From Natronococcus sp. AD-5 (GTDB lineage Archaea > Halobacteriota > Halobacteria > Halobacteriales > Natrialbaceae), in contig NZ_CP132294.1 in NCBI RefSeq assembly GCF_030734285.1, positions 806,001 through 870,000 on the forward strand: a DNA stretch of 64,000 bases. Direction: 5' to 3'. A model generated the notes under the pieces. It was given only the letters and a program-made list of their open reading frames with translations. It did not search any database and had not been told where the DNA came from. The position numbers were made by a program, and so were the translations under genes. This document shows positions 1 to 64,000 of the stretch, one piece after another. Position 1 is the first letter of the stretch. The number at the start of each line of letters is the position of its first letter.

Positions 1-1022
1 AGCGTGTGGGCGTCGTGGTAGGTCAGGTGCGAGAGGAGCTTCGGCGCCTCGACGGTGGCCGGGACGCGCTCGACGATGGCGTCCCCGTCTTCGGGTTCGT
101 GGTCCTCGATATCGTCCGCTTCGCCGTTCCCGTCCGCGCCGTCCGTATCGTCTTCGCTCTCCTCCCGCGCTCGAGGCGGCGGGTTCCAGAGCACCAGATC
201 ACGCGGCCCCGTCGGGGAGCCGTCCTCGTCGACCACGGATACCGGCTCGTCGATCAGCGCGCTCGAGTGGTCGCCGGGGTTGCCGATCGTCGCGCTCGTG
301 AGGACGAACTGCGGGTCGGTGCCGTAGTACTCGAGCACGCGCTTCAGTCGGCGGACGATCCAGGCGACGTGCATGCCGTGGACGCCGGTGTAGGTGTGGG
401 ACTCGTCGATCACGACGAGGTCGCAGGCAGAGAGGAATCGCGCCCAGCGGTCGTGGTCGTGCAGGTACGTGTTCACCCCCGCGAAGTTCGAGATTATGAC
501 GTCGGCCTCCTCGCGAATCCGGCGGCGCGCGTCGCCGCGTTCGGTGTCGCCGTCGTAGACGCGCACCGAGACGTCGAGCCCGAGTTGATCGAAGAAGTCG
601 TTCAGTTCCCGCTCCTGGTCGCGCGAGAGCGCCTTCGTCGGGTAGAGCACGTACGCCGTCGCGTCCGCGTCTCGAGCGCGCGCTTCGAGGCAGTTCCGGG
701 CGATCTGGAGCGCGTAGATCCGGGTCTTTCCCGAGGAGGTGCTCGTCGCGACGCAGACGTTCTCGTCCCGCTCGAGCGCCGCGAGGGCGTCGGCCTGGTG
801 GGAGTAGAGGTCGTTCTCGAGCGGTCCCGCGAGTTCGGGTCGGAGCACCGCCTCGTTCGAGACCGTCGCGGCCGAGCGGCCGGGTAGCTCGAGGACGGAG
901 ACGTCGCCCTCCTCACGGTAGCGGGGGAACGTGTCGACCAGCTCGTCGCCGGTGATCGGGATGTCGTCTCCGCCGTCTTCACGAGACTCCTCCGGAGTCT
1001 CGCCGTCCTCTTGGCTGCGCAT
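1..1022 (-). CDS. DEAD/DEAH-box helicase, MrfA/YprA-like, cut by window edge
   Basis: The first 340 residues are visible; the gene runs off the left edge. Superfamily 2 helicase motifs are clear: Q-like YSHQADAL, Walker A ATSTSSGKT (residues 92-100), LYPTKALSRDQ, Walker B DESH and motif III TSATIGN. This spacing, with the TSSGKT form of motif I, fits the YprA/Hrq1-type helicases that carry a C-terminal DUF1998 zinc domain; that part lies outside the window. In Bacillus subtilis the homologue MrfA works with exonuclease MrfB in mitomycin-adduct repair. Here the exonuclease-like gene ends two bases upstream of the ATG, so the two are almost certainly co-transcribed. The N-terminus (about 20 residues) is acidic and contains a perfect DNA hairpin (983-1001). 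The helicase call is firm; the repair role is inferred from the pairing. Confidence 0.88.
   Translation of the reverse strand, partial: MRSQEDGETPEESREDGGDDIPITGDELVDTFPRYREEGDVSVLELPGRSAATVSNEAVLRPELAGPLENDLYSHQADALAALERDENVCVATSTSSGKTRIYALQIARNCLEARARDADATAYVLYPTKALSRDQERELNDFFDQLGLDVSVRVYDGDTERGDARRRIREEADVIISNFAGVNTYLHDHDRWARFLSACDLVVIDESHTYTGVHGMHVAWIVRRLKRVLEYYGTDPQFVLTSATIGNPGDHSSALIDEPVSVVDEDGSPTGPRDLVLWNPPPRAREESEDDTDGADGNGEADDIEDHEPEDGDAIVERVPATVEAPKLLSHLTYHDAHT
983..1001. repeat. Perfect 8-bp hairpin with 3-base loop inside helicase 5' end
   Basis: GAGACTCC and GGAGTCTC form a perfect 8-bp stem around loop TCC. It encodes part of the low-complexity acidic N-terminus. The geometry (8-bp stem, 3-base loop) matches hairpins inside the methyltransferase gene at 49693-49784. 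Confidence 0.75.
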
Positions 1023-1024
1023 AC

Positions 1025-2581
1025 TCAGAAATCACCCAGTCCGGTCTGTTCGCTGTCGGCCGTTGCGGTCGACCGGCTCGAGTCGGACCCGCTCGAACCC
1101 GCCGCCGCAGTTCTACTCGCGTCCTGCCGCACCCGCGGCGCGTCCCGGAGCCGTTCGTAGACGTGCCACAGCGCCCGACAGTCGTCCTCGCAGTAGGCCT
1201 CGTGGCGGTCCCACTCGAGCGGCTCGCCGGTTCGCGCGAACCGCTGGTAGGCCGCCGCCGTTTGCGCGCCGTCGAGGCCGGTGTCCGCGTCCTCGTAGCC
1301 GAGCGCGTCGGCGACGACCGCGAGTTCGTTCGTCCGGCCGGGGAGGAGCGCGTTCTCGTCCCCGACCGCCCAGAGGTAGAGATCGAACTTGGGGATCGAC
1401 TCCCACTCGTCGGCGTAGTAGGGGAGGTGACGAGCGATGAAGGCCCCGAGGTGGCGGTAGTCGAAGCGCCAGCCGTTCCAGGTGAGCAGCGCCCGGTTCG
1501 GGTGGACGCCCAGCAGCCAGTCGCAGACGGCCTCGAGCACCGACGCCGGATCGTCGGGGTCGTCGCGCTCGACGAACGCGCGGTAGGCGTCCGTCGCGGG
1601 GTCGTAGACCCCGACCTGCCAGAGGATCGTCGGCGAGAGGCCGTCGGTTTCGACGTCGAGGCACAGCGGCGGCTGCGACCAGTTCTCGCCCGGCAGCGAC
1701 TCGTCGGTGAGCCGCCGCGGTTCGCCCGTCTCGAGGACGGTCGCGTGGTGGTGCATCTCGCGCGCGCGGTCTCGGCCAACGCGGGGACAGTCGGCGAGCG
1801 TCTCGATCGACGTCTCGAGCAGCGCCTCTCGGGTCGTCACCCCGCGCTCGGCGAGTCGCGCGGCCGTCTTCGGACCGATTCCGGCGACGGCCTCGAGGCC
1901 GAAGTCGGTCGCCTCGTAGGTATCGACGGCCGCGACGCCGTCTGGAGCGCACTCGAGGACGGCGAACGACGTCGATCCGCCGTAGCCCTCGGTAGGACCC
2001 GCACCTCGTACCCGAACGGAGACGCAGTCGTCGCCGGCCGGTTCGCACTCGAGTGCGGGATCGTGATCGACGGCGCGGACCGCACCCGTTTCGTCCTCGA
2101 GGTGCCACAGCTCGTCGTAGCCGGCCGGAACGCTGCCCGTCAGCAGGGTCGTCGTCCGGCCGGCCGGCAGCGCGGCCGCGAGTTCGGCTGCGTGCTCGAG
2201 GGTCGTCTCGAGGGCCGTGGGCCGGGTCGTCGTCGCGACGTCGTCGCAGACGAGGGAGACGGCGTCGGAATCGCACAGCGCGCTCGAGACTCCCTCCGGC
2301 GACGCGCGGAGCGCGCCGGCTCCTTGGACGGCCGCGACCGAGAGGCCGTCCGCGAGCGGCCGCCGGGAGACGGGATCGGCGGTCTCGAGCGGCGGGTGAA
2401 ACGCTGGCGCGTCGAAGACCCGCCGCACGCGCGCGAACGCCTGCGGGTTCCGAGAGGGGCCGAGCACCCAGACCGCGTCGGGCTCTACGGTCGCGTCGAC
2501 GTCCCGCAGCGTCGCGAGCGGACGCCCGAGAACGGCGGCGGGCGGGAGGGCGAGCAGGCGGGCGCCGTCGCGACCGGTCAT
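1025..2581 (-). CDS. HhH plus RNase H-like (DEDD) exonuclease, MrfB/YprB-like
   Basis: 518 residues. The N-terminal 225 residues are unassigned. A helix-hairpin-helix pair lies near residues 230-280 (VAGIGPKTAARLAERGV, then LADCPRVGRDRAREM), suggesting DNA binding. The C-terminal 200 residues are an RNase H-like 3'-exonuclease domain: ExoI LDVETDG (D309, E311), ExoII LTWNGWRFDY (D374) and ExoIII YCEDD (Y463, D467), a DEDDy-like pattern. This matches YprB/MrfB-type exonucleases, which in bacteria act with the YprA/MrfA helicase; the helicase gene follows after two bases. I chose the ATG at 2579-2581; a GTG at 2621-2623 would add 14 non-acidic residues. It is divergently transcribed from thyA. 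Confidence 0.85.
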   Translation of the reverse strand: MTGRDGARLLALPPAAVLGRPLATLRDVDATVEPDAVWVLGPSRNPQAFARVRRVFDAPAFHPPLETADPVSRRPLADGLSVAAVQGAGALRASPEGVSSALCDSDAVSLVCDDVATTTRPTALETTLEHAAELAAALPAGRTTTLLTGSVPAGYDELWHLEDETGAVRAVDHDPALECEPAGDDCVSVRVRGAGPTEGYGGSTSFAVLECAPDGVAAVDTYEATDFGLEAVAGIGPKTAARLAERGVTTREALLETSIETLADCPRVGRDRAREMHHHATVLETGEPRRLTDESLPGENWSQPPLCLDVETDGLSPTILWQVGVYDPATDAYRAFVERDDPDDPASVLEAVCDWLLGVHPNRALLTWNGWRFDYRHLGAFIARHLPYYADEWESIPKFDLYLWAVGDENALLPGRTNELAVVADALGYEDADTGLDGAQTAAAYQRFARTGEPLEWDRHEAYCEDDCRALWHVYERLRDAPRVRQDASRTAAAGSSGSDSSRSTATADSEQTGLGDF

Positions 2582-2652
2582 TGCTCGTCGAGAGACGTGC
2601 GGGGACAAAGAGGGTTTGGTCACCGGGGTGAAAGTGAAGGCGTTTGTACGGG

Positions 2653-2668
2653 CGCTTCAAATGAAGCG
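2653..2668. promoter_or_regulatory. Inverted repeat just upstream of thyA start
   Basis: CGCTTCA and TGAAGCG form a perfect 7-bp dyad separated by AA, ending three bases before the thyA ATG and lying between thyA and the divergent exonuclease gene. It could be an operator or a 5' hairpin masking the start; neither is shown. Confidence 0.45.
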
Positions 2669-2671
2669 ATA

Positions 2672-3688
2672 ATGCAACAGTACCTCGATCTCGTCGACTC
2701 GGTGCTCTCGGGCGGGGCGTACAAGCCCAACCGGACCGGCGTCGACACGATTTCGTCGTTCAGCGAGCACTACGAGGTCGACCTCCGGGAGGGGTATCCG
2801 CTGCTTACGACGAAGGCGATGGACGGCTACCGGTGGAACTCGATGCTCCACGAGGTCTGCTGGTACCTCTCGGGCGAGGAGCACATCCGAGCCCTTCGCG
2901 AGGAGACCAGGATCTGGGACGCCTGGGCCGACGACGAGGGCCGGCTCGACACCGCCTACGGTCGATTCTGGCGTCGCTATCCGATCCCGGAGGACGAAGC
3001 CCAGCTGGAGGGCGAATCCTGGCCGGACGAGAGCCACCGCTGGGTCACCGAGGAGGACGACGGGCGCCGAACGTTCGACCAGCTTCAGTACGTAATCGAC
3101 ACGCTCTCCGATTCGCCGAACTCCCGGCGGCTCGTGGTCAACGCCTGGCACCCCGCCAACGCGGCCGTCTCGACGCTGCCGCCCTGCCACTACTCGTTCG
3201 TCTTCAACGTCCAGGGCGACCGGCTGAACTGCCACCTCACCCAGCGCTCGGGCGACGTCGCGCTCGGAATTCCGTTCAACATCGCCGCCTACGCGCTCCT
3301 GACGAAGGTGATCGCCCAACAGACCGGCTTCGAGCCCGGAACCTTCGCCCACACGGTCGTCGACTCCCACGTCTACTGCGGCCGCGGGGAGCGCGGTTCG
3401 TGGTACGCCGACAACCTCGAGGCCCTCCAGTCGCGACTCGCCGAGGTCGACGAGCGCGAGGACTACCTCGCGGTCCGCGACTGGCTCGAGTCCGAAGCCC
3501 CCGCCGAGGACGACGGCGACGAACGCCTCGACCACGTGCCCGGCCTGCTCGAGCAGCTCTCGCGCGACCCGCTCGAGCGGCCGACGCTCGAGGTCGCCGA
3601 CGTCTCCATCGACGAGCTGTCGTACGACGACGTCGAGCTTCGGGAGTACGAGTCCCACGAGGGGCTCGAGTTCGCGGTGGCCGAATGA
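2672..3688 (+). CDS. thyA: Thymidylate synthase
   Basis: 338 residues. ThyA methylates dUMP to dTMP with methylene-tetrahydrofolate, producing dihydrofolate. Recognisable segments in order: N-terminal NRTGVDTISSF, YPLLTTKAMDGYRWNSMLHE, the catalytic-cysteine motif LPPCHYSF (Cys near residue 172), QRSGDVALGIPFNIAAYALL and a late DSHVYCG. It is longer than bacterial ThyA (about 264) because of acidic insertions, as in haloarchaeal homologues. The stop overlaps the folA start (ATGA), so the enzyme making dihydrofolate and the one recycling it are translated together; the pair corresponds to the hts-hdrA arrangement known from Haloferax. An inverted repeat lies directly upstream of the start. Confidence 0.97.
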   Translation: MQQYLDLVDSVLSGGAYKPNRTGVDTISSFSEHYEVDLREGYPLLTTKAMDGYRWNSMLHEVCWYLSGEEHIRALREETRIWDAWADDEGRLDTAYGRFWRRYPIPEDEAQLEGESWPDESHRWVTEEDDGRRTFDQLQYVIDTLSDSPNSRRLVVNAWHPANAAVSTLPPCHYSFVFNVQGDRLNCHLTQRSGDVALGIPFNIAAYALLTKVIAQQTGFEPGTFAHTVVDSHVYCGRGERGSWYADNLEALQSRLAEVDEREDYLAVRDWLESEAPAEDDGDERLDHVPGLLEQLSRDPLERPTLEVADVSIDELSYDDVELREYESHEGLEFAVAE

Positions 3689-4239
3689 CCGAGCGTGGCC
3701 GCGACGCCGCGGAACCGGCGGAACTCGAGACCGACCTCGAACTCGCCGCCATCGTCGCCGTCGCCGAGAACGGCGTCATCGGGAGGGACGGCGAGATGCC
3801 CTGGCACCTCCCCGAGGACCTGCAGCACTTCAAGGAGACGACGATGGACCACCCGGTCGTCATGGGCCGGGTGACCTACGAGGGGATCCTCGAGGCACTC
3901 GGCGAGCCGCTCCCGGGACGAACGACGATCGTCATGACGAGCCGGGAGCTCGAGACGCCCGAGAGCGCGGTCGTCGCCGGAAGTCTCGAGGAGGCGCTCC
4001 GGACGGCCGAAACCGCAGCCGACGAGCGACACGACGGGGTCGACACCGCGTTCGTCGCCGGCGGGGCGACCGTCTACGAGCAACTCCTGCCCGCGGTCGA
4101 TCGCCTGATCGTCACGGAAGTCCACGACGAGCCGCAGGGGGACGCGTACCTCCCGGACTGGGACCGCGAGGCGTGGACCGAGGTCGCTCGAGACGAGCGC
4201 GACGGCTTCGCGTTCGTCGAGTACGTCCGCGGCGGGTGA
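3685..4239 (+). CDS. folA: Dihydrofolate reductase
   Basis: 184 residues. Reduces dihydrofolate to tetrahydrofolate with NADPH. Family landmarks: IVAVAENGVIGRDGEMPWHLPED, with PWHLPEDL the substrate-loop and acidic-residue region, HPVVMGRVTYEGI, PGRTTIVMTSR, and FVAGGATVYEQLLP, the NADPH glycine motif near the C-terminus. The start overlaps the thyA stop by four bases. The first 20 residues are an acidic extension before the conserved core. The next gene, a fructosamine-kinase-like protein, starts seven bases downstream, so all three probably form one transcript. Confidence 0.96.
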   Translation: MTERGRDAAEPAELETDLELAAIVAVAENGVIGRDGEMPWHLPEDLQHFKETTMDHPVVMGRVTYEGILEALGEPLPGRTTIVMTSRELETPESAVVAGSLEEALRTAETAADERHDGVDTAFVAGGATVYEQLLPAVDRLIVTEVHDEPQGDAYLPDWDREAWTEVARDERDGFAFVEYVRGG

Positions 4240-4246
4240 TCGGTCG

Positions 4247-5089
4247 GTGGCGAAGCCGATCGCCGACGCGATCGCTCGAGCCCTCGGGAGCGACGTCACC
4301 GGCGCCACCGAACTCGAGGGCGGACGGATCGGCTCCGTCTACCGCGTCGACCGCGCCGACGGCCCCGCGGTCGTCGCGAAAGTCGGCGAGACGCCGCTCG
4401 AGGTCGAGGCGTTCATGCTCCGAACCCTCGCCGCCGAGAGCGAATTGCCGGTTCCCGACGTACTTCGCGTCGATTCCGACCTGTTGGTGATCGAGCACGT
4501 CGACGGCACGACCGACCACGGGCCGGCCGTCGCGCGGAACGCGGCGGACCACCTCGCGCTACTGCACGAGAACGACGCGGACGCGTTCGGATTCGAACGC
4601 GACACGCTCACCGGCCCCGTCCGCCAGCCGAACCCGTGGACCGACTCCTGGATCGACTTCTACCGCGAGCAGCGACTCGAGCACGTCGCCAACTTGGCGC
4701 TCGAGGGCGGGTCGCCGTCGGTGGCCGAACGGCTCGACGCCCTCGCTTCCGACCTCGAGTCGCTGATCGACGAACCCGCGGCGCCCGCGCTGATCCACGG
4801 CGACGTCTGGACCACGAACGTCCTCTCGCGGGGCGGCGAAGTGACGGCGTTTCTCGATCCGGCGACGTACTACGGCCACCCCGAGATCGAACTGGCGTAC
4901 ATCGACTGGACCGGGGCGTTCGGAGAGCCGTTTTTCGACCGCTATCGCGACCGTCGCGGTATCGACGCGGGCTTCTTCGAGCGCCGACGGTACGTCTATC
5001 GACTGTATCCGCTGCTCGTCCACGCCCACCTCTTCGGCGGCCGGTACGTCGCGGACCTCGAGGCGACGCTCGGGCGGCTCGGGTACTGA
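4247..5089 (+). CDS. Fructosamine kinase / FN3K-related phosphotransferase
   Basis: 280 residues with a GTG start (4247-4249), seven bases after folA. It belongs to the protein-kinase-like APH/fructosamine-kinase fold. The signature is the catalytic loop LIHGDVWTTNVL (Asp as base, Asn for Mg) followed by FLDPATYYGHPEIELAYIDW, which is diagnostic of the FN3K-related branch rather than aminoglycoside kinases. The N-terminal VVAKVGE holds the ATP-binding Lys. The family phosphorylates ketoamines on glycated proteins so that they decompose. Why it sits in the thymidylate/folate operon is unclear; the link may be incidental. Substrate untested. Confidence 0.85.
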   Translation: MAKPIADAIARALGSDVTGATELEGGRIGSVYRVDRADGPAVVAKVGETPLEVEAFMLRTLAAESELPVPDVLRVDSDLLVIEHVDGTTDHGPAVARNAADHLALLHENDADAFGFERDTLTGPVRQPNPWTDSWIDFYREQRLEHVANLALEGGSPSVAERLDALASDLESLIDEPAAPALIHGDVWTTNVLSRGGEVTAFLDPATYYGHPEIELAYIDWTGAFGEPFFDRYRDRRGIDAGFFERRRYVYRLYPLLVHAHLFGGRYVADLEATLGRLGY

Positions 5090-5394
5090 CGCGGTGGGGC
5101 CGCGGTCCGTGCGGCCGTGACGCGGCGACGGCCGAAAATCGCTCGGCCTCGACGATTCCGAGCGCCGTGCGATCGAGGGGCTCGAACCAAACATCGAACC
5201 GCCGGGAACCGCGGAGAAGGAAGACGGTTCGAGCGTCGAGTTTCCGATCACCGCACGGATCGCCACGCCTGCCGCCGTCGAGTGCGCCGAGCAGAGCGGC
5301 GTCCTCCACTTCGTTCCCCCTCGACGACTATCGAACGAAACCCGAGTACCCGACGTACCTCGGGCTTTTACACCCGACGGCCGTACTCGAAGGT
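5090..5394 (+). other. Intergenic region, 305 bp
   Basis: No credible gene on either strand; open frames here encode Arg-rich shadows. Near 5340-5363 an imperfect inverted repeat (CCCGA.GTAC with GTACCTCGGG) is followed by CTTTTA, which could serve as terminator for the thyA operon or as the TATA box for the next gene (start 5395). Confidence 0.4.
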
Positions 5395-7563
5395 ATGACC
5401 CAGCCGACCGAGCGCAACCGGCTCGAGGAGGAGCAAAGCCCCTACCTGCGCCAGCACGCGGACAACCCCGTCAACTGGCAGCCGTGGGACGAACGGGCCC
5501 TCGAGACGGCCCGCGAGCACGACGTTCCGATCTTCCTCTCGATCGGCTACTCGGCGTGTCACTGGTGTCACGTCATGGAAGACGAGAGCTTCGCCGACGA
5601 GGAGGTCGCCGAGGAGCTCAACGAGCACTTCGTGCCGATCAAGGTCGACCGCGAGGAGCGCCCGGACGTCGACAGCATCTACATGACGGTCTGCCAGCTG
5701 GTCAGCGGCGGCGGCGGCTGGCCGCTCTCGGCGTGGCTCACGCCCGAGGGGAAGCCGTTCTACGTCGGGACCTACTTCCCGAAGGAATCGAAGCGAGGAC
5801 AGCCGGGCTTTCTCGACGTGCTCGAGAGCCTGCGCAACTCCTGGGAGACGGACCGCGACGAGGTCGAGAACCGGGCCGACCAGTGGACCGCGGCGGCGAG
5901 AGATCAACTCGAGGAGACGCCCGACGCCGTCGGCGCCGCGGAGCCGCCCTCGAGCGAGGTCCTCGAGCGGGCGGCGGACGCCGCGCTTCGAAGCGCGGAC
6001 CGCCAGTACGGCGGCTTCGGCTCCGGCGGGCCGAAGTTCCCCCAGCCGTCGCGGCTGCACGCGCTCGCCCGGGCGTACGACCGAACCGGCCGCGAGGAGT
6101 ACCTCGAGGTGATCGAGGAGTCCCTCGGCGCGATGGCCGACGGCGGGCTCTACGACCACGTCGGCGGCGGCTTCCACCGCTACTGCGTCGACCGCGACTG
6201 GACGGTGCCCCACTTCGAGAAGATGCTGTACGACAACGCCGAGATTCCGCGCGCCCTGCTCGCCGGCTACCAGCTGACCGGCGACGAGCGCTACGCCGGC
6301 GTCGTCGCGGAGACGCTCGAGTTCGTCTCCCGGGAGCTCACCCACGACGAGGGCGGCTTCTTCAGCACCCTCGACGCGCAGAGCGAGGATCCCGAGACCG
6401 GCGAGCGCGAGGAGGGCGCGTTCTACGTCTGGACGCCCGACGAAGTCCGGGCGGTGCTCGAGGACGAGACCGACGCCGACCTCTTCTGCAAGCGCTTCGA
6501 CGTCACCGGGTCGGGCAACTTCGAGGGGCGGAATCAGCCGAATATCGACGCGTCGATTCCCGAGCTCGCCGATCGGTTCGACCTCGAGGAGAACGAGGTT
6601 CGCGACCGGCTCGAGACGGCTCGCGAGCGACTGTTCGAGGCCCGCGAGGAGCGCCCGCGGCCCACTCGCGACGAGAAGGTGCTCGCGAGCTGGAACGGCC
6701 TGATGATCGCGACCTGCGCCGAGGCCGCGCTCGTGCTCGGAGAGGACGACTACGCCGAGATGGCGGTCGACGCCCTCGAGTTCGTCCGGGAGCGGCTCTG
6801 GGACCCGGACGACCGGCGCCTGTTCCGCCGGTACAAAGACGACGACGTCGCGGTTCAGGGCTACCTCGAGGACTACGCCTTCCTCGCGCGGGCCGCGCTG
6901 GGCTGTTACGAGGCGACCGGCGAGGTCGACCACCTCGCGTTCGCGCTCGAACTCGCACGAACCATCGAGGCCGAGTTCTGGGACGAGGATCGCGAGACGA
7001 TCTACTTCACACCCGAGAGCGGCGAGTCGCTCGTGACCCGACCGCAGGAGTTGAACGATCAGTCGACGCCCTCCGCGGCGGGGATTGCGGTCGAGACGCT
7101 GCTCGCGCTCGACGGCTTTGCAGACGAGGACTTCGAGGAAATCGCCGCGTCGGTCCTCGAGACCCGCGCCGGTCGCCTCGAGTCGAACCCGCTCCAGCAC
7201 GCGACGCTCTGTCTCGCCGCGGATCGCCTCGAGTCGGGCGCGCTCGAGGTGACCGTCGCCGCCGACGAACTGCCCGTCGAGTGGCGCGACCGCTTCGCCT
7301 CGCGGTACCTGCCGGATCGGCTGTTCGCGCTCCGGCCGCCGACCGAAGAAGGGCTCGAGGAGTGGCTCGACCGGCTGGCACTCGAGGGTGCACCGGCGGT
7401 CTGGGCCGGCCGCGAGGCCCGCGACGACGAACCGACGCTGTACGTCTGCCGGAACCGGACCTGCTCGCCGCCGACCCACGACGTCGAGGATGCGCTCGCG
7501 TGGCTCGAGGAGTCGAGTACCGGCGAAGAAGGCGTAGCGACCGAAGACGACGTGCCGTTCTGA
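5395..7563 (+). CDS. Thioredoxin-domain protein, YyaL/spermatogenesis-associated protein 20 family
   Basis: 722 residues, the usual length of the DUF255/YyaL family. The N-terminus begins with family hallmarks: NRLEEEQSPYLRQHADNPV, then a thioredoxin-like domain with SACHWCHVM (Cys at about residues 55 and 58), FVPIKVDREERPDVD and GGGGWPLSAWLTPEGKPF. The central and C-terminal parts are an (alpha/alpha)6-barrel-like region with PHFEKMLYDNA and FFSTLDAQSED. A late CRNRTCSPP motif adds two more cysteines. The biochemical role of the family is not settled; a redox-linked or sugar-epimerase-like role has been proposed. A probable cytosolic thioredoxin is encoded next door on the other strand. Confidence 0.92.
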   Translation: MTQPTERNRLEEEQSPYLRQHADNPVNWQPWDERALETAREHDVPIFLSIGYSACHWCHVMEDESFADEEVAEELNEHFVPIKVDREERPDVDSIYMTVCQLVSGGGGWPLSAWLTPEGKPFYVGTYFPKESKRGQPGFLDVLESLRNSWETDRDEVENRADQWTAAARDQLEETPDAVGAAEPPSSEVLERAADAALRSADRQYGGFGSGGPKFPQPSRLHALARAYDRTGREEYLEVIEESLGAMADGGLYDHVGGGFHRYCVDRDWTVPHFEKMLYDNAEIPRALLAGYQLTGDERYAGVVAETLEFVSRELTHDEGGFFSTLDAQSEDPETGEREEGAFYVWTPDEVRAVLEDETDADLFCKRFDVTGSGNFEGRNQPNIDASIPELADRFDLEENEVRDRLETARERLFEAREERPRPTRDEKVLASWNGLMIATCAEAALVLGEDDYAEMAVDALEFVRERLWDPDDRRLFRRYKDDDVAVQGYLEDYAFLARAALGCYEATGEVDHLAFALELARTIEAEFWDEDRETIYFTPESGESLVTRPQELNDQSTPSAAGIAVETLLALDGFADEDFEEIAASVLETRAGRLESNPLQHATLCLAADRLESGALEVTVAADELPVEWRDRFASRYLPDRLFALRPPTEEGLEEWLDRLALEGAPAVWAGREARDDEPTLYVCRNRTCSPPTHDVEDALAWLEESSTGEEGVATEDDVPF

Positions 7564-7596
7564 CGGCGATCGAGGCGTTTCGGTCTCGAGTCGCGA

Positions 7597-7980
7597 TCAG
7601 GCCGTTTCGGTCTCGAGTTCGCTCTCGAGTTCTCCTGCGAGCCAGACGGCCGGCGGGACGTCCTCTTCTTCGACGAAGCGAGTGACCTCCTCGCCCGAAT
7701 CGTCCTCGACGACGATCGTCGGGATGTACTCGACGTCGTACTCCTCGACCCCGGGGCCCCGCTTGTCCTGGTCGACGGCGATCTCCTCGATGCGTTCTTC
7801 CGGGACCTCGGCGGCCTCGAGCGCCGCGCCGAAGTCGGGCAGCAGGGCGCGACAGTCCTTGCACCAGTCGCCGCCCCACACTTTGTAAGTCAGGTCGTCG
7901 CGAGCTGCGAGCGTGTCGACGGCGTCCTCGTAGGAGGCGGCGTCCCAGGTCGGGTTCGGCCGCATGGTTTCGAGACTCAT
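7597..7980 (-). CDS. Thioredoxin-family protein
   Basis: 127 residues, cytosolic, no signal peptide. A thioredoxin fold is indicated by WGGDWCKDCRALLPDF (active-site Cys-Lys-Asp-Cys), a middle acidic strand, and the cis-proline segment VEYIPTIVV. The active site CKDC differs from canonical CGPC, so it is a divergent thioredoxin. Transcribed convergently with the 722-residue thioredoxin-domain gene; the stops are 33 bases apart. Start chosen at ATG 7978-7980; a second Met six codons in is possible. Confidence 0.88.
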   Translation of the reverse strand: MSLETMRPNPTWDAASYEDAVDTLAARDDLTYKVWGGDWCKDCRALLPDFGAALEAAEVPEERIEEIAVDQDKRGPGVEEYDVEYIPTIVVEDDSGEEVTRFVEEEDVPPAVWLAGELESELETETA

Positions 7981-8223
7981 ACATTCGCGTTACGTCGTCG
8001 GGGGCTTAACGGCGGCGTTTCTGGCGCGCCTTTCCGAACTACAGAACCAGTCGGATTGCTCGAGTCGAACGGTCGCGCCGAGTCCCCGATAAAACGAGAC
8101 GTCGTCGCGGCGCTCCGTCCGAAAGAAGAGGATTCTACCGCGATGGTTCGTTACGAGAGAAAGGCTACCACCGACGAATGAGCGGTAGCCGTGTTCGACG
8201 AGATAAGCGTTGCGAGCCGGTAG

Positions 8224-8231
8224 TATTTTTA
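8224..8231 (+). promoter_or_regulatory. TATA-like box for leucine dehydrogenase gene
   Basis: TATTTTTA lies 25-32 bases upstream of the ATG at 8256, the spacing expected for a leaderless haloarchaeal transcript. Confidence 0.55.
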
Positions 8232-8255
8232 CGGGAAGCAAAAGGACTATTACGC

Positions 8256-9314
8256 ATGGTATTCAGTTCGATCGGCGAGGCCGGTCACGAACAGGTGTCG
8301 TACTTCACGGATCCGGAAACCGGGCTGCAGGCGATCATCGCGGTCCACGATACGACCCTGGGACGGTCGCTCGGCGGGACGCGAATCCTCGATTACGGCT
8401 CCGAGCGGGAGGCCCTCGAGGACGTCCTGCGCCTCTCGCGGGCGATGACCTACAAGGCGGCCGCCGCGGACCTCCCGCTCGGCGGCGGGAAAGCCGTCGT
8501 TCTCGGCGATCCGGCGGAGATCAAGACGGAGGCGCTGTTCGAGGCCTACGGTCGCGCCGTCGACTGCATGGGCGGGCGCTACATCACGTCGGTCGACGTC
8601 AACTCGGGCGTCGCCGACATGGACGTCGTCGCTCGAGAGACCGACCACGTCGTCGGCACGAGCGACGGGCTCGAGGATCCGTCGCCGATCACGGCCCACG
8701 GCGTCTTCCGTGGGATCCGCGCCTGCGCGGAGCACGTCTACGGAACCGACTCGCTCGACGGGCGCGACGTCGTGATCCAGGGGCTGGGGAAGGTCGGCCG
8801 GTCGCTCGCCGAGCAGCTGCTCGAGCACGGCGCGTCGGTGACGGTGTCGGACATCGACGCGGATCACGTCGAAGCGTTCGCGCGGGAGCACGACGTCGAG
8901 ACCGTCGCCCCGGACGCGGTCTACGAACGGCCCTGCGACGTCTTCGCCCCCTGCGCGATCGGCGGCGTCGTCAACGACGAGACGATCCCGCTCCTCGAGT
9001 GCGACGTCGTCGCGGGCGGCGCGAACAACGTCCTCGCCGAACGCCGCCACGCGAACGCCCTCCGCGAGCGCGGGATCCTGTACGCGCCCGACTACGTGCT
9101 CAACGGCGGCGGGCTGATCACGGTCGCCAAGGAGTACCTCGGCGGAACGCGCGAGGAAGCCCGCGAGGAGGCGTCGGCGATCGGCGACCGCCTGCTCGAG
9201 ATGATCGAGCGCGCGGCGGACCGGGAGGTGGCGGTACTCGAGGCGGCCGACGCGTACGCCGAAGAGCGGATTGCCGACGCGGAGGGCGAGTCGTCGGCGG
9301 TTCCGCGGCCGTAG
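8256..9314 (+). CDS. Glu/Leu/Phe/Val dehydrogenase, leucine dehydrogenase type
   Basis: 352 residues, matching leucine/valine/phenylalanine dehydrogenases (about 350) rather than glutamate dehydrogenases (about 420-450). Reversible oxidative deamination of branched-chain amino acids with NAD. Substrate-binding region: GRSLGGTRIL, AMTYKAAAADLPLGGGKAVV with catalytic Lys79 in GGGK, then DVNSG. The Rossmann motif is VVIQGLGKVGRSLAEQL; the C-terminal segment contains GGANNVLAE and YVLNGGGLI. The ATG at 8256 is preceded by a TATA-like box at leaderless spacing. Exact amino-acid specificity cannot be read from sequence. Confidence 0.92.
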   Translation: MVFSSIGEAGHEQVSYFTDPETGLQAIIAVHDTTLGRSLGGTRILDYGSEREALEDVLRLSRAMTYKAAAADLPLGGGKAVVLGDPAEIKTEALFEAYGRAVDCMGGRYITSVDVNSGVADMDVVARETDHVVGTSDGLEDPSPITAHGVFRGIRACAEHVYGTDSLDGRDVVIQGLGKVGRSLAEQLLEHGASVTVSDIDADHVEAFAREHDVETVAPDAVYERPCDVFAPCAIGGVVNDETIPLLECDVVAGGANNVLAERRHANALRERGILYAPDYVLNGGGLITVAKEYLGGTREEAREEASAIGDRLLEMIERAADREVAVLEAADAYAEERIADAEGESSAVPRP

Positions 9315-9403
9315 ACGCGTCGTTCTCATCCTCGCTCGCTGACACCGGCACGTCCTGCCGAGGTCCAGTACGGGTTTACGTCTCCGATTCCTACGCGCTT
9401 TCA

Positions 9404-10384
<981 letters not shown>

Positions 10385-10431
10385 TTAACGTTTTCTTCGG
10401 GGAAAGCGCTCTTTCACCTTCCCCAATCCTC

Positions 10432-10439
10432 TTTATATT
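10432..10439 (+). promoter_or_regulatory. TATA box for lipoprotein gene
   Basis: TTTATATT lies 23-30 bases upstream of ATG 10462; strong archaeal TATA match with leaderless spacing. Confidence 0.65.
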
Positions 10440-10461
10440 AGATCCAGTTATTCGGGAAACG

Positions 10462-11151
10462 ATGACGGACAGTTCCAGACGGACGCTGCTGCGCGGCGCG
10501 GCAGGATTGCTCGCACTCGCCGCCGGCTGTATCGCGGACGACGACGGCGAATCACCGCGTTCGGGCGACGACGCGGAGCACGGCGACGACGATGACGACG
10601 AGACCGATACCGACGGATCCGACGATAACTCGGCCGGCGACGAGAACGCGGAGGGGACGGAAAGTCGCGCGTTCCGGCGGACGGAGTCGACGTCGGAGCC
10701 GAACGCGGCCCTGTTCCTCGAGCGCGAGGAGGCCGATGAGTGGCTCGCGGAGCGGAAGATCGACGACGAGGGATCGGTCTCCGAGTTCGTCGACGGGGTG
10801 TCGTTCGAGGAGTCGTCGCTGGCCGCGCTCGAGGCCGGCGCGCCGAACCTGTGTTACGACCTGGTCCTCGAGTCGGCCGCCGTCGAGGAGGGACGGCTCG
10901 AACTCGAGGCGATCGTCAGCGACGAGGAAGGCGACGAGACGGCGTGTGCCCAACAGGAGACGACGGTCGGGCTGCTCGTTTGCGCGTCGGACGGCGGCGA
11001 ACCGGTGCGCGAGGGGTCCGCGACGGTCGTCGACCGCGAGGGCGACGAGCGCGAGTTCGAAATGGACGGTGACGGCGACGGCGAAGAGTCCGACTCGGCG
11101 TCCGATAGCGCCGCCGGAGAAGAGACCGGCGACGATTCGGACGCCGAGTGA
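10462..11151 (+). CDS. Tat-exported lipoprotein of unknown function
   Basis: 229 residues. The N-terminus has a twin-arginine motif (SSRRTLLRG), a hydrophobic stretch and lipobox LAAGC, the standard haloarchaeal lipoprotein export signal, so the mature protein is probably lipid-anchored outside the cell. Residues about 25-65 form an Asp/Glu/Ser-rich tether. The globular part contains NLCYDLVLESAAVEEGRLELEA, then a Cys-containing ETACAQQETTVGLLVCASDGG, suggesting a small beta-domain with possible disulfides. The C-terminus is again acidic. I do not recognise the domain. A good TATA box supports this start. Confidence 0.8.
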   Translation: MTDSSRRTLLRGAAGLLALAAGCIADDDGESPRSGDDAEHGDDDDDETDTDGSDDNSAGDENAEGTESRAFRRTESTSEPNAALFLEREEADEWLAERKIDDEGSVSEFVDGVSFEESSLAALEAGAPNLCYDLVLESAAVEEGRLELEAIVSDEEGDETACAQQETTVGLLVCASDGGEPVREGSATVVDREGDEREFEMDGDGDGEESDSASDSAAGEETGDDSDAE

Positions 11152-11200
11152 CGCGGTGTAGCAACTCCTCGAATCGCTCCGACCCGGCGGCAACGCTGCC

Positions 11201-11728
11201 CTACGGCGAGTACTCCGCTTCCGTGAGCCGCACGACGAGCGTGTCCGCGACGTCCCGGAGGTCGTACTCCGGTAGCTCGCCGTCCGTTCGGCGGACATAC
11301 AGCGGTTCGACGAGCCGCGGCGTCGCGGCGGTCGGTCCCATCCCGTCGGTTTCGGTCCCGTCGCTCGGTTCGTCTCCCCGTTCGTCCTCGCCGGGACGCT
11401 CGAGTCCGTAGACCTTGCAGAACTCGTCGGTAGCGGCGGGCGCTACGGTGCCGTTGCGCAGTTCGCGGGCGAGCGGTCGCGAGAGCCACTCCGTCTCGCT
11501 CACGGAGGGCTCCCGGACGAGCGCCTCGTCGACGAACCGCGTCAGGTACCAGTCGAGGTCGTTCAACAGGGAGACCGCCGCGCCGATGCTGACGGTCCGG
11601 ACCGAAAGCGCGTTCTCGAACGGCCGCTCGAGGTCGTAGGTCGCGAGCGCCTCGCGGGAAGTTTCCCGGGAGAGCAGCTCGTACTGGAGGTTCACCTCGG
11701 AGTCGCCGACGAGACAGACGCGGGTCAC
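11201..11728 (-). CDS. Conserved haloarchaeal protein (possibly DUF5804)
   Basis: 175 residues, GTG start, cytosolic. The conserved-looking portion is the first 110 residues: MTRVCLVGDSEVNLQYELL, SIGAAVSLLNDLDWYLTRF and WLSRPLARELRNGTV, followed by an acidic spacer and a C-terminal segment ending LVVRLTEAEYSP. This resembles a haloarchaea-specific family I recall as DUF5804, but that assignment is from memory. No catalytic motif is evident. It converges with the lipoprotein gene. Confidence 0.75.
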   Translation of the reverse strand: MTRVCLVGDSEVNLQYELLSRETSREALATYDLERPFENALSVRTVSIGAAVSLLNDLDWYLTRFVDEALVREPSVSETEWLSRPLARELRNGTVAPAATDEFCKVYGLERPGEDERGDEPSDGTETDGMGPTAATPRLVEPLYVRRTDGELPEYDLRDVADTLVVRLTEAEYSP

Positions 11729-11838
11729 TGTTCGGTGGTGGGGGTGTCGCGATAATGTGCGTTTCGCCTCCCGGTCGCGAACTCCGGGACCGCCGAGAAG
11801 CCGATCGCCGGGCGGGTTAGCCGCGACCGGCGTCCTCG

Positions 11839-13479
11839 CTACTCGGCCGGTTCGTCCTCGTCAGCCCGTCGACGGAGCCACTCGAGGCCGACCGCCCCGC
11901 CGACGATCCCGGCGCCGGTCGTGAACCCGGGCATCCCGTCGTCGGTATCGGTGTCGTCGGCCTCGTCCTCGGGATCCGTCGCGTCGTCTCCGTTCCCGCC
12001 GGTTCCGTCGTCGCTTTCGTCGTTCCCTTCGTCACCGTCGTCACCGGATCCGCCCTCGTCGTCACCGGATCCGCCCTCGTCGCCACCGGATCCGCCCGAT
12101 CCACCGCCGTCCCCTGTGTCGTCTTCCTCGCCGTCGTCTCCGTCGCTCGGACAGTCGGATTCGGTGTCCTCGTTCGGACAATCGGAGTCGGTCTCGTCGT
12201 CCCCGTCGTCCTCGTCGTCTTTCGTCTCTTCGTCGTCAGTCTCGTCGTCCTCGTCGTCTCCGTCGTCCGTTCCCTCCCGGAGCGCGACGAGTTCGCCGTC
12301 GTGGTCGACGTACAGCGTGCCGTCACTGATCGCGCGAACGAGCCCGACCGGCGCGTCCGCTTCCGACAGCGTCCACTTCTCGGTGCCGTCGTACTTGTCC
12401 AGGGCGACGAGTTGCTCGTCGTAGTCGCCCCACTCCCCGGAAGCGGTTCCGAAGTAGACGTAGACGGTGTCGCCGCTGATAACCGGCTGTCCGGCGTTGT
12501 AGGCCACCGAGACGTCCCAGCCGTACTCGTCGCCCTCGATAGACCCCCCGTAGAACCCGTGGTGATCGCCGGTCGCGTAGATCTCCTCGTCGAGCCCCAG
12601 GTCGTGCGACGTTTCGAACGGTATCAGCCGCTCCATCTCGCCCGTGTACGGATCGTGGACGGCCTTCTCGACCGTCGACCACTCGACGACGACCGCGGTC
12701 GAGTTCGCGTGGATCGGTTGCAGTATGTCGATGTACGATCCTTCGTCGTACCGCCACACTTCGGCGCCGGTTTCCGGCTCGAGGGCGAGGACGGTCTGCT
12801 CCGTCGCGGCGTAGACGACGCCGTTCGCCGCGGCAGGCGATCTGACGAATTCGTACGCCTGTTCCTCGCCATCCCAGTGTTCGAACGTGACCGAATCGAT
12901 CTCCCACCGAACCGAGCCGTCGCCGGCCTCGAGGGCGGAGAGGGTGCCGTCGGCGACGACGTAGACCGCGTCGTACGCCACCGTGTGTCGACTCACCGGA
13001 TCTTCGGGCTCGAAGTCCGTCTCCCAGCGGACGGTCCCGTCCTCGGCGTCGAGGGCCACGACCTCGTCGCCGATGAGGTAGACGGTCTCGTCGGCGACGA
13101 CGGGATCGCTCGCGTCGAGGTCCGTGTTCTCCCAGACGGTCGACCCGTCGTCGGCGTCGAGCGCGACGACGCCGTCGGCGTTCGAGGTGTACACCGTCCC
13201 GTCGGCGACGGCGACCCGCCCGTCGTGATCGGCCGACCAGGCGGCCTCGAGCGACTCGCCGTCGAGATCGTACCCGTTTTCGACGAATCCGGTGTGGCCG
13301 GGGCCGCCGCGGTACGACGCCCAGTCTTCGTCCGGTTCCGGATCGGAGTCCAGGTCCGGATCCGGAAGATCGACGCCGTCGTCGGATTCGGACGCACCGA
13401 CCCCCACCGAAGCGAGGACGCTGCCGGCCGAAAGCGCTGCACCAGTCGCGAGTATCGAACGGCGATGCCAATCTGGCAT
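11839..13479 (-). CDS. Secreted PQQ-type beta-propeller protein with PGF-CTERM anchor
   Basis: 546 residues from the ATG at 13477-13479; a GTG nine bases upstream is possible. N-terminal Tat-type signal DWHRRSILATGAALSAG. Residues about 55-400 are repeated PQQ-like blades (GTVYTSNADGVVALDADDG, ETVYLIGDEVVALDAEDG and similar), which normally form an extracellular beta-propeller. Then comes a long Asp/Gly/Ser tether of about 120 residues containing two DC-P repeats (DSDCPNED, ESDCPSDG). The end is a PGF-CTERM-like tripartite signal: MPGFTTGAGIVGG, a short hydrophobic run, then LRRRADEDE, so archaeosortase processing and lipid attachment are likely. Ligand unknown. Confidence 0.88.
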   Translation of the reverse strand: MPDWHRRSILATGAALSAGSVLASVGVGASESDDGVDLPDPDLDSDPEPDEDWASYRGGPGHTGFVENGYDLDGESLEAAWSADHDGRVAVADGTVYTSNADGVVALDADDGSTVWENTDLDASDPVVADETVYLIGDEVVALDAEDGTVRWETDFEPEDPVSRHTVAYDAVYVVADGTLSALEAGDGSVRWEIDSVTFEHWDGEEQAYEFVRSPAAANGVVYAATEQTVLALEPETGAEVWRYDEGSYIDILQPIHANSTAVVVEWSTVEKAVHDPYTGEMERLIPFETSHDLGLDEEIYATGDHHGFYGGSIEGDEYGWDVSVAYNAGQPVISGDTVYVYFGTASGEWGDYDEQLVALDKYDGTEKWTLSEADAPVGLVRAISDGTLYVDHDGELVALREGTDDGDDEDDETDDEETKDDEDDGDDETDSDCPNEDTESDCPSDGDDGEEDDTGDGGGSGGSGGDEGGSGDDEGGSGDDGDEGNDESDDGTGGNGDDATDPEDEADDTDTDDGMPGFTTGAGIVGGAVGLEWLRRRADEDEPAE

Positions 13480-13690
13480 ACCGGTCACAACCCTAACCGG
13501 TCACATTACTATCTGGTTGTTATCCGTACGTATCCGATTTGAAACTGTTTTTCAACGGCGAGAAAACGGTAGTGGATCGCGAAACGACGGGACTCCGGAT
13601 AGTTGTTTTACAGACTCGACACAGGTAACGAATTAGTCAGTTCGATCGGTTACTCGGAACTGAGTCTCGAAGCCGATCGACGAGCTACCG

Positions 13691-14869
13691 TTACGGCTCG
13701 ACCAGTTCGGCGTTCGCCGCGGCCTCTTCGGCCCGCTCGAGCAGGTCGTTCGGCTCGACCTCGAGCAGGCGCTCGAGGCGGGCGTTGGTCTCGGCGCGGT
13801 CGGGCGCGACGCGGTTGCAGCCGGCGTCGATCGTCGACTCGGTGAACGTGCCGATTTCCCGGGCCCGGTCGACGATTTCGTGTTTGTCGCGGGTCAGCAG
13901 CGGTCGGTGGATCGGGAGGTCGGTGACGCGGCTGGTGACGCCGAGGTTCTGGAGCGTCTGGCTCGACTTCTGGCCGACGGCCTCGCCGGTGACGATGCCG
14001 TGGGCGTCGACGCGCTCGGCGAGGACTTCGGCGGCCCGGTAGAAGAACCGGCGCATCGAGAGCATCCGGCCCTCCTCCATCGTCTCGACGAGCACGGAGA
14101 GCGTCTCGCCGCCGGGGACCTCGTAGACTTGCATGTCGAAGTTCGGCGCGTACCGCGAGAGGGCGCGGACGGTCTCCATTGCCCGCGCCTCGTGGTCGAT
14201 CCCGCCGAACGGCCCGAGGTCGACGTAGACCGGCACGACCGGGCTGCCGCGTTTCATCATCTCGTAGGCGGCGACGGGCGAGTCGATGCCGCCGCTGATC
14301 AGCGCGATCACCGGCTCCTGTGCGCCGAGCGGCAGGCCGCCCGGTCCGGCGCGCTTCTCGAGGTAGACGAACGCGGCCTCCTCGCGGACCTCGACGCCGA
14401 AGGTGAGATCCGGCTCGTCGAGGTCGACTTCGGGCTCGAACTCGTCCTCGACGGCCTCCCAGATGGCGGTCCCGCCCTCGCGGGCGAGGTCCTCGCTCCC
14501 GTACGGAAGCGTCTTGTCCGCCCGACGGGCGTCGACGGCGAACGTACCGCCGTCGTAGCGGGCGTGGGCCGTCTCCGCGAGAACCTCGAGAATCCGTTCC
14601 ATCTCCGTGCTCGTCGTCAGGCAGGGGCTCGCGGAGACGACGCCGAAGGCGTCGGCCGCGGCCGTCGTCGCGTCCTCGACCGCTTCCTCGGTCGTGTGGA
14701 TCAGCGGTCGGTTCCACCGGCGCTCGACCTCGCCGGGGATCGACCGGTCCGCGAGGAGGGCCTCGAGGTTCTCCGCGAGGAGTCCCTCCATGTACCGCTT
14801 GACGGTGTTGCTCTTGGTGTTGACGTCCCCGTGGCGAACGAGGACGGTGTCGGCTCCCGGCGGGTGCAT
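13691..14869 (-). CDS. thiI: tRNA 4-thiouridine synthase ThiI
   Basis: 392 residues. N-terminal ferredoxin-like/THUMP region (HGDVNTKSNTVKRYMEGLL, FAVDARRADKTLPY) and a C-terminal PP-loop ATP pyrophosphatase with SGGIDSPVAAYEMMKRG. ThiI adenylates U8 of tRNA before sulfur transfer. There is no C-terminal rhodanese domain, as in most archaea, so sulfur must come from another donor. Conserved-looking cysteines include the one in STIDAGCNRVAPD, the region implicated in archaeal ThiI catalysis. The last 25 residues are an acidic helix. Monocistronic; DapA-like gene lies 68 bases upstream on the same strand. Confidence 0.94.
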   Translation of the reverse strand: MHPPGADTVLVRHGDVNTKSNTVKRYMEGLLAENLEALLADRSIPGEVERRWNRPLIHTTEEAVEDATTAAADAFGVVSASPCLTTSTEMERILEVLAETAHARYDGGTFAVDARRADKTLPYGSEDLAREGGTAIWEAVEDEFEPEVDLDEPDLTFGVEVREEAAFVYLEKRAGPGGLPLGAQEPVIALISGGIDSPVAAYEMMKRGSPVVPVYVDLGPFGGIDHEARAMETVRALSRYAPNFDMQVYEVPGGETLSVLVETMEEGRMLSMRRFFYRAAEVLAERVDAHGIVTGEAVGQKSSQTLQNLGVTSRVTDLPIHRPLLTRDKHEIVDRAREIGTFTESTIDAGCNRVAPDRAETNARLERLLEVEPNDLLERAEEAAANAELVEP

Positions 14870-14937
14870 ACGCCGATATAGACGACTGGGGCTATAAGGG
14901 GGTTACGAGGCGGGGACCGAACGGTTTCCGGCGAGCC

Positions 14938-15828
14938 TCAGCGCTCGGCGACCGCGAGCGTCTCCGCGACGGCCGTTCCGATCTCGTCGGCGCCCGCGTC
15001 GTCGACCGCCACCAGCGGCGGGCGAACCTCGTCGCTCGAGAGCACGCCGCGGTGGACGAGCCCCGACTTCGTCGCCTGGGCGAAGCCGTACGTCGTGCAG
15101 GTCTCGAACAGCGGCGCGATAGCCTCGGACTGCAGTTCCGTGCCGCGGGCGGTTTCGGCCTCCTCGAACGTCTCCCGGAACGTTCCGGGGGCGACGTTCG
15201 ACAGCGCGTTGATCCCGCCGTCGCCGCCCATCCGAATCGACGGCACCAGCAGCGAGTCGTACCCCATCAGACACAGGAACTCGTCGGGAGTCTCCCTGAC
15301 GAGCGACTGGAAGTACGAGAGATCGCCGCTCGAGTCCTTGACGCCCACGAATCGGTCGTGCTCCGCGACGGCGGCGACGGTCTCGGGCTCGATGCGCCGG
15401 CCCGTATACTGCGGGATGTTGTACAGCAGCAGCGGAATCGACGTGGCCTCGAGGACCGCTTCGAAGAACTGCCGGTTCCCCGCGGGTTTGTTCGCCGGCG
15501 TGAAGTACGGAGGAAGCAGCGCGGCGACGTCGGCCCCGGCCGCGTCGGCGGCCTCGACGTGCCCGACGGTCTCGTCGACGCTCGTCGCGCCCGCGCAGGC
15601 GACGACCGGGCCGTCGGCGTGGTCGACGGTCAGTTCGATCACGCGCCGTCGCTCGTCCGGGCCGAGACTCGGGAACTCGCCGGACGTCCCGCAGGCGAAG
15701 ATCGCGTCGATCCCGCCCTCGCGGAGGTGCTCGAGCAGGTCGACGAGCGCCGACTCGTCGATCGATCCGTCGTCGAACGGCGTCACCGTCGGGCACGTGA
15801 CGCCGCGGAGCGCGTTCCGAAGATCCAT
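14938..15828 (-). CDS. DapA/NAL-family class I aldolase
   Basis: 296 residues, a TIM-barrel lyase. Motifs: PTVTPFDDGSID, GTSGEFPSL (family GTTGE motif), the catalytic Tyr in LLYNIPQYTG and the Schiff-base Lys in FVGVKDSSGDL. These define the dihydrodipicolinate synthase/N-acetylneuraminate lyase superfamily. Members include DapA, 2-keto-3-deoxygluconate aldolase and others, and the motifs do not decide between them. Neighbours (thiI and an MFS carrier) give no lysine-pathway context; the MFS gene 83 bases upstream could import a substrate. Confidence 0.88.
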   Translation of the reverse strand: MDLRNALRGVTCPTVTPFDDGSIDESALVDLLEHLREGGIDAIFACGTSGEFPSLGPDERRRVIELTVDHADGPVVACAGATSVDETVGHVEAADAAGADVAALLPPYFTPANKPAGNRQFFEAVLEATSIPLLLYNIPQYTGRRIEPETVAAVAEHDRFVGVKDSSGDLSYFQSLVRETPDEFLCLMGYDSLLVPSIRMGGDGGINALSNVAPGTFRETFEEAETARGTELQSEAIAPLFETCTTYGFAQATKSGLVHRGVLSSDEVRPPLVAVDDAGADEIGTAVAETLAVAER

Positions 15829-15911
15829 GGTTGGGGCAGTGGTTCTCGAGGCAAAGTCGTTGCTATCGCGGCGATCCGGCGCGGGCTCGAGGAGCGGACG
15901 CCGGGGTTGGA

Positions 15912-17216
15912 CTAGACGGCCGACTCCTCGACGGTCGGACTCAGGCTACCGGTGTGGGTGTAAACGCCGGCGACGAGGACCACGCCGGCCAGCAGCGGGA
16001 TAACGGCGCTGAGCGCGTACATCACCTCGAACCCGATCGTTTCGACGAACGGGACCGCGACCATCGGACCGAGCCCGCCGCCCACGTCGCCGAGAACGTT
16101 GTTGGTGCCCATCGCCCGGCCCATGCGGTCGTCGCGGGTGAGGTCGGCGAGCAGCGCGGTCAGCGGGCCGCCGACGCCGCCCTGGCCGGCCCCGATCAGC
16201 ACGCAGGCAGTGACGACGTACCAGAACGACGGCGCCAGGGTGAGCACCGCGAAGCCGATGCAGGACGTGGCGAGAAAGGTTACGAGCACCGGCACGCGGG
16301 CGCCGACGGAGTCGCTCAGCGCGCCGCCGGAGATCGTAAAGACCGATCCCGCGAGGACGGTCACCGCCATCAACAGGCCGGACGTTCCCTGCGCGCCGTA
16401 CGCGAGGCCGTAGCCGAACACGGTCGTCGAGATCGTGAGCGCCTCGGCCCGCAGGTAGAGCACCAGCGTCGAGAACAGCACGCCGACGTACGCGAAGTAG
16501 AGTCCGAAGTTGACCAGCCCCACGGTGAGCGCGGGCAGGGTCAACTCGAGGTCCCAGGGCGTGACCGAGGCGTCGCGGTTCTCGACGTGGGTTTCGGGAA
16601 CGACGAAGTACGCGATGACGCTCGCGAGGCCGGCGAACGCGGCGGCGAGGACGAACGCCTCGGCGTTACCGTACGTCTCGCTGACCAGCCCGCCGAGGAC
16701 GAGCCCCGCGGGGAAGCCGAAGGTGATTCCGGCCCGAACGATGCCCATGCTCGTCCCGCGCGATCCCGAGTCGCTGACGTCGGCCGTGATCGTGTACGCC
16801 GTCGCGAAGACGAGCGCGCTGCCGACGCCCCACATGATCCGCGCGAGGAGGAACCACGCCTCGGGAACGTCCGGGAGGAACCACAGCGACGGATGCGACG
16901 CGAGCAGCGCGATCACGTAGCCGAACGTCGCGACGCCCTCGATCGCCAGCCCGGTGATGAAGGGTTTCCGGGTACCGATCCGATCGACGAGGACGCCGGC
17001 GGGCGCGTTCGCGACCAGCCGCGTCCACCGGTTGGCCGCGAGGATGGCGCCGACCATGAACGCCGAGATGCCGAGCACCTCCCCCAGGTTCGGCAGGATC
17101 GGGAAGATGACGCCGCCGCCGAACCCGACGAAGAAGGTGCTCGCGACGACGGCGACGACGACCGAGCGGGAGGAGACGTCGAGCGGTTCGCTCGAGTCGG
17201 ATGTAGGCGGGGACAT
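15912..17216 (-). CDS. Major facilitator superfamily transporter
   Basis: 434 residues with about 12 hydrophobic segments. After an acidic cytosolic N-terminus, the first helix (VVVAVVASTFFVGFGGGVI) is followed by the MFS loop 2-3 motif region RWTRLVANAPAGVLVDRIGTR, and a second-half equivalent GGALSDSVGARVP. The 6+6 arrangement with a central loop is as expected. The C-terminal tail is short. No substrate-specific motif is recognised; drug/H+ antiporter-like members look similar. Possibly paired with the downstream aldolase gene. Confidence 0.88.
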   Translation of the reverse strand: MSPPTSDSSEPLDVSSRSVVVAVVASTFFVGFGGGVIFPILPNLGEVLGISAFMVGAILAANRWTRLVANAPAGVLVDRIGTRKPFITGLAIEGVATFGYVIALLASHPSLWFLPDVPEAWFLLARIMWGVGSALVFATAYTITADVSDSGSRGTSMGIVRAGITFGFPAGLVLGGLVSETYGNAEAFVLAAAFAGLASVIAYFVVPETHVENRDASVTPWDLELTLPALTVGLVNFGLYFAYVGVLFSTLVLYLRAEALTISTTVFGYGLAYGAQGTSGLLMAVTVLAGSVFTISGGALSDSVGARVPVLVTFLATSCIGFAVLTLAPSFWYVVTACVLIGAGQGGVGGPLTALLADLTRDDRMGRAMGTNNVLGDVGGGLGPMVAVPFVETIGFEVMYALSAVIPLLAGVVLVAGVYTHTGSLSPTVEESAV

Positions 17217-17358
17217 TCCGGTATTTCGATTCGTAATACGATAGGACGGATCGGCTCTTGACTATTCCGAAGCCCGGGGATCGTGCCGGTACCGACCGGC
17301 TATCGGGTCGCCGAGCCGGGACTAAACGGGAAGCGAGAGAGTGAGAGCGCGATCGCCG

Positions 17359-18621
17359 TCAGAACGTCGTCAGTTCGCCGTCGATGACCTGGCGCGTGAT
17401 TCCGGTGACGTCGCCGAGTTCCTCGTCGACGATGGCCTCGACGTCGGCTTCGACGTCCTCGAGCGAGACGCCCTCGTCGGTGACGACGTGGACGTCGGCG
17501 ACGTGGGGCCGGTCGATCGGACGACCGATCTGGGAGAGCAGGCGAACGCGCAGGTCGCGGATGCCGTCGACGTCGTCGACGACCGACTCGGCGATCGACG
17601 TCGAGAGCAGGTTGTAGATCTTCCCGATGTGGTTGACCGGGTTCTTCCCGCTGGTCGCCTCCATCGACATCGACCGGTTGGGCGTGATGAGGCCGTTAGC
17701 GCGGTTACCCCGCCCGACGGAGCCGTCGTCGCCCTGTTCGGCGGAGGTGCCGGTGACGGTGAGGTAGATCGAGCCCTCCTCGTAGTCGTCGGCGGTGTTG
17801 ACGTGGACGGTGACGTCGCGGTCGGTGTGGTCGGTCGCGACGTCCGCGACGAACTCGCGGACGGACTCGACGGCGTCGGCGTACTCGTCTAAGTCGGCGA
17901 CGTACTCGTCGACCATCGCCGCGGCGACGGTGACGTCGATCTGGTCGCCCTCGCGCTTACCCATGATCTTCACGTCGGGGCCGAGCTCCGGGTTGGTCGC
18001 GGCGTACTCGCCGTTCAGCCGGCGCTCGGCCTTGAGGACGATCCGCTCGGTCTCGGTCAGCGGCGCGTGCCCGACGCCGAAGCTCGTGTCGTTGGCCATC
18101 GGGACGCTCACTGGGGCGGACGGCTCGTCGCCGTCCGTCGAATCCGAGGCGTCCGATGCGGACGCCTCGCCGTCTTCGCCGAAGACTTCCTGGAGGTCGC
18201 CGCTGCCCTCGCCCAGTTTGACGTCGACGACGATGTCCTCGCCGTACTCGAGCTGTGGGATCGTCTCCTCGAGATACTCGCGTGCGGCTCGCAGCGCGAT
18301 GGTCTCCGTCGGAATCGTCTGGCCCTCGTAGCGCTTGGTCGCGCGGCCGACGATCAGCAGGTAGATCGGATCGACGACCTCGCCGCCGCCGAACGCGGGC
18401 GCGGCTTCGCCCGCGACGAGCTGGGTCTCGTCGGTGTTGAAGTGAAGAACCGTTCCGACGCGGTCGAGGTACTCGTTGGCGAGCGCCCGCGCGACGCTCT
18501 CGGCGACGCCGTCGCAGATCGAGTCGGGGTGACCGATCCCCTTTCGTTCGACGATCTCGACCTCCTGATCTTCGACAGCCTGGCGGTCGATCGGCTCGAC
18601 CCGGATATTCCGCTGACTCAT
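17359..18621 (-). CDS. mat: Archaeal S-adenosylmethionine synthetase
   Basis: 420 residues. Archaeal-type methionine adenosyltransferase, forming SAM from methionine and ATP. Diagnostic segments: [31 protein letters not shown], a central [26 protein letters not shown], a [14 protein letters not shown] motif and [15 protein letters not shown]. It differs from bacterial MetK. A low-complexity insertion at about residues 148-167 ([19 protein letters not shown]) is encoded by two tandem DNA hairpins (18146-18186), unlike the neighbouring conserved sequence. ATG 18619-18621 chosen; the frame stays open upstream only because of base composition. Confidence 0.95.
18146..18186. repeat. Two tandem perfect hairpins inside mat coding region
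   Basis: Hairpin 1 is a 10-bp stem GAGGCGTCCG/CGGACGCCTC with loop ATG (18146-18168). Hairpin 2 is a 6-bp stem GTCTTC/GAAGAC with loop GCC (18172-18186). Together they encode a Ser/Asp/Ala-rich insertion in a surface loop of the enzyme. Three-base loops match those at 983-1001 and 49693-49784. Confidence 0.75.
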
Positions 18622-18707
18622 TACTGGGGGTTGGCCCAGCGGCGTTCTATAACTTGCGGAAACAGCCTGCGGCGAGAAAATGCGCCCCGGTAATCCGTTC
18701 CGGGGGG

Positions 18708-19250
18708 TCAGCCGGCGAGCAACAGGCCGAGATACGACGTTCGAATCTGGTCGTCCGGATCGAGTCCGAGCCGTTCGACGATCTCGTACGCGCCTTCCCG
18801 GGCAGACTCGAGATCGGCCTCGCCCGCGGCCTCGGTCTCGACCTCGACGTACTCGCCGACGTCGTTCACCGAATCGAGCGTGATCGCGTACCCCTCGAGC
18901 GCGAACCGTTCGCGATCCTTGCGGACCGTCGCGGCGGCGTCGAAGCCGAGCTTCGTCAGGATGGCGTCGACCTTCTCGCCGTCCGCGACGGCGGTCTCGA
19001 TCTCCTCGCGGGTCTTCGACTCGTCGTCGACGAGCGGCCCCTTGTAGGTGAGGCGCATCTCGTCGTCCCCGCCCTCGGGCCGCTCGGACCGAATGCGAAG
19101 CGCTTCGTCCGTCTTCGGGAACGAACGGTGGGGCGCGTCGTAGTAGGTGTCCGCCTGGACGACGGCGTCCGTTCGCGTCGCTCCGAGTTCGTCCAGCCGG
19201 CCGCGGACGCGCTCGAGGTCGGCGGGCACCTTGATTTCGACCTCGTACAT
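18708..19250 (-). CDS. cyaB: CYTH-domain protein (class IV adenylate cyclase/triphosphatase-like)
   Basis: 180 residues. The start motif MYEVEIKV is the ExExK signature of the CYTH superfamily; downstream LRIRSE, MRLTYKGP, REEIETAV, VRKDRERFAL, ITLDSVNDVGEYVEVE match the tunnel strands that bind triphosphate and metal. Family members include CyaB-type adenylate cyclase and inorganic or thiamine triphosphatases; haloarchaeal proteins are usually labelled CyaB but triphosphatase activity is at least as likely. I use ATG 19248-19250 because the ExExK motif begins there; a GTG twelve bases upstream is an alternative. Confidence 0.9.
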   Translation of the reverse strand: MYEVEIKVPADLERVRGRLDELGATRTDAVVQADTYYDAPHRSFPKTDEALRIRSERPEGGDDEMRLTYKGPLVDDESKTREEIETAVADGEKVDAILTKLGFDAAATVRKDRERFALEGYAITLDSVNDVGEYVEVETEAAGEADLESAREGAYEIVERLGLDPDDQIRTSYLGLLLAG

Positions 19251-19309
19251 ACGTTCCGACACGGCGACCGTTCGTAAGTATCGGTCGTTCTCGGGGGAAA
19301 ACGTCGTCC

Positions 19310-19315
19310 TTAAAT
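19310..19315 (+). promoter_or_regulatory. TATA-like box for FKBP gene
   Basis: TTAAAT is 24-29 bases upstream of ATG 19339, consistent with a leaderless transcript. Confidence 0.5.
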
Positions 19316-19338
19316 GTAGACGGGGGGACGTACAACGT

Positions 19339-20313
19339 ATGACCGAGGAACAGGAGGCCGAAGTCGATGACCAGGCCGATGACGTCGACGAGAACGCAGA
19401 CGACGCCGCCGAAGCCGAGGGGCTTCAGGCCGGCGATTTCGTAACGCTCGCTTACACCGCATACACCGTCGAAGACGACCAACTGGTCGACACGACCGAC
19501 CCCGAAGTCGCCGAGGAAGAGGGCGTCGACGACCAGGGACAGGAGTTCAAGCCGCGCACGCTCGTCCTCGGCGAGGGGCACATCTTCGACGAGGTCGAAG
19601 AAGAGATCATCGGGGGCGAGGTCGGCGACTCCGGAACCGTGACGATCGCCGCCGAGAACGCCTTCGGCGAGTACGATCCGGACGACGTCCAGACCGTCAG
19701 CGCCGAGAAGATCGACGAGGACGACCGCTACCCCGGCGCGAACGTTCAGGTCGACGGCCGTCAGGGTTACATCAGCACGATCGTCGGCGGCCGCGCTCGC
19801 GTCGACTTCAACCACCCGCTGGCCGGCGAGGACGTCGAGTACGAGTACGAGATCGTCGAGGAAGTCGACGACCGCGAGGAGCAGGCCGCCGGCCTGTTCG
19901 AGATGTACCTCGGGATGGAGCCCGAACTCTGGATCGAGACCGACGAGGTCGAGGAGGAGGTCCCCGTCGAACCCGACGAGGACGAGGACGAAGATGAAGA
20001 CGCCGAGCCGGAGTTCGAGACCGAGGTCGTCGAGAAGGAGACGCTCTACCTCGAGGCCACGCCCCAGATGACGATGAACCAGCAGTGGATGATGGGCAAG
20101 CAGCAGATCGGCCAGGACGTCATCGACAAACTGGGCGTCGACCGCGTCATCGTCCAGGAAGTCATCGACGGCATGGGCGGCATGGGCATGCCCGGCATGA
20201 TGGGCGGCATGGGCGGCGGTGCAGGCGCCGAAGCCGACATCGAGGAGGCCCTCGAGGACGCCGACGTCGACGCCGACGAGATCGTCGAAGAGCTCGAAGG
20301 CGCCGAAGAGTAA
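19339..20313 (+). CDS. FKBP/SlyD-type peptidyl-prolyl isomerase with Met/Gly tail
   Basis: 324 residues. After a 30-residue acidic N-terminus comes an FKBP domain with an inserted flap, as in SlyD-type archaeal isomerases: GDFVTLAYTAYTVED, VDTTDPEVAEEEG, LVLGEGHIFDEVEEEIIGGEVGD, AFGEYDPDDVQTV and ISTIVGGRARVDFNHPLAG. It should catalyse proline isomerisation and aid folding. A C-terminal extension of about 120 residues follows, with acidic stretches and a striking Met/Gly segment (GGMGMPGMMGGMGGG, about residues 278-294), similar in composition to GroEL/thermosome tails. The extension's role is unknown. Confidence 0.92.
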   Translation: MTEEQEAEVDDQADDVDENADDAAEAEGLQAGDFVTLAYTAYTVEDDQLVDTTDPEVAEEEGVDDQGQEFKPRTLVLGEGHIFDEVEEEIIGGEVGDSGTVTIAAENAFGEYDPDDVQTVSAEKIDEDDRYPGANVQVDGRQGYISTIVGGRARVDFNHPLAGEDVEYEYEIVEEVDDREEQAAGLFEMYLGMEPELWIETDEVEEEVPVEPDEDEDEDEDAEPEFETEVVEKETLYLEATPQMTMNQQWMMGKQQIGQDVIDKLGVDRVIVQEVIDGMGGMGMPGMMGGMGGGAGAEADIEEALEDADVDADEIVEELEGAEE

Positions 20314-20479
20314 CGACGCCGTTTTCCTCGTTTTTCACCCCTCTCGAGAGACGTCGCCGTCGGGAATTGACCACGCGTTTCTCCCGTCTAACCGGCCGCC
20401 GTCAGGGTGGGAATGAAAGCGGTCGGGGCGTTCTGGGTACTACTAGCGGCGATCCAGGTATCGAGATCAGTACTGACAA

Positions 20480-21106
20480 CTAGGCGATGTCGCGACTCGT
20501 GTCGATCGCGACCTCTTCGGTCAACTCGAGTTTGATCGCCTCGGTCGGCTGGCTCCCGCTGCGGAACTTCGGAATGGAGAGGTGATTCTCGAGTTCGCTC
20601 CCGGCGATTTCGGTTCTGAGGTCGAAGACCGCGTCGGCGGCGTGGTGGGTTCGCGTCCTGTTCGCCGGCTCGTTCGCCCCCTTCAGACAGTGCAGCACCG
20701 CGATACTGTCGGTCTCGAGCATCCTCGTTTTGAGGTCGTTGAGAAAGGAGACGTACTCGTCGGTGTCGGCCCGCTCGAGGACGTCGGCCGTGTCGACGAT
20801 GAGGTTCGCGCCGTCGGGGAGCGCCCCGACGAACCGCGCGGCTTCCTGGAGCGGCGTCTCGCCCGTCACCTGTCGGACCGTCGGGCTGCCGACCGCCGAC
20901 GGCGTGTGCTCGAGCGCGTGACGGATCGCCTCGGTGGAGCGCTCGGTCGTCAGATAGAGCGTTCCGCGTGCGGCGGTCAGTTCGTACAGCAGAAGTTCCG
21001 ATTGGCTGGCGGGATCGGCCGTGTAGGCGACGATACAGCCCGGTGGCACCCCTCCATCGAGCTTCCGATCCAGCACGCTAATCCCCGTCTTCAGCCGACC
21101 CACCAT
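20480..21106 (-). CDS. RAD55/KaiC-like protein with degenerate P-loop
   Basis: 208 residues. The N-terminus GISVLDRKLDGGVPPGCIVAY is the classic opening of RecA/KaiC/RAD55-family ATPases, but the following Walker A is replaced by TADPASQSELL, which has no GKS/T. A Walker B-like strand is present (NLIVDTADVL). Downstream AVLHCLKGANE and DAVFDLRTEI resemble the rest of the RAD55-like core. The protein probably keeps the fold but may not hydrolyse ATP. Haloarchaea carry several such single-domain homologues. Start at ATG 21104-21106; monocistronic, divergent to pyrB. Confidence 0.8.
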   Translation of the reverse strand: MVGRLKTGISVLDRKLDGGVPPGCIVAYTADPASQSELLLYELTAARGTLYLTTERSTEAIRHALEHTPSAVGSPTVRQVTGETPLQEAARFVGALPDGANLIVDTADVLERADTDEYVSFLNDLKTRMLETDSIAVLHCLKGANEPANRTRTHHAADAVFDLRTEIAGSELENHLSIPKFRSGSQPTEAIKLELTEEVAIDTSRDIA

Positions 21107-21259
21107 ACGATTGTGATCAATTGCGGCAGACTCTGTATAATTCTTTGCTTTGCGTACACTCAGGTAGGATGATACGTCTCCGGCGGCCGCCGATCGCGCT
21201 CCGCGCAGGTCCCGACGAATGGGGAGATTCAAGGGGACTGCAGATGCCAGTTTCAAGGG

Positions 21260-22195
21260 ATGCGCCACGACCACGTTATCACGAGCAAACAACTCTCGCG
21301 GTCGGACATCGAGACCGTCCTCGATCGGGCGGCCGAGATCGCCGACGATCCCGCGGCCGTCGCGGATCGCCACGCGGGGGCGCTGCTCGGCCTGCTCTTT
21401 TTCGAGCCGAGCACGCGGACGAAGATGAGCTTCGAGACCGCGATGAAACGACTCGGCGGCGACGTCGTCGACATGGGATCCGTCGAGTCCTCGAGCGTGA
21501 AGAAAGGCGAAACGCTCGCCGACACGGTGCGGGTCATCGAGGGGTACGCCGACGCGCTGGTCCTGCGGCACCCGAAGCAGGGCGCGGCGACGATGGCGAG
21601 CGAGTTCGTCGACGTGCCGCTACTGAACGCCGGCGACGGGGCGGGCCACCACCCGACGCAGACGCTGCTCGACCTCTACACGATCCGGGAGAACGCGGGG
21701 CTCGACGACCTCACCATCGGCATCATGGGCGACCTGAAGTACGGTCGGACCGTCCACTCGCTGGCCTACGCGCTCTCGAACTTCGACGCCCACCAGCACT
21801 TCATCAGCCCGGAGAGCCTGCGGCTTCCCCGGGAGGTCGTCTACGATCTCCACCAGGAGCAGGAGCGGGCCCAGGTCCGCGAACACGAATCGCTCGAGGA
21901 GATCCTCCCGTCGCTGGACGTCCTCTACGTCACCCGGATCCAGCGCGAGCGGTTCCCCGACGAGACGGAGTACCAGAAGGTCGCCGGCGAGTACCAGATC
22001 GACGCGGAGACGCTCGAGGCGGCGCGCGACGACCTGACCGTCATGCACCCGCTTCCGAGGGTCGACGAGATCGCTCCCGAAGTCGACGAGACGGATCACG
22101 CCGCCTACTTCGAACAGGCGCACAACGGGGTTCCGGTCCGGATGGCGCTGCTCGACTTGCTCCTGAGCGGCGAGGGGGGTGAGACCGATGAGTGA
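21260..22195 (+). CDS. pyrB: Aspartate carbamoyltransferase catalytic chain
   Basis: 311 residues. Carbamoyl-phosphate binding motif [30 protein letters not shown], then [27 protein letters not shown] and the C-terminal [10 protein letters not shown]. Forms carbamoyl-aspartate in pyrimidine synthesis. The stop lies inside the next gene, pyrI (8-base overlap), so catalytic and regulatory chains are translationally coupled and should form the classical holoenzyme with allosteric control by nucleotides. Confidence 0.97.
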
Positions 22196-22655
22196 CGACG
22201 GCGACCACAAACTGCGCGTCAGCAAGATTCGCAGCGGAACCGTCATCGATCACGTTCGGGGCGGGCAGGCGTTGAACGTGCTCGCGATCCTCGGCATCGA
22301 CGGCAGCGAGGGCGAGGAGATCTCCGTCGGGATGAACGTCCCGTCGGATCGACTCGCGCGCAAGGACATCGTGAAGGTCGAGGGTCGAGAGTTGAGCCAG
22401 GACGAAGTCGACGTCCTCTCGCTGATCGCCCCCGACGCGACGATCAACATCGTCCGGGACTACGACGTCGTCGAGAAACACCGCGTCGAGCGTCCCGACG
22501 TCGTCGAGGGCGTCCTCTCCTGTCCGAACGCGGGCTGTATCACGACGGGTGACGAACCGGTTAGCTCGCGGTTCGAGGTGTTCGACGACGCCGTTCGCTG
22601 CTCGTACTGCGGGACGATCGTTCGCGAGGAAATCGCGTCGCTGATCGACACCTGA
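22188..22655 (+). CDS. pyrI: Aspartate carbamoyltransferase regulatory chain
   Basis: 155 residues. Nucleotide-binding domain with [15 protein letters not shown] and [13 protein letters not shown], then the zinc domain with CPNAGC and CSYC (four Cys ligands) that contacts PyrB. Binds ATP/CTP effectors. ATG 22188 is chosen because homologous sequence begins [11 protein letters not shown]; a GTG nine bases earlier exists. Overlaps the pyrB stop by eight bases. Confidence 0.97.
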
Positions 22656-22747
22656 GGAGGCGGTCGGTCGTTTCGTTCGTCGGGACTCACTGACTGTGAC
22701 GAATTTCAGAATTGATAAATGGGTGCCGGACGATGGTCCGCACGGAC

Positions 22748-22861
22748 ATGTCTCGCACAGTCAAGATCCTGATCGCCCTGTTCGTCATCGTCGCCCTCTG
22801 GAAGGTCGTCTTCAGCGGCCCCTCGGACGTCGAGTACGAGTACGAACCGGAAACGCAGTAA
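22748..22861 (+). CDS. Small single-pass membrane protein, 37 residues
   Basis: ATG at 22748, TAA at 22859-22861. Residues 5-22 (VKILIALFVIVALWKVVF) form one transmembrane helix with a basic N-terminus, and the tail is acidic and Tyr-rich (VEYEYEPETQ). Codon positions show the genome's usual GC3 bias, supporting translation. It sits in the gap between pyrI and the next gene. No family is recognised; tiny proteins of this kind are common and poorly annotated in haloarchaea. Confidence 0.6.
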   Translation: MSRTVKILIALFVIVALWKVVFSGPSDVEYEYEPETQ

Positions 22862-22908
22862 CGCACCGTTCCGAACGGCTTACGAGTACGGCGCCGTACA
22901 GTTCAGCT

Positions 22909-23748
22909 ATGTACGGCGTCGTCACGCGTAACGCGGAAGAGGTACGCTGGCCGGAGTTCGACCGCGGCTTCTACGAGGTCAAAGACGTCACCGGCCGGTC
23001 CGCCGAACCGATCGCCGACGGTGTGAACATGGTCTCCTGTTTCGGCGACAACGCCGCCGCCGACGCCGATCCGTCTCTCGTCCCGGTCGACGACCTCGGC
23101 CGTCCGGCGACCCGGGATCGGCAGTACTTCGACTGGGCGTACGTCTGTCCCTCCCGCGAGGACTACCGCGAGGGACTGTTCGAGATCATCGACGACTGCG
23201 CCGAGGCGAACGAGGACGTTCGGCTGGACGACATCGGATTTCCGCGCGCCGAGTACTGTCGCTGCGGCGTCTGCGAGCAGGCGTTCGAGGGGAGCGACTA
23301 CGACGACCGGTTCGACTGGCGCGCCAGCGTCATCACCGACTTCGTCGCGGAGGCCGTCGAGCACGTCCCCGGTCGCGTTTACATGACGCTCTACCCCGAT
23401 CCCTACCCCGGCCACCTCTACGAGCGGGCGGGGATCGACCTCGAGGCGCTCGAGGCCCACGTCGACGAGTTCGTCGTTCCGCTGTACGACACGGCCTACG
23501 AGACGACCTACTGGCTCGAGACGATCGCGGGGGGATTCGAGAGCGCGCTCGAGACGCCGTTCAGCATCGAACTCTACGCGGTCAACGTCGACATCGACAA
23601 TCTCATTCACGCGACGGAGGTCGCGGAGGCGTACGGGACGGACGTCTTCTTCGGCTACGACGCGTCGAACGCGCGGGCCGCGCTCCGCCGCCGACGAGCG
23701 GACGAGCGCGAGGGCGTCAGCCACGGCGAACCCGGCGGCGACGACTGA
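22909..23748 (+). CDS. Uncharacterised protein, possible TIM-barrel glycosidase-like fold
   Basis: 279 residues from ATG 22909. No signal peptide. Alternating strand/helix pattern suggests a TIM barrel: WAYVCPSREDYREGLFEIID, LDDIGFPRAEYCRCGVCEQAF, VYMTLYPDPYPGHLYERAGID, DEFVVPLYDTAYETTYWLE, FSIELYAVNVD, DVFFGYDA. The DDIGFPRAEYCRCGVC segment resembles the strand-4 region of hypothetical glycoside-hydrolase-like families, where Asp and a Cys cluster sit near the active site. That resemblance is from memory and weak. C-terminal 25 residues are polar and probably disordered. Confidence 0.7.
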   Translation: MYGVVTRNAEEVRWPEFDRGFYEVKDVTGRSAEPIADGVNMVSCFGDNAAADADPSLVPVDDLGRPATRDRQYFDWAYVCPSREDYREGLFEIIDDCAEANEDVRLDDIGFPRAEYCRCGVCEQAFEGSDYDDRFDWRASVITDFVAEAVEHVPGRVYMTLYPDPYPGHLYERAGIDLEALEAHVDEFVVPLYDTAYETTYWLETIAGGFESALETPFSIELYAVNVDIDNLIHATEVAEAYGTDVFFGYDASNARAALRRRRADEREGVSHGEPGGDD

Positions 23749-23895
23749 CCCGCTTCCGAGCGCCATCGACGTCGTCGTGACGGCCGGTCGAACGCACTCG
23801 AGTCGCTTCGGACGCCGGCGGTCCGCTCGAGTGAATTTTTGCTCATTGGTGTCGTTGCGCACACACTTTTGGTACTCCGGTCCGAACCGACGAGC

Positions 23896-24327
23896 GTGTA
23901 CGACCGCATCCTGCTCCCGACCGACGGCGGCGCACCCGCGGAGCAGGCGCTCGAGACCGCGCTCGATCTCGCCGAGCAGTACGACGCGGAGTTACACGTG
24001 CTCAACGTCGTCGACACGACGGTCTTCGCCGGCGAGGTCGAGACCGGACCCGTCGTCGAACAGTTCGAACAGACGGGGTCGACGACCGTCGAACGCCTCG
24101 TGGAGGGGGTCCGCGAGCGAGGCCACGACCGGGTCGTCGGAACGGTCGTTCACGGCCGCCCGCACAGCGGAATCCTCTCGTACGCGGAGAAGAACGACGT
24201 CGACCTGATCGTGATGGGGACGCACGGGCGGACGGGTCTCGATCGGTATCTGCTCGGCAGCGTGACGGAGAAGGTCGTCCGGTTAGCGGACGCGCCGGTG
24301 TTGACGGTCCGGTATCACTCGGAGTGA
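23896..24327 (+). CDS. Universal stress protein (UspA family)
   Basis: 143 residues with a GTG start at 23896-23898, chosen because family homology begins at MYDRILLPTDGG. The ATP-binding motif is intact: GTHGRTGLDRYLLGS, followed by VTEKVVRLADAPVLTV. Such proteins bind ATP and form dimers in stress responses. Cytosolic, no fused domain. Upstream there is an A/T-rich TTTTTG stretch about 55 bases before the start; no promoter decided. Confidence 0.92.
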   Translation: MYDRILLPTDGGAPAEQALETALDLAEQYDAELHVLNVVDTTVFAGEVETGPVVEQFEQTGSTTVERLVEGVRERGHDRVVGTVVHGRPHSGILSYAEKNDVDLIVMGTHGRTGLDRYLLGSVTEKVVRLADAPVLTVRYHSE

Positions 24328-24598
24328 TGCCGAAAGCCGAGCCGAACGCCGCACGGTAAACACGATAGCCGACGGAGGAACCGCGGTGGACGCCTCCCGA
24401 GCGAATGCGGCGTTCTCGGGCTCGAGAAGAGCGGCGTTCGTTCTCGCCGGCCTCGTCGAACCCGGCCGGCAGCCGCGTATCCCCAGAGAGGGCTGATCGG
24501 TGATCGAGCCGTTGTTGAGCGGCGTCAGGCTGTCGAAAAACCCAGAATTCGACCGGTCGTCGATCGGCGTCGAAGCCGCGCGGATCGCGGTCGCGGCG

Positions 24599-25270
24599 TT
24601 ACCGGGTGTCGCCGGCGCGAGTATCGTCGTCGTCGCCGATCAGTTCGTCATCGTCGTTACGGGCGCGATTGTCGTCGTCGCCGATGAGACTATCGTCATC
24701 GTCGCCGACGAGGCTGTTGTCGTCATCGTCGCCGGCGCGAGTATCGTCGTCGTCGTCGCCGATCAGTTCGTCATCGTCGTTACGGGCGCGATTGTCGTCG
24801 TCGCCGATGAGACTATCGTCATCGTCGCCGACGAGGCTGTCGTCGTCGGTTCGAGTATCTCGTCCTCCGGCCATCTCCTCGTCGGTGCCCATCCTGTCGC
24901 CGGTGCCGGTATCCCGACCGGTGGTCGTGTCGTCACCCATCATGTCGTCCGTGTCGGTACCGCGACCCGTATCGGTACCGCGAGCGGTGTCGGTGCCGGT
25001 GGTCCCGGCGCCCGCCGCACCGGCGGACTCGAGGTCGCGCTGCAAGTGGACCGCGTCGTCGGTCACTTCGGCGACCGACTGTTCCTGGAGTGGATACGCG
25101 TCACCGTTCGCGTCCCCCCAGCCGAGTTTCGCCTTGATCGTGTCCGTGATCCCGGGGTCGGGTTCGACGTGCGCGGTGCCGTGTTCGACGTCCGAGATGA
25201 TTCCGATCTTATCGCCTTCCGCGTTCACGACGGACTTGCCGAGGTCGTCGTCGGTAAACTCTGGGGTCAT
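24599..25270 (-). CDS. PRC-barrel-like protein with duplicated acidic tail
   Basis: 223 residues from ATG 25268-25270. The first 80 residues (FTDDDLGKSVVNAEGDKIGII, then VEPDPGITDTIKAKLGWGD, DAVHLQRDLES) resemble a PRC-barrel-type domain. The rest is low complexity: Thr/Gly/Asp-rich (TDTARGTDTGRGTDTDD), followed by two near-identical copies of a block with SLVGDDDDSLIGDDD, NRARNDDDELIGDDD and TRAGD. The DNA repeat is 120 bp, so the tail length may vary between strains. No membrane segment. Function unknown; it could be an intrinsically disordered scaffold. Confidence 0.7.
   Translation of the reverse strand: MTPEFTDDDLGKSVVNAEGDKIGIISDVEHGTAHVEPDPGITDTIKAKLGWGDANGDAYPLQEQSVAEVTDDAVHLQRDLESAGAAGAGTTGTDTARGTDTGRGTDTDDMMGDDTTTGRDTGTGDRMGTDEEMAGGRDTRTDDDSLVGDDDDSLIGDDDNRARNDDDELIGDDDDDTRAGDDDDNSLVGDDDDSLIGDDDNRARNDDDELIGDDDDTRAGDTR
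24611..24853. repeat. Two-copy 120-bp in-frame tandem repeat
   Basis: Copy 1 begins at 24611 and copy 2 at 24731; they are nearly identical, copy 2 having three extra bases in a GTC run. The repeat lies wholly within the acidic tail of the 223-residue PRC-barrel-like gene, and each copy itself contains short GTCGTC repeats. Confidence 0.85.
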
Positions 25271-25382
25271 TGCAGTTGAAAACACGACGAAGAGCCGTAC
25301 AATGGTGTTGCTTGCGCAGGCTTGCGATTCGAGTGGATAGCGAGCCGATTTTCGCCCGAGCGCGCCGAGGCGTTTCCGGCGA

Positions 25383-26150
25383 TTATTCGTTGAACTCGGG
25401 GTCTCGACCCTCGAGGAATGCGGCCACGCCCTCCTCGTGAGAGTCGGACGACCGCGCCTGGACCTGCAGCATGTTCTCGTAGTCCAGCGCCTCGTTCCAG
25501 TGACGGCCCATATTCTCGTGGAGGGCCTGTTTCGTCATACCGATGACGTCGGTCGGTCGGCGACCGAGTCGCTCGACGGTTTCGGTAACGCGGTCGTCGA
25601 GTTCGTCTGCGGGGACGGCCCCGTTGACCAGCTCCAGGTCGGCCGCCCGGTCGGCGTCGAAGAATTCGCCGGTGAACGCGAGCTTCTTGGCCGCTCGCAG
25701 GCCGACGATGTGGGGCAGCATGAACGTTCCGCCGGTGTCCGGGATCAGGCCGACCCTGACGAACGCACAGGAGAACGTGGCGTCCTCGGCGGCGTAAGCG
25801 ATGTCCGAGAGCGCGACGATCGCCAGCCCCGCACCGACGGCGTCGCCGTTGACCTTCGCGACGATCGGAACGGGGCACTCGAGCATCGCCTCGACGACGC
25901 GGCCGAACGTCTCGGTGACTTCCGCGTAGGATTCTCGGGGAGCGGCGGGTTCTTCGGTCATCGCCTCAATGTCGCCGCCGGCGCTGAAGGCGTCTCCCTC
26001 GCCGCTGACGACGATCGCGTGGTACTCCTCGGGGTCGGCGCGCTCGATCGTCTCGGCCAGCTCCGTGGCGATCTCTCGAGAGATCGCGTTGAGGACGCCC
26101 GGACGATCGAACCTGATCTCGAGGATCCCGTCCTCGCTGTCGACGTGCAT
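25383..26150 (-). CDS. Enoyl-CoA hydratase/isomerase family protein
   Basis: 255 residues, the normal crotonase length. Oxyanion-hole motifs: GEGDAFSAGGDIEAM and NGDAVGAGLAIVALSDIAYA; then FVRVGLIPDTGGTFMLPHIVG and AADLELVNGAVPADEL. The acidic residue in LIPDTGG corresponds to one catalytic Glu position in hydratases, replaced here by Asp, while the neighbouring catalytic position is less conserved, so hydratase versus isomerase cannot be decided. Likely in fatty-acid or aromatic CoA-ester degradation. No beta-oxidation neighbours are seen. Confidence 0.9.
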   Translation of the reverse strand: MHVDSEDGILEIRFDRPGVLNAISREIATELAETIERADPEEYHAIVVSGEGDAFSAGGDIEAMTEEPAAPRESYAEVTETFGRVVEAMLECPVPIVAKVNGDAVGAGLAIVALSDIAYAAEDATFSCAFVRVGLIPDTGGTFMLPHIVGLRAAKKLAFTGEFFDADRAADLELVNGAVPADELDDRVTETVERLGRRPTDVIGMTKQALHENMGRHWNEALDYENMLQVQARSSDSHEEGVAAFLEGRDPEFNE

Positions 26151-26273
26151 GACTCGAGCACTTCGTTCACGGCTAATAATGGTACTCGATTCGCGACCGA
26201 CGCGCCGCTATCCGCGTCGACGACTACAAAAAACGGAAACGACCGAAAGCGGACGGACGACAGGTTCGCGGCG

Positions 26274-26942
26274 TTAGTCGGACGGAACCGGCGGGGCGGT
26301 CGCCTCTTCCTCGGCCACGTTGAGTTCGGAGGTGACCAGCGCGCGGTACGCCCGGCGAAGCCGCTCGGAGAGGGCCTGGTGGGAGATGCCGAGCTCCTCG
26401 GAGAGCTCCTGCATCGAGACCTCGCGCGGGATCTCGAAGTAGCCGTGGTCGATCGCCGCAACCAGCGTCTCGTACTGGCGCTGCGTGAGTCCGCACTGGG
26501 AGTGGGTCTCGTCGGCCACGTCGAACAGCCGAACGATCGTCGGCGTGATGTCGCGATCCACCAGCTCGTCGTAGAGCGAGCTGACGTCCTCGCGGTCGAG
26601 GACTCGAACGCTCAGCAGCCAGGATCCGTCCGAAGCGGACGCGCTCAGGACGGTCCCGCCCTCTTCGAGGACGAGCTCGAAGACGTCGACCGTCTCGGGA
26701 TCGAACTCGATGTCGTACAGCCACCGGTCGTCGTCGCTGCTGATCAGCGAGTAGTCTTCGACTGCGGACGCGTCCGACAACGCGCCCTCGATCTCGGCCT
26801 GAGACGGACCGGAAAGCCAGAGACCGTGCCCACTCGAGGCGATAACACGCTCCATCTCGCACGTAAGCGATGGAACGGCTTCGAACAACTCCGCCAGTCC
26901 GGTTCCGTCGCCCGGGATCTCGAGGTCCGCGATCGATGTCAT
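26274..26942 (-). CDS. Bat-type HTH transcription regulator
   Basis: 222 residues from ATG 26940-26942. The C-terminal 60 residues are the HTH_10 (bacterio-opsin activator-like) domain: LTQRQYETLVAAIDHGYFEIPREVSMQELSEELGISHQALSERLRRAYRALV (shown in part: GLTQRQYETL, EELGISHQALSERLRRA). The N-terminal 150 residues form the companion sensor-like domain common to these proteins, with no PAS or GAF motif obvious. Binds DNA; targets unknown. A weak TATA-like TTATTGC lies about 30 bases upstream of the start. Confidence 0.88.
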   Translation of the reverse strand: MTSIADLEIPGDGTGLAELFEAVPSLTCEMERVIASSGHGLWLSGPSQAEIEGALSDASAVEDYSLISSDDDRWLYDIEFDPETVDVFELVLEEGGTVLSASASDGSWLLSVRVLDREDVSSLYDELVDRDITPTIVRLFDVADETHSQCGLTQRQYETLVAAIDHGYFEIPREVSMQELSEELGISHQALSERLRRAYRALVTSELNVAEEEATAPPVPSD

Positions 26943-27471
26943 ATGTCTCACTTACGGGTACAGTAGGAAACGCAATAACCCCACTTCCAAAGCAGTTTGA
27001 GGCCTCGATAGTGACTATCAATTTCTACGTAGTTTTCATTCTGTTCACGTGTGGGGAACTGGAGTAGTTTGGTTATGACCCCTCGAATATCCGTTAGAGG
27101 TCCCTTACAGGCAGTTGAAACGAATTCGCGACGCGACGGATCGGACCGATTCGTCGATCGAGAACTCGAAAACGATCGGTTCAGCGCGTGAACGCGAACA
27201 GCCGCCGGCCGATTCGGACCGCGTGGTAGCTGTTCTTCGAATCGCATCTCTCGAGTCGCAGAAAGTGGTCGGAGACCGATCTGAACTGCGCCGAGTCGCT
27301 CCTGTCCGCCTTGCTCCGACCGGATCTCGGTCGTCGGGGCATCGGTCAACCGCTCGAGGGACCGACGTTCCCTCGCCGATGTATCTCATCTACGTCGAAT
27401 TACGCTCGCCGCATTGCTCCTCACGAAATTGCTCGCAGTCGGTCGTAAGCCTGTCTGGGGGGCAGGCTACC
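26943..27471 (+). other. Intergenic region, about 530 bp
   Basis: Apart from the promoter of the HTH gene at its left edge I see no convincing gene. Open frames here lack acidic composition and recognised motifs. The stretch is less GC-biased than its surroundings and adjoins the broken integrase, so it may be leftover mobile DNA. Confidence 0.4.
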
Positions 27472-27894
27472 ATGACGGACCGATAATCACCGTCCCCGCA
27501 AGAAGCGAAGGAAGGGTACAGCGACGGTCGAAAGACGGAACTGAGCGAGAGCACTCGCGCACAAATACCGCCTCTCACCCTTCGTGCGTTTCTTCGAGGA
27601 AGAAGGCATCGAGCGCGTGACCGAGCTATCGGGTCGCCACTTCGATCGCTACAAGATCTGGCGAAGAGGAAACGGCGATCTCAACAACGCCACGCTCACC
27701 ACGCGGCTATCGTCCGTCAGGGCGTTCAGCAAGTGGGCGGAGAGCGTCGACGCGGTTCCGAAGGGCACTCACGAGGGATGAGAACGGACGCGGGCCGTGG
27801 CATCGATCTCGAGGATCTCGATCACGAACCTCGGTCGATTTACCTCAGACATCGTCCGGAAGAAGCTACACCGCTCGAGAATGGAGGTCGGTAG
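27472..27894 (+). pseudogene. Tyrosine integrase remnant (XerC/D-type), frameshifted and deleted
   Basis: Three fragments of a haloarchaeal phage-type integrase lie in order. Fragment 1 starts at ATG 27472, is interrupted by TAA (27484-27486) and continues SPSPQEAKEGY, RKTELSESTRA. A -1 shift at about 27560 leads into fragment 2: HKYRLSPFVRFFEEEGIERV, TELSGRHFDRYKIWRR, LSSVRAFSKWAESVDAVPKG, ending at TGA 27779-27781; this is the SAM-like core-binding domain. Fragment 3 (27778-27894, different frame) reads RGIDLEDLDHEPRSIYLRHR then PEEATPLENG, matching the start of the catalytic domain. The rest of the catalytic domain, with its Arg/His/Tyr residues, is missing. The gene is dead. Confidence 0.85.
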
Positions 27895-27901
27895 AGGTCT
27901 G

Positions 27902-28120
27902 TTATGAACCGTTCGGTTCGAGGAATTGTACACTTATCGAGATAAAGTAGACGAACATAAACAAGAAGAACCCAACGGTGAGTGGAATAAGCCGGCTATC
28001 GATGACGGCGAGTTCCAGTACCGCCGCTGCGATGATCGCGGTGCTGTAGACCAGAATAATGAATACGCCGATCGCGTAGTAGAATAGAATATCAGACTCA
28101 AAGTGTTCTCGAAAGCCCAT
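27902..28120 (-). CDS. Small two-helix membrane protein of unknown function
   Basis: 72 residues from ATG 28118-28120. Two hydrophobic helices: YYAIGVFIILVYSTAIIAAA and a second around IPLTVGFFLFMFVYFISIS, with a short polar N-terminus (MGFREHFESD) and a tail FLEPNGS. A TATA-like TATTCTTTT lies about 26-34 bases upstream. The sequence is markedly more A/T-rich than the neighbouring core genes, and it sits between an integrase remnant and tRNA-Lys, so it may be cargo of a former integrated element. Longer in-frame extensions upstream look non-coding. No family recognised. Confidence 0.6.
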   Translation of the reverse strand: MGFREHFESDILFYYAIGVFIILVYSTAIIAAAVLELAVIDSRLIPLTVGFFLFMFVYFISISVQFLEPNGS

Positions 28121-28481
28121 GACGCTCTGTTTACGGGCGGTAGAGAAAAGAATACTGATCCGGTAAAAGGTGGGCAATCTGTTCGTGCATTCGCCTGGTT
28201 CTGTATGGAGTCTTATTTGGCCGAAGGAGCGGTCAATATGTGCCTTGTAATCAGCAGTGCGTACAGATAGCTGGAATTGATCACCGGTAGTGCCGAAAAT
28301 TGGTGATATAGGACTTCTACCGTTGATCGATATGACTCCCCTTTCATCCAGTACGGTGGCGGAGCGGATGCGATTTGAACACACGGTCGGACGTGCTCAC
28401 TACGTCGCGCGCGACCTCCCTGCGTTAAAATCCTGCCGGTTCCGTTACCTGTTGCTCACGGATTTGTTCGCGACAGGAAAG
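28121..28481 (+). other. Low-GC spacer between small membrane gene and tRNA-Lys
   Basis: No gene recognised. It holds the promoter of the upstream small membrane gene and a 13-bp copy of the tRNA-Lys T-arm at 28370-28382. Its base composition fits imported or degraded DNA. Confidence 0.45.
28370..28382. repeat. 13-bp copy of tRNA-Lys T-arm (possible att remnant)
   Basis: GCGATTTGAACAC is identical to 28492-28504 inside tRNA-Lys and in the same orientation. Integrases of the type found here as a remnant use tRNA 3' halves as attachment sites, so this could be a worn attachment-site copy. Thirteen bases is short, so chance or a different origin is possible. Confidence 0.35.
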
Positions 28482-28555
28482 CGGGCCGGGCGCGATTTGA
28501 ACACGCGACCGTCTGATTAAGAGTCAGACGCTCTGCCGGACTGAGCTACCGGCCC
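28482..28555 (-). tRNA. tRNA-Lys (CUU)
   Basis: Read on the minus strand: acceptor 5' GGGCCGG pairs with CCGGCCC; D stem GCTC/GAGC; anticodon stem TCTGA/TCAGA with loop CTCTTAA giving anticodon CUU (Lys); T stem GCGTG/CGCGC with loop TTCAAAT; discriminator G. No intron and no encoded CCA. 74 nucleotides. Confidence 0.96.
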
Positions 28556-28715
28556 TGTACCTGCGACTTTCGGGTGTGGGCAAATATACGTTTCCCTTGT
28601 CTGCCGCCGTGTGAGTGGTGGCCAAACCGCTTGCGGCCGTCCGCGCTCACGTCCGTTGACGTTACGTACCAATCTTCGGGACCGTTAAGTACGGTCGGTT
28701 CGACCACACTGTCAC

Positions 28716-30167
28716 ATGAGTACGGGGGTTACGATCTCGTCCATCTCGGATTACGCGATTCTCGGATGCGGGAGCGTGGGGTACGCCGTCGCCGAGGAAC
28801 TCGTCGAGCAGGGGAAGGACGTCGTCATCATCGATCGTGACGAGAGCCGCGTCGAATCCCTGCGCGATCAGGACTTAGACGCCCGCACTGCCGACATTCG
28901 CGAACCCGAGGCCGCCGACCTCGTCGCCGAACGCGACGTCGTGTTAATCCTCGCCTCCGACGTCGAGGCGAACAAGCGGGCGGTCGAGCACATCCGCTCG
29001 AGAAACGACGAGAGCCAGTTCCTCGTCGCGCGCGCGAGCGATCCCGTCTCCGGCGACGAACTCTCCGAACTCGGCGCGGACATCGTCATCAACCCGTCTT
29101 CGGTCATCGCGGAGTCCGCGCTCCGGGCGCTCGAGTCCGGCGAACTCGAGTACAACGCCGGGAAACTCGCACAGCTGGTCGAGGAGACGGGGTCGCGGCT
29201 GGCGATTCTCACCCAGGACAGCCCCGATCCGGACTCGATCGCCAGCGCGGCCGCGCTGCAGGCGATCGCCGACCACTTAGACGTCGAGTCGGACATCATC
29301 TACCTGGGCGACGTCGGTCACCAGGAGAACCGCGCGTTCGTCAACCTGCTGGGGATCGACCTCGTTCAGTGGGACGAGATCGAGGACCACTCGGCGTACG
29401 ACACGGTCGCGCTCGTCGATCACGCGACGTCCTCGGAGATGAATCTCCCGGTCGATATCATCATCGACCACCACGAAGCCGAGGAGACGTACGATCCGGG
29501 GTTCGTCGACATCCGACCGAACATGTCCTCGACGTCGACGATCATGACGAAGTACATCCAGGAGTTCGACATGAACGTCTCCGAGGAGGTCGCCACGGCG
29601 CTCCTCTACGGGATCCGCGCGGAGACCCTGGATTTCAAGCGCGACACCACCCCCGCCGACCTCACCGCCGCGGCCTATCTCTACCCCTTCGCGAACCACG
29701 ACACCTTAGAGCAGGTGGAGTCGCCGTCGATGTCGCCCGAAACGCTGGACGTCCTCGCCGAGGCGATCACCAACCGGGACGTTCAGGGGAGTCACCTCGT
29801 CTCGAACGCCGGCTTCGTCCGCGACCGGGAGGCGCTCACGCAGGCCGCGAGTCACCTCCTCGATCTCGAGGGGGTAACGACGACCGCGGTCTTCGGCATC
29901 GCCGACGAGACGATCTTCCTCGCGGGCCGCTCGAAAGACATCCGTATCAACATCGGCAAGGTGTTAGCCGACGCCTACGCCGAGATCGGCGAGACCGCGG
30001 GCCACTCGACGCAGGCCAGCGCGGAGATTCCGCTGGGGATCTTCACCGGAATCGAGATCTCGGAGGACACCCGCGATACGCTGCTCGAGCTGACCGAGGA
30101 AGCGGTCAAGCGGACGCTGTTCGACGCGATGGGCGTCGACGGCAGCGAAGGATCGAACGGGAACTGA
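28716..30167 (+). CDS. RCK(TrkA-N)-DHH-DHHA1 phosphoesterase
   Basis: 483 residues. Residues about 12-135 are an RCK/TrkA-N Rossmann domain: YAILGCGSVGYAVAEEL, VVIIDRDESRV. Residues about 160-330 are a DHH phosphoesterase: SPDPDSIASAAAL (D171, D173), ALVDHAT (D235, H236) and the defining IIDHHEAEE (251-253). The C-terminus is DHHA1 with GHSTQASAEIPLG in place of the usual GGHxxAAG. No membrane segment. DHH-DHHA1 proteins include nanoRNases and GdpP-type c-di-AMP phosphodiesterases, so a nucleotide second-messenger role is plausible, but RecJ-like nuclease activity is not excluded. Converges with a CdpB-like PRC-barrel gene. Confidence 0.9.
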   Translation: MSTGVTISSISDYAILGCGSVGYAVAEELVEQGKDVVIIDRDESRVESLRDQDLDARTADIREPEAADLVAERDVVLILASDVEANKRAVEHIRSRNDESQFLVARASDPVSGDELSELGADIVINPSSVIAESALRALESGELEYNAGKLAQLVEETGSRLAILTQDSPDPDSIASAAALQAIADHLDVESDIIYLGDVGHQENRAFVNLLGIDLVQWDEIEDHSAYDTVALVDHATSSEMNLPVDIIIDHHEAEETYDPGFVDIRPNMSSTSTIMTKYIQEFDMNVSEEVATALLYGIRAETLDFKRDTTPADLTAAAYLYPFANHDTLEQVESPSMSPETLDVLAEAITNRDVQGSHLVSNAGFVRDREALTQAASHLLDLEGVTTTAVFGIADETIFLAGRSKDIRINIGKVLADAYAEIGETAGHSTQASAEIPLGIFTGIEISEDTRDTLLELTEEAVKRTLFDAMGVDGSEGSNGN

Positions 30168-30173
30168 GTACGA

Positions 30174-30470
30174 TCAGGCGACGATCTCGTCTTCTTCTTC
30201 CTCGTCCGGTTCGCGAACCCGCTCGACGACGTCGTTGACGAGGATCACGTCGCCGACGGATCGGACCCAGCGGTACGGGACGATGACTCCCTGGCCGATC
30301 CTGGCCTCTTCGCTGAACAGTTCGGAATTCAGGTTGCCGAGCGCGAGTCCCTGGATCGTCTCGTCGTCGACGTTCAGCTGGAGGTCTTCGACTTCGCCGA
30401 CGAAAACGCCGTTGTTCGAGTACACCTCGCGACCGACGAGAGAAGTAATTTCCTGGTGCGTGTCGTCCAT
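30174..30470 (-). CDS. PRC-barrel protein, CdpB-like
   Basis: 98 residues from ATG 30468-30470. A single PRC barrel fills the protein: EITSLVGREVYSNNGVFVGE, VEDLQLNVDDETIQGLALGN, IVPYRWVRSVGDVILVND, then an acidic tail. Haloarchaeal single-domain PRC-barrel proteins of this form (CdpB1/CdpB2) act in cell division with SepF and FtsZ; which paralogue this is cannot be decided here. A TATA-like AATTAAGA on the minus strand (30494-30501) lies 24-31 bases upstream of this ATG, favouring it over an in-frame ATG at 30482. Stops of this gene and the RCK-DHH gene are seven bases apart. Confidence 0.85.
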   Translation of the reverse strand: MDDTHQEITSLVGREVYSNNGVFVGEVEDLQLNVDDETIQGLALGNLNSELFSEEARIGQGVIVPYRWVRSVGDVILVNDVVERVREPDEEEEDEIVA

Positions 30471-30493
30471 ACCAGCAGTCATGCGTGGGTGAC

Positions 30494-30501
30494 TCTTAAT
30501 T
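30494..30501 (-). promoter_or_regulatory. TATA-like box for PRC-barrel gene
   Basis: AATTAAGA on the minus strand, 24-31 bases before ATG 30470; this spacing decides the start codon over ATG 30482. Confidence 0.55.
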
Positions 30502-30573
30502 CTTGGTCAGACGTGATTTGCTCGCCTCAGTGACTGTCACTCTTCCTTATCGGTCCGTTCGCCGCGTGGCCGC

Positions 30574-31416
30574 TCACCCCTCTTCCGGTTCGGGGGACAA
30601 CAGCCGGGCGTTCGCCCAGACCGTATCGAGCCGCGCTCTCGCCCACTCGAGCGCGGCCGGCGTATCGTTGACGACGAGGCCGTGTATCGCGTCGTCGACG
30701 CAGACGGCGACGATCGCCGCGGCCTCCGCCCCCTGACTCGCCAGTCCGCCGCCGTCGGCGCGCTCGGCGACGATCAGCGCGTGCGGCGTCGTCGTCTCCG
30801 TCTCGCGGATCGTCAACCGTCCCGTCTCGAGCGCCGCGATGGTCGACCGTCTGTGATCGGCGAGCAACGTCTCGACGTCCGCGCTCGGCAAGGCGGCGGC
30901 GAGCGAGATTCCCTCGCGGATCGCGTCGCGGTACGCGGTGATGATACGGTGCCCGACGGCGGGGACGACCGCGCGGTGGTGCTCGCCGGTCGCGAGCAGT
31001 TCCTCGAGCGCGCGTTCCGGTTCGATCCGCTCCAGGCGGGCAGCGTGTTCCGTCGGGCCGAGGGGCTCGCTCGCGGACGTGAGCACGACGTCACTCCCCT
31101 CCAGAAACCGCGCTCCGAGGGGGACGTCGGTCGCTATCGGCGCGAAGAGGTGGCTCGCGCCGACGGCGGCGGTGAGACGGCTCGTGAGCCGATCGAACTC
31201 CTCGAGCGCGAGCGCTCCGGCGACGGTCGTCCGGTAGCGACCGTTCGTGCGTTCGATCAGCCCGATCGCCTCGAGATCGGACAGCGCCCTGTCGACGGTC
31301 GACCGCGATCGCTCGAGTTCTGCGGCCAGCTCGCCCGACCCCAGCGCGTCCGTCGCGAGGCGTTCGAGGATTGCCCGCCGGGCGGTCACCACCTCCAGCA
31401 CCGCTTCCCCGCTCAT
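30574..31416 (-). CDS. Winged-helix regulator with FilR1-type middle domain
   Basis: 280 residues. An N-terminal winged helix (about residues 8-70) has LGSGELAAELERSRSTVDRA as recognition region and TNGRYRTTVAGALALEEFDR as wing and linker. The rest matches the C-terminal sensor domain of methanogen FilR1-like regulators common in haloarchaea: FAPIATDVPLGARFLEGSDV, ERIEPERALEELLATGEHH, HALIVAERADGGG, IHGLVVNDTPAALEWARARL. Ligand and targets are unknown; such proteins usually repress or activate nearby genes. No clear operator is visible. Confidence 0.85.
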   Translation of the reverse strand: MSGEAVLEVVTARRAILERLATDALGSGELAAELERSRSTVDRALSDLEAIGLIERTNGRYRTTVAGALALEEFDRLTSRLTAAVGASHLFAPIATDVPLGARFLEGSDVVLTSASEPLGPTEHAARLERIEPERALEELLATGEHHRAVVPAVGHRIITAYRDAIREGISLAAALPSADVETLLADHRRSTIAALETGRLTIRETETTTPHALIVAERADGGGLASQGAEAAAIVAVCVDDAIHGLVVNDTPAALEWARARLDTVWANARLLSPEPEEG

Positions 31417-31543
31417 CGTTCGCCCTCACTGATATCTACGGTTAAAAATAACGATCGGTTCGTTCCAATCCCACCGAATCACTCGGCGCCGGGTCGGTGG
31501 TAGATCGAATTTTCTGCCGTACCCTACATAAACCACAGAAGGA

Positions 31544-31551
31544 TTTAAATA
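31544..31551 (+). promoter_or_regulatory. Strong TATA box without downstream gene
   Basis: TTTAAATA is a near-ideal archaeal TATA box. Predicted transcription start is about 31573. No plus-strand protein gene follows. Confidence 0.6.
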
Positions 31552-31572
31552 GAATCGCCCAGCAGATGAGGG

Positions 31573-31682
31573 ATCGTTCGAGGGGTGACGGTATATCGGT
31601 GGCGCTCGATAGCTGAGTTGCCGGGGTGCCTCTGACATCCGGCAGGTTTTGGGAGGAGCGATGTGCCCGGATCGCTCCCCCA
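31573..31682 (+). ncRNA. Candidate structured non-coding RNA
   Basis: The predicted transcript downstream of the TATA box at 31544 contains two hairpins: TGCCGG/CCGGCA (31619-31624 with 31639-31644, 14-base loop) and a perfect GGAGCGAT/ATCGCTCC (31655-31662 with 31671-31678, 8-base loop). Between them is GGTTTTGGGA. The convergent gene's stop is at 31795. It matches no RNA family I recognise; boundaries are guesses. Confidence 0.4.
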
Positions 31683-31794
31683 TACGTATTCTCGATGCGC
31701 CGAGCGCCGTCGAAAGTCCGTGGAACCGCCCGTCGTTTCGGGATCGGATTTCGATAGAAAATACGGCCGATACCGACCGGCAGCCGCGGCGTTC

Positions 31795-32910
31795 TTACGG
31801 TTTCAGGATCGCGTCGACGGCCGCGTGATCGGCGAGCAACGCTTCCATTCGATCGACCGTCTTCGCGTCTCGAGTGCGTCCGCTCCGGACGACGTCTTCC
31901 GCGCGATCGACCGTCGTCAGCGTGTCCGTCTGCACCGAGAGGATCGGAACGCCCTTCTCGGTGGCCTGGCCGACGATCGCTCCGGACGGCCGGTGCCCGC
32001 CCGTGAGGATGAGACAGCGGATGCCCGGCGCCTCGAGCGCGGCGGTGTGGATCTCGGCTCGGTCGCCGCCGGTGATGACCGCGGCGTCTCTCGTGCGTCG
32101 GAAGTGTCGCAGGGCGCTGTCGGCGCCCATCGCGCCGACGGTGAACCGTTCGACGTAGGCGTCTGCGCCCTCCTCGACGAGCATCGACGCGCCCAGTTCG
32201 TCCGCGAGATCGGCGACCGTCACGCCCGAGAGCGTCCGTTCGCTGGGCAGCACGCCGTGGACCGGCACGCCGCGACCCTCGAGGAAGGGAACGACGTCCG
32301 TCTCGAGTTGATCGTACGCCGCGTCGGGGACGTCGTTGAAGACGACGCCGGCGAGCCGATTGCCGAACGTCTCGACGGCCGCGAGCACGTCGTCGACGTC
32401 GCCGGGAACCTCGTAGGGGGCGACCAGCAGCACGCGCGCGTCGAGCAGGGTCGCGAGGTCGGCGTCGGTGAGGTCGACGATGCCGCCCACGTCGTACCGA
32501 CCTCCCCCCTCGACGAACATCCGGTCGCGATCGGCCCCGAGTTCGTCGAACGCCTCCCGAACGCGCTCGCCGAGTTCGTCCGGATCCTCGCGGCCGCGAA
32601 TCGCCTGCTCGATGAACGTCGGCGAGTAGACGACCGGCTCGAGGTCGTGCATCTCGGCCTCGAGGTCGAGCAGCTCGCGGGCGAGCATCGGGTCCTCGTC
32701 TAAGGTCTTCCCGACGTTGCTCTGGAGTCGGGTCCCCTTCGGTTTCATGTAGCCGACGCTGTCGCCTCCCTCCCGGGCGAGGCGTGCGAGCGCCAGCGCG
32801 ATCGCCGTCTTGCCGGTGCTCTCCTCGAGCGAACTGACGAGGAGGGTGTCGGCGTCGGTCGTGGTTCCGTCGGTCGATTCGAGTTCCGTGTCGGTGTCGG
32901 TGTCAGTCAT
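31795..32910 (-). CDS. Pta-N/DRTGG-domain protein (phosphotransacetylase-like regulator)
   Basis: 371 residues. After an acidic start, residues about 22-220 form a dethiobiotin-synthetase-like P-loop domain (LLVSSLEESTGKTAIALALA, VGYMKPKG, MFVEGGGRYDVGG, GVVFNDVP). Residues about 225-340 are a DRTGG domain (GVLPSERTLSGVTVADLADE, AVITGGDRAEIHTAALE, CLILTGGHRPSG). This is the N-terminal architecture of long phosphotransacetylases without the catalytic domain. The start overlaps the stop of the upstream acyl-CoA synthetase gene (ATGA), so a regulatory or partner role in acetate/acyl-CoA metabolism is likely. Confidence 0.88.
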   Translation of the reverse strand: MTDTDTDTELESTDGTTTDADTLLVSSLEESTGKTAIALALARLAREGGDSVGYMKPKGTRLQSNVGKTLDEDPMLARELLDLEAEMHDLEPVVYSPTFIEQAIRGREDPDELGERVREAFDELGADRDRMFVEGGGRYDVGGIVDLTDADLATLLDARVLLVAPYEVPGDVDDVLAAVETFGNRLAGVVFNDVPDAAYDQLETDVVPFLEGRGVPVHGVLPSERTLSGVTVADLADELGASMLVEEGADAYVERFTVGAMGADSALRHFRRTRDAAVITGGDRAEIHTAALEAPGIRCLILTGGHRPSGAIVGQATEKGVPILSVQTDTLTTVDRAEDVVRSGRTRDAKTVDRMEALLADHAAVDAILKP

Positions 32911-35003
32911 AGTTCCTCCGTGTCGACGGTGAGTCTGAGGTCGATCGCCTGTACGCCGTCCGGGCCGGCGACGAGCGGGTTCACGTCGAGTTCGAGGATC
33001 GACGGGAAGTCGGTCACCAGCTGTGAGAGCCGCTGGATCGTCTCGACGACGGCCTCGACGTCGGCCGGGTCGCGACCGCGGGCGCCGCGCAACAGCGGCG
33101 CCGCCTTGATCTCGCCGACCATCTCGCGCGCCTCGCTCTCGCCGATCGGAGCGACCCGAACCGAGGTATCCTCGAGGATCTCGACGAAGATGCCGCCGAG
33201 ACCGTACAGGAGCAGCGGACCGAACTGCGGATCGCGGTTCATCCCGACGATCGTCTCGGTCGACTCGTCTATGTCGAGCGTCTCCTGGACCTGGACGCCG
33301 AGGATCGTCGCGTCGGGCTGGTAGTTGCGCGCTCGCGCGACGAGGTCCTCGTAGGCGTCGTAGACGTCGTCGTCCTCGACGCCGACTTTCACGCCGCCGA
33401 TGTCGCTCTTGTGGGTGATGTCGGGACTGACGATCTTCATGACGACGGTCCCCTCGATCGACGCTGCGACGTCGCGGGCCCGATCGGGATCGTCGACAAT
33501 TTCGCCCTCCGGCGTCGGAATACCGTAGGCTTCGAGCAGGTCCATCGACTCGACGCCGAGCCGGTTGTCGTCGCGGTTGCGGGCGCGCTTCAGGATCTCG
33601 CGGGCGCGCTCTCGATCGACGTCGAAGCCGGTCGGTTCGTCGACCGTCCGCTCGCGCACGTCGCGGTACCGGGCCAGCGCGTCGAGGCCCGCGACGGCGC
33701 GGGAGGGGTCGAAGTAGTTCGGGATGCCGAACTCCCGCAGAACCTCCTCGGCGGCCCGCGCGCGGTCGCCGCCCATCAGACAGGTGACGACGGGTTTGCC
33801 GTACTCTTCGCGTTTCTCGATCACGACCTCGGCGAGCTTGTCGTACTGGAGAACCGCCGTGGGGGCGCTGACGACGACCGCGCTGCCCACGTTCGGATCG
33901 TCGAGCGCGGTATCGAGCGCCTCGCCGAAGCGCCCGACGTCGGCGTCGCCGATGGCGTCGATCGGGTTGTAGACGTTCGCCTCGTCGGGCATCGCCTCCA
34001 CGAGCGCGTCAATCGTCCCGTCGGCGAAGTCGGCCATCTCGAGCGTCGAATCGCCGACGGCGTCGGTGGTCAACACGCCGGGGCCGCCGGCGTTGGTCAC
34101 GACGGCGACGCCGTCGGCGTCGGGTTCGGGCAGTCCCGACAGCGCCCGCGCGTAGTCGAACAGCTGCTGGACCGACGTGGCGCGGATCACGCCCGCCTGC
34201 TCGAGGCCGGCCTCGTAGGCCCGTTCGCTGCCGGCGATCGCGCCGGTGTGGGAGGAGGCGGCCTGCGCGCCGGCGGCCGTCCGACCCGATTTGACGAGCA
34301 CGATCGGCGTGTCGTCGCTCACGTCGCGGGCCGCTCGTACGAACTCGTGGCCGTCGTCGATCCCCTCGAGGTAGCCGATGATGACGTCCGTCTCGGGATC
34401 GTCACCCCACTCGCGGACGAAGTCGGTCTCGTCTAAGACCGTCTTGTTCCCCAGCGAGACGACGTCCTGGAAGCCGATTCCCTGCTCGTTCGCCCAGTCG
34501 AGGACGGCCGTGATGAACGCCCCAGACTGGCTCATAAAGGAGATCGATCCCTCGCGGGCGTTTTCGGGGCCGAAGGTGGCGTTCATGTCGATCGGGGTCG
34601 ACATCACGCCCAGACTGTTCGGGCCGACGACGTTGAGGTCGTACTCCGCGGCGACCTCGCGGAGCCGTCGCTCGCGTTCGGCTCCCTCGCCGCCCGTCTC
34701 CGAGAAGCCGGCCGTGATGACGACGACGTCGTCGGTCCCCGCTTCGGCGACGTCCTCGATCGCGTCGATCACGACGCTCGGCGGGACGACGATCAGCGCG
34801 AGATCGATCGGCGGCGCGCGCTTCGCGTCCGGATAACACTCGAGTCCGAGGACCTCGTCGCGGTTGGGGTTGACCGGGATCACCTCGCCCGCGAAGTCGT
34901 TTCGTAGGTTCTCGAGGATCGCCCGCCCGACGGCGCCCTCGCGATCGGTGGCGCCGACCACGGCGACGGTCTCGGGTGCAAAGAGATCAGATAACCGTCC
35001 CAT
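32907..35003 (-). CDS. acd: ADP-forming acetate/acyl-CoA synthetase, fused subunits
   Basis: 698 residues containing alpha and beta parts in one chain, as in haloarchaea. Converts acyl-CoA, ADP and phosphate to acid, CoA and ATP. CoA-binding domain: VAVVGATDREGAVGRAILEN, VITAGFSETGGEG, GPNSLGVM; the phosphohistidine is H252 in SSHTGAIAGSERAYE. The ATP-grasp C-terminal part begins near residue 460 (LLEAYGIPTPEGEIV, VVMKIVSPDITHKSDIGGV, LLLYGLGGIFVEILED, DFPSILELDVNPL). It shares a four-base overlap with the downstream Pta-like gene. Substrate may be acetate or longer acids. Confidence 0.94.
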   Translation of the reverse strand: MGRLSDLFAPETVAVVGATDREGAVGRAILENLRNDFAGEVIPVNPNRDEVLGLECYPDAKRAPPIDLALIVVPPSVVIDAIEDVAEAGTDDVVVITAGFSETGGEGAERERRLREVAAEYDLNVVGPNSLGVMSTPIDMNATFGPENAREGSISFMSQSGAFITAVLDWANEQGIGFQDVVSLGNKTVLDETDFVREWGDDPETDVIIGYLEGIDDGHEFVRAARDVSDDTPIVLVKSGRTAAGAQAASSHTGAIAGSERAYEAGLEQAGVIRATSVQQLFDYARALSGLPEPDADGVAVVTNAGGPGVLTTDAVGDSTLEMADFADGTIDALVEAMPDEANVYNPIDAIGDADVGRFGEALDTALDDPNVGSAVVVSAPTAVLQYDKLAEVVIEKREEYGKPVVTCLMGGDRARAAEEVLREFGIPNYFDPSRAVAGLDALARYRDVRERTVDEPTGFDVDRERAREILKRARNRDDNRLGVESMDLLEAYGIPTPEGEIVDDPDRARDVAASIEGTVVMKIVSPDITHKSDIGGVKVGVEDDDVYDAYEDLVARARNYQPDATILGVQVQETLDIDESTETIVGMNRDPQFGPLLLYGLGGIFVEILEDTSVRVAPIGESEAREMVGEIKAAPLLRGARGRDPADVEAVVETIQRLSQLVTDFPSILELDVNPLVAGPDGVQAIDLRLTVDTEEL

Positions 35004-35087
35004 CGCTCGAGAGTTGGCCGAGGAGCGGGTTAAACGTATAGCGCGCTCCCGCAGCCCGGGAACGAGGCGCTCCCGCCCGACGGCGGG

Positions 35088-36101
35088 CTAGTGGGTCGAA
35101 ATCGCCGCCGCCGAGCGACCGGACGCGAGGATCGCCAGCAGGTAGATCGCGATCGCGACGACGACGATCGACCCGCCGGCGGGGAGACTCTGTCCGATCG
35201 ACAGGGCGAAGCCGCCGACGATCGACAGCTGTCCGAACAGGATCGAGAGGTACAGCGTCTCCCGGAAGCTGTGAGCGATCTGCGTCGCGGCGGCCACCGG
35301 GATGACGAGCATCGCGGCGACGAGGATCACGCCGAGGATCTGCATCGCGCCGACGACGACGACGGCCGTCATCACGATGAGCAGCGTGTTGTACCAGGTG
35401 ACGTTGAGTCGCGCGACGCGGGCCGCCTGCTCGTCGAACGTGATGAACAGCAGTTGCTTGTACGTCGCGATCACGACGGCGACGAGGATCACGCTGAGGA
35501 CCGCCATTATGCGGGCGCCGGCGGGCGTGACGACGGAGAGGTTTCCGAAGAGAAAGCTCTCGATGTTCATCCCGGTCAACCCGCGCCCGTAGCTGATGAT
35601 GAGCGTCCCGACGGCGAAGCTGCCGGTGAGCATGATCGCGATGGGGACGTCGCCGTACGTGTCGGTTCGTTCGGCCAGCCACTGGACGCCGAGCGCGCCG
35701 AGAACGGCGACGACCAGCGCGGCGAGCAGGAGCGAACCGCCCCAGCCCGTCGTCGAACTGAACAGCAGTCCGATAGCGACGCCGGCGAAGGCGGTGTGGG
35801 CCAGCGTTTCGCCGATCAGCGCCATCTCGCGGTGGACCAGGTAGGTTCCGACGAGCGGCGCGACGATCCCGACGAGGACGCCCGTCGCCATCGAGCGCCA
35901 CATGAACGGATGGTAGAAGACGTTCGTCCCGAGCGCGTCGTCCATCAGCCAGCCGGCGAGCCTGAACTGCTCGTACAGCGCGCCGGCGACGGGGTACTCC
36001 CGTAGCCAGTCGAGGACGAGAAACCCGACCATCACGGTCGCCAACAGCCCAGTCAGGATGATACCGGCGAGTTCGAGGCGGCGTCTCGTCTTCCCGTTCA
36101 T
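35088..36101 (-). CDS. znuB: Metal ABC transporter permease (ZnuB/MntB type)
   Basis: 337 residues with about eight hydrophobic helices, the ABC-3 permease family. Landmarks: GIVAPLVGTYLVHREMALIG (family start of the core), LAHTAFAGVAIGLL, GTLIISYGRGL, VVGAMQILGVILVAAMLVIP with the conserved GxxLxxAxLxxP stretch, then ILFGQLSIVGGFALS. The N-terminus is longer than usual by about 60 residues. Its ATG overlaps the stop of the ATPase gene by one base. Subfamily motifs do not settle zinc versus manganese; the His-rich binding protein suggests zinc. Confidence 0.92.
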   Translation of the reverse strand: MNGKTRRRLELAGIILTGLLATVMVGFLVLDWLREYPVAGALYEQFRLAGWLMDDALGTNVFYHPFMWRSMATGVLVGIVAPLVGTYLVHREMALIGETLAHTAFAGVAIGLLFSSTTGWGGSLLLAALVVAVLGALGVQWLAERTDTYGDVPIAIMLTGSFAVGTLIISYGRGLTGMNIESFLFGNLSVVTPAGARIMAVLSVILVAVVIATYKQLLFITFDEQAARVARLNVTWYNTLLIVMTAVVVVGAMQILGVILVAAMLVIPVAAATQIAHSFRETLYLSILFGQLSIVGGFALSIGQSLPAGGSIVVVAIAIYLLAILASGRSAAAISTH

Positions 36102-36841
36102 CAGTGGTGGTGGTGGACGACCTGTCCGGTCGCCCCGTACGCTTCGGTTAACGCGTCGCTTTCGACGAACGATTCGGTGTCGCCGTGGTGGTACAGCTCG
36201 GTGTTGATACAGGCGACGTGGTCCGCGCGGTCGGTGACGACGCCGATGTCGTGTTCGATCAGGATGATCGTGATTCCCGACTCGTTGAGCGAGTCGAGCA
36301 ATCGGTAGAACGCGTCCCTGGATTGTGCGTCGACGCCGACGGTGGGCTCGTCGAGCGCGAGCAGATCCGCTTCCGAGGCGAGCGCCCGCGCGATGTAAGC
36401 GCGCTGGCGCTGCCCGCCCGAGAGCTGGTTGATCCGGCGTTCGGTGAGGTGAGGGATGCCGACCGTCTCGAGCGCGTCGTCGACGATCTCGTGGTCCGCG
36501 GCGGTCAATCGGGCGTGGCCCGCGTGCGGGAACCGGCCCATGGTGACGACCTCGCGGACGGTGACCGGCATCGTCCCGCCGCGGTTCGTCGCCTGCTGTG
36601 AGACGTAGCCGATCCGCTCGCCCGCGTCGAACTCGTCGACCGGCTGACCGAACAGCTCGATCGAGCCGCTGTCCGGGGTGTGCAGCCCGAGCATGAGGTG
36701 CAAGAGCGTCGTCTTGCCCGAGCCGTTCGGCCCGACCAGTCCGAGGAAGTCTCCCTCCTGGATCGTCAGCGAGACGTCCTTTACGGCGGGCTGGTCACCG
36801 TAGGCGAACGTCACGTCTTCGAGACGAACGGCGCGTGTCAC
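36101..36841 (-). CDS. znuC: Metal ABC transporter ATPase (ZnuC type)
   Basis: 246 residues from GTG 36839-36841, which overlaps the binding-protein stop (GTGA). Complete ATPase motifs: Walker A GPNGSGKTTLL, Q-loop GYVSQQ, signature LSGGQRQRAYIARAL, Walker B LLALDEPTVGVD and H-loop LIEHD. The D-loop reads VGVDAQS. The C-terminus ends in VVHHHH, a natural His run that could sense or bind metal. Provides energy for uptake with the permease and the lipoprotein encoded either side. Confidence 0.94.
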   Translation of the reverse strand: MTRAVRLEDVTFAYGDQPAVKDVSLTIQEGDFLGLVGPNGSGKTTLLHLMLGLHTPDSGSIELFGQPVDEFDAGERIGYVSQQATNRGGTMPVTVREVVTMGRFPHAGHARLTAADHEIVDDALETVGIPHLTERRINQLSGGQRQRAYIARALASEADLLALDEPTVGVDAQSRDAFYRLLDSLNESGITIILIEHDIGVVTDRADHVACINTELYHHGDTESFVESDALTEAYGATGQVVHHHH

Positions 36842-37893
36842 TGTGCTCCAAGTCCTTCTCTGAACGCGAGGATGTTTATCTCTTCCATTTGCTCGACGTA
36901 GCCCCACCCCTTATCGTTCCACTCCTCGAGCGTCCCCTCGGTCGGCGAAACGGGCATCGCGTCGGTCGCCTCGCTCCCCTCGAGGATCGTCTCGACGAGG
37001 TTCGGATACTCGTCCCCGCCGGTCGCCTCGAAGCGGTCGTAGAGGATCGTGTCGATCCCCTCCTCGTCGATGAGGTCGATCGTCTCGGAGATCTCGCCGT
37101 GGTTCGGTTCGTCCTGGGGCGAGACGCCGATCGGCGCGTGCAGTTCGAAGCCGTAGCGCTCCTCCAAGTACTGGTAGGAGTTGTGTCCGGCGAGCACGGC
37201 GACGGTTCGGTCGGCCTCGTCGACGACCGCTTCGAACTGTTCGTCGAGTTCCTCGAGCCGAGCGTTGTAATCGGCGGCGTTGTCTTCGTAGACGTCGGCG
37301 GCGTCGGGATCGGCGTCGGACAGACCGTCGGCGATGTTGGTCACGAGGTCCTGTGCGAGGACCGGATCCACCCAGACGTGGGGATCGTAGTTGTCGTCGT
37401 TCTCGTCGTGGCCGTCATCGTCGTGGTCGTGTTCTTCATTGTGCTCATCATCGTGGTCGTCCTCTTCGTCGTGCTCGTCTTCGTGCTCGTGATCTGCGTC
37501 GTGATCCCAGTCCAACAGATTGTCCTCGAGCCCGTCGAGTACGTCGACGACGGCGACGTCGTCGTAATCTTCCTCGAGGGTCGTCGCGATGTCCTGCGCC
37601 CAGGAGAATTCGGGGGAGTCGAGATAGACGAACGCGTCGGTGCCGGCGACGTCGGCGGTGAGGTCGCCCTCCGGTTCCCAACCGTGGCCCAACTCGCCGG
37701 CGTCGACCGGATTCTCGAAGTCGGCTTCGTCGCCGCTTACGGCGTTAGCCCAGTCCCAGAGCGCGAAGAAAGCGGCGTACCCCGAGTCGACGCCTTCGGT
37801 TTGACGCGCGACGTCGTCGAGGCAGCCGGCGAGCGTCCCCGCCGCCAGCGCACCTGCGCTCCCCTGTAACAGCGTCCGTCGTGTCACGTCCAT
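36838..37893 (-). CDS. znuA: Zinc-binding lipoprotein of metal ABC transporter
   Basis: 351 residues. Tat lipoprotein signal TRRTLLQGSAGALAAGTLAGC (part shown: LAAGTLAGC lipobox). Cluster A-I (ZnuA/PsaA) fold: FVYLDSPEFSWAQD, a His/Asp/Glu-rich loop of about 50 residues (HDADHEHEDEHDEE and HDHDDDGHDEND), DPHVWVDPVLAQDLVTNIAD, LAGHNSYQYLEERYGFELHA and ILYDRFEATGG. The charged His loop is characteristic of zinc-scavenging ZnuA. First gene of a three-gene operon with overlapping joints. A TATA-like box (37916-37923) and an A/T-rich element lie upstream. Confidence 0.93.
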   Translation of the reverse strand: MDVTRRTLLQGSAGALAAGTLAGCLDDVARQTEGVDSGYAAFFALWDWANAVSGDEADFENPVDAGELGHGWEPEGDLTADVAGTDAFVYLDSPEFSWAQDIATTLEEDYDDVAVVDVLDGLEDNLLDWDHDADHEHEDEHDEEDDHDDEHNEEHDHDDDGHDENDDNYDPHVWVDPVLAQDLVTNIADGLSDADPDAADVYEDNAADYNARLEELDEQFEAVVDEADRTVAVLAGHNSYQYLEERYGFELHAPIGVSPQDEPNHGEISETIDLIDEEGIDTILYDRFEATGGDEYPNLVETILEGSEATDAMPVSPTEGTLEEWNDKGWGYVEQMEEINILAFREGLGAQ

Positions 37894-37915
37894 ATCCGAG
37901 GGTACGCTGCGGCGG

Positions 37916-37956
37916 CTAAAAGTGTTATTATCTCGATTCGGATTATTATTAATTCG
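37916..37956 (-). promoter_or_regulatory. znuA promoter with A/T-rich upstream element
   Basis: On the minus strand a TATA-like ACTTTTAG (37916-37923) lies 23-30 bases before the ATG. Just upstream are two ATAATAA copies 18 bases apart, a plausible operator for a metal-responsive regulator. No matching regulator gene is in the window. Confidence 0.45.
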
Positions 37957-38070
37957 TGGCGAGAATGAACGGGGGTATTAACAACCCGCGCGGCGACCAG
38001 TCGTCGAAGCACCGACAGGAGGAGAACGCAGTACACCCGGTCCGAAACGGACGCGGCGAGCTTCCGTACG

Positions 38071-38547
38071 CTACTCCGTTACGGACGCCGGGTTCGCGTC
38101 GGCGTACCGCCGCAACGCCTCGGGATCGATCGGGAAGACCGCCTCCGGCGTGCCCGCGGCCGCCCAGACGGTGTCGAACTCGAGCAGCGTCTCGTCGACG
38201 ACGACGGGGACCGGTTCGTCGTGGCAGAACGGGGGCACGCCGCCGATCGACCAGCCGAGCGTCTCCTTTATCCGATCGGGCGAAGCCATGGCGACCTCCT
38301 CCGCCGGCGTCTCGAAGACGGCGCCCAGGGCCGGTTCGCTGACCCGGTTCGCGCCGCTCGTGACCGAGACGACGAGCGATCCGTCGACCGCGAAGACGAG
38401 GGAGCTGGCGATCTGTGCGACGTCACAGCCGACGGCGTCGGCGGCGTCCGCCGCGGTTTGCGTCCCGTCGGGGAACTCCTCGACGGCCGGGTCGAAGCCG
38501 TACTCCTCGCGGGTCCGTTCGGCGAACGTCGCTGCGCGCGGATGCAT
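38071..38547 (-). CDS. YbaK/EbsC-type aminoacyl-tRNA deacylase
   Basis: 158 residues, single YbaK domain. Motifs: GCDVAQIASSLVFAVDGSLV (with Ser/Ala in place of the usual IAKTLVF), VSVTSGANRVSEPAL, ETLGWSIGGVPPFCHDEPV (the family GGVPPFGH motif with Cys for Gly) and VWAAAGTPEAVFPIDPEAL. This is the stand-alone ProX/YbaK class that removes mischarged amino acids from tRNA-Pro. The usual catalytic Lys of bacterial YbaK appears replaced, so substrate range may differ. Monocistronic; opposite in direction to no close partner. Confidence 0.88.
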   Translation of the reverse strand: MHPRAATFAERTREEYGFDPAVEEFPDGTQTAADAADAVGCDVAQIASSLVFAVDGSLVVSVTSGANRVSEPALGAVFETPAEEVAMASPDRIKETLGWSIGGVPPFCHDEPVPVVVDETLLEFDTVWAAAGTPEAVFPIDPEALRRYADANPASVTE

Positions 38548-38600
38548 GCCCGGCTACTCCGGTGCGGACGATAAAAAGTCGTCGGGAACGAGAGCGCCGG

Positions 38601-39011
38601 TCACTCGAGCGCGATATCGAGACGGACGCCGTCGAGGCGGCGGTAAGCGGGGACCGGATTCCGGACGACCTCGAAGGCGTCGAAGCAGATCACGAGCCGT
38701 CCGGGATCGATCGTCGCCCGAAGGATCGGTCCGCGACTCGTCACGGTGACGTACGGCGGCGCGGCGACGGGCCGGGCCTGCAGTTCGCAGCCGGCCGCGT
38801 CGACCGCGTCGGCGAGGAGACGCGGCAGCTGCTCGAGCAGGCCGGTCGACTCGAGCGCCGTCCGAAACGGAGTGACGACGCGGTTCGGATTCGTCGTTCG
38901 GGACGTATCCCAGGGCTCGGCGACCTGGTCGGCGCAGTCGTTGACGCCCGCGACGAGCGGCTGCCACTCGTCCTGGATCCGGCGGCGGGCCGCCCGGACT
39001 GGGTGGGACAC
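38601..39011 (-). CDS. Conserved haloarchaeal hypothetical protein
   Basis: 136 residues, GTG start at 39009-39011. Cytosolic; an N-terminal helical region (ARRRIQDEWQPLVAGVNDC) and a C-terminal beta-rich half (PYVTVTSRGPILRATIDPGR, LVICFDAFEVVRN, RLDGVRLDIALE). Two cysteines, no metal motif. I know haloarchaeal proteins of this look but no function. Lies between YbaK and a BrkB-like gene on the same strand; spacings of about 50 bases allow co-transcription. Confidence 0.7.
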   Translation of the reverse strand: MSHPVRAARRRIQDEWQPLVAGVNDCADQVAEPWDTSRTTNPNRVVTPFRTALESTGLLEQLPRLLADAVDAAGCELQARPVAAPPYVTVTSRGPILRATIDPGRLVICFDAFEVVRNPVPAYRRLDGVRLDIALE

Positions 39012-39061
39012 GACGCGGACTGGGACGGGAATCCACTAAGCTCTCCCGACTTCCGCCGGCG

Positions 39062-40183
39062 TCACCGACTCCGGTCCTCGACCGTGCCGATACGGAGCGT
39101 GTCGACCCGCGAGGCGATCTCGTGGACCGCCTGCTTCCACTCGGGTTCGTCACGGACCTCGAGTTCGCGGCGCAGGCGTTCGTTCTCTTCCTCGAGCGTC
39201 CGCGTCGTCGCTTCGAGGTCGTCGACCCTGTCCTCGAGCCGGTACCGCCGCTTGCGGTGAGCCTCGAGGTCCTGCCGGAGCTTGTTGCGTTCCCGCCGGA
39301 GTCGCTCGGCCTCCCCCCGAAGCTGCTCGTTCGTGCGTCGGATCCGAGCGACTTCGCGCTCGCGGGCGGCGATCTCGTCGTCCGCCTCGTCCTCGAGGGT
39401 GATTCGATCCGACCGCGTCGCGTTGACGACGGCGCCGGCGAGCAGGACCAGGCCGCCGAAGTACAGCCAGGTGAGCAACAGCAAGATCGCGCCGATCGGC
39501 CCCGCCGCCTCGGAGTCGGACGCGAAGGCGACGTACACCTGGAAGAGCGACTGGAGCACCGCCCAGCCGACCGCGGCGACGACGACGCCGGGAAGGATCT
39601 CGCGAACGGAGACGCCGACGTCGGGGAAGAAGTAGTACATCGGGAGGAACGCGATCGTGAGGCCGACGACGAGCAAGAGCGGATTCACCAGCCCGATGAA
39701 GGGGATCTCGGGGAAGAGCGCGAAGACGACGGTCGCACCTCCCGCGGCCACGAGCGCGAGCGCGATGGCCCCGAAGACGATGAACGCGTCCCGCAACTGT
39801 TCCAGGAAAGAGTTCTCGCCGGCGGACTCGTAGATCTCCGAGAAGGCGGTGTCCAGCCCGCGGAAGATCTTCAGCGACCCCCACACGAGCGTGACGAGCC
39901 CGATAATCGACGCGCCGGTCGTCGCCGCCGATCCCTCGATAGCGTCCTCGAGCATGACCTGGCCGCTCTCGGGTAGGACGCCCTCGGTCGTCGCGGCAAC
40001 CTCGGCGGCGAACTGTTCGTCGCCGACGATCGAGACGAGAAAGAAGACCAGCACGAGCAGCGGAATCAGCGAGATGAACGCCTGGTAGGCGATGCTCGCA
40101 GCCATGAAGGGGACGTTCTTCTCCTGAAACGCGGCCACGACGGCCTTCACGAACGAGACGGTTCCGCGGGCGTCGGCAGTCAT
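39062..40183 (-). CDS. YihY/BrkB-family membrane protein with C-terminal coiled coil
   Basis: 373 residues from ATG 40181-40183. Residues about 10-265 are the YihY/BrkB domain with six helices: MAASIAYQAFISLIPLLVLV, GLVTLVWGSLKIFRGLDTAF, LFPEIPFIGLVNPLLLVVGL, PMYYFFPDVGVSVREILPG, LTWLYFGGLVLLAGAVVNA. The family was once called RNase BN by mistake; it may be a transporter or envelope protein. The last 100 residues are a strongly heptad-like helix (RIRRTNEQLRGEAERLRRER, then LEDRVDDLEATTRTLEEENE) predicted to form a cytosolic coiled coil, common in haloarchaeal members. Confidence 0.9.
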   Translation of the reverse strand: MTADARGTVSFVKAVVAAFQEKNVPFMAASIAYQAFISLIPLLVLVFFLVSIVGDEQFAAEVAATTEGVLPESGQVMLEDAIEGSAATTGASIIGLVTLVWGSLKIFRGLDTAFSEIYESAGENSFLEQLRDAFIVFGAIALALVAAGGATVVFALFPEIPFIGLVNPLLLVVGLTIAFLPMYYFFPDVGVSVREILPGVVVAAVGWAVLQSLFQVYVAFASDSEAAGPIGAILLLLTWLYFGGLVLLAGAVVNATRSDRITLEDEADDEIAAREREVARIRRTNEQLRGEAERLRRERNKLRQDLEAHRKRRYRLEDRVDDLEATTRTLEEENERLRRELEVRDEPEWKQAVHEIASRVDTLRIGTVEDRSR

Positions 40184-40341
40184 AGGGGACGAACCCACCC
40201 GAAGAAGGATAGATCAACGGCTTGCAGCGTCCTCGCCGGTACGGCGGTCGCTCGAGCGCGGTCTCGAGCCGACACCTCGATCGACGGGCGCGATCGGATC
40301 GACGACATCCACTACGGAATAGCGAACATACAACTACGATA

Positions 40342-40376
40342 CCGGAACAAATTTTTTCCGGTTAGGAAAAATTGTT
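40342..40376 (+). promoter_or_regulatory. Inverted repeats upstream of dpsA TATA box
   Basis: CCGGAA-N8-TTCCGG is a perfect dyad (40342-40361). An overlapping imperfect one pairs AACAAATTTTTTCC (40346-40359) with GGAAAAATTGTT (40365-40376). Both lie directly upstream of the TATA box at 40392 and could bind an iron or redox regulator. Confidence 0.5.
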
Positions 40377-40391
40377 TTGTCAAGGGAAACG

Positions 40392-40398
40392 TTTAAGA
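40392..40398 (+). promoter_or_regulatory. TATA box of dpsA
   Basis: TTTAAGA lies 27-33 bases upstream of ATG 40425. Confidence 0.6.
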
Positions 40399-40424
40399 GC
40401 GTTGCGCGTGTATCCGTGAGTACG

Positions 40425-40970
40425 ATGAGCACCCAGAAAACCGTCCGTCAGTCGGCCGACACCGTCGAGGAGAACGAACTACGCCTCGAACAGGAGAAAG
40501 CCGAGCAGGTCGTCGACGCGCTGAACACGGAGCTCGCGAACGCCTACGTGCTGTACCACCAGCTCAAGAAGCACCACTGGGACGTCGAGGGCGCGGAGTT
40601 CCTGCCGCTCCACGAGTTCTTCGAGGAGGCCTACGAGAACGTCGAGGAGGCCGCGGATATCATCGCCGAACGGGCCCAGGCGCTCGGCGGCGTCCCCGTC
40701 GCCGGACCCGCGAACCAGCAGGAGCGCGCGACCGTCGAGTTCGAGGGCGAGGACGTCTACGACATCCGCACGATGATGCGAAACGACCTCGAGATGTACG
40801 GCGAGATCATCGAATCGATGCGCGACAGCATCGAACTCGCCGACAACCTCGGGGACTACGCCACCGCCGAGATCCTGCGCGAGATCCTCGTCACGACCGA
40901 GGAGGACGCCCACCACTTCGAGCACTACCTCGAGGACGACACCCTGGTGCTCGAAGAGGCGACGAAGTAA
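40425..40970 (+). CDS. dpsA: Dps-type ferritin (DpsA)
   Basis: 181 residues, the size of haloarchaeal DpsA. Four-helix bundle with the intersubunit ferroxidase motif: LYHQLKKHHWDVEGAEFLPLHEFFEEAYENVEEAADIIAER (part shown: KKHHWDVEGAEFLPLHE, FEEAYENVEEAADIIAERA), giving His, Asp and Glu ligands. It stores and oxidises iron and protects DNA from peroxide; Halobacterium DpsA is the model. The C-terminal TTEEDAHHFEHYLEDDTLVL is typical. Its promoter has dyads upstream of a TATA box. Confidence 0.95.
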   Translation: MSTQKTVRQSADTVEENELRLEQEKAEQVVDALNTELANAYVLYHQLKKHHWDVEGAEFLPLHEFFEEAYENVEEAADIIAERAQALGGVPVAGPANQQERATVEFEGEDVYDIRTMMRNDLEMYGEIIESMRDSIELADNLGDYATAEILREILVTTEEDAHHFEHYLEDDTLVLEEATK

Positions 40971-41077
40971 GCGCTCGGACGGCGACGGAAGCGCATCGAC
41001 GACACGTTCTTTTGCAACGCCGCTCGATAGAGAGGCGCCGCTCTCGGTTGACCCGTTTCGAAAGAAAAGAGCGGTCG

Positions 41078-41254
41078 CTACGGCTCGAGGTCGACGGCGA
41101 GGTCTGTCGCGATCCAGCCGTCGGTGTTGTTCCGTTCGGTAAAAACGACTTTTCCTGGACGCGGCTCGTGGCTGCTCACGACCGCGTCCGGCTCTTCGAC
41201 CGGCTCCTCGATCGGATCCTCGAGGTCGGCATCCTGCCTGCGGGCGGGTTCCAT
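41078..41254 (-). CDS. Small acidic protein under a DtxR-type box
   Basis: 58 residues; ATG at 41252-41254, TAG at 41078-41080. Acidic first half (DADLEDPIEEPVEEPD), then a compact Trp-containing segment KVVFTERNNTDGWIATDLAV ending VDLEP, which I recall as a recurrent ending in small haloarchaeal proteins. No cysteine, signal or membrane helix. Two DtxR-like half-site pairs (41264-41303) flank its TATA region, so it is probably iron or manganese regulated. It is too small for a catalytic role; it may be an adaptor. Neighbouring dpsA is also iron related. Confidence 0.7.
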   Translation of the reverse strand: MEPARRQDADLEDPIEEPVEEPDAVVSSHEPRPGKVVFTERNNTDGWIATDLAVDLEP

Positions 41255-41263
41255 CACGTTGGA

Positions 41264-41303
41264 TTAGGTAGGCCTAAATCTAAAAAGGTTTTGGTCAGCC
41301 TAA
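41264..41303 (-). promoter_or_regulatory. Two DtxR/SirR-type boxes around a TATA element
   Basis: Box 1 is TTAGGTAGGCCTAA (41264-41277), half-sites TTAGG and CCTAA. Box 2, on the minus strand, is TTAGGCTGACC (41293-41303). Between them the minus strand reads CCTTTTTAGA, a TATA-like element about 27 bases from the ATG at 41254. The TTAGG-CCTAA pattern matches the DtxR/IdeR family consensus. Confidence 0.65.
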
Positions 41304-41427
41304 GACGGCAGGAGTGTCGGCTTTGGGCGGCCCAGAGCCCAGATATCGAAAGATCGCTCGACTCGCGACCGGAAGTGGTTCATCTGCCGGGCGTACTTTC
41401 AAACTCGTCACCGTCGTACCCGCGCCC

Positions 41428-41964
41428 ATGAAGTTCGACGTCATCCAGGGCGACATCGCCGAACAATCAGCCGACGCGCTCGTCAACGCCGCCGGCACGA
41501 GCCTCGAGATGGGCTCCGGCGTCGCGGGCGCGCTCCGCGACCGGGCCGGCGAGGAGATCAACGAGGAAGCCACGAAGAAGGGGCCGATCGATCTCGGCGA
41601 GGCCGCCGCCACCGACGCCTACGACCTGAACGCCGAGTACGTCATCCACGCCGCGGCGATGCCCCACTACGGCGACGGCCGGGCGACCGAGGGGAGCATC
41701 CGGGACGCGACGCGAAACGCCCTCGAGACGGCCGACGAGCTGCGGTGTCGGTCGATCGTGATGCCGGCGCTCGGCTGCGGCGTCGCCGGCTTCGACCTCG
41801 AGGACGGCGCCGCGATCGTCGGCGAGGAGATCGAGGAGTACGAGTCGGAGCACCTCGAGGAGGTCCGCTTCATCGCCTACAGCGACGACGAGTACGATAC
41901 GATCCGCGCGGCGACCGGAAAGGCGACCGAATCCGAGCAGGGGGAAACCGGGGCGGATCAGTGA
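41428..41964 (+). CDS. Macrodomain protein (ADP-ribose binding)
   Basis: 178 residues. Single macrodomain: MKFDVIQGDIAEQSADALVN, NAAGTSLEMGSGVAGALRDRAG (the Asn/Gly-rich ADP-ribose loop), IHAAAMPHYGDGRATEGSIR, and the second loop MPALGCGVAGFDLEDGA. Members bind ADP-ribose or hydrolyse O-acetyl-ADP-ribose and ADP-ribosyl groups. Archaeal stand-alone forms resemble Af1521. The C-terminus is a short acidic tail. Not clearly part of an operon. Confidence 0.93.
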   Translation: MKFDVIQGDIAEQSADALVNAAGTSLEMGSGVAGALRDRAGEEINEEATKKGPIDLGEAAATDAYDLNAEYVIHAAAMPHYGDGRATEGSIRDATRNALETADELRCRSIVMPALGCGVAGFDLEDGAAIVGEEIEEYESEHLEEVRFIAYSDDEYDTIRAATGKATESEQGETGADQ

Positions 41965-41994
41965 GGTTCGATTGACGACCGAACCGTACCGTAA

Positions 41995-42990
41995 TCAGGA
42001 CAGCGAGAGCCCGCGAATCTCGACGGCCTCGCCCTCCTCGACGCGGCCGATGACCTGACCGTCCGTCTCGGCGATCAGCGACTCGGACTGCGCCTCGGGT
42101 AGCGCGACGACGAAGCCCGTTCCCATGTTGAACGTCCGGTGCATCTCCTCGTCGGTGACGTTTCCTTCCTCCTGGACGAACTCGAAGATCGGCTGGGCCG
42201 GCAGCGGGTCGTCGACGACGTACCGTCGGTCGCCCATCCGCGCGAGGTTCGTCCACCCGCCGCCGGTGACGTGCGCCGCCGCGTGCACGCCGTGTGCGCG
42301 CATCGGCTCGAGCAGGTCGGTGTAAATCCGAGTCGGCCGCAGCAGTTCCTCGCCGATCGTCACGTCGGGGTTCGGCGGGAAGGGATCGGTGTAGTCGTGG
42401 TCCCGCGTCGCCGCCTCGCGAGCGAGCGTGAGACCGTTCGAGTGGATCCCGTTCGAGGGGAAGCCGACGAGCGCGTCGCCGACCCGGGTCTCGCCCTCGA
42501 AGATCTCGTCTTTCCCCGCGAGTCCGGCGCAGGTGCCCGCGAGATCGAAGCCGGAGACGACCTCGGGCATGACCGCCGTCTCGCCGCCGAGCAGCGTGAG
42601 GTCGGCTTCATCGAGGCCGACGGCCAGCCCCTCGCCGATCTCGTTCGTGAGGTCGTCGTCGGGCTCGTCGATCGCGAGGTAGTCGACGAAGGCGACGGGT
42701 TCGACCCCCGCCGCGACGAGGTCGTTGACGTTCATCGCGATGCAGTCGACGCCGATCGTCGAGAAGTCCTCGATCGCCTCGGCGACCAGCAGCTTGGTGC
42801 CGACGCCGTCGGTCGCGAGCGCGAGGTAGCGGTCCCCGATGTCGACGAGGCCGGCGTACTCGGTCGTGAGGTCGCTCCCGAAGGCCTCGAGCAACGCCGC
42901 CGTCGCGTCCTCGCTGGCCTCGATGTCGACGCCGGTATCGGCGTAGGTGAGTCGCTCGCCGTCGGTGCCGTCGTCCGCGTGGTCCGTCAT
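41995..42990 (-). CDS. purM: Phosphoribosylformylglycinamidine cyclo-ligase
   Basis: 331 residues. PurM closes the imidazole ring to give aminoimidazole ribotide in purine synthesis. Motifs: TYADTGVDIEASEDATAALL, LALATDGVGTKLLVAE, DCIAMNVNDLVAAGVEP, GLDEADLTLLGGETAVMPE, FPSNGIHSNGLTLAREA and AAAHVTGGGWTNLARMG. The ending is slightly shorter than bacterial forms. Monocistronic; 54 bases from the downstream-encoded protease gene. Confidence 0.96.
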   Translation of the reverse strand: MTDHADDGTDGERLTYADTGVDIEASEDATAALLEAFGSDLTTEYAGLVDIGDRYLALATDGVGTKLLVAEAIEDFSTIGVDCIAMNVNDLVAAGVEPVAFVDYLAIDEPDDDLTNEIGEGLAVGLDEADLTLLGGETAVMPEVVSGFDLAGTCAGLAGKDEIFEGETRVGDALVGFPSNGIHSNGLTLAREAATRDHDYTDPFPPNPDVTIGEELLRPTRIYTDLLEPMRAHGVHAAAHVTGGGWTNLARMGDRRYVVDDPLPAQPIFEFVQEEGNVTDEEMHRTFNMGTGFVVALPEAQSESLIAETDGQVIGRVEEGEAVEIRGLSLS

Positions 42991-43044
42991 GTCTCAACGA
43001 CTGCGTGGGGCGAGCAAAAGGCCACCGGTCCGGGCGACGACCCG

Positions 43045-43674
43045 CTAGAAGGGGAACCCGAACAGCAGGTAGAATCCGACCAGCAGCACCAGGCTCAGGC
43101 CGAAGACGACGGCGAATACCGGCTTGTTCCACCGGAGGACGGACTTGCCGTCCAGCGGGCCGAACGGGAGCATGTTGAACGCGGCCAGAAAGAGGTTGAT
43201 GAGGACCCCGAGGTGGCCGACCAGTCCGAGGATGCCCGGGAAGAGCATCAGCGGGACGAACAGCACCGCGAGGAGGTGGTTGGTCACCGGTCCCGCGAGC
43301 GCGATCAGCCCGTTCTCCCGGACCGTGATCCGGCCGCGGTGGTAGACGGCGCCGGGGGCGGCGAACAGGAAGCCGATCAGCGCGCTCATGATCGCCAGGA
43401 ACAGCATCTGGTAGTCCGCTCTGAACTCCGCGGTCTGTCCGTGCTCGATGGCGACGACCTTGTGGGCCAGTTCGTGCAGCAGGAAGGCGACGCCGACGGT
43501 GACGAAGCTCAGCCCGACCATCGTGGCGAAGCGGGCGATGCCGATATTCACGACGTGGATCGGCGCCAGCAACAGCGCGAAGGCGACGCTCAGGGTGATC
43601 CACGCCACCGCGAGGTCGAACAGCTCCTTGTCGCTGAACGTGAGCTCCGAGGTGCGGTCGGTTCGGTAGCTCAC
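43045..43674 (-). CDS. Site-2 protease-like metalloprotease (M50)
   Basis: 209 residues from GTG 43672-43674, sharing GTGA with the TraB stop. About six membrane helices. Zinc motif VAFLLHELAHKVVAIEHG (HExxH) in an early helix, and the third-ligand region FNMLPFGPLDGKSVLRWNK in the C-terminal half; both are conserved. There is no PDZ domain. The enzyme should cleave substrates within the membrane; possible substrates include anti-sigma-like or membrane regulators, but the tight coupling to TraB suggests a joint membrane quality-control role. Confidence 0.9.
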   Translation of the reverse strand: MSYRTDRTSELTFSDKELFDLAVAWITLSVAFALLLAPIHVVNIGIARFATMVGLSFVTVGVAFLLHELAHKVVAIEHGQTAEFRADYQMLFLAIMSALIGFLFAAPGAVYHRGRITVRENGLIALAGPVTNHLLAVLFVPLMLFPGILGLVGHLGVLINLFLAAFNMLPFGPLDGKSVLRWNKPVFAVVFGLSLVLLVGFYLLFGFPF

Positions 43675-45443
43675 GTTATCACCCCCCTGATCAGCTCGAG
43701 GCTGTTCTCGGCGCCGCGGATCAACTCGTTCATTAACGCGTCGACGCCGCCGACCTCGTGACCCATCCAGGGGACGACGACGATGAAAAACAGGAACGTC
43801 GCCATCATGCTCCCGACGTTGGTCAGGGCGACGATCATGATCAGCCGGAACAGCGGGACGTCGAACATCTCCTCGAGCGCCTCGCCCATCGGTCGATCGG
43901 CGTCGCCGATGATGTCGTTCAGCGTCTGGATGTCCCGGACGTTGACCGGCCGGTGTTTGAGTTCGACGTAGCCCGCGAACCAGCCGGGTGCTAACAGCGG
44001 GTTGATGCTGGTGAGCCAGGCGACCGCGCCGCCGACGCCGGCGCTGGTCCAGCGCGCGCCGGCCAGCCGGGCCAGGGTGAACGCGAAGATACCGTTGAAC
44101 AGGAACCACGCCAGGAAGAGCTGGAGCAGGAAGGCGTTCTGAACGCCCGCCATGACCAGCAGGAAGAAGAACGCGACGAAACCGAACGTGATCAGGTAGC
44201 CGACGATCTTCAGCGGCGAGAACTGCCGCCCCGACGCCGTCCCGGTCAGCGACTCCATCGGAGGCAGCTCGCTCGGGTTCCGGAGGTACCGCTCGATACC
44301 GGCTTTGTGCCCGGCGCCGACGACGGCGACCACGTGGTATCCCTGCTCTCGGAGGCCGTGGAGCTTGTGTGCGATGTAGGCGTCGCGTTCGTCGATCAGG
44401 GCGTTGGCGCCGCGGGGACTGAACTGGCGGAACTCCTCCATCATCGCCGCGACGACGTCGCCGTCGGTCATCTTCTCGATGTCGATCTCGTCGATCTCCT
44501 CGACGTCGCCGCCGAGCGCCTCGAGGACGAGGCCGAGGGCGGCCCCGACGGCGACGCCGACGCCGAGTCCCGCGAGGGAACCGACGGTTCCCCGGAGGAC
44601 GTAGCCGCCCGTGCTCTCGAAAGTGGTCGCCGAGAAGGGGTCGACGAACGTGTTCGTCGCGACCAGCGCGAGACAGCCGGCGACGCCGATGACGGCGCCC
44701 GTCAGCAGTCGGATCGAGAAGTCGCTGGCGAGCCCCCGGGTGTACCGGTTCGCCGACTCGATCGAGGGCAAGAAGAGCAGCCCGAGGAGTAGTCCGCCGA
44801 CGATGCCGACGCCGCCCGCACCGACGTACTGCAGCGTCGCGGAGTCCGTGACGCCGAGCGACAGCAACTCGCCGAAGCCGAGCAGCGGCGCCAGGAAGGC
44901 CGCAAAGACGAGGCCGATCGCCAGGCCGATCATCGCCCCGAAGGTCAGTCCGATCGTCCGCGGATCGGTGACCCCGAGGGCGAGGCCGCCGACCATCTTC
45001 AGCTTCTCGGTGAACGAAAGCCGACTCCAGAATCGCTGGATCGTTATCTGGATGTCGCGGTCGACCAGGGCGACGCCGCTGCCGTTTCGTTCGGCGGCGT
45101 CGATCGCGGCCCGCATATCCGCGCCCGGCTCGATGTCGAATCGGTTACCGAGCCTGGACTGGACGTACGAAAGCATCCAGTAGGCGAGAAACTGAAAGAC
45201 GGTGTTTCCCGAAAGGAGGTCCTTCGCTTCGATGTCGTCGGGGGCACCGCCTTGCATCTGGCGGTACCGGCTTTCGTCGAGTTCGACGGCAACGACGTCC
45301 GGATCCGCTTCGTCGACGGTCTCGCGTACGTCGTCGACGCTCGCCTGGGAGACGTGTGCGGTCCCCAGCACGTCGACGGAGCCGCGCCCGTCGGAATCCG
45401 GGTCGGGGGGCTCCGGGACGTCGGCGTCGCCTGCATCACTCAT
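43671..45443 (-). CDS. TraB/PrgY-family membrane protein
   Basis: 590 residues from ATG 45441-45443. N-terminal cytosolic TraB/Tiki-like domain: VDVLGTAHVSQASVDDVRET, VVAVELDESRYRQMQGG, GSGVALVDRDIQITIQRFWS and, after membrane segments, VVAVVGAGHKAGIERYL; GTxHxS and GAGH with Glu are the presumed metal-binding set. Unusually, a block of about four helices (residues about 175-300) is inserted within the fold before the GAGH motif, and four more helices follow. Family: PrgY pheromone regulators and haloarchaeal TraB. Overlaps the site-2 protease gene. Catalytic status unknown. Confidence 0.9.
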   Translation of the reverse strand: MSDAGDADVPEPPDPDSDGRGSVDVLGTAHVSQASVDDVRETVDEADPDVVAVELDESRYRQMQGGAPDDIEAKDLLSGNTVFQFLAYWMLSYVQSRLGNRFDIEPGADMRAAIDAAERNGSGVALVDRDIQITIQRFWSRLSFTEKLKMVGGLALGVTDPRTIGLTFGAMIGLAIGLVFAAFLAPLLGFGELLSLGVTDSATLQYVGAGGVGIVGGLLLGLLFLPSIESANRYTRGLASDFSIRLLTGAVIGVAGCLALVATNTFVDPFSATTFESTGGYVLRGTVGSLAGLGVGVAVGAALGLVLEALGGDVEEIDEIDIEKMTDGDVVAAMMEEFRQFSPRGANALIDERDAYIAHKLHGLREQGYHVVAVVGAGHKAGIERYLRNPSELPPMESLTGTASGRQFSPLKIVGYLITFGFVAFFFLLVMAGVQNAFLLQLFLAWFLFNGIFAFTLARLAGARWTSAGVGGAVAWLTSINPLLAPGWFAGYVELKHRPVNVRDIQTLNDIIGDADRPMGEALEEMFDVPLFRLIMIVALTNVGSMMATFLFFIVVVPWMGHEVGGVDALMNELIRGAENSLELIRGVIT

Positions 45444-45497
45444 TAGGGGAGTCAACTCGGCGACGACTTTTACCAGTATCGAAGAAGAGAACGTTAC

Positions 45498-45515
45498 GCA
45501 CACACACACACACCG
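45498..45515. repeat. (AC)n microsatellite
   Basis: Nine CA/AC units in the spacer between the divergent TraB and thioesterase genes. Could vary in copy number and alter promoter spacing. Confidence 0.8.
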
Positions 45516-45562
45516 GTCACCCTCCCGCCAAACCTAATTGCGGGCGTAGGCAACCCCCGTCG

Positions 45563-46009
45563 ATGACCGATCTGATGGAGACGCTGGTCGAGAATCGGGA
45601 GATGGTTCAGCCGAACCACGCGAACATGCTCGAGGTCGCCCACGGGGGGAACGTGATGAAGTGGATGGACGAAGTGGGCGCGATGTCCGCGATGCGGTTT
45701 TCGGGGGAGACCTGCGTCACTGCCCGGGTCAACCGGATGGACTTCGAGCGGCCGATCCCGGTCGGCGACACGGCGTTCATCACCGCGTACGTCTACGACG
45801 CCGGCACCTCGAGCGTGAAGGTCCGTCTGATCACCGAGCGGGAGGACCTGCGGACGCGAAAGCGCGAGAAGACGACCGAGTCGTACTTCGTCTACGTCGC
45901 GATCGACGACGAGAACCGCCCGACGACGGTTCCGGATCTGACCGTGGACAGCGAGGAAGGCGAGCGGCTTCGACGGGCGGCGCTCGAGGGCGAAAACGGC
46001 GACGCCTGA
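45563..46009 (+). CDS. Acyl-CoA thioesterase, hotdog fold
   Basis: 148 residues, YciA/BACH-like. Motifs: MVQPNHANMLEVAHGGNVMKWMD (Asn/His-containing GGxxMxWMD helix start with active Asp), VTARVNRMDFERPIPVGDTAF and SVKVRLITEREDLRTRKREK. Probably hydrolyses fatty acyl-CoA or related esters in the cytosol. ATG 45563 fits the family start. A shared divergent promoter region with TraB contains the (AC)n run. Confidence 0.9.
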   Translation: MTDLMETLVENREMVQPNHANMLEVAHGGNVMKWMDEVGAMSAMRFSGETCVTARVNRMDFERPIPVGDTAFITAYVYDAGTSSVKVRLITEREDLRTRKREKTTESYFVYVAIDDENRPTTVPDLTVDSEEGERLRRAALEGENGDA

Positions 46010-46119
46010 TTGCAGGGATCCGCTCGGCGGTTCGATCGCACCGACGGTGAACCACCCCTCGGAGGGCGGAACGGGTCCGGCCGTAACCGGGCGAAAACAG
46101 CTAAATCAGTACTGAGCCA

Positions 46120-46461
46120 ATGACGGGCATGGTCACGCTGGATACGGTCTTCGAACTGCTTCAAGACGAGCGACGTCGATACACCCTCTACTATCTCTAC
46201 GAGCGAGACGGGCCGGTGTCGGTCAGGGAACTCGTCGAGACGATCGACGAGTGGGAGGACGATCCGTCCGGGTACCAGAACTCGCTGAGCACGTTCGAGG
46301 AGATCGCCGTCGAGTTGAAACACGTTCACCTGCCGCGGACGGCCGAAGTCGAGTTTATCCAGTACGATCCGGACCAGGGTCTCATCCAGGTCCAGGGGTC
46401 GCCGCGGCAGTTCGACGCCCTCATCACGGTCGCGCGGCTGATCGAGAAACCGGATCAGTAG
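46120..46461 (+). CDS. Small winged-helix-like haloarchaeal regulator (DUF7344-like)
   Basis: 113 residues. N-terminal VTLDTVFELLQDERRRYTLY, then YLYERDGPVSVRELVETIDEWEDDP: a compact HTH common in haloarchaea where ERRRYxLYYL opens helix 1. C-terminal HVHLPRTAEVEFIQYDPDQG and GSPRQFDALITVAR form the wing and dimerisation part. Start could be ATG 46120 or 46129. Target genes unknown; it stands alone. Confidence 0.82.
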   Translation: MTGMVTLDTVFELLQDERRRYTLYYLYERDGPVSVRELVETIDEWEDDPSGYQNSLSTFEEIAVELKHVHLPRTAEVEFIQYDPDQGLIQVQGSPRQFDALITVARLIEKPDQ

Positions 46462-46520
46462 CGATCCGGTACCGTTCCGGCGCGGTGTCCGAAGCGCAGT
46501 TCGTCCCGCCTCCGACGGTC

Positions 46521-47435
46521 TCACGGCCGACCGACACCGATCGTCGGCCCCGCCATGGTAGCGATCGCGCGGCGTTTCAGGAGCGCGAACCCGACCGCGA
46601 CCAGTCCGAAGCCGACGATCGCCGGCCCGCTGATCGACTCCTCGAGTACGACGACGCCCGCGACCGTCGCGACGACCGGAACCAGGTACGCGACGAGCGC
46701 CGCCTCGAACGCGCCGTTCTCCTCGAGAATGGTGAAGTAGATCACGAACGCGATCGCGGTCGAGAACACGCCGAGGTAGACGATCGCGCCGATCGCCGCC
46801 GGTGCAGTCGCGTCGGTTCCCGGGAGCTCGCCGAGCCAGAAACTGACGACGTGGAGGACGAGCGCGCCCACGAGCATCGACCAGCCGGTCAGCGAGGCCC
46901 GCGGGACGTCCGGCCCGGCCCGCTGGACGAGGACGCCGCCGAGGGCGACGCTCGCGACCTGTCCGACGACGAGCAGCCGGGCGACCGTGTCGCCCGCCAG
47001 CAGATCGTTCGGATCCGGCTGGACGACGAATCCGATTCCGAGAAAGCCGACGGCTACCCCGGCGGCGCCGACGCCGGAGAGGCGCTCGTCCAGCAACGCG
47101 AGCGCCCACAGCGCGGTGAAGATCGGCACCAACCCCTGGATGATCGCGGCGACGCCGCTGGGGACAGTCTGCTGGCCGACGAACAGCAGCCCGTTGCCGG
47201 CGACGAGGAACACGCCGCCGCCCGCGATCGCGGCCAGGTTGTTTCGACCGCGGGGCCACCAGTCGTCGGTCCGGACGATCGCGTAGCCGAGGAGCAAAAG
47301 CGCCGCGGTGTCGTACCGGACGGCGGCGAACAGGATCGGCGGGAGGTACTCGAGCCCGACGGTGATCGCCGGAAACGAGAGGCCCCACAGCGCGGCGAGC
47401 AGCAGGAACAGCGAGACGCCTCCGAGACGGGTCAC
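46521..47435 (-). CDS. EamA/DMT-family transporter
   Basis: 304 residues, GTG start. Ten hydrophobic helices in two EamA repeats: first GGVSLFLLLAALWGLSFPAI and the helix-4 GVAAIIQGLVPIFTALWALA, second ASLTGWSMLVGALVLHVVSF and AALVAYLVPVVATVAGVVVL. Conserved Pro/Gly positions of the DMT family are present, including LDERLSG and LEESISG at the end of each repeat. Probably exports or imports small metabolites; substrate cannot be read. Confidence 0.9.
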   Translation of the reverse strand: MTRLGGVSLFLLLAALWGLSFPAITVGLEYLPPILFAAVRYDTAALLLLGYAIVRTDDWWPRGRNNLAAIAGGGVFLVAGNGLLFVGQQTVPSGVAAIIQGLVPIFTALWALALLDERLSGVGAAGVAVGFLGIGFVVQPDPNDLLAGDTVARLLVVGQVASVALGGVLVQRAGPDVPRASLTGWSMLVGALVLHVVSFWLGELPGTDATAPAAIGAIVYLGVFSTAIAFVIYFTILEENGAFEAALVAYLVPVVATVAGVVVLEESISGPAIVGFGLVAVGFALLKRRAIATMAGPTIGVGRP

Positions 47436-47533
47436 ACGTCGCGGTACGCACGATCACCGCAAGACGATAGCGATTCCGGCACGACCGGCTGGAAACGTCC
47501 AACGCTGCCTACGACAGCAACGTCCGACGCCGA

Positions 47534-48313
47534 CTACAGCAGCGTCTCGACGTCGGCGAGCGACTCAAGGACGTGATCCGGTTCGACGGCCGACGACTCG
47601 ATATCCGGTCGATCCGTGACGCCGGTGAGAACGACCGCCGTCGTCATCCCCGCCCGGATCCCGAGCGCGATGTCGGTGTCGAGGCGGTCGCCGACGACGA
47701 GCGTCCGTTCCGGATCGGTCCCAAGGCGGTCCATCGCCGCCGCGGCCGCGACGCTCGAGGGCTTCCCGAGGATCGCGTCCGGTTCGCGTCCGGCGACGGC
47801 CTCCATCGCGGCGAGGATCGCACCAGACCCCGGAATCAACCCGTCGTCGACCGGGATCGTCACGTCGGGGTCGGTGCCGTAGAACGGCGCGCCGTCCTCG
47901 AGCGCCCGCAGGGACTCCCACAGCGTGCCGTACGTGAAGTCGCTGTCGAACGAGCCGAGGACCGCGTCGGCCGTCTCCGGCTCGTCGGTCAGTTCGACCA
48001 GCGCGTCCTCGAGGATCGCCTCGAGTCGGTCGTCGCCGACGAGGTAGACCGTCTCGTCGGGGTGGGTCGAGGCGAGGTACTCCGCCGACACCGTCGCCGA
48101 CGTGAGGACGGCCTCCGGATCGATGTCGATCCCGTGCGGCTCGAGTTTGCTCCGGTAGTGCGCCGCGCCCCGAGTCGGGTTGTTCGAGAAGAGCAGTCGC
48201 GAACAGCCGGCCGCCTCGAGCGCCGCCAGCCCGTCGGTCACGTCCGGCAGGAGTTCCTCGCCGCGGACGATCGTCCCGTCGACGTCGAGAATCGCCGCCT
48301 CGTACCCCGTCAT
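47534..48313 (-). CDS. HAD-IIA family sugar-phosphatase (NagD/AraL-like)
   Basis: 259 residues. Motif I ILDVDGTIVRGEELLPDV with nucleophile Asp and acid Asp; motif II RLLFSNNPTRGAAHY (Ser/Thr then Asn-Asn-Pro, typical of NagD); motif III Lys in ILGKPSSVAA; motif IV VVGDRLDTDIALGIRAGM. The C2a cap between motifs II and III classifies it as IIA. Likely a phosphatase for small sugar or nucleotide phosphates, possibly phosphoglycolate. Divergent from the small multidrug gene. Confidence 0.92.
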   Translation of the reverse strand: MTGYEAAILDVDGTIVRGEELLPDVTDGLAALEAAGCSRLLFSNNPTRGAAHYRSKLEPHGIDIDPEAVLTSATVSAEYLASTHPDETVYLVGDDRLEAILEDALVELTDEPETADAVLGSFDSDFTYGTLWESLRALEDGAPFYGTDPDVTIPVDDGLIPGSGAILAAMEAVAGREPDAILGKPSSVAAAAAMDRLGTDPERTLVVGDRLDTDIALGIRAGMTTAVVLTGVTDRPDIESSAVEPDHVLESLADVETLL

Positions 48314-48420
48314 CCCGCGGTGCTACGCGTGGGGCCCGATTGAGTGTTCGGATCCCGGAACCGATAACGGCAGCTATTTGGCCGAAATACGCCGTACGAT
48401 CGACGGGAGATACCCGGACC

Positions 48421-48921
48421 ATGGCGCTCGTCCCGCTGTTCGTCGACGTCGGGGCCGCACTCGAGGAAGCGACGGGCGCGCTCCGGTACGCCCTCGTCTT
48501 CCTCTTCGCGGCGATCCCGGTCGTCGAGATCCTCGTCGTCGTGCCGATCGCGATCGGCCTCGGTCTCGACCCGGTGGCGACGGGCGTCGTCGCGTTCGCC
48601 GGTAACGTCGGCTCGGTGTACGTACTGATCCTGTTCTACCGACGGATCGTGGACTGGCTGGCACGCCGACGCAGCGGATCGGTTGCGGAGGCGAGCGATC
48701 GGTCCACTCGAGCCCGCCGGCTCTGGGATCGGTACGGACTCCCCGGCGTCTCGCTCGGCGGACCGATACTAACTGGCGTTCACGTCGCCGCGCTCGTCGC
48801 GCTGCTGGCCGGGAGCCGGAGCCGCGCCGTCGCGGTCTGGATGACGGTCGGCATCGCGGTGTGGACGGTCCTCCTGGTCCTCGGCTCGGTCGCCGGCTTC
48901 TCGCTGCTAGGGGTCGTCTAA
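48421..48921 (+). CDS. Small multi-drug export protein family
   Basis: 166 residues from ATG 48421. Four hydrophobic segments: LRYALVFLFAAIPVVEILVV, PIAIGLGLDPVATGVVAFAG, VHVAALVALLAGSRSRAVAV and MTVGIAVWTVLLVLGSVAGF. The AAIPVVEILVVVPIAIGLG and YGLPGVSLGGPILTG segments match the Sm_multidrug_ex family. Despite the name the transport function is poorly tested. A basic loop joins helices 2 and 3. Confidence 0.85.
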   Translation: MALVPLFVDVGAALEEATGALRYALVFLFAAIPVVEILVVVPIAIGLGLDPVATGVVAFAGNVGSVYVLILFYRRIVDWLARRRSGSVAEASDRSTRARRLWDRYGLPGVSLGGPILTGVHVAALVALLAGSRSRAVAVWMTVGIAVWTVLLVLGSVAGFSLLGVV

Positions 48922-48975
48922 CCGGCCGCGGCCGGTGTGGGAATTCTTATCCGCCGACCCGGCGTACGGCGAGGC

Positions 48976-49446
48976 ATGGGACTCGAGGTCGAAGCCCCCG
49001 ATCCGCCGGAACTGTCGTTCGTCGATCCGAACGAGTACGACGACGCCACGATCAGCGCCGACGACCCGACCGAGATCGACTACCGACGGGAAGAGCTCCA
49101 GGAGTTCCTCCACGAGGGCGCCTGGGAGGAGGCGTTCGAGGAGTGGCTCGAGGACACCGATCTCGAGGAGCGCGAGTACGAAATCGCCCGCGACCTCGAT
49201 CTCTTCTCGCAGTACGATTTCTTTTGGGACGATTTCGCGGACAGGGTCGGTTACCACGCGCCCGGCATCCCGGAAGACTGGCAGGAACGCGAGTACCACC
49301 CCGAACTCGACACCTGGGGGACCGTCTCGTCGATCAACGCCGAACTGACCGAGTTCGGCCAGATCGTCTCGGTCGTCCTCAAGGAGGAGTACATCGACTG
49401 GGAAGCCGAGTACGAACCGCCGGAAGACCTGCCCGACTTCGACTGA
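48976..49446 (+). CDS. Conserved acidic haloarchaeal protein of unknown function
   Basis: 156 residues from ATG 48976. Very acidic and rich in Tyr, Trp and Phe: IDYRREELQEFLHEGAWEEA, REYEIARDLDLFSQYDFFWD, DTWGTVSSINAELTEFGQIV, LKEEYIDWEAEYEPPEDLPD. No signal, metal motif or membrane segment. It looks like a compact folded haloarchaeal-specific protein, but I cannot assign it. The small multidrug gene upstream is 54 bases away on the same strand. Confidence 0.72.
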   Translation: MGLEVEAPDPPELSFVDPNEYDDATISADDPTEIDYRREELQEFLHEGAWEEAFEEWLEDTDLEEREYEIARDLDLFSQYDFFWDDFADRVGYHAPGIPEDWQEREYHPELDTWGTVSSINAELTEFGQIVSVVLKEEYIDWEAEYEPPEDLPDFD

Positions 49447-49462
49447 GTGCGTCCGCGCTCCG

Positions 49463-50125
49463 CTATCGGGTCGCGGCGATCGCGAACGTCTCGGGTCGGT
49501 CTCGAGCCGTCTCGATCGTGAACCCGCTCGCCTCGAGCTGGGCGACGGCGTCCTCGAGCGAGAAGCGTTCCTCGACCGGCGGGCCGTCCTCGCCGGATCC
49601 GTCGGCCGACCAGTCGACCGTCGCCAGCCGTCCGCCGGGTCGGATCGCGCGGGCGAGTTCGGCGAAGGCGTCGTCGGGGCTCGCGGTGGTTCGAGAGAGC
49701 TCCGCTCTCTCGTCATCACGAAAGGCGCGTAGCGCCTTTCGATCGATTTCACCGCTCGATTCGTCCGTCGAGCGTGGCTCGACGCTGGCATACTCGTGGT
49801 GCGTCATCGTTGAAAACGCCCCGTCGAGGCGGTCGTCGTCGAACGGGAGCGACGACACCTCGGTCGTCACGAACTCCACGTTCGCCGGCGCGCCCTTCTC
49901 CCGGTAGCGGTCGTGCATCGCCGACTGAACGTCGACCGCGTAGACCGCGTCGACGAACGGCGCGACGTCGTCGGTGTAGAACCCGGTTCCCGAGCCGAGG
50001 TCGGCGACGACGTCGTCCCCGGTCGGCGCGAGCAACTCGAGCAGTTCTTCGCGCGAACAGTATCGATATCGTGACGGGTCCTCGAGCGCGTCGGCCCGCT
50101 CGATCGGGTACGTGTGAAATCCCAT
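49463..50125 (-). CDS. Class I SAM-dependent methyltransferase with hairpin-encoded insertion
   Basis: 220 residues. Rossmann motif I DVVADLGSGTGFYTDDVA, acidic motif II AVYAVDVQSAM, motif III region VSSLPFDDDRLDGAFSTMTH and motif IV-like IRPGGRLATVDWSADG. UbiE/arsenite-methyltransferase-like; acceptor unknown. After TMTHHEYASVE a roughly 35-residue segment (PRSTDESSGEIDRKALRAFR, DDERAELSRTT) interrupts the fold between strands 4 and 5. It is Arg/Ser-rich, unlike the acidic rest, and is encoded by three tandem perfect hairpins (49693-49784). The reading frame is kept, so the protein may still be made. Confidence 0.88.
   Translation of the reverse strand: MGFHTYPIERADALEDPSRYRYCSREELLELLAPTGDDVVADLGSGTGFYTDDVAPFVDAVYAVDVQSAMHDRYREKGAPANVEFVTTEVSSLPFDDDRLDGAFSTMTHHEYASVEPRSTDESSGEIDRKALRAFRDDERAELSRTTASPDDAFAELARAIRPGGRLATVDWSADGSGEDGPPVEERFSLEDAVAQLEASGFTIETARDRPETFAIAATR
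49693..49784. repeat. Three tandem perfect hairpins inside methyltransferase gene
   Basis: Stem 1 GAGAGAGC/GCTCTCTC, loop TCC (49693-49711). Stem 2 CGAAAGGCGC/GCGCCTTTCG, loop GTA (49719-49741). Stem 3 CGTCGAGC/GCTCGACG, loop GTG (49766-49784). All are perfect with 3-base loops and 7- and 24-base spacers, and they sit in frame in the coding region. This looks like an inserted palindromic element. Confidence 0.85.
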
Positions 50126-50225
50126 ACGCTCTTTCGGGCGCGAACCTACTTCCCAGTTTCTCGACTCGTTTCGCGGTCCAAACCGGGCCCGCCAGAGATG
50201 ACCGGCGTCCAGTTCCGATCGGCCG

Positions 50226-50462
50226 TCACTCGCAGAGCACGTCCCGCGCTTCGGTCTCGTGAGCGACGTCCGGGTGGATGGCGTCTTCGTTCATCGCGTC
50301 GACGCAACACGAGAGACAGAGCAGTTGATAGTAGTTCGGATCGTGCCAGTTGTTCCGTTCCAGCCACCACCCTTCCGTTTCATCGCCGTCGATACGCTTC
50401 CCGCATACCTGACACGGCTTCGGTTTACCCGGGGGATTCGGGTTCGGGAAGTACGGATCCAT
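50226..50462 (-). CDS. Small zinc-binding-like haloarchaeal protein
   Basis: 78 residues from ATG 50460-50462. Begins MDPYFPNPNPPGKPKPCQVC; two cysteine pairs CQVC and CLSC (the second followed by another Cys) about 35 residues apart could bind one zinc. Between them, GWWLERNNWHDPNYYQLL is aromatic-rich. Acidic C-terminus. An in-frame ATG at 50487-50489 would add nine residues, but a TATA-like CATTAACA about 28-35 bases before 50462 supports the shorter form as leaderless. Function unknown. Confidence 0.75.
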   Translation of the reverse strand: MDPYFPNPNPPGKPKPCQVCGKRIDGDETEGWWLERNNWHDPNYYQLLCLSCCVDAMNEDAIHPDVAHETEARDVLCE

Positions 50463-50489
50463 ACGAAACGGTCTCACTCGGAACTCCAT

Positions 50490-50901
50490 TGTTAATGAGG
50501 AGTCACCAGGTGACGTATCCCCCGTCAACCCGGATAACAGGCCGCGACGAGCGGCCATTCGCATTTCCGGCGTCGCCGTCCTCACGAGGAAGTTCTCGAG
50601 CGTCGACCTCACGAGTTCGGTGGCTGCCCAGAGCCGTAACGGAAGCCTGACGACGGATTCGATCGTTTCGACGCGTGAAATCCGCAGCTTCGACCCGGGA
50701 AAGTACTGTAGGGTCGGCCTACCGTTTCCGATCTCGGAACGCCGCCGACGCGACCGGTTTCGATCCGGGAGCCGATCCCGGGGTTTACCGGGAACGTCGG
50801 GCGCTCCTGACGGTCGATAGCTGGTATCTCTCGGCTCCGTCATCGTTCTCCGCAACCGGTGAATACTCGTCCGCTCGAGGGTACGCTCGAAACGAAACAG
50901 T
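50490..50901 (+). other. Intergenic region, about 410 bp
   Basis: No supported gene. A minus-strand frame stays open across it in frame with the small zinc protein, but it would encode a basic Arg-rich peptide quite unlike haloarchaeal proteins. The right edge holds the MFS gene promoter. Confidence 0.45.
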
Positions 50902-52128
50902 ATGTCGGTTCGGCAGACGATCGGTCGGCTCGCGCGGTTCGACGTCCTCCTGGTCACCGCGGGAATCTGGTTTCTCGGGAAGTTCCTCCGGTACGCCTTT
51001 CCGCCGCTGTTCGACTCGTTCCAGGCGAGCTACGGCGTCTCGAACGCCGCCCTGGGGACCGCGTTCACCGGGTTCATGCTCGTCTACGCGGCGATGCAGT
51101 TTCCCTCGGGCATCCTGGCGGATCGACTCGGCTCGGTGACCGTCGTGACGATCGGCGTGATCACCGCGGCGGGCGCCGCGCTCGCGCTGATCGTCGATTC
51201 CCCGTTTCTCGTGCTCGTCGCGGCGATGCTCGCGATGGGAGCGGGGACCGGCGCGCACAAGACGGTCGCGGTGCAGCTGCTCGCTCGAGCGTATCCCGCA
51301 CGAACGGGGCGTGCGCTCGGCGTACACGACACCTTCGGCGCGTTCGGCGGCGTGATCGCCCCGACGGCGACGATCGCCGTCGGCGGGATCCCGTTTCTCC
51401 TCGGCGACAGCTGGCGCGCGATCTTTCTCACCGCCGGACTCCTCGGCCTCGGACTCGCGATCGCGTTTCGGCTCCGAGTTCCGGCGCAGCTCCCGTCCGA
51501 CGCCACCCGCGGCGGTGCCGCGAGCCGTGGCGGCGGCAGCGTTCGCCGGTACGCCGCGCTCTTTCGCGATCGGCGGTTCGCGGCGTTCGCGCTCCTGACC
51601 GTCCTCTTTTCGTTCACCTACAACGGGGTGGTCGCGTTCGCCCCGCTGTACCTGACACAAGAGGCAGGGCTGACGCGGACGACCGCGGGGATCCTCTACA
51701 GCGGGCTCTTCCTCGCGAGCCTCGTCCAGCTGGTGACCGGCGACCTCAGCGATCGGATCGGCAGACTCCCGATCATCGTCGCGACGCTCTCGCTCGCGTC
51801 GGTTTCGTCGTTCGCGTTCGTTTCGCTCACCGGCACCGGAAGCCCGATCCTGCTCGGCGGGGCGCTCGTCGCGATCGGGCTGGGATCGCACGGCTTCCGA
51901 CCCGTGCGCGGCGCGTACCTGATGACCGCGATCCCCGACGACGTCGCCGGCGGCGGTCTGGGAATCGTCCGAACGCTGTTGATGGCCGCCGGCGCGGTCG
52001 CTCCGGCGGTCGTCGGCGTCCTCTCGGAGACCGCCGGCTTCCGCCTCGCGTTCTGGCTCCTCGCCGGATCGGTCACGGGCGCCGCGCTGCTCGGAGCGGC
52101 GCTCTGGGCCGTCGAGGACCGCACGTAA
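50902..52128 (+). CDS. Major facilitator superfamily transporter
   Basis: 408 residues, about 12 helices. MFS motif A appears as FPSGILADRLGSVTVV after helix 2 and repeats in the second half as VTGDLSDRIGRLPIIV. Others: ARTGRALGVHDTFGAFGGVI and GFRPVRGAYLMTAIPDDVAG. Resembles nitrate/cyanate- or drug-type MFS carriers of Halobacteria, with no substrate marker. The N-terminus (MSVRQTIGRLARFDVLLVT) is short and basic. Monocistronic. Confidence 0.9.
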   Translation: MSVRQTIGRLARFDVLLVTAGIWFLGKFLRYAFPPLFDSFQASYGVSNAALGTAFTGFMLVYAAMQFPSGILADRLGSVTVVTIGVITAAGAALALIVDSPFLVLVAAMLAMGAGTGAHKTVAVQLLARAYPARTGRALGVHDTFGAFGGVIAPTATIAVGGIPFLLGDSWRAIFLTAGLLGLGLAIAFRLRVPAQLPSDATRGGAASRGGGSVRRYAALFRDRRFAAFALLTVLFSFTYNGVVAFAPLYLTQEAGLTRTTAGILYSGLFLASLVQLVTGDLSDRIGRLPIIVATLSLASVSSFAFVSLTGTGSPILLGGALVAIGLGSHGFRPVRGAYLMTAIPDDVAGGGLGIVRTLLMAAGAVAPAVVGVLSETAGFRLAFWLLAGSVTGAALLGAALWAVEDRT

Positions 52129-52206
52129 CCGGCAGTATCGAACGCTTCGCGACCGACCGCTCCCGCCGGCGTCGCTTTTTTGCTACCGTTCGTAGAACCA
52201 CCGCGT

Positions 52207-52572
52207 ATGTACTCGCTGATCGACCTCGAGAGCGTCGAGCCGCACGAACTCGAGCAGGAAGAGCCCACGCTGCTGCCGGTCGGGCTGGAACTCCGACCCG
52301 AACAGATGCGACCGAGCGTCTGGCACTACGAGAAAGGCGAGGAGAACACCTACCACCGCCAGGGCGAACAGGAGGAGCTGTACGTCGTCCTCGAGGGTTC
52401 CGTCGACGTCACGATCGAACGCGAGGACGAACGCGACGTGGTCACGCTCTCGACGCACGATTTCCTCGTCGTCCCGCCGGAGTCCTGGCGCCAACTCAGG
52501 GCGGTCGAGGAGAGCAAGGTGCTCGTCGTCGGTGCGCCGAACGTGAAAGACGACAGCATCGTCGAGGAGTGA
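52207..52572 (+). CDS. Cupin-domain protein
   Basis: 121 residues from ATG 52207. One cupin domain: MRPSVWHYEKGEENTYHRQGEQEELYVVLEGSVDVTI (in part: YHRQGEQEELYVVLEG is cupin motif 1 with His and Glu) and motif 2 in DFLVVPPESWRQLRAVEE, which lacks the usual His. Metal binding may be partial. A stand-alone small cupin like this could be a sugar isomerase, oxygenase or binding protein; not decidable. Convergent with the actin-like gene. Confidence 0.85.
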   Translation: MYSLIDLESVEPHELEQEEPTLLPVGLELRPEQMRPSVWHYEKGEENTYHRQGEQEELYVVLEGSVDVTIEREDERDVVTLSTHDFLVVPPESWRQLRAVEESKVLVVGAPNVKDDSIVEE

Positions 52573-52588
52573 GATCCCGAGGAACCGC

Positions 52589-55567
52589 TCACCTGCCGAG
52601 CAGGACCGCGGCCGTGAGCAACAGGACGCCGACGGCGGCCGCCGCGGCACCGGCGGTGACCGCTCCCGCGAGCGCGACGGTACCGCCGGCGACGAGTCCC
52701 GCACCGCCACCGCCCGCCGCGATGGTGGGAACGACGCCGGCTGCGGCGGTCGACTCGGTTCGAACTGACTCGAGTTCCGCCCGGAGCGCGTCGATCTCGT
52801 CCCGCGGGTCAGACGTCTGCTCCGCGGCCGATCCGTCCGACGCTGCGTCGAGATCGGCCGACAGTTCGTCGACCGCCGCGGCGAGCGCGTCGACGCGCTG
52901 TTCCTGTTCGTCGAGCCGGTTCGCGTGTTCGCTCGCCCGCTCGTCGAGGGTCGACTCGACCGTCTCGACGCGCTCCGCGCCGTCTCGTTCGACGTCTTCG
53001 AGCCGCGATTCGAGCGTCTCGAGGTCGGCTGCGAGGTCGTCGGTGGTCGCATCCAGTTCGTCGGTCGACTCGTGAACTGTCGATACCGTTTCGCGAAGTT
53101 CGGTCACCGTGTCGACGTCCGCGGCGTCGGCCGTCGCCCGCTCGAGGTCCTCGCGGAGGGCCTCGAAAGACTCGCGGGCGTTCTCGAGTTGCTCGCGGAG
53201 GTCGTCGACGGATTCACGGTTGCCGTCGATGGATTCGCGATTGTCGTCCACGTCCGCACGCGTCTCCGCGAGTGCGCGTTCCAGTTCCGTACTCGTCTCG
53301 TCGAGTCGCGCTTCCAGCGACCGGACGTCGGATTCGAGCGCCGCGGCGCCGTCGTCGACCGTCTCGAGGTCGGCCGCGAGCGAGTCGAGGGCGCTCGAAT
53401 CCGAAACCTCGTCCTCGAGGTCCGCGACCGCGTCCGAAACGTTCCCGATAGCGTCCTCGAGGTCCGCGAGGTCGTCCGCCAGAGATTCGAGCTCCGCGAC
53501 CTCCTGCGTCAGCGATTCGAGGTCGTCGTCGATCGCGTCGACGCGCTCGTCGGCGGCGGCCGTCGATCGGAGCTCGTCCGTCGCCTGCTGGGCGGTTTCG
53601 AGTTGGGCCTCGAGCGTCGCCGACCGGTCCGTGATCGACGCGTCGAGGTCCGCGAGTTCGTCCTCGAGGAGGTCGAACCGTTCGTCCGCGCTCTCGAGTC
53701 GTTCGTCGACGCGCTCGAGGTCGGTGGCGGCGTCCTCGACGCGATCGTCGATATCGTGAACGTCGTCGACGGCGGCTTCGATCCGATCCTCGACGCCCTC
53801 GAGGTCGTCTTCGAGCGTGGTCTCGACGGCGTCGACCCGCGCGTTCGTCCGTTCCGAGAGCTCCTCGAGCCGGCCGGAGACGCCGCTGATCCGGGTCGCC
53901 TGTTCCTCGAGACGATCGACGATCCCGTCCGTTCGGGCGTCCAGACCGGCGAGTCTGTCGTCGACCCCCTCGAGGTCGGCCGCCAGTTCGTCGACGCGGT
54001 CGTCGATCGGTTCGAGATCCGCCGCCGTCGCCGCTCGCTCGGAGAGCTCGGTCAGATCCGTTCGCAGGGTCTCGAGGTCGGACTCGAGCCCCGCGATCTC
54101 GTCCGCGAGCGCGTCCCGCTCGCTCGTCGCGGTGTCCGCGAGTTCCGCGAGCGCAACGTCGAGGGCTGCGGCGTTATCCTCGATCGCCGCGAGGTCGTTC
54201 GAAAGGTCGTCGAGCGACGCCTCGAGCGCGTCGACCGCCGCCTCGCTCGCGTGCGTGTCGCTCTCGGCTTCGAGCGCGATCAGACCGTCCGCGACGGTCT
54301 CGAGTTCCTCGTCGAGTTCCCGCACGTCCGCCGCGGGCGCGGATCGTTCTTCGACGGAGTCGACTTCGTCGGCGAGGTCCTCGAGGTCCGCGGTTATCGA
54401 CTGGATCTCCTCGTCGCGGTTCGCGAGCCGGTCGAACAGCTGGTCGATGGCAGCGTCCGCCAGGTCGTTCTCGCGCTCGTGGTCGAGCGATTCGTCGAAC
54501 GAGAGCGTGGTCCCGTTGCTGGCGCCGTCGGCTTCGCGGGAGCGATCCGCAGCGCTCGGCTCGTCGCCTCCGACCGCCGACGCGTCGACGGTGATCCCGT
54601 CGTCGTCCGTGACGCCGTCTCGCGCCGCCGCGAGCGCTCCTCTGGCCGCACTCGCGGCCGGGTCGTCGGCCAGTCGGACGCCGCGGATAGCAAACGGGAG
54701 GTTCGAGGCGTCGAACCGGCCGCCGAAGAGGTACTCGACGCCCTCGACCGCGTGCTCGCCGCCGATCGCGAGCGGGACCGCGAGTCCCTGCTGGAGTTCG
54801 CTTTCGTCGGCTTCCGCCCGGATCGCGTCGGCGAGTTCGCCGACGAGCGCGTCGTACGCCCGGGCCAACGCGCTCTCGATCGCTCCCGTCGCCGCGTTCG
54901 GATCGAGTTCGAACCCCTCGAGCGCCGCGGCGACCCGCGCCGGCGCCTCTCCGGTGTCGGCCGCCGCCCGTTCGACGAGCCACTCGCCGCCTTTCGCGAC
55001 CGAGAACGCCATCGCCGGGACGCCGTAGTACGCGAGCGCGACGCTCGTCGTCTGGCGGTCGATACAGACGCCGAGGCCGGTGTAGTTGTCCGCCGCGAGT
55101 TGGTCGTAGACGACGGCGAACCCCCTGGCGATCGGAGACGGATCGACGTCACGCGCCGCGCGGATCGACTCGCCGACGGACCGGTGCGTTCCGGCCGTCG
55201 CGGTCGCGTCGACTACCGTGCCGGGCGTCGTGTAACAGCCCTGCCCGTCCGCTTGCCCCGGGAGCACCGCATCGACGATCGCCTCCAGTGCCGGGCGTGC
55301 GTAGGTCTCGTCCACGAGTGCCCCGTCCGTGAACAGGTCGCGGGGATCGTCCCCCGCGGCGTCCGCGGCCGCGCTCGCGTCGGATCCCACGACGTACGTC
55401 GCGTCGTCGACATCGACCGTCAGCGTATTCGCCAGCGAGAGTCCCGCCGACTCGAGCGTCGGCTCGGCGACCGGAAACGCGACCGGCGGTTCCGACCCCG
55501 TCGGTTCGTCGCCGTCGTCCGCAACCCCCGTAATCGCCCCGGATCCGATATCGAGACCGTATGCCAT
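52589..55567 (-). CDS. Actin-like ATPase-type domain fused to long coiled coil and C-terminal membrane anchor
   Basis: 992 residues. Residues 1 to about 315 look like a divergent actin/FtsA/PilM fold: phosphate-1 motif YGLDIGSGAITGV (residues 3-15), phosphate-2-like LGVCIDRQTTSVALAYYGVP (165-184) followed by FSVAKGGEWLVE, and an adenosine-motif-like LAVPLAIGGEHAVEGVEYLF (262-281). The phosphate-2 loop lacks the usual glycines, so ATPase activity is uncertain. A Ser/Asp linker follows. Residues about 360-930 are almost continuous heptads rich in Leu, Asp, Glu (for example RLEELSERTNARVDAVE), a rod potentially tens of nanometres long. The last 50 residues are Gly/Ala-rich and hydrophobic (AGGTVALAGAVTAGAAAAAV), a membrane anchor. 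I know no characterised protein with this layout. Confidence 0.8.
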   Translation of the reverse strand: MAYGLDIGSGAITGVADDGDEPTGSEPPVAFPVAEPTLESAGLSLANTLTVDVDDATYVVGSDASAAADAAGDDPRDLFTDGALVDETYARPALEAIVDAVLPGQADGQGCYTTPGTVVDATATAGTHRSVGESIRAARDVDPSPIARGFAVVYDQLAADNYTGLGVCIDRQTTSVALAYYGVPAMAFSVAKGGEWLVERAAADTGEAPARVAAALEGFELDPNAATGAIESALARAYDALVGELADAIRAEADESELQQGLAVPLAIGGEHAVEGVEYLFGGRFDASNLPFAIRGVRLADDPAASAARGALAAARDGVTDDDGITVDASAVGGDEPSAADRSREADGASNGTTLSFDESLDHERENDLADAAIDQLFDRLANRDEEIQSITADLEDLADEVDSVEERSAPAADVRELDEELETVADGLIALEAESDTHASEAAVDALEASLDDLSNDLAAIEDNAAALDVALAELADTATSERDALADEIAGLESDLETLRTDLTELSERAATAADLEPIDDRVDELAADLEGVDDRLAGLDARTDGIVDRLEEQATRISGVSGRLEELSERTNARVDAVETTLEDDLEGVEDRIEAAVDDVHDIDDRVEDAATDLERVDERLESADERFDLLEDELADLDASITDRSATLEAQLETAQQATDELRSTAAADERVDAIDDDLESLTQEVAELESLADDLADLEDAIGNVSDAVADLEDEVSDSSALDSLAADLETVDDGAAALESDVRSLEARLDETSTELERALAETRADVDDNRESIDGNRESVDDLREQLENARESFEALREDLERATADAADVDTVTELRETVSTVHESTDELDATTDDLAADLETLESRLEDVERDGAERVETVESTLDERASEHANRLDEQEQRVDALAAAVDELSADLDAASDGSAAEQTSDPRDEIDALRAELESVRTESTAAAGVVPTIAAGGGGAGLVAGGTVALAGAVTAGAAAAAVGVLLLTAAVLLGR

Positions 55568-55766
55568 AGCCCCGGGGACTCGAAGCACCCTCTTGGAGGT
55601 TTGGTCTCGAGTACCAGATGTGAAAATTAGGCCGTCGTCGCCGATGGACGCGGAGGTGTCGACTCGAGAGGAGGCGACGTCGACGCGAGTGAATACCCGG
55701 ATACTACGCCGGTACGGCCGCGAGACGCGTCCAACCTATTTACTGCTTCCCGTTGTCGAACGCGGT

Positions 55767-56114
55767 ATGGCAGCAGGTGATCCGTTCGTCCGGACGCTTC
55801 TGCTCGTCGTCGCGATCGTGCTGCTCGTCCCGTTTCTCACGATGGTCATGTTGATGCCGATGGTAGGATTCTGGGGTGGCGGCCACATGTGGAACGGTTG
55901 GGACGGCGGCGGGACGATCTGGTCGTGGATACTGCCGTGGGTCGCGTTCCTGGTGTTACTTCTCGGCGGCGGGTTCCTTCCGGCCCGTGCGCTCGGCGGC
56001 GGTGAGCCTCGGCAAACGGACCCCGCACTCGAGGAGTTGCGGCTGGCGTACGCCCGGGGTGAACTCTCCGACGAAGAGTTCGAGGAGCGACGCGAACGGC
56101 TTCGACGCGGGTGA
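55767..56114 (+). CDS. SHOCT-domain membrane protein
   Basis: 115 residues from ATG 55767. Two membrane helices: TLLLVVAIVLLVPFLTMVML and WSWILPWVAFLVLLLGGGFL, separated by a Gly/Trp-rich loop (GGGHMWNGWDGGGTIWSW). The C-terminal 30 residues are a SHOCT motif: DPALEELRLAYARGELSDEE, FEERRERL. SHOCT is a short oligomerisation module. Function unknown; Gly/Trp loop proteins of this type are frequent in haloarchaea. Confidence 0.87.
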   Translation: MAAGDPFVRTLLLVVAIVLLVPFLTMVMLMPMVGFWGGGHMWNGWDGGGTIWSWILPWVAFLVLLLGGGFLPARALGGGEPRQTDPALEELRLAYARGELSDEEFEERRERLRRG

Positions 56115-56238
56115 TAATCGATCACCCGGCCAGTCGGGCGTCCGTCGTACACCCGCGAAATGCCGTGGGTAGCAGTTACCGCGCCGCTCGGGACGCGACG
56201 CGATCAGACGATGCGATCAGCGTCGACGGAATCGGCGG

Positions 56239-57060
56239 TTAGCGGTTCGAGAGCGACCCGTCGACGGTCACGTCGTCGTCGACGGAGAGCGTCGCTCCCC
56301 ACGCGGACTCCGGAACGCGAGTGTTGACCATCAGTCGGAAGTAGTGATCGAACCACGCTTCGCCCGCCCACTCCGGGAGCGTCGCTTCGCGCCGGTCGAC
56401 GAACCGCTCCCGGAAGCCGTCGGTTTCCGCGCCGGTGTCCGGATCGCGCGTCGGAACCACGCACCGCTGGCACGGGTTTACGCCCTCGAGAGCGGCCTCG
56501 CCGATGGTGAACGGGACGACCAGTCCTGGTTCCTCGTAGAGGCGGTCCTCCCAGAACGCCGGAACGTCGCCCACGACGAGGTTAGGACGGAGCCGGCGGC
56601 ACATCTCCGCGGAATCGATCCCGTCGTACCACGATGCGACCGCCTCGAGCGTCCCGTCGCCGATGACGGTCGGCCCCGAGGCGTCCGCGTCGTCCGGAAA
56701 GCCGCCCTCGTCGTCGCGGACGACCTCGACGGAGTACCCGAGAACGTCGGAGAGCCACGCGGCGAACTCGTCCCGATCGCGTTCGAGGTGGAACGTGCCG
56801 GTCTCGTCGCCGTCCCGCTCCCGGATTGTCACCGTTTCTCGTTCGAGGTCGTACTCGGCTGCCAGCCGGTGGATCCGTGGTTCTCGTTTGCCGTTGACGT
56901 ACGGGGCGTCGGCGGAGGTCTCGGTTCGGTCGGTCGACTCGACGATCGCGTACCGACGGTCCCACGCGAGTCCGCCGTTGGCGACGATCTCCGCCGACGT
57001 CACCACTGCCGCGTCGAGCGACTTGATCGGATGGACGCGGATCCGCTCGAGGGAACTCAT
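56239..57060 (-). CDS. MOSC-domain protein (molybdenum cofactor sulfurase C-terminal type)
   Basis: 273 residues from ATG 57058-57060; homology starts at SSLERIRVHPIKSLDAAVVT, typical of the MOSC N-terminal beta-barrel. The MOSC domain follows with RRLRPNLVVGDVPAFWEDRL and the conserved cysteine in VNPCQRCVVPTRDPDTG. MOSC proteins bind molybdenum cofactor or activate amidoximes (mARC/YcbX). Missing: any ferredoxin domain of YcbX. An in-frame start 24 bases upstream is less likely. Confidence 0.9.
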   Translation of the reverse strand: MSSLERIRVHPIKSLDAAVVTSAEIVANGGLAWDRRYAIVESTDRTETSADAPYVNGKREPRIHRLAAEYDLERETVTIRERDGDETGTFHLERDRDEFAAWLSDVLGYSVEVVRDDEGGFPDDADASGPTVIGDGTLEAVASWYDGIDSAEMCRRLRPNLVVGDVPAFWEDRLYEEPGLVVPFTIGEAALEGVNPCQRCVVPTRDPDTGAETDGFRERFVDRREATLPEWAGEAWFDHYFRLMVNTRVPESAWGATLSVDDDVTVDGSLSNR

Positions 57061-57414
57061 CGACTCGAGTATCGCCGACGCCATCGTTTAGCGCTGTTCA
57101 TCGTCGGTCCGGCGCGGTCGCCGCGGCGGTCGACGGTCAGCTGTCGCGCTTCCGTCCTCGCGTCGATTCGCCCGCTGCCGCTCGTCTCTCAACGAGCGTT
57201 TACGGCGTTACGGATCACGATTAGAATTTCTTCTGACGCGAGTGTATCCGCAGATACATAGAAAATATGGTGGAAATACTCGCTACAAGATTCGCCAGAT
57301 CCGCACGCGTAATCCGTAGGTAATGCTTACACCGTTCAGCGGGAGGGTGGGACATGACATATGTAAGCTAAAATTCACTACGTTTATACATCACGGAGTT
57401 GGTGACTTAGGCAT
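57061..57414 (+). other. Intergenic region, about 350 bp
   Basis: Contains the divergent promoters of the MOSC gene and pckA and no gene. The right third is A/T-rich (for example CATAGAAAATATGG near 57258) and may hold regulatory sites for gluconeogenesis control; no repeated motif stands out. Confidence 0.45.
57383..57389 (+). promoter_or_regulatory. TATA box of pckA
   Basis: TTTATAC lies 26-32 bases before the ATG at 57415, giving a leaderless transcript. Confidence 0.65.
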
Positions 57415-58926
57415 ATGTCCGAAACCGGGACGGAGTCACGTCCGCTGGGCCGGCAACTTCCCGATCCAGCTACCGCGTCGAACGTCCGGTACAACCCGCC
57501 GCTCGGGGAGCTTCGCGAACTCGCCGAACCCGACGAGACGACGACCGAGTTCGGCTCGCCGTCGTTCGTCAGCGATAGTCGCTCGCGGAGCGCCGACCGG
57601 ACGAAAAACGCCGTCGACCACGCGTTCGCGGAGCGGGATCACGAACTGGTCGACGAGGCGATCGACGACGCCGGAACCCGCGAGATGCTCTGCGTGGACC
57701 GGCTGCTGGGCCGTCACCCGGACGCGACGTTCTGCTGTCGGCTCTACGTCCCCGCCGAGCACGCCCGGATCGCCCTCGCCTGGGCGAACCTGTTCGAGCC
57801 GAGCGACGGCCGCGAACCGGATTTCCGGACGGTACAGCTCCCGGACTACGACGAGACGGCGATTCGAATCCTTCCGGACGACGGACTCACTGCCGTCCTC
57901 GGCAGCGACTACACCGGCGAGGCGAAGAAGTCCTTCCTCCGGCTGTTCATGTATCGGATCAAACAGCAGGGCGGGCTCGGTCTCCACGCCGGGAGCAAAC
58001 GCGTCCGCGTTCGCGACGCCGACGGCGACCTGCGCGACGTCGGTCAGCTGTTCATGGGACTCTCCGCGACCGGCAAGTCGACGCTCACCGCACACGGCTG
58101 CTGGCTCGAGGACCCCGAAGGAGCCGTCATGCTCCAGGACGACGTCTGCGCGCTGCTCCCGGACGGTTCGGTGCCCGGCGGCGAAGGGAAGGGGCTGTTC
58201 ATCAAGACGATCGGCCTCGACGAGTCGGAACAGCCCGGTCTCTACCGGGCCGCGACGGACGCGTCCGCGATCCTCGAGAACGTCGCCGTCGACGACGACG
58301 GCACGGTGGACTTCGACGACCCGCGACACACGACGAACGCCCGCGCGATCGTCCAGCGCGACGAACTCCCGAGCGCGGCCGACGAGATCGACCTCGACCG
58401 GCTCGACCAGATCTTTTTCATCACGCGGAACCCGCTCGTGCCGCCCGTCGCGAAGCTCTCGACCGAGCAGGCCGCCGCCGCGTTCATGCTCGGCGAGTCG
58501 ATCGAAACCAGCGCCGGCGACCCCTCGCGGGCCGGCGAGTCGATCCGCGTCGTCGGAACGAACCCGTTCATCGTCGGCTCCGAGGGCGAGGAGGGGAACG
58601 CCTTCTACGGCCTCGTCGACCTGCTCGACGTCGACTGCTACCTGCTCAACACGGGCTCTCTCGGCGACGAGGCCAAGGACGTCGGCGTCGCCGAATCGGT
58701 AACGATCCTCACGGAGGTCGCCCGCGGCACGATCGAGTGGACCGACGACGACTGCACCGGACTGACGATCCCGGAATCGGTCCCCGGCCTCGAAATCGGC
58801 GACTACTACGTCCCGGAGTACGTCGACGACTACGACGCGGCCCTCGCCGATCTTCGACGCGAGCGTCGCGAGTACCTCGCGCAGTTCGACGACCTCCGCG
58901 AGGGGATTCTCGAAGCGGTCTACTGA
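57415..58926 (+). CDS. pckA: Phosphoenolpyruvate carboxykinase (ATP)
   Basis: 503 residues. Catalyses oxaloacetate plus ATP to PEP and CO2, the entry to gluconeogenesis. ATP-type landmarks: DYTGEAKKSFLRLFMYRIKQ, P-loop FMGLSATGKSTLTAHG, kinase-2 motif QDDVCALLP, EGKGLFIKTIGLDESEQPG, then RNPLVPPVAKLSTEQAAAAFM. Slightly shorter than E. coli PckA (540). Strong TATA box upstream and A/T-rich flank suggest regulated leaderless expression. Confidence 0.95.
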   Translation: MSETGTESRPLGRQLPDPATASNVRYNPPLGELRELAEPDETTTEFGSPSFVSDSRSRSADRTKNAVDHAFAERDHELVDEAIDDAGTREMLCVDRLLGRHPDATFCCRLYVPAEHARIALAWANLFEPSDGREPDFRTVQLPDYDETAIRILPDDGLTAVLGSDYTGEAKKSFLRLFMYRIKQQGGLGLHAGSKRVRVRDADGDLRDVGQLFMGLSATGKSTLTAHGCWLEDPEGAVMLQDDVCALLPDGSVPGGEGKGLFIKTIGLDESEQPGLYRAATDASAILENVAVDDDGTVDFDDPRHTTNARAIVQRDELPSAADEIDLDRLDQIFFITRNPLVPPVAKLSTEQAAAAFMLGESIETSAGDPSRAGESIRVVGTNPFIVGSEGEEGNAFYGLVDLLDVDCYLLNTGSLGDEAKDVGVAESVTILTEVARGTIEWTDDDCTGLTIPESVPGLEIGDYYVPEYVDDYDAALADLRRERREYLAQFDDLREGILEAVY

Positions 58927-59248
58927 GCGAGGGCTCCTGAAGGAGCGCAGACTCCGGACGTGACTTCGTTGTTAGTAGACGTTATCTGTACGAATACCGA
59001 CTGGTGCGGTTCGGACGGTTCGATCACCTCTCGAATCCGAAATTCTATGGTCACATTACCGTCAATAGGACCACCGTTCAACGGAGTAATGATGGGGCGG
59101 TATCCTGCTCAGATACCGATAGAATATGTTTCGTAATTGCTATTTTCTGCTAGAATAGTCGATCGGATTCCGGGTTACGTCGTGGAACGTGGTATTTATC
59201 ACTGAAATGGCAGTACCAGTTTAAGCGGCACGATGGTGCGTATCCAAA
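58927..59248 (+). other. Intergenic region, about 320 bp
   Basis: No gene. Just after pckA a GCTCC-TGAA-GGAGC hairpin (about 58933-58946) might assist termination. The middle is A/T-rich without repeats, and the right end carries the TATA box of the next gene. Confidence 0.45.
59219..59225 (+). promoter_or_regulatory. TATA-like box of sequon-array gene
   Basis: GTTTAAG lies 24-30 bases before ATG 59249. Confidence 0.55.
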
Positions 59249-60517
59249 ATGCGGGGCATGAGCGTACGAACCATACTCGTCGTGGTTGTTGCACTGATGG
59301 TACTGGGCTCCGGCGGAGCCGCAGCCGTTGCAGCGGGTCCCGCTGCAATGAGTGCAGACGAGCACGACAACAACGACACAGCGGAAGACGAACAGGATGA
59401 CGCTCCTGACAGCGAGGAGCGAAACATAACTATCGAAAACGCGACAATCATCGTCCACGTCGGCGACATCAGCGACTTCGATGCTGACGACATGGAGGAC
59501 CAAATCGGTGACAACGTCACCGACGAAGAGGACGAGAACGTCACTGAAGAAGACGACAATGTCACTGACGATGGACTCGACGACAACGTCACCGACGAAG
59601 ACGACAACGTCACCGACAACGGCGTCGACGAAAATGGTCTAGATGACAACGTCACGGACGACGGATTCGACGACAACGTCACGGACGACGGCGTCGCCGA
59701 AGACGATAACGTCACGGACGAAGACGATAACGTCACGGACGAAGACGACAACGTCACCGACAACGGCGTCGACGAAAATGGTCTAGATGACAACGTCACC
59801 GACGAGGAGGATGAACTCGACGGCGACGGAGAGGTGCTGCACGTGACGATCGAGCAGGCGACCATCTTCGTCGTCGTCGGAGACGGCGACGGGGTAAGTG
59901 ACGAGACCGGTGACACCGGCGTCGCCGAAGATGACAACGTCACCGACGAAGGTGACAACGTCACCGAAGACTGTCCTGATGACGAGGACGACGTCAACGA
60001 CTTCGACGATAACGACTACGGTGACGAGAACGATACCGCCGACACCAGCCAGGATGACGAGAGCGGCGTCGATAACGCCCACGCCTTCGAAGGAACGATA
60101 AAAGTGACCATCGAGGAAGTGACCGTTATCGTCATCGACGATCAGCAGGACGGCGAACCCGTCGATGACGAACCCGTCGCCGAAGACGACAACGTCACTG
60201 ATGACGGATTCGACGACAACGTCACGGACGACGGCGTCGCCGAAGACGATAACGTCACCGACGAAGACGACAACGTCACTGATGACGGATTCGACGACAA
60301 CGTCACGGACGACGGCGTCGCCGAAGACGACAACGTCACGGACGAAGACGACAACGTTACCGATGACGAATTCGATGACAACGTGACCGACGACGGTGCC
60401 GCCGAAGACGATAACGTCACGGACGAAGACGACAATGTCACTGACGACAACGTCACCGACAATGGCGTCAGCGACAACGTCACCGACAACGGCGAGGAAG
60501 CGGCGACGTCCTGCTAG
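59249..60517 (+). CDS. Secreted repeat protein with dense N-glycosylation sequons
   Basis: 422 residues. Sec-type signal: RTILVVVVALMVLGSGGAAA with cleavage probably near AVAAGPAA. The mature protein has 25 Asn-Val-Thr tripeptides, mostly in DDNVTDD or EDDNVTDED units, plus Asn-Ile-Thr, Asn-Ala-Thr and two Asn-Asp-Thr, all N-X-S/T sequons for AglB. Three short beta-type segments punctuate the array at about residues 58-74 (NITIENATIIVHVGD), 196-212 (HVTIEQATIFVVVGD) and 283-300 (KVTIEEVTVIVID). One Cys at about 248 and a C-terminal Cys; no PGF-CTERM or membrane helix. Probably an extracellular, highly acidic glycoprotein. The call as secreted is firm; function unknown. Confidence 0.85.
   Translation: MRGMSVRTILVVVVALMVLGSGGAAAVAAGPAAMSADEHDNNDTAEDEQDDAPDSEERNITIENATIIVHVGDISDFDADDMEDQIGDNVTDEEDENVTEEDDNVTDDGLDDNVTDEDDNVTDNGVDENGLDDNVTDDGFDDNVTDDGVAEDDNVTDEDDNVTDEDDNVTDNGVDENGLDDNVTDEEDELDGDGEVLHVTIEQATIFVVVGDGDGVSDETGDTGVAEDDNVTDEGDNVTEDCPDDEDDVNDFDDNDYGDENDTADTSQDDESGVDNAHAFEGTIKVTIEEVTVIVIDDQQDGEPVDDEPVAEDDNVTDDGFDDNVTDDGVAEDDNVTDEDDNVTDDGFDDNVTDDGVAEDDNVTDEDDNVTDDEFDDNVTDDGAAEDDNVTDEDDNVTDDNVTDNGVSDNVTDNGEEAATSC
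59510..60500 (+). repeat. Coding short-repeat array (DNVTDD units)
   Basis: Degenerate 15-24 base units built on GACGACAACGTCAC recur throughout, some longer blocks being near-identical (for example around 59640-59690 and 60280-60330). All are in frame, so copy number can change without frameshift. Not CRISPR: spacers are coding and repeats are not dyad-like. Confidence 0.8.
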
Positions 60518-60680
60518 GAGTCACTCCGTACGGTAACCGACTCCTTCCGCAGCTCGTTTTATTTGCGAACGCACCCCCTCGACTCGAGCCTCGCGTTCGG
60601 CGAGAAACTCGGACCGACGGCGTACGAGGGAGTGAGACCGCGTTAGCTGAACGGGCGGCAGCAATTGCCGGACACAGACA

Positions 60681-60688
60681 CCATTATG
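60681..60688 (+). promoter_or_regulatory. TATA-like box of HEWD gene
   Basis: CCATTATG, 25-32 bases upstream of ATG 60713, supports that start. Confidence 0.45.
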
Positions 60689-60712
60689 TGCGTCGAGTTC
60701 GCACACCCGGTA

Positions 60713-60910
60713 ATGAACGCACAGGTACGAAAACCGACGATGCGGGTATGCGAGGAGTGCGGGCGAGCCGAGCGGTGGGACGAGGACCTCGAGGCGTGGC
60801 AACTCGTCCGCGAGGACGGCGAACGACAGACCGGGAACCCCCACTGCATTCACGAGTGGGACATCAACGGCGCTTTCAACCCGATTACGGGGACGATCAA
60901 CGGCGCGTAG
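60713..60910 (+). CDS. Small HEWD-family protein
   Basis: 65 residues from ATG 60713. One Cys pair in RVCEECGRAERWDEDLEAW, a third Cys in GNPHCIHEWDINGAFNPITG, the HEWD segment that names a haloarchaeal family. The three Cys and His could form a small metal site. No role known. Start supported by a TATA-like box; longer in-frame forms are possible. A dense run of small genes follows. Confidence 0.82.
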   Translation: MNAQVRKPTMRVCEECGRAERWDEDLEAWQLVREDGERQTGNPHCIHEWDINGAFNPITGTINGA

Positions 60911-61000
60911 CCGTCGCTCGCCATCGCGACTCTTCTCGGACTCTCGGAGCTACCCGGCGGTTCGACTACACTTTTGGCCGCGTCCGCCGTATCCGCGAGT

Positions 61001-61303
61001 ATGCCGACTACCTACGTCACGGCGCCGCCGGATGCGGCGGAGACGATCGCCGACACGCTGGTCGACGAGCGACTCGCCGCCTGCGTCAACCGACTCTCGA
61101 CGACTTCGACGTACCGGTGGGACGGCGAGATCCACCGCGACGACGAGGCGATACTGCTCGTCAAGACGACCGACGACGCTTACGACGCGCTCGTTTCCCG
61201 CGTTCGGGAGCTCCACCCCTACGACGTGCCCTGTATCGAGCGGTTCGACGAAGCGCACGTTCTCGAGTCGTTCGCGGACTGGCGAGCGGAGAGCGTCGAC
61301 TGA
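61001..61303 (+). CDS. cutA: Divalent-cation tolerance protein CutA
   Basis: 100 residues, the usual CutA1 length. Ferredoxin-like trimeric fold with TTYVTAPPDAAETIADTLVD, LAACVNRLSTTSTYRWDGEI (the conserved AACVN and YxWxGxI), ILLVKTTDDAYDALVSRVRE and HPYDVPCIERFD. Implicated in metal tolerance, but its exact role is unclear in archaea. TTTTGG about 27 bases upstream may be the TATA-like element. Confidence 0.93.
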   Translation: MPTTYVTAPPDAAETIADTLVDERLAACVNRLSTTSTYRWDGEIHRDDEAILLVKTTDDAYDALVSRVRELHPYDVPCIERFDEAHVLESFADWRAESVD

Positions 61304-61388
61304 CGATCGAGACGGATCGGCCGTCGAACGGCCGCCGCGGCGTCCCACGTGAGTCGGTGACAGGCGGCGACTGCCCGAAAAAGCAATC

Positions 61389-61395
61389 CTTAAAA
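61389..61395 (+). promoter_or_regulatory. TATA box of rpl11
   Basis: CTTAAAA lies 24-30 bases before ATG 61419. Confidence 0.6.
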
Positions 61396-61418
61396 CTCGC
61401 GCACGGGTTGTGACGGGT

Positions 61419-61895
61419 ATGGCTGGAACCATCGAAGTGCTCGTTCCGGGTGGCCAGGCTAACCCAGGCCCGCCGCTCGGTCCCGAGCTCGGACCGACTC
61501 CCGTCGACGTGCAGGCGGTCGTACAGCAGATCAACGACCAGACCGAAGCGTTCGACGGCACCGAAGTCCCCGTCACCGTCGAGTACGAAGACGACGGCTC
61601 CTTCGAGATCGACGTCGGCGTCCCACCGACGGCGGCGCTCGTCAAGGACGAGGCCGGGTTCGAAACCGGCAGCGGCGAGCCCCAGGAGGACTTCGTCGCG
61701 GACCTCTCCGTCGAACAGGTCAAGAAGATCGCCGAGCAGAAACACCCCGACCTGCTCGCCTACGATACGAAAAACGCCGCGAAGGAAGTCGTCGGCACCT
61801 GCGCCTCGATGGGCGTCACCATCGAGGGCGACGACGCTCGCGACTTCAAGCAGAAGGTCGACGACGGCGAGTACGACGACGTTCTGGCCGCGTAA
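61419..61895 (+). CDS. rpl11: Large-subunit ribosomal protein L11 (uL11)
   Basis: 158 residues. Opens MAGTIEVLVPGGQANPGPPL then GPELGPTPVDVQAVVQQIND, the archaeal L11 N-terminal domain (Pro-rich GPPLGP motif); the C-terminal domain contains LSVEQVKKIAEQKHPDLLAY and VVGTCASMGVTIEGDDARDF, which bind 23S rRNA. Start ATG 61419 preferred over an in-frame start at 61410. In haloarchaea L11 often stands apart from L1-L10-L12; here too no other ribosomal gene is close by. Confidence 0.97.
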   Translation: MAGTIEVLVPGGQANPGPPLGPELGPTPVDVQAVVQQINDQTEAFDGTEVPVTVEYEDDGSFEIDVGVPPTAALVKDEAGFETGSGEPQEDFVADLSVEQVKKIAEQKHPDLLAYDTKNAAKEVVGTCASMGVTIEGDDARDFKQKVDDGEYDDVLAA

Positions 61896-61989
61896 GACCT
61901 CGATATTCTTCGTTCTCGAGACGACTGACGATCGAGCGGCGACGAGCCCCGCGTGTCGCCGCCACGACCGGTTCCTGCTGCGCTCGCTC

Positions 61990-62371
61990 GAGAGCGCCGT
62001 CACACCCTCACGGCCGCCGTGTGAGCGCTCCGAATCGTCTTCGACTTCAATCCGGAGTTCGGTCGCGGTGGCGGGCTCGAGGTGCTCGAGCGGGCGGTCG
62101 CCGAAGGCGCGGGCGAACCGTTCGGCGCTCGATTCGTCCCTTCGGACGCGGGCAACTCGTTGAGCAACTGATCGCGGTCGTACTCCGCGAGGCGTGTCCA
62201 TCGCCGCGTTCAGGTCGTCGGTGTCGACGAGATACTCGAACGCGTCCAGTTCCGGTCCCCGGAAGGGCGCCTCGACGGTGAAGCGGTGGGAGTGTGGCGT
62301 CCCCGCGGGACCGGAATCGGGTCCCGTCAGATAGTGCTGGCGACGGACCGGGCGACCGAGACGGCGTACAG
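61990..62371 (-). pseudogene. Decayed 6-pyruvoyl-tetrahydropterin synthase/QueD-like gene
   Basis: Minus-strand fragments in changing frames align in order with a haloarchaeal PTPS-family protein: YAVSVARSVA (start codon now CTG at 62371), then QHYLTGPDSGPAGTPHSHRF and TVEAPFRGPELDAFEYLVDT with the metal-binding His pair, then LAEYDRDQLLNELP in another frame, then SSAERFARAFGDRPLEHLEP and ATATELRIEVED back in the second frame. At least three frameshifts plus a lost start codon show it is dead. PTPS-like proteins make pterin or deazapurine intermediates. No intact copy is in the window. Confidence 0.78.
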
Positions 62372-62453
62372 ACGTCAACCTGCGACGGGGATCGTGTAAA
62401 CTGCTCTACCGGCCGGCACTCGGTGGAAGCCGTGCGGAGAAAACTGGCGGGCG

Positions 62454-62603
62454 CTACTCGAATCGGAGGACGTGCGTCCATTCGTTGTCGCACTCGTCGC
62501 ACGTCAGCGTCGCCGTTACCTCCTCGCCCTGGCGTTCCTTTTCCACACGCTCCGCCGTTCCGGTCTCGCAGTTCGGGCACCGAGTCGTTATCTCCTCTTT
62601 CAT
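62454..62603 (-). CDS. 49-residue zinc-ribbon protein
   Basis: ATG at 62601-62603, TAG at 62454-62456. Sequence has CPNC at the start and CDEC near the end, separated by 22 residues with Glu/Lys-rich strands (ETGTAERVEKERQGEE), the outline of a zinc ribbon, ending NEWTHVLRFE. Codon usage is normal for the genome. Such ribbons resemble those of transcription factor S or DUF-type nucleic-acid binding proteins, but no partner is visible. Confidence 0.75.
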   Translation of the reverse strand: MKEEITTRCPNCETGTAERVEKERQGEEVTATLTCDECDNEWTHVLRFE

Positions 62604-62737
62604 GCTCTGGCCTCGATTCTCACCCTCCATCAAGGACCTGCTTGCATAGTACTAAGTCGCGACGAAGCGACTGTTCGGGCATCCGAGAAGGGGTTCGGTC
62701 GACGAGCGTCAGCGACGGTCGGAGCGCCGATCTACGG

Positions 62738-62902
62738 CTACTTTCCGTAGCGGATCGCCTGAAGTATCCAGAACAGGACGTAGCCGCCTTCGAAGAGCGC
62801 GGCGACGAACGCACCTCGGTCGGTGAGGGGAAGCAGGGTCGTGAGACTGATCTCGAGAAGCGCGTCTGTATCGTGAGGTACGCGCCGAACGAGAATCCAC
62901 AC
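62738..62902 (-). CDS. Possible small membrane-protein ORF or fragment
   Basis: GTG start 62900-62902, TAG at 62738-62740, 54 residues. Hydrophobic and natural-looking: LLEISLTTLLPLTDRGAFVA, ALFEGGYVLFWILQAIRYGK. Start codon doubtful, and it lies among pseudogenes, so it may be the tail of a former larger membrane protein. No family recognised. Confidence 0.4.
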   Translation of the reverse strand: MWILVRRVPHDTDALLEISLTTLLPLTDRGAFVAALFEGGYVLFWILQAIRYGK

Positions 62903-62932
62903 CGCTCGAGAACCGGAGGCGATAGCCGAACG

Positions 62933-63286
62933 CTACTCCCCGCTGCCGATCGAGATGTCAGAGAGCGTAATCTCGACGTTCTCGACGGTGACGTCGAGCC
63001 GGCACACCTCGTAGGTCGTGTCGTCGTACTCGACCGTCAGCCCCTCGGTCTGGATCGACAGCGAGTCGATCGTATGTGTTCGTTCTTCGATCGTTACCGA
63101 CGGGAGTCCGTCGCCCGTAATTTCAGCGCCGTCGATATGATACTCGTTGTCCTCGACCGAGACGACGACGCTGCCGAGTTGTTCGACGTCCGTTTCGCCG
63201 GTATCAGCGACTGCCGCCGTCGATAATCCGCCGAGGGTCATGGCGACGACGAGCGCTACTACGACGATTTGCGTGTACGAGCGCAT
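62933..63286 (-). CDS. Small secreted protein
   Basis: 117 residues from ATG 63284-63286. Sec signal: MRSYTQIVVVALVVAMTLGG then LSTAAVADTGE with an Ala-X-Ala-type cleavage site. The mature part is beta-rich: SVVVSVEDNEYHIDGAEITG, SVTIEERTHTIDSLSIQTEG, TVEYDDTTYEVCRLDVTVEN and VEITLSDISIGSG. One Cys. The alternating pattern VTIEERT and VTVENVEITL recalls the short beta segments of the 422-residue sequon protein (59249-60517), hinting at a shared extracellular fold; I rate that as tentative. A TATA-like CAATAAGT lies about 23-30 bases upstream. Confidence 0.78.
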   Translation of the reverse strand: MRSYTQIVVVALVVAMTLGGLSTAAVADTGETDVEQLGSVVVSVEDNEYHIDGAEITGDGLPSVTIEERTHTIDSLSIQTEGLTVEYDDTTYEVCRLDVTVENVEITLSDISIGSGE

Positions 63287-63504
63287 ACCTATATCTATTC
63301 ACCACAAACTTATTGACTGAATCGTCTGCATTATCAACGAATATAATACCTGTCTCGAACGAATATACAATCTCTTTCACACGATCGCGGTCGGCGTCCG
63401 AGCGCCGCCGGTCGGAGCGAGGGCGCACCGTGTGCGTTCGGACGACCGTGAAGAGGAGCGAACGCGTCGCAACCGGAGGAAACGGTCGGTACAGTGATCG
63501 TTCG

Positions 63505-64000
63505 CTCGTAAGTTAACAATACCTGCACCGCCTCGTCGGGATTTGCTTCGAGCGGTTCGTACGCCTCGCTCGCGTCCTCGAGCGGGAACTCGTGCGTGTA
63601 CAGCGGACGAGATCGAGGCGCTGCAACCAGTTCCAGACCGTCTCACGGCGGCGCTCGCGGCTCCACTGACCGGAGAGGCGGGGAGCGATCGCGCTCACCC
63701 GGCTGCTCCGGACGTCGATCCGGGCGGTGGAAGCGGCCCTCGAAGTCGACCGTCGCCGGCTTCGTCCCGTACCAGGAGCCGACGAGGACGCGTCCGTCGA
63801 ACCCGTCCTCGCCACGGCGCCGTCGAGCACATCCGGGTCACCGGAGAGTTCGTGGGTGAGATCAGCCGGTGAGACGGCGACGCCGTCGTCAGGAAGCCGA
63901 CGATTCCCCGACCGAAGACGGCGACGCGCTCGCCGAGCAGCGGTTGCCCGTCCAGCACGAACGTGACCGCCGTCTCGAGCGTGACGTAGCCGTACGAGAG
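63505..64000 (-). pseudogene. Decayed zinc-binding medium-chain dehydrogenase
   Basis: The gene reaches the right edge. In minus-strand order: GYVTLETAVTFVLDGQPLLG then ERVAVFGRGIVGF (Rossmann entry), a gap, PADLTHELSGDPDVLDGAV in another frame, TGFDGRVLVGSWYGTKPATV then DFEGRFHR, then RIDVRSSRVSAIAPRLSGQW and WNWLQRLDLV in a third frame, then HEFPLEDASEAYEPLEANPD and EAVQVLLTYE. These match the C-terminal half of a haloarchaeal zinc-dependent alcohol-dehydrogenase-like protein. Several frameshifts and an internal deletion make it a pseudogene. Confidence 0.8.

Follow-up and report, generated by a model that had tools for sequence, protein, structure and literature searches.

The window, that is, the whole stretch of 64,000 nucleotides analysed here, comes from the genome of Natronococcus sp. 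AD-5 (5.17 Mb in 2 contigs) and carries on its minus strand, at 52589-55567 including the stop codon, a gene coding for a protein of 992 aa, which had already been called as an open reading frame in the initial annotation and proved to be real at these coordinates. The features of the gene and of its upstream region are as follows:

52589-55567, minus strand: CDS, 992 aa, coding for a volactin-type actin domain, a predicted coiled-coil rod and a C-terminal hydrophobic tail (ORF and translation, orthologues, purifying selection)
55587-55628, minus strand: conserved upstream element RATTTTCANNTCTGGTAYTC...CCAAA...CCAAKRGG, position -60/-61 relative to the ATG (orthologue comparison)
54608-55567, minus strand: predicted actin-fold (volactin) domain, residues 1-320 (Pfam PF25216, AlphaFold2, structure matches to MamK and MreB)
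55523-55552, minus strand: phosphate-1-type loop DIGSGAITGV, residues 6-15, aligned with the invariant DVGTMN-type loop of short volactins
55124-55126, minus strand: R148 at the catalytic-glutamate position (E in all 61 short volactins; alignment to MamK E143)
55034-55072, minus strand: degenerate phosphate-2 loop GVCIDRQTTSVAL, residues 166-178, where short volactins have invariant S, G, A, G, T and N
54728-54766, minus strand: adenosine-type motif IGGEHAVEGVEYL (residues 268-280), at the place of the short-volactin region VTGGTSSPSGF in the alignment
54482-54607, minus strand: variable acidic low-confidence linker, residues 321-362 (pLDDT below 50 at 326-365; alignment A3)
54404-54460, minus strand: family-specific motif AIDQLFDRLANRDEEI at the rod start, residues about 370-388 (alignment A3 invariants)
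52748-54481, minus strand: predicted coiled-coil rod, residues 363-940 (AlphaFold2 helices and heptad score)
52592-52747, minus strand: hydrophobic Gly/Ala-rich tail, residues 941-992, a probable membrane anchor (hydropathy and conservation)

The reading frame is more than a chance ORF, since the pairwise dN/dS values for the gene and those of two congeners are 0.29-0.31 in the head domain and 0.35-0.46 in the rod, and orthologues from many genera have the same architecture. Among the loci compared, the closest one with a species name is that of Natronococcus pandeyae, with 82% identity in the domain. The ATG start is backed both by the orthologue alignments, which begin at a conserved point, and by the upstream element, located at a fixed distance of -60 to -62 in 36 orthologues.

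Actin-fold head and nucleotide site

Residues 1-315 match positions 1-321 of the Pfam Volactin profile (PF25216) with an E value of 8.3e-117 and 390.7 bits (curated cut-off 35); the head domain scanned alone gives 395 bits, with no match to MreB_Mbl and only a sub-threshold ALP_N match besides. AlphaFold2 predicts a two-lobed actin fold for residues 1-345 (pLDDT 84.9, pTM 0.85, with a model built on a 28-sequence alignment), which agrees with the actin-like N-terminal domain claimed initially and would place the head in the actin/HSP70-fold superfamily. Foldseek searched with this model returned MamK first, with MreB and actins after it, and in VIA-align the best solved match was again MamK (Z 27.0, rmsd 3.0 over 288 residues), with Z about 25 for MreB and about 24 for actin, the MamK and MreB alignments spanning 274-289 residues. 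FtsA, PilM and crenactin or Asgard actins are not among the 50 best structure-match chains listed, an absence which excludes nothing. At the sequence level, the profile of the long head has no credible match among solved structures (E 0.17 and worse), and the profile of short volactins reaches MamK as its best match, as well as MreB. The MamK model NF040964 gives a short volactin 41 bits (cut-off 400) and is not among the best 25 of the 35 matches of the full long protein, where matches to the rod dominate.

The nucleotide site was compared between 41 unique heads of the long form, as we call this protein and its orthologues, and 61 short volactins, 49 of them haloarchaeal and 12 from other families of the phylum. 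Invariant across the short volactins are T9, a glutamate at the position of R148, the S, G, A, G, T and N of the phosphate-2 loop, D195 and D198. In their profile alignment this glutamate falls on Glu143 of MamK (solved chains), the equivalent of E140 in CcMreB, a residue that acts with T167 in positioning the attacking water (PMC4051119). The same position is occupied by K, R, T, Q, S or A, and never by E, in 41/41 long forms, which have also all lost the serine equivalent to S168 and the aspartate equivalent to D198, while the second glycine of the phosphate-2 loop is lost in 39 of the 41. Volactin proper is characterised by the invariant glutamate, an SxGAGxTN phosphate-2 loop and GGDWxDE, whereas the Natronococcus protein has R, CIDRQTTS and a valine in place of D198. 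ATP hydrolysis has very probably been lost, since the glutamate, the serine and D198 are gone from every long head and the second phosphate-2 glycine from nearly all of them. The short volactin, for its part, has a serine at the position of the MamK phosphate-2 aspartate.

Other parts of the site are better kept: in the phosphate-1 loop D6 is retained in 40/41 and G8 in 35/41 long forms, and G270 of the adenosine-type motif is invariant in long forms and short volactins alike. In one long form (L076 of G018, residues 1-15) the phosphate-1 loop is without even the aspartate (GLALSSPLMR), so that erosion has gone one step further there. The motif positions given initially were borne out (DIGSGAITGV at 6-15, CIDRQTTSVAL at 168-178 and GGEHAVEGVEYL at 269-280), and the degenerate phosphate-2 loop described with them turned out to be part of a wider loss which includes the catalytic glutamate.

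Conservation is uneven within the head, with lobe I and its subdomain IB eroded and lobe II better kept in the long family. With subdomain borders which are our own and approximate, mean pairwise identity is 67-70% in IIA, 54% in IIB, 43-47% in IA and 31% in IB, compared with 86-96% in all subdomains of the short haloarchaeal volactins (93% in IB). The length of IB varies from 33 to 108 in the long family, and in three orthologues the IB-carrying segment has 62-68 residues instead of the usual number of about 93.

Linker, rod and hydrophobic tail

In the AlphaFold2 model of the full-length protein (mean pLDDT 69.9) the head is followed by the linker, helices over residues 363-940 and a last helix at 972-991. 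The predicted rod consists of helices 363-408, 415-439, 442-512, 519-670, 676-721, 724-814, 818-910 and 921-940, separated by short breaks. Its best-frame windowed heptad score is 0.514 against 0.236 +/- 0.014 in composition-matched shuffles (Z 19), and the actin domain used as a control gives Z 0.2; the scoring weights were our own, and the contrast between rod and head is large. The long heptad rod read from the translation at first is thus predicted as a strongly heptad-periodic coiled coil. A single fixed period was considered and rejected, as no sharp period emerged when the whole rod was subjected to a Fourier test, which is explained by shifts of the heptad register from segment to segment, and the windowed test was used instead. 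The possibility that the protein belongs to SMC or Rad50 was also discarded: the scores are 78 bits against a cut-off of 729 and 58 against 1087, the matches are confined to the rod and there is no ATPase head.

At the start of the rod lies the AIDQLFDRLANRDEEI motif, in which A373, F378, R380, L381, R384 and D385 are invariant in alignment A3, and the pattern LFxRLxxRD is present in nearly all unique long forms. The tail, which had been noted as a Gly/Ala-rich hydrophobic end, has a Kyte-Doolittle 19-residue maximum of 2.34 at 972 and a pattern, GGGGAG[LVI]VAGG...G, conserved across orthologues. One clear TM-like helix is predicted at about 967-991, possibly forming a hairpin with about 943-966, so that the tail is a probable membrane anchor and the rod would be cytosolic. 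No convincing second motif of the AIDQLFDRLANRDEEI type or second hydrophobic tail was found in the genome.

The length of the rod varies among orthologues from 129 to 883 aa, while the head, the LFxRLxxRD motif and the tail are conserved, as would be expected if a spacer separated a head from an anchor. The shortest complete long form seen, from Halopiger djelfimassiliensis (L089), has 575 aa, of which about 129 make up the rod, and can be regarded as a natural minimal version.

Distribution, origin and genomic context

Volactin (VolA, HVO_2015; PF25216) has been described previously (PMC10869688, PMC7617734) and makes dynamic filaments in vivo (PMC10869688). It belongs to the same domain family as the long form, but short volactins have about 345 aa and neither a rod nor a hydrophobic tail. 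The host genome contains, in addition to the long gene, an ordinary volactin of 344 aa (C1:940370-941347), which is 36% identical to the long-form head. The actin domain, the coiled coil, the hydrophobic end and the degenerate site stand as they were interpreted initially, whereas the volactin identity of the head and the separate short volactin had been missed.

When 391 genomes of the class were searched with a profile of the long head, the result was bimodal, with a score gap between the long forms, found in 75 genomes (open frames of 649-1564 aa, 334-535 bits), and the short volactins (frames mostly of about 340-400 aa, at most 290 bits). All 75 genomes belong to Natrialbaceae, in which 101 genomes have any match, and the architecture is kept across genera; the named carriers include Natrinema, Natrialba, Natronorubrum, Haloterrigena, Halopiger, Natronococcus, Halovivax, Halorubellus and Haloarchaeobius. 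Each of the 75 holds at least one further match from the same search, but such co-occurrence carries little weight, because the short volactin is near-universal in these genomes. Several Natronococcus species are without the long form, so it appears to be dispensable in some lineages.

When volactins of other classes serve as the root, the tree groups all 36 long heads included in it in a single clade (100/99), which falls on the haloarchaeal side. Joined to it, with 99/99 for the joint clade, are two long proteins which diverge far more, belong to two further haloarchaeal families and also have a coiled-coil-like region and a hydrophobic end; their long branches make the depth of the duplication uncertain. 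Of these two, the one in L081 (G060, 6745-9342) keeps GGDWID and the one in L128 (G058) keeps a GTGT phosphate-2 loop, and both are without the catalytic glutamate. The possibility that the long form is volactin proper, i.e., an orthologue of VolA, was rejected in view of its 992 aa with rod and tail, the separate 344-aa volactin in the genome and the separate clade. Judged by their sequences, the long forms make up a separate family, probably derived from a duplicated volactin, of volactin-domain pseudo-actins rather than volactin proper.

The upstream element was found at -60/-61 with no more than 4 mismatches in its 29 bases in 34 of the 39 orthologues compared, and two others have it in that position with 7 and 9 mismatches; it is missing from three genes of Halorubellus and Haloarchaeobius. 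The best sites in shuffled upstream sequences have 11-15 mismatches. At up to 2 mismatches the element is single in the host genome, and in relatives the sites with 0-1 mismatch which were compared with known positions sit about 60 bases 5' of long volactin genes. It is probably a promoter or an operator of the long volactin gene. The element spans about 29-45 bp, keeps its spacing from the ATG across Natrialbaceae genera and is conserved above the level expected for a core promoter. In an Rfam search over 52000-56500, the only match was a sub-threshold microRNA inside the CDS, which was taken as chance.

The chromosomal position of the long form is conserved and its neighbours are functionally mixed, with no common theme: an MFS gene was found at 27, a MOSC gene at 24, a PEPCK gene at 21 and a cupin gene at 18 of 41 loci, several of which are truncated by contig ends. 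In the window, a PEPCK_ATP-family protein (Pfam PF01293) belonging to this conserved neighbourhood is encoded at 57415-58923 on the plus strand. No operon partner was found, and the Natronococcus gene, with its MFS transporter, cupin, MOSC and PEPCK neighbours, lies beside neither volactin nor any cytoskeletal gene. In congeners without the long form, the MOSC neighbour is also absent or replaced by a distant paralogue, and no clean empty site was seen.

Possible function

In our estimate there is a probability of about 0.5 that the long protein works as an adaptor with an actin fold, tethered to the membrane and unable to hydrolyse ATP. It would descend from a duplicated volactin which ceased to hydrolyse ATP and acquired a long coiled-coil spacer together with a membrane anchor at its C-terminus; the tail would insert in the membrane, and the rod would oligomerise, probably as a dimer, with a length of about 20 to about 130 nm depending on the species, keeping the actin-fold heads at a distance from the membrane. 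The heads would then be binding modules that do not hydrolyse, comparable to the adaptors FtsA and PilM and not to a treadmilling filament. The loss of the hydrolytic residues together with the erosion of lobe I and IB argues for an adaptor head over a self-polymerising subunit.

FtsA and PilM would resemble the long form in their working only, as membrane-linked actin-fold adaptors: FtsA differs by its subdomain 1C and short amphipathic tail and PilM by its pairing with PilN, and to our knowledge neither has a long rod. MreB, with the same fold and membrane-associated, binds the membrane directly via its own domain and has a glycine-rich phosphate-2 loop and no rod. It also has the catalytic E140 (PMC4051119), which is absent from the long form. 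In D. magneticus the actin-like MamK and Mad28 work with separate coiled-coil Mad proteins (PMC12748827), and MamK and Mad28 are described as being without transmembrane domains, whereas the long form has the rod and the hydrophobic tail fused to the head.

The likeliest client of such an adaptor, named tentatively, would be the ordinary volactin of the host; the head would cap, nucleate or anchor the ends of its filaments at the membrane. Salactin, another haloarchaeal actin homologue, whose filaments extend from the cell poles (PMC10746226), belongs to a separate family (NF053533), the short volactin scoring 15 bits against a cut-off of 400. Its model has no match at E 0.001 in the whole host genome, the long form included, which leaves volactin as the obvious partner. 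Volactin is also the most economical one: it is the parent family, the genome search revealed no further actin of these families, and in Haloferax the tips of its filaments touch the membrane, with binding factors that have been called unknown (PMC10869688). The better-kept lobe II and the eroded IB suggest an end-capping role for the head, and it can be proposed with considerable reserve that the catalytically dead paralogue docks the ends of volactin filaments via its better-conserved lobe while the spacer of about 20-130 nm, tuned to the species, links them to the cytoplasmic membrane, making it both an anchor and an end-cap or nucleator. The logic would be comparable to that of an Arp-type nucleator, were it fused to its own membrane tether. 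The position of the long form beside no volactin or cytoskeletal gene counts against a volactin anchor, and such an anchor would at best be lineage-specific, because Haloferax volcanii shows the tip contact and no long paralogue has been reported for it in the open literature searched.

The tethered pseudo-actin may instead serve a client other than volactin, e.g., FtsZ/SepF, a complex located at the pole or organising the chromosome, or a partner binding LFxRLxxRD, and we consider this rather doubtful. Membrane-linked actin folds such as FtsA and PilM do serve non-actin partners, the rod-proximal LFxRLxxRD is nearly invariant and unexplained, and the gene neighbours favour neither type of client; however, positive evidence was obtained for no such client.

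It is unlikely that the long protein itself polymerises, by its heads, its coiled coil or both, into a membrane-bound filament or a scaffold shaping the cell, and the filament-forming or cell-shape role proposed in the initial annotation is so far unsupported. The actin fold aligned over nearly the whole head, the long coiled coil and the ability of MamK and Mad28 to make homo- and heteropolymers (PMC12748827) are consistent with a filament, but the catalytic and phosphate-2 residues are lost, the rod length is not conserved and IB is the least conserved part of the head, shortened in the three orthologues mentioned above. Subdomain IB of the actin family moves on polymerisation and contributes to protofilament contacts (PMC4051119 and, in part, general knowledge).

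Least probable is a degenerate head without any partner which merely oligomerises or positions a coiled-coil membrane protein, like an intermediate filament or an SMC-like spacer. In favour of this are the eroded actin-site residues and the likeness of the rod to the coiled coils of SMC/Rad50 and of archaeal SMC-related proteins (with scores far below the cut-offs). Against it, the head is the most constrained part of the protein (dN/dS about 0.3, IIA identity up to 70%), and nothing like the ATPase head of SMC or Rad50 was seen.

As for novelty, the volactin domain family is known and named, and the fusion of its domain to a rod and a tail with catalytic loss is, as far as found, undescribed: a search of the open literature revealed no report of a haloarchaeal volactin-rod-tail fusion or of its catalytic loss. 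For annotation this means that the 'volactin' matches in these genomes fall into two classes, one of the filament type and one probably not. For the attachment of haloarchaeal actin filaments to the membrane, the dead head, rod and tail encoded by a single gene in most sampled Natrialbaceae represent a concrete candidate. If true, an actin turned pseudo-enzyme would here, in archaea, have become an adaptor through being fused to its own tether.

Follow-up and report, generated by a model that had tools for sequence, protein, structure and literature searches.

Do archaea use N-glycans in bulk as coat material, and not only as sparse decorations of S-layer proteins? Haloarchaea are known to N-glycosylate N-X-S/T sequons via AglB. 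The question is raised by a gene found in a 64,000-nucleotide stretch of the Natronococcus sp. AD-5 genome (referred to as the window). This gene (59249..60517, + strand, from the ORF listing) encodes a putatively secreted acidic repeat protein of 422 aa. An initial annotation of the window had counted 25 NVT tripeptides and four other sequons in the protein, and our recount is identical: 29 N-x-[ST] sequons, consisting of 25 NVT, 2 NDT, 1 NIT, and 1 NAT. Shuffles of the mature part (n = 5000) have 4.5 ± 1.9 sequons with a maximum of 12.

Gene organization and protein composition

Relatives start at the ATG corresponding to position 59258 (MSVRTIL...). In the upstream alignment, most orthologs have no in-frame ATG at the position of 59249 and begin with MSVR. 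Because both the orthologs and a conserved upstream block point to 59258, this is the more likely start codon. The upstream block, TTTATCACTGAAATGGCAGTACCAGTTTAAG (59195..59225, +), differs very little among the upstream regions of nine orthologs and is probably a promoter element. It includes an inverted repeat, ACTG-N6-CAGT (59201-59214, +), and a TATA-like TTTAAG (59220-59225, +). Related blocks exist also 5' of paralogs in many genera. Promoter regions are conserved far better than the linkers of the encoded proteins. Those of Natronococcus orthologs have TTTATCACTGAAATGGCAGTNCCAGTTTAAG with ACTG-N6-CAGT, and those of the DUF7282-type paralogs described below have in common GAAATGGTT...GGTTTATG and a TGCC...GGCA inverted repeat directly 5' of the start codon.

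The N-terminus, MSVRTILVVVVALMVLGSGGAAAVAA (59258..59335, + strand, approximate end), is a putative signal peptide. By inspection it is hydrophobic, has AxA-type residues, and is common to nine homologs, in agreement with the initial annotation. The three short beta segments proposed earlier are found at residues 58-71, 198-210, and 284-297 of a low-confidence AlphaFold2 model. They coincide with a conserved motif, VTIEQATIFV, and are located around NITIENATIIVHV (59420..59461), LHVTIEQATIFV (59840..59878), and IKVTIEEVTVIVID (60098..60139), all on the + strand. Because the model, built with 16 orthologs, is poor (mean pLDDT 46.7), it does not support a role for these strands. As delimited by sequon counts and tandem repeats, the NVT sequons (all + strand) exist as a first array of 11 in Asp/Glu repeats (59513..59800), two more between strands 2 and 3 (59936..59965), and a second array of 12 with a period of ~81 bases (60191..60484).

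The last codon (60512..60514, +) encodes Cys, which is the last residue in all complete Natronococcus orthologs examined. In several genera, family members without DUF7282 also often end with Cys or CxC (TSC, TAC, TSCSC, TNC, HCTC; examples besides the window protein are L012, L013, L104, L105, L108, and L117), and this is often the sole or nearly sole Cys of the mature protein. Is it a lipid anchor, or part of a disulfide or a metal site?

Asp/Glu account for 164 of the 422 residues (39%) and Lys/Arg/His for 8. A Pfam scan of the window protein found no matching family, DUF7282 (PF23951) included, and a PDB homology search with the window family found no homolog. Antisense ORFs across the array (SSSVTLSSS) were set aside as probable shadows of the repeats.

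A secreted, acidic, and repeat-rich protein with Thr in each unit could be an O- or mixed-glycosylated glycoprotein of the mucin-like or S-layer type. This is highly improbable here: 25 of the 33 Ser/Thr in the window-protein linkers are tied to sequons rather than arranged in Ser/Thr tracts, and the sequence has no C-terminal membrane helix, PGF-type tail, or Pfam match.

The array could also be a passive by-product, in which an acidic unit with a chance Asn-Val-Thr was amplified by repeat expansion and its sites are unused. One unit dominates the window array, and the gene has clear tandem periods of 21 and 81 bases, as such amplification would produce. Thr is present in all 25 NVT units despite mixed codons (ACC 12, ACG 8, and ACT 5).

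An acidic repeat family in Natrialbaceae

Judged from its sequence, the window protein is a member of an undescribed Natrialbaceae family in which a signal peptide is combined with recurring VTIEQATIFV strands and linkers of acidic repeats. When Natrialbaceae were searched with a profile built on the signal peptide plus the first motif, hits came from 91 of 125 genomes and 25 of 29 genera; at E ≤ 1e-6 the matches of this profile among 292 genomes of the class are exclusively in Natrialbaceae. Profile A1 scores the window protein at E 1.3e-37 in its own genome, and the protein has the features that define the family. Conserved elements are its signal peptide (MSxRNILVVVVALMVLGSGGA), the ten-residue VTIEQATIFV in three to six copies, and, in Natronococcus, the C-terminal Cys. 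In an open-access literature search we found no paper on this family or on a link between sequons and pH, which is not proof of absence.

Orthologs are located directly 3' of the ATP-type PEPCK gene in Natronococcus, Halopiger djelfimassiliensis, and Salinadaptatus halalkaliphilus. At the PEPCK locus of the other genera inspected, no ortholog is found between PEPCK and the HEWD, CutA, and L11 genes. In the window, a small HEWD-domain protein (60665-60910, +; PF20576, E 4e-31) is encoded between the acidic protein and CutA.

A second type of member has the common signal peptide and linkers plus DUF7282 (E 1e-39 to 1e-44), often with an Ig-like C-terminal domain, a weak Pfam match. The window genome encodes one such paralog (L121 3403-4263, − strand, near position 1505000 of C1). 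It has 287 aa and one strand-like motif and lacks the Ig-like domain, while those of genomes G004 and G008 have about 700 aa. Members of the DUF7282 type (for example L134, L123, and L129) end differently from those with Cys tails: the C-terminus is a short, conserved, hydrophobic stretch (AIGxxGL, IPIGVIGLV), possibly a sorting or retention signal.

Sequon arrays among orthologs

The initial annotation proposed comparing repeat number among strains and searching for similar proteins. Comparison of repeat number shows that the array is not a fixed feature of the protein. The array is absent from most Natronococcus orthologs, and of ten other orthologs in the comparison, eight keep the signal peptide and the strands but have only 0-2 sequons. 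Glycans are therefore not the universal function of the protein. There are no sequons in Natronococcus amylolyticus, N. sp. A-GB1, N. sp. A-GB7, the CSSed10 MAG, G003, and N. pandeyae (partial), and the linkers of these sequon-free orthologs consist of stretches such as DEEPVDEE and DDYENDEA. The ortholog of N. jeotgali has 16 sequons (NES/NDS) and that of G008 has 12, mostly NDS. In the PEPCK tree, the window gene groups with the sequon-poor N. pandeyae, whose sequence ends at a contig end.

Nor is the array unique. The search found separate arrays of different units in other genera, and the number of sequons per protein reaches 41 (in Natrinema versiforme). The array is recurrent and switchable.

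Both observations bear on passive repeat expansion. The closest available ortholog, the partial N. pandeyae sequence, has no sequons, the linkers change rapidly, and different units prevail elsewhere, all as this explanation expects. Against it, the arrays of other lineages consist of different units with several sequon kinds per protein.

Non-random spacing of sequons

The comparison covered 78 members (71 genomes, 22 genera), and a linker was defined by a 25-residue window with ≥32% Asp+Glu. In these linkers there are 676 cases of Ser/Thr two residues after Asn (+2) and 8-119 for any one of the 15 remaining offsets (-8 to +8). Such within-protein counts are inflated and not independent because of tandem duplication, and members of one genus are related. 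At the genus level a plain sign test gives only 16 up, 5 down, and 1 tie (p = 0.027). The excess is not seen in forty other plausible ORFs of the window, where Ser/Thr occurs 18 times at +2 and 17-34 times at other offsets.

Sequon counts are bimodal. Half of the members (39 of 78) have 0-5 and the other half 9-34; none has 6-8, and the cut-off for sequon-rich members (≥9) was chosen after this gap was seen. Sequons include 658 of the 783 linker Asn (84%) in the rich set and 29 of 567 (5%) in the poor set. Proteins with ≥15 sequons have 4 to 11 sequon kinds, whose middle residue is Glu, Val, Asp, Ala, or Ile. Of 25 NP[ST] triplets, just 2 lie within linkers, each at an edge of its linker. Thr occupies 86% of linker sequon positions vs 77% of other linker Ser/Thr.

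These numbers make passive expansion unlikely. A single amplified unit does not account for 4-11 sequon kinds that differ in the middle residue, nor for the near absence of NP[ST] from linkers. Of the 16 offsets tested, +2 alone stands out. Sequons are also more numerous in the folded DUF7282 domain when the member is rich (2.15) than when it is poor (0.25). The spacing, the kinds of sequons, and the retained Thr are better explained by selection for AglB sites than by passive growth of repeats. Selection for N-glycosylation would be expected to leave N-x-S/T spacing far above chance, as seen here, and a dense glycan brush is therefore the best reading of the arrays.

Another possibility is that the linkers are chiefly cation-binding repeats similar to the thrombospondin-type-3 D-x-[DN]-x-[DN]-G, with Asn as a substitute for Asp. 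By inspection, units of poor members such as DADDNGVDDADD resemble D-x-D-x-N-G calcium loops, and all members are extremely acidic. Ser/Thr at +2 from Asn is, however, not predicted by cation binding, and no Pfam calcium repeat was matched in the members scanned. As an explanation of the arrays it is quite improbable, though cation binding and glycosylation could coexist.

Changes between sequon-rich and sequon-poor states

The window genome encodes AglB (PF02516, E 2e-18, with the WWDYG motif). AglB is found in 116 of 125 genomes, in 108 of the 111 good ones, and in all nine Natronococcus, and it is equally common in sequon-poor and sequon-rich lineages. Since the enzyme is nearly universal, its absence was ruled out as the cause of poor orthologs, and its presence fails to explain the switch. 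A secretome-wide lack of sequons in poor species was also ruled out, by a different DUF7282 protein (about 370 aa) that has 4-8 sequons in poor species and 6-11 in rich species.

The PEPCK tree of 36 taxa implies about six changes between the rich and poor states, at least five of which are forced by supported branches, and the repeat units differ between lineages. The linkers of DUF7282-type paralogs are likewise sequon-rich or sequon-poor. Where both paralog types are present, their states tend to agree, as in G008 (12/9), G025 (10/17), G004 (0/0), G103 (0/2), and G020 (2/2). In G023 they differ (3 and 19), and the second paralog of the window genome, which is short, has 3 sequons.

Proposed role of the acidic linkers

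We put at roughly two in three the probability of the following reading. The protein would be a Sec-exported, mostly disordered polyanion whose linkers have become N-x-T arrays in this species, most likely as AglB substrates, giving a glycan brush at the surface or in the matrix. Most likely it is exported by Sec and stays disordered in high salt, where it would act as a polyanionic spacer that holds water and cations. The beta motifs, spaced by acidic linkers, may be weak contact points, although this is a guess. In this species most linker units would bear an N-glycan, and the result would be a negatively charged brush. In most sister species the linker is purely Asp/Glu-rich, without sites. 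The dense brush proposed in the initial annotation gains partial support from AglB in the genome and from N-x-S/T spacing far above chance over 22 genera, but the array is not fixed in the protein.

Haloarchaeal N-glycans often contain acidic sugars. Asp/Glu content is lower in rich than in poor members (0.35 vs 0.41, p 5e-7 with relatedness ignored), which suggests that glycans replace some of the peptide charge. Since close relatives have 0 to 41 candidate sites and AglB is nearly everywhere, a comparison of existing orthologs could show what dense N-glycosylation does to a disordered acidic protein.

Sequons and growth pH

What could favor one state over the other? We tentatively consider that linkers change repeatedly, in a nearly all-or-none way, between a bare polyAsp/Glu brush in haloalkaliphiles and an N-glycan brush in neutrophiles, with a tendency of paralogs in a genome to agree; this is possible but doubtful. 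Poor members are mostly from alkaliphiles and rich members mostly from neutrophiles, a suggestive pattern only, in which the pH classes of many species are assumed. The only four independent pairs run in the expected direction (p = 0.125), with one probable exception to the pattern. In Natronococcus, N. jeotgali is rich and N. amylolyticus is poor. All 14 Natrinema members are rich, and the published optimum of this genus is pH 6.0-8.2 (PMC8530250). Haloterrigena members (pH 7.0-8.0; PMC8530250) are rich, and Natronorubrum members (pH 7.0-10.0) are poor. In Natrialba, N. asiatica (optimum pH 6.6-7.0; PMC3403918), N. taiwanensis, and N. aegyptia are rich, and N. hulunbeirensis, SSL1, and N. swarupiae are poor. 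Two genomes count against the link: G054, probably the alkaliphilic Nab. magadii, has 9 sequons, and Halopiger djelfimassiliensis, with an optimum of pH 8 and a range of 7-11 (PMC3910545), is poor. Should the link be borne out, it would be a clear example of an environment that predicts how a surface polymer is built.

Comparison with known systems

The nearest relatives are the secreted haloarchaeal DUF7282 (PF23951) proteins. Paralogs of this type have the signal peptide and linkers of the window family, but the domain itself is not in the window protein. Thrombospondin type 3 calcium repeats have no Pfam match among the members scanned. The window protein also differs from haloarchaeal S-layer glycoproteins: it has no Pfam S-layer match, and its C-terminus, DNVTDNGEEAATSC, has no hydrophobic helix.

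Other likenesses are by description. Halomucin of Haloquadratum walsbyi is a secreted and acidic protein proposed to form a protective surface coat (PMC4535781, PMC4243693), but it is giant, unlike the window protein. Natronococcus occultus, of the same genus as our strain, has at its cell surface glutaminylglycan, a glycosylated polyglutamine (PMC4243693). This is a gamma-linked polymer and not a genome-encoded protein; G003, which is probably N. occultus, has an ortholog of the window protein without sequons. In Haloferax volcanii, no protein is reported to have more confirmed N-glycosites than HVO_2160, with 19 (PMC8241124). It is secreted, as the window protein probably is, and has many AglB-type sites. 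HVO_2160 is, however, the largest Hfx. volcanii protein, while the window protein has 29 candidate sites in 422 residues, most of them in acidic repeats that are probably disordered. Among the known systems compared, the AglB-dependent N-glycoproteins are matched by the window protein in its excess of sequons and by its genome in the presence of the oligosaccharyltransferase PF02516.
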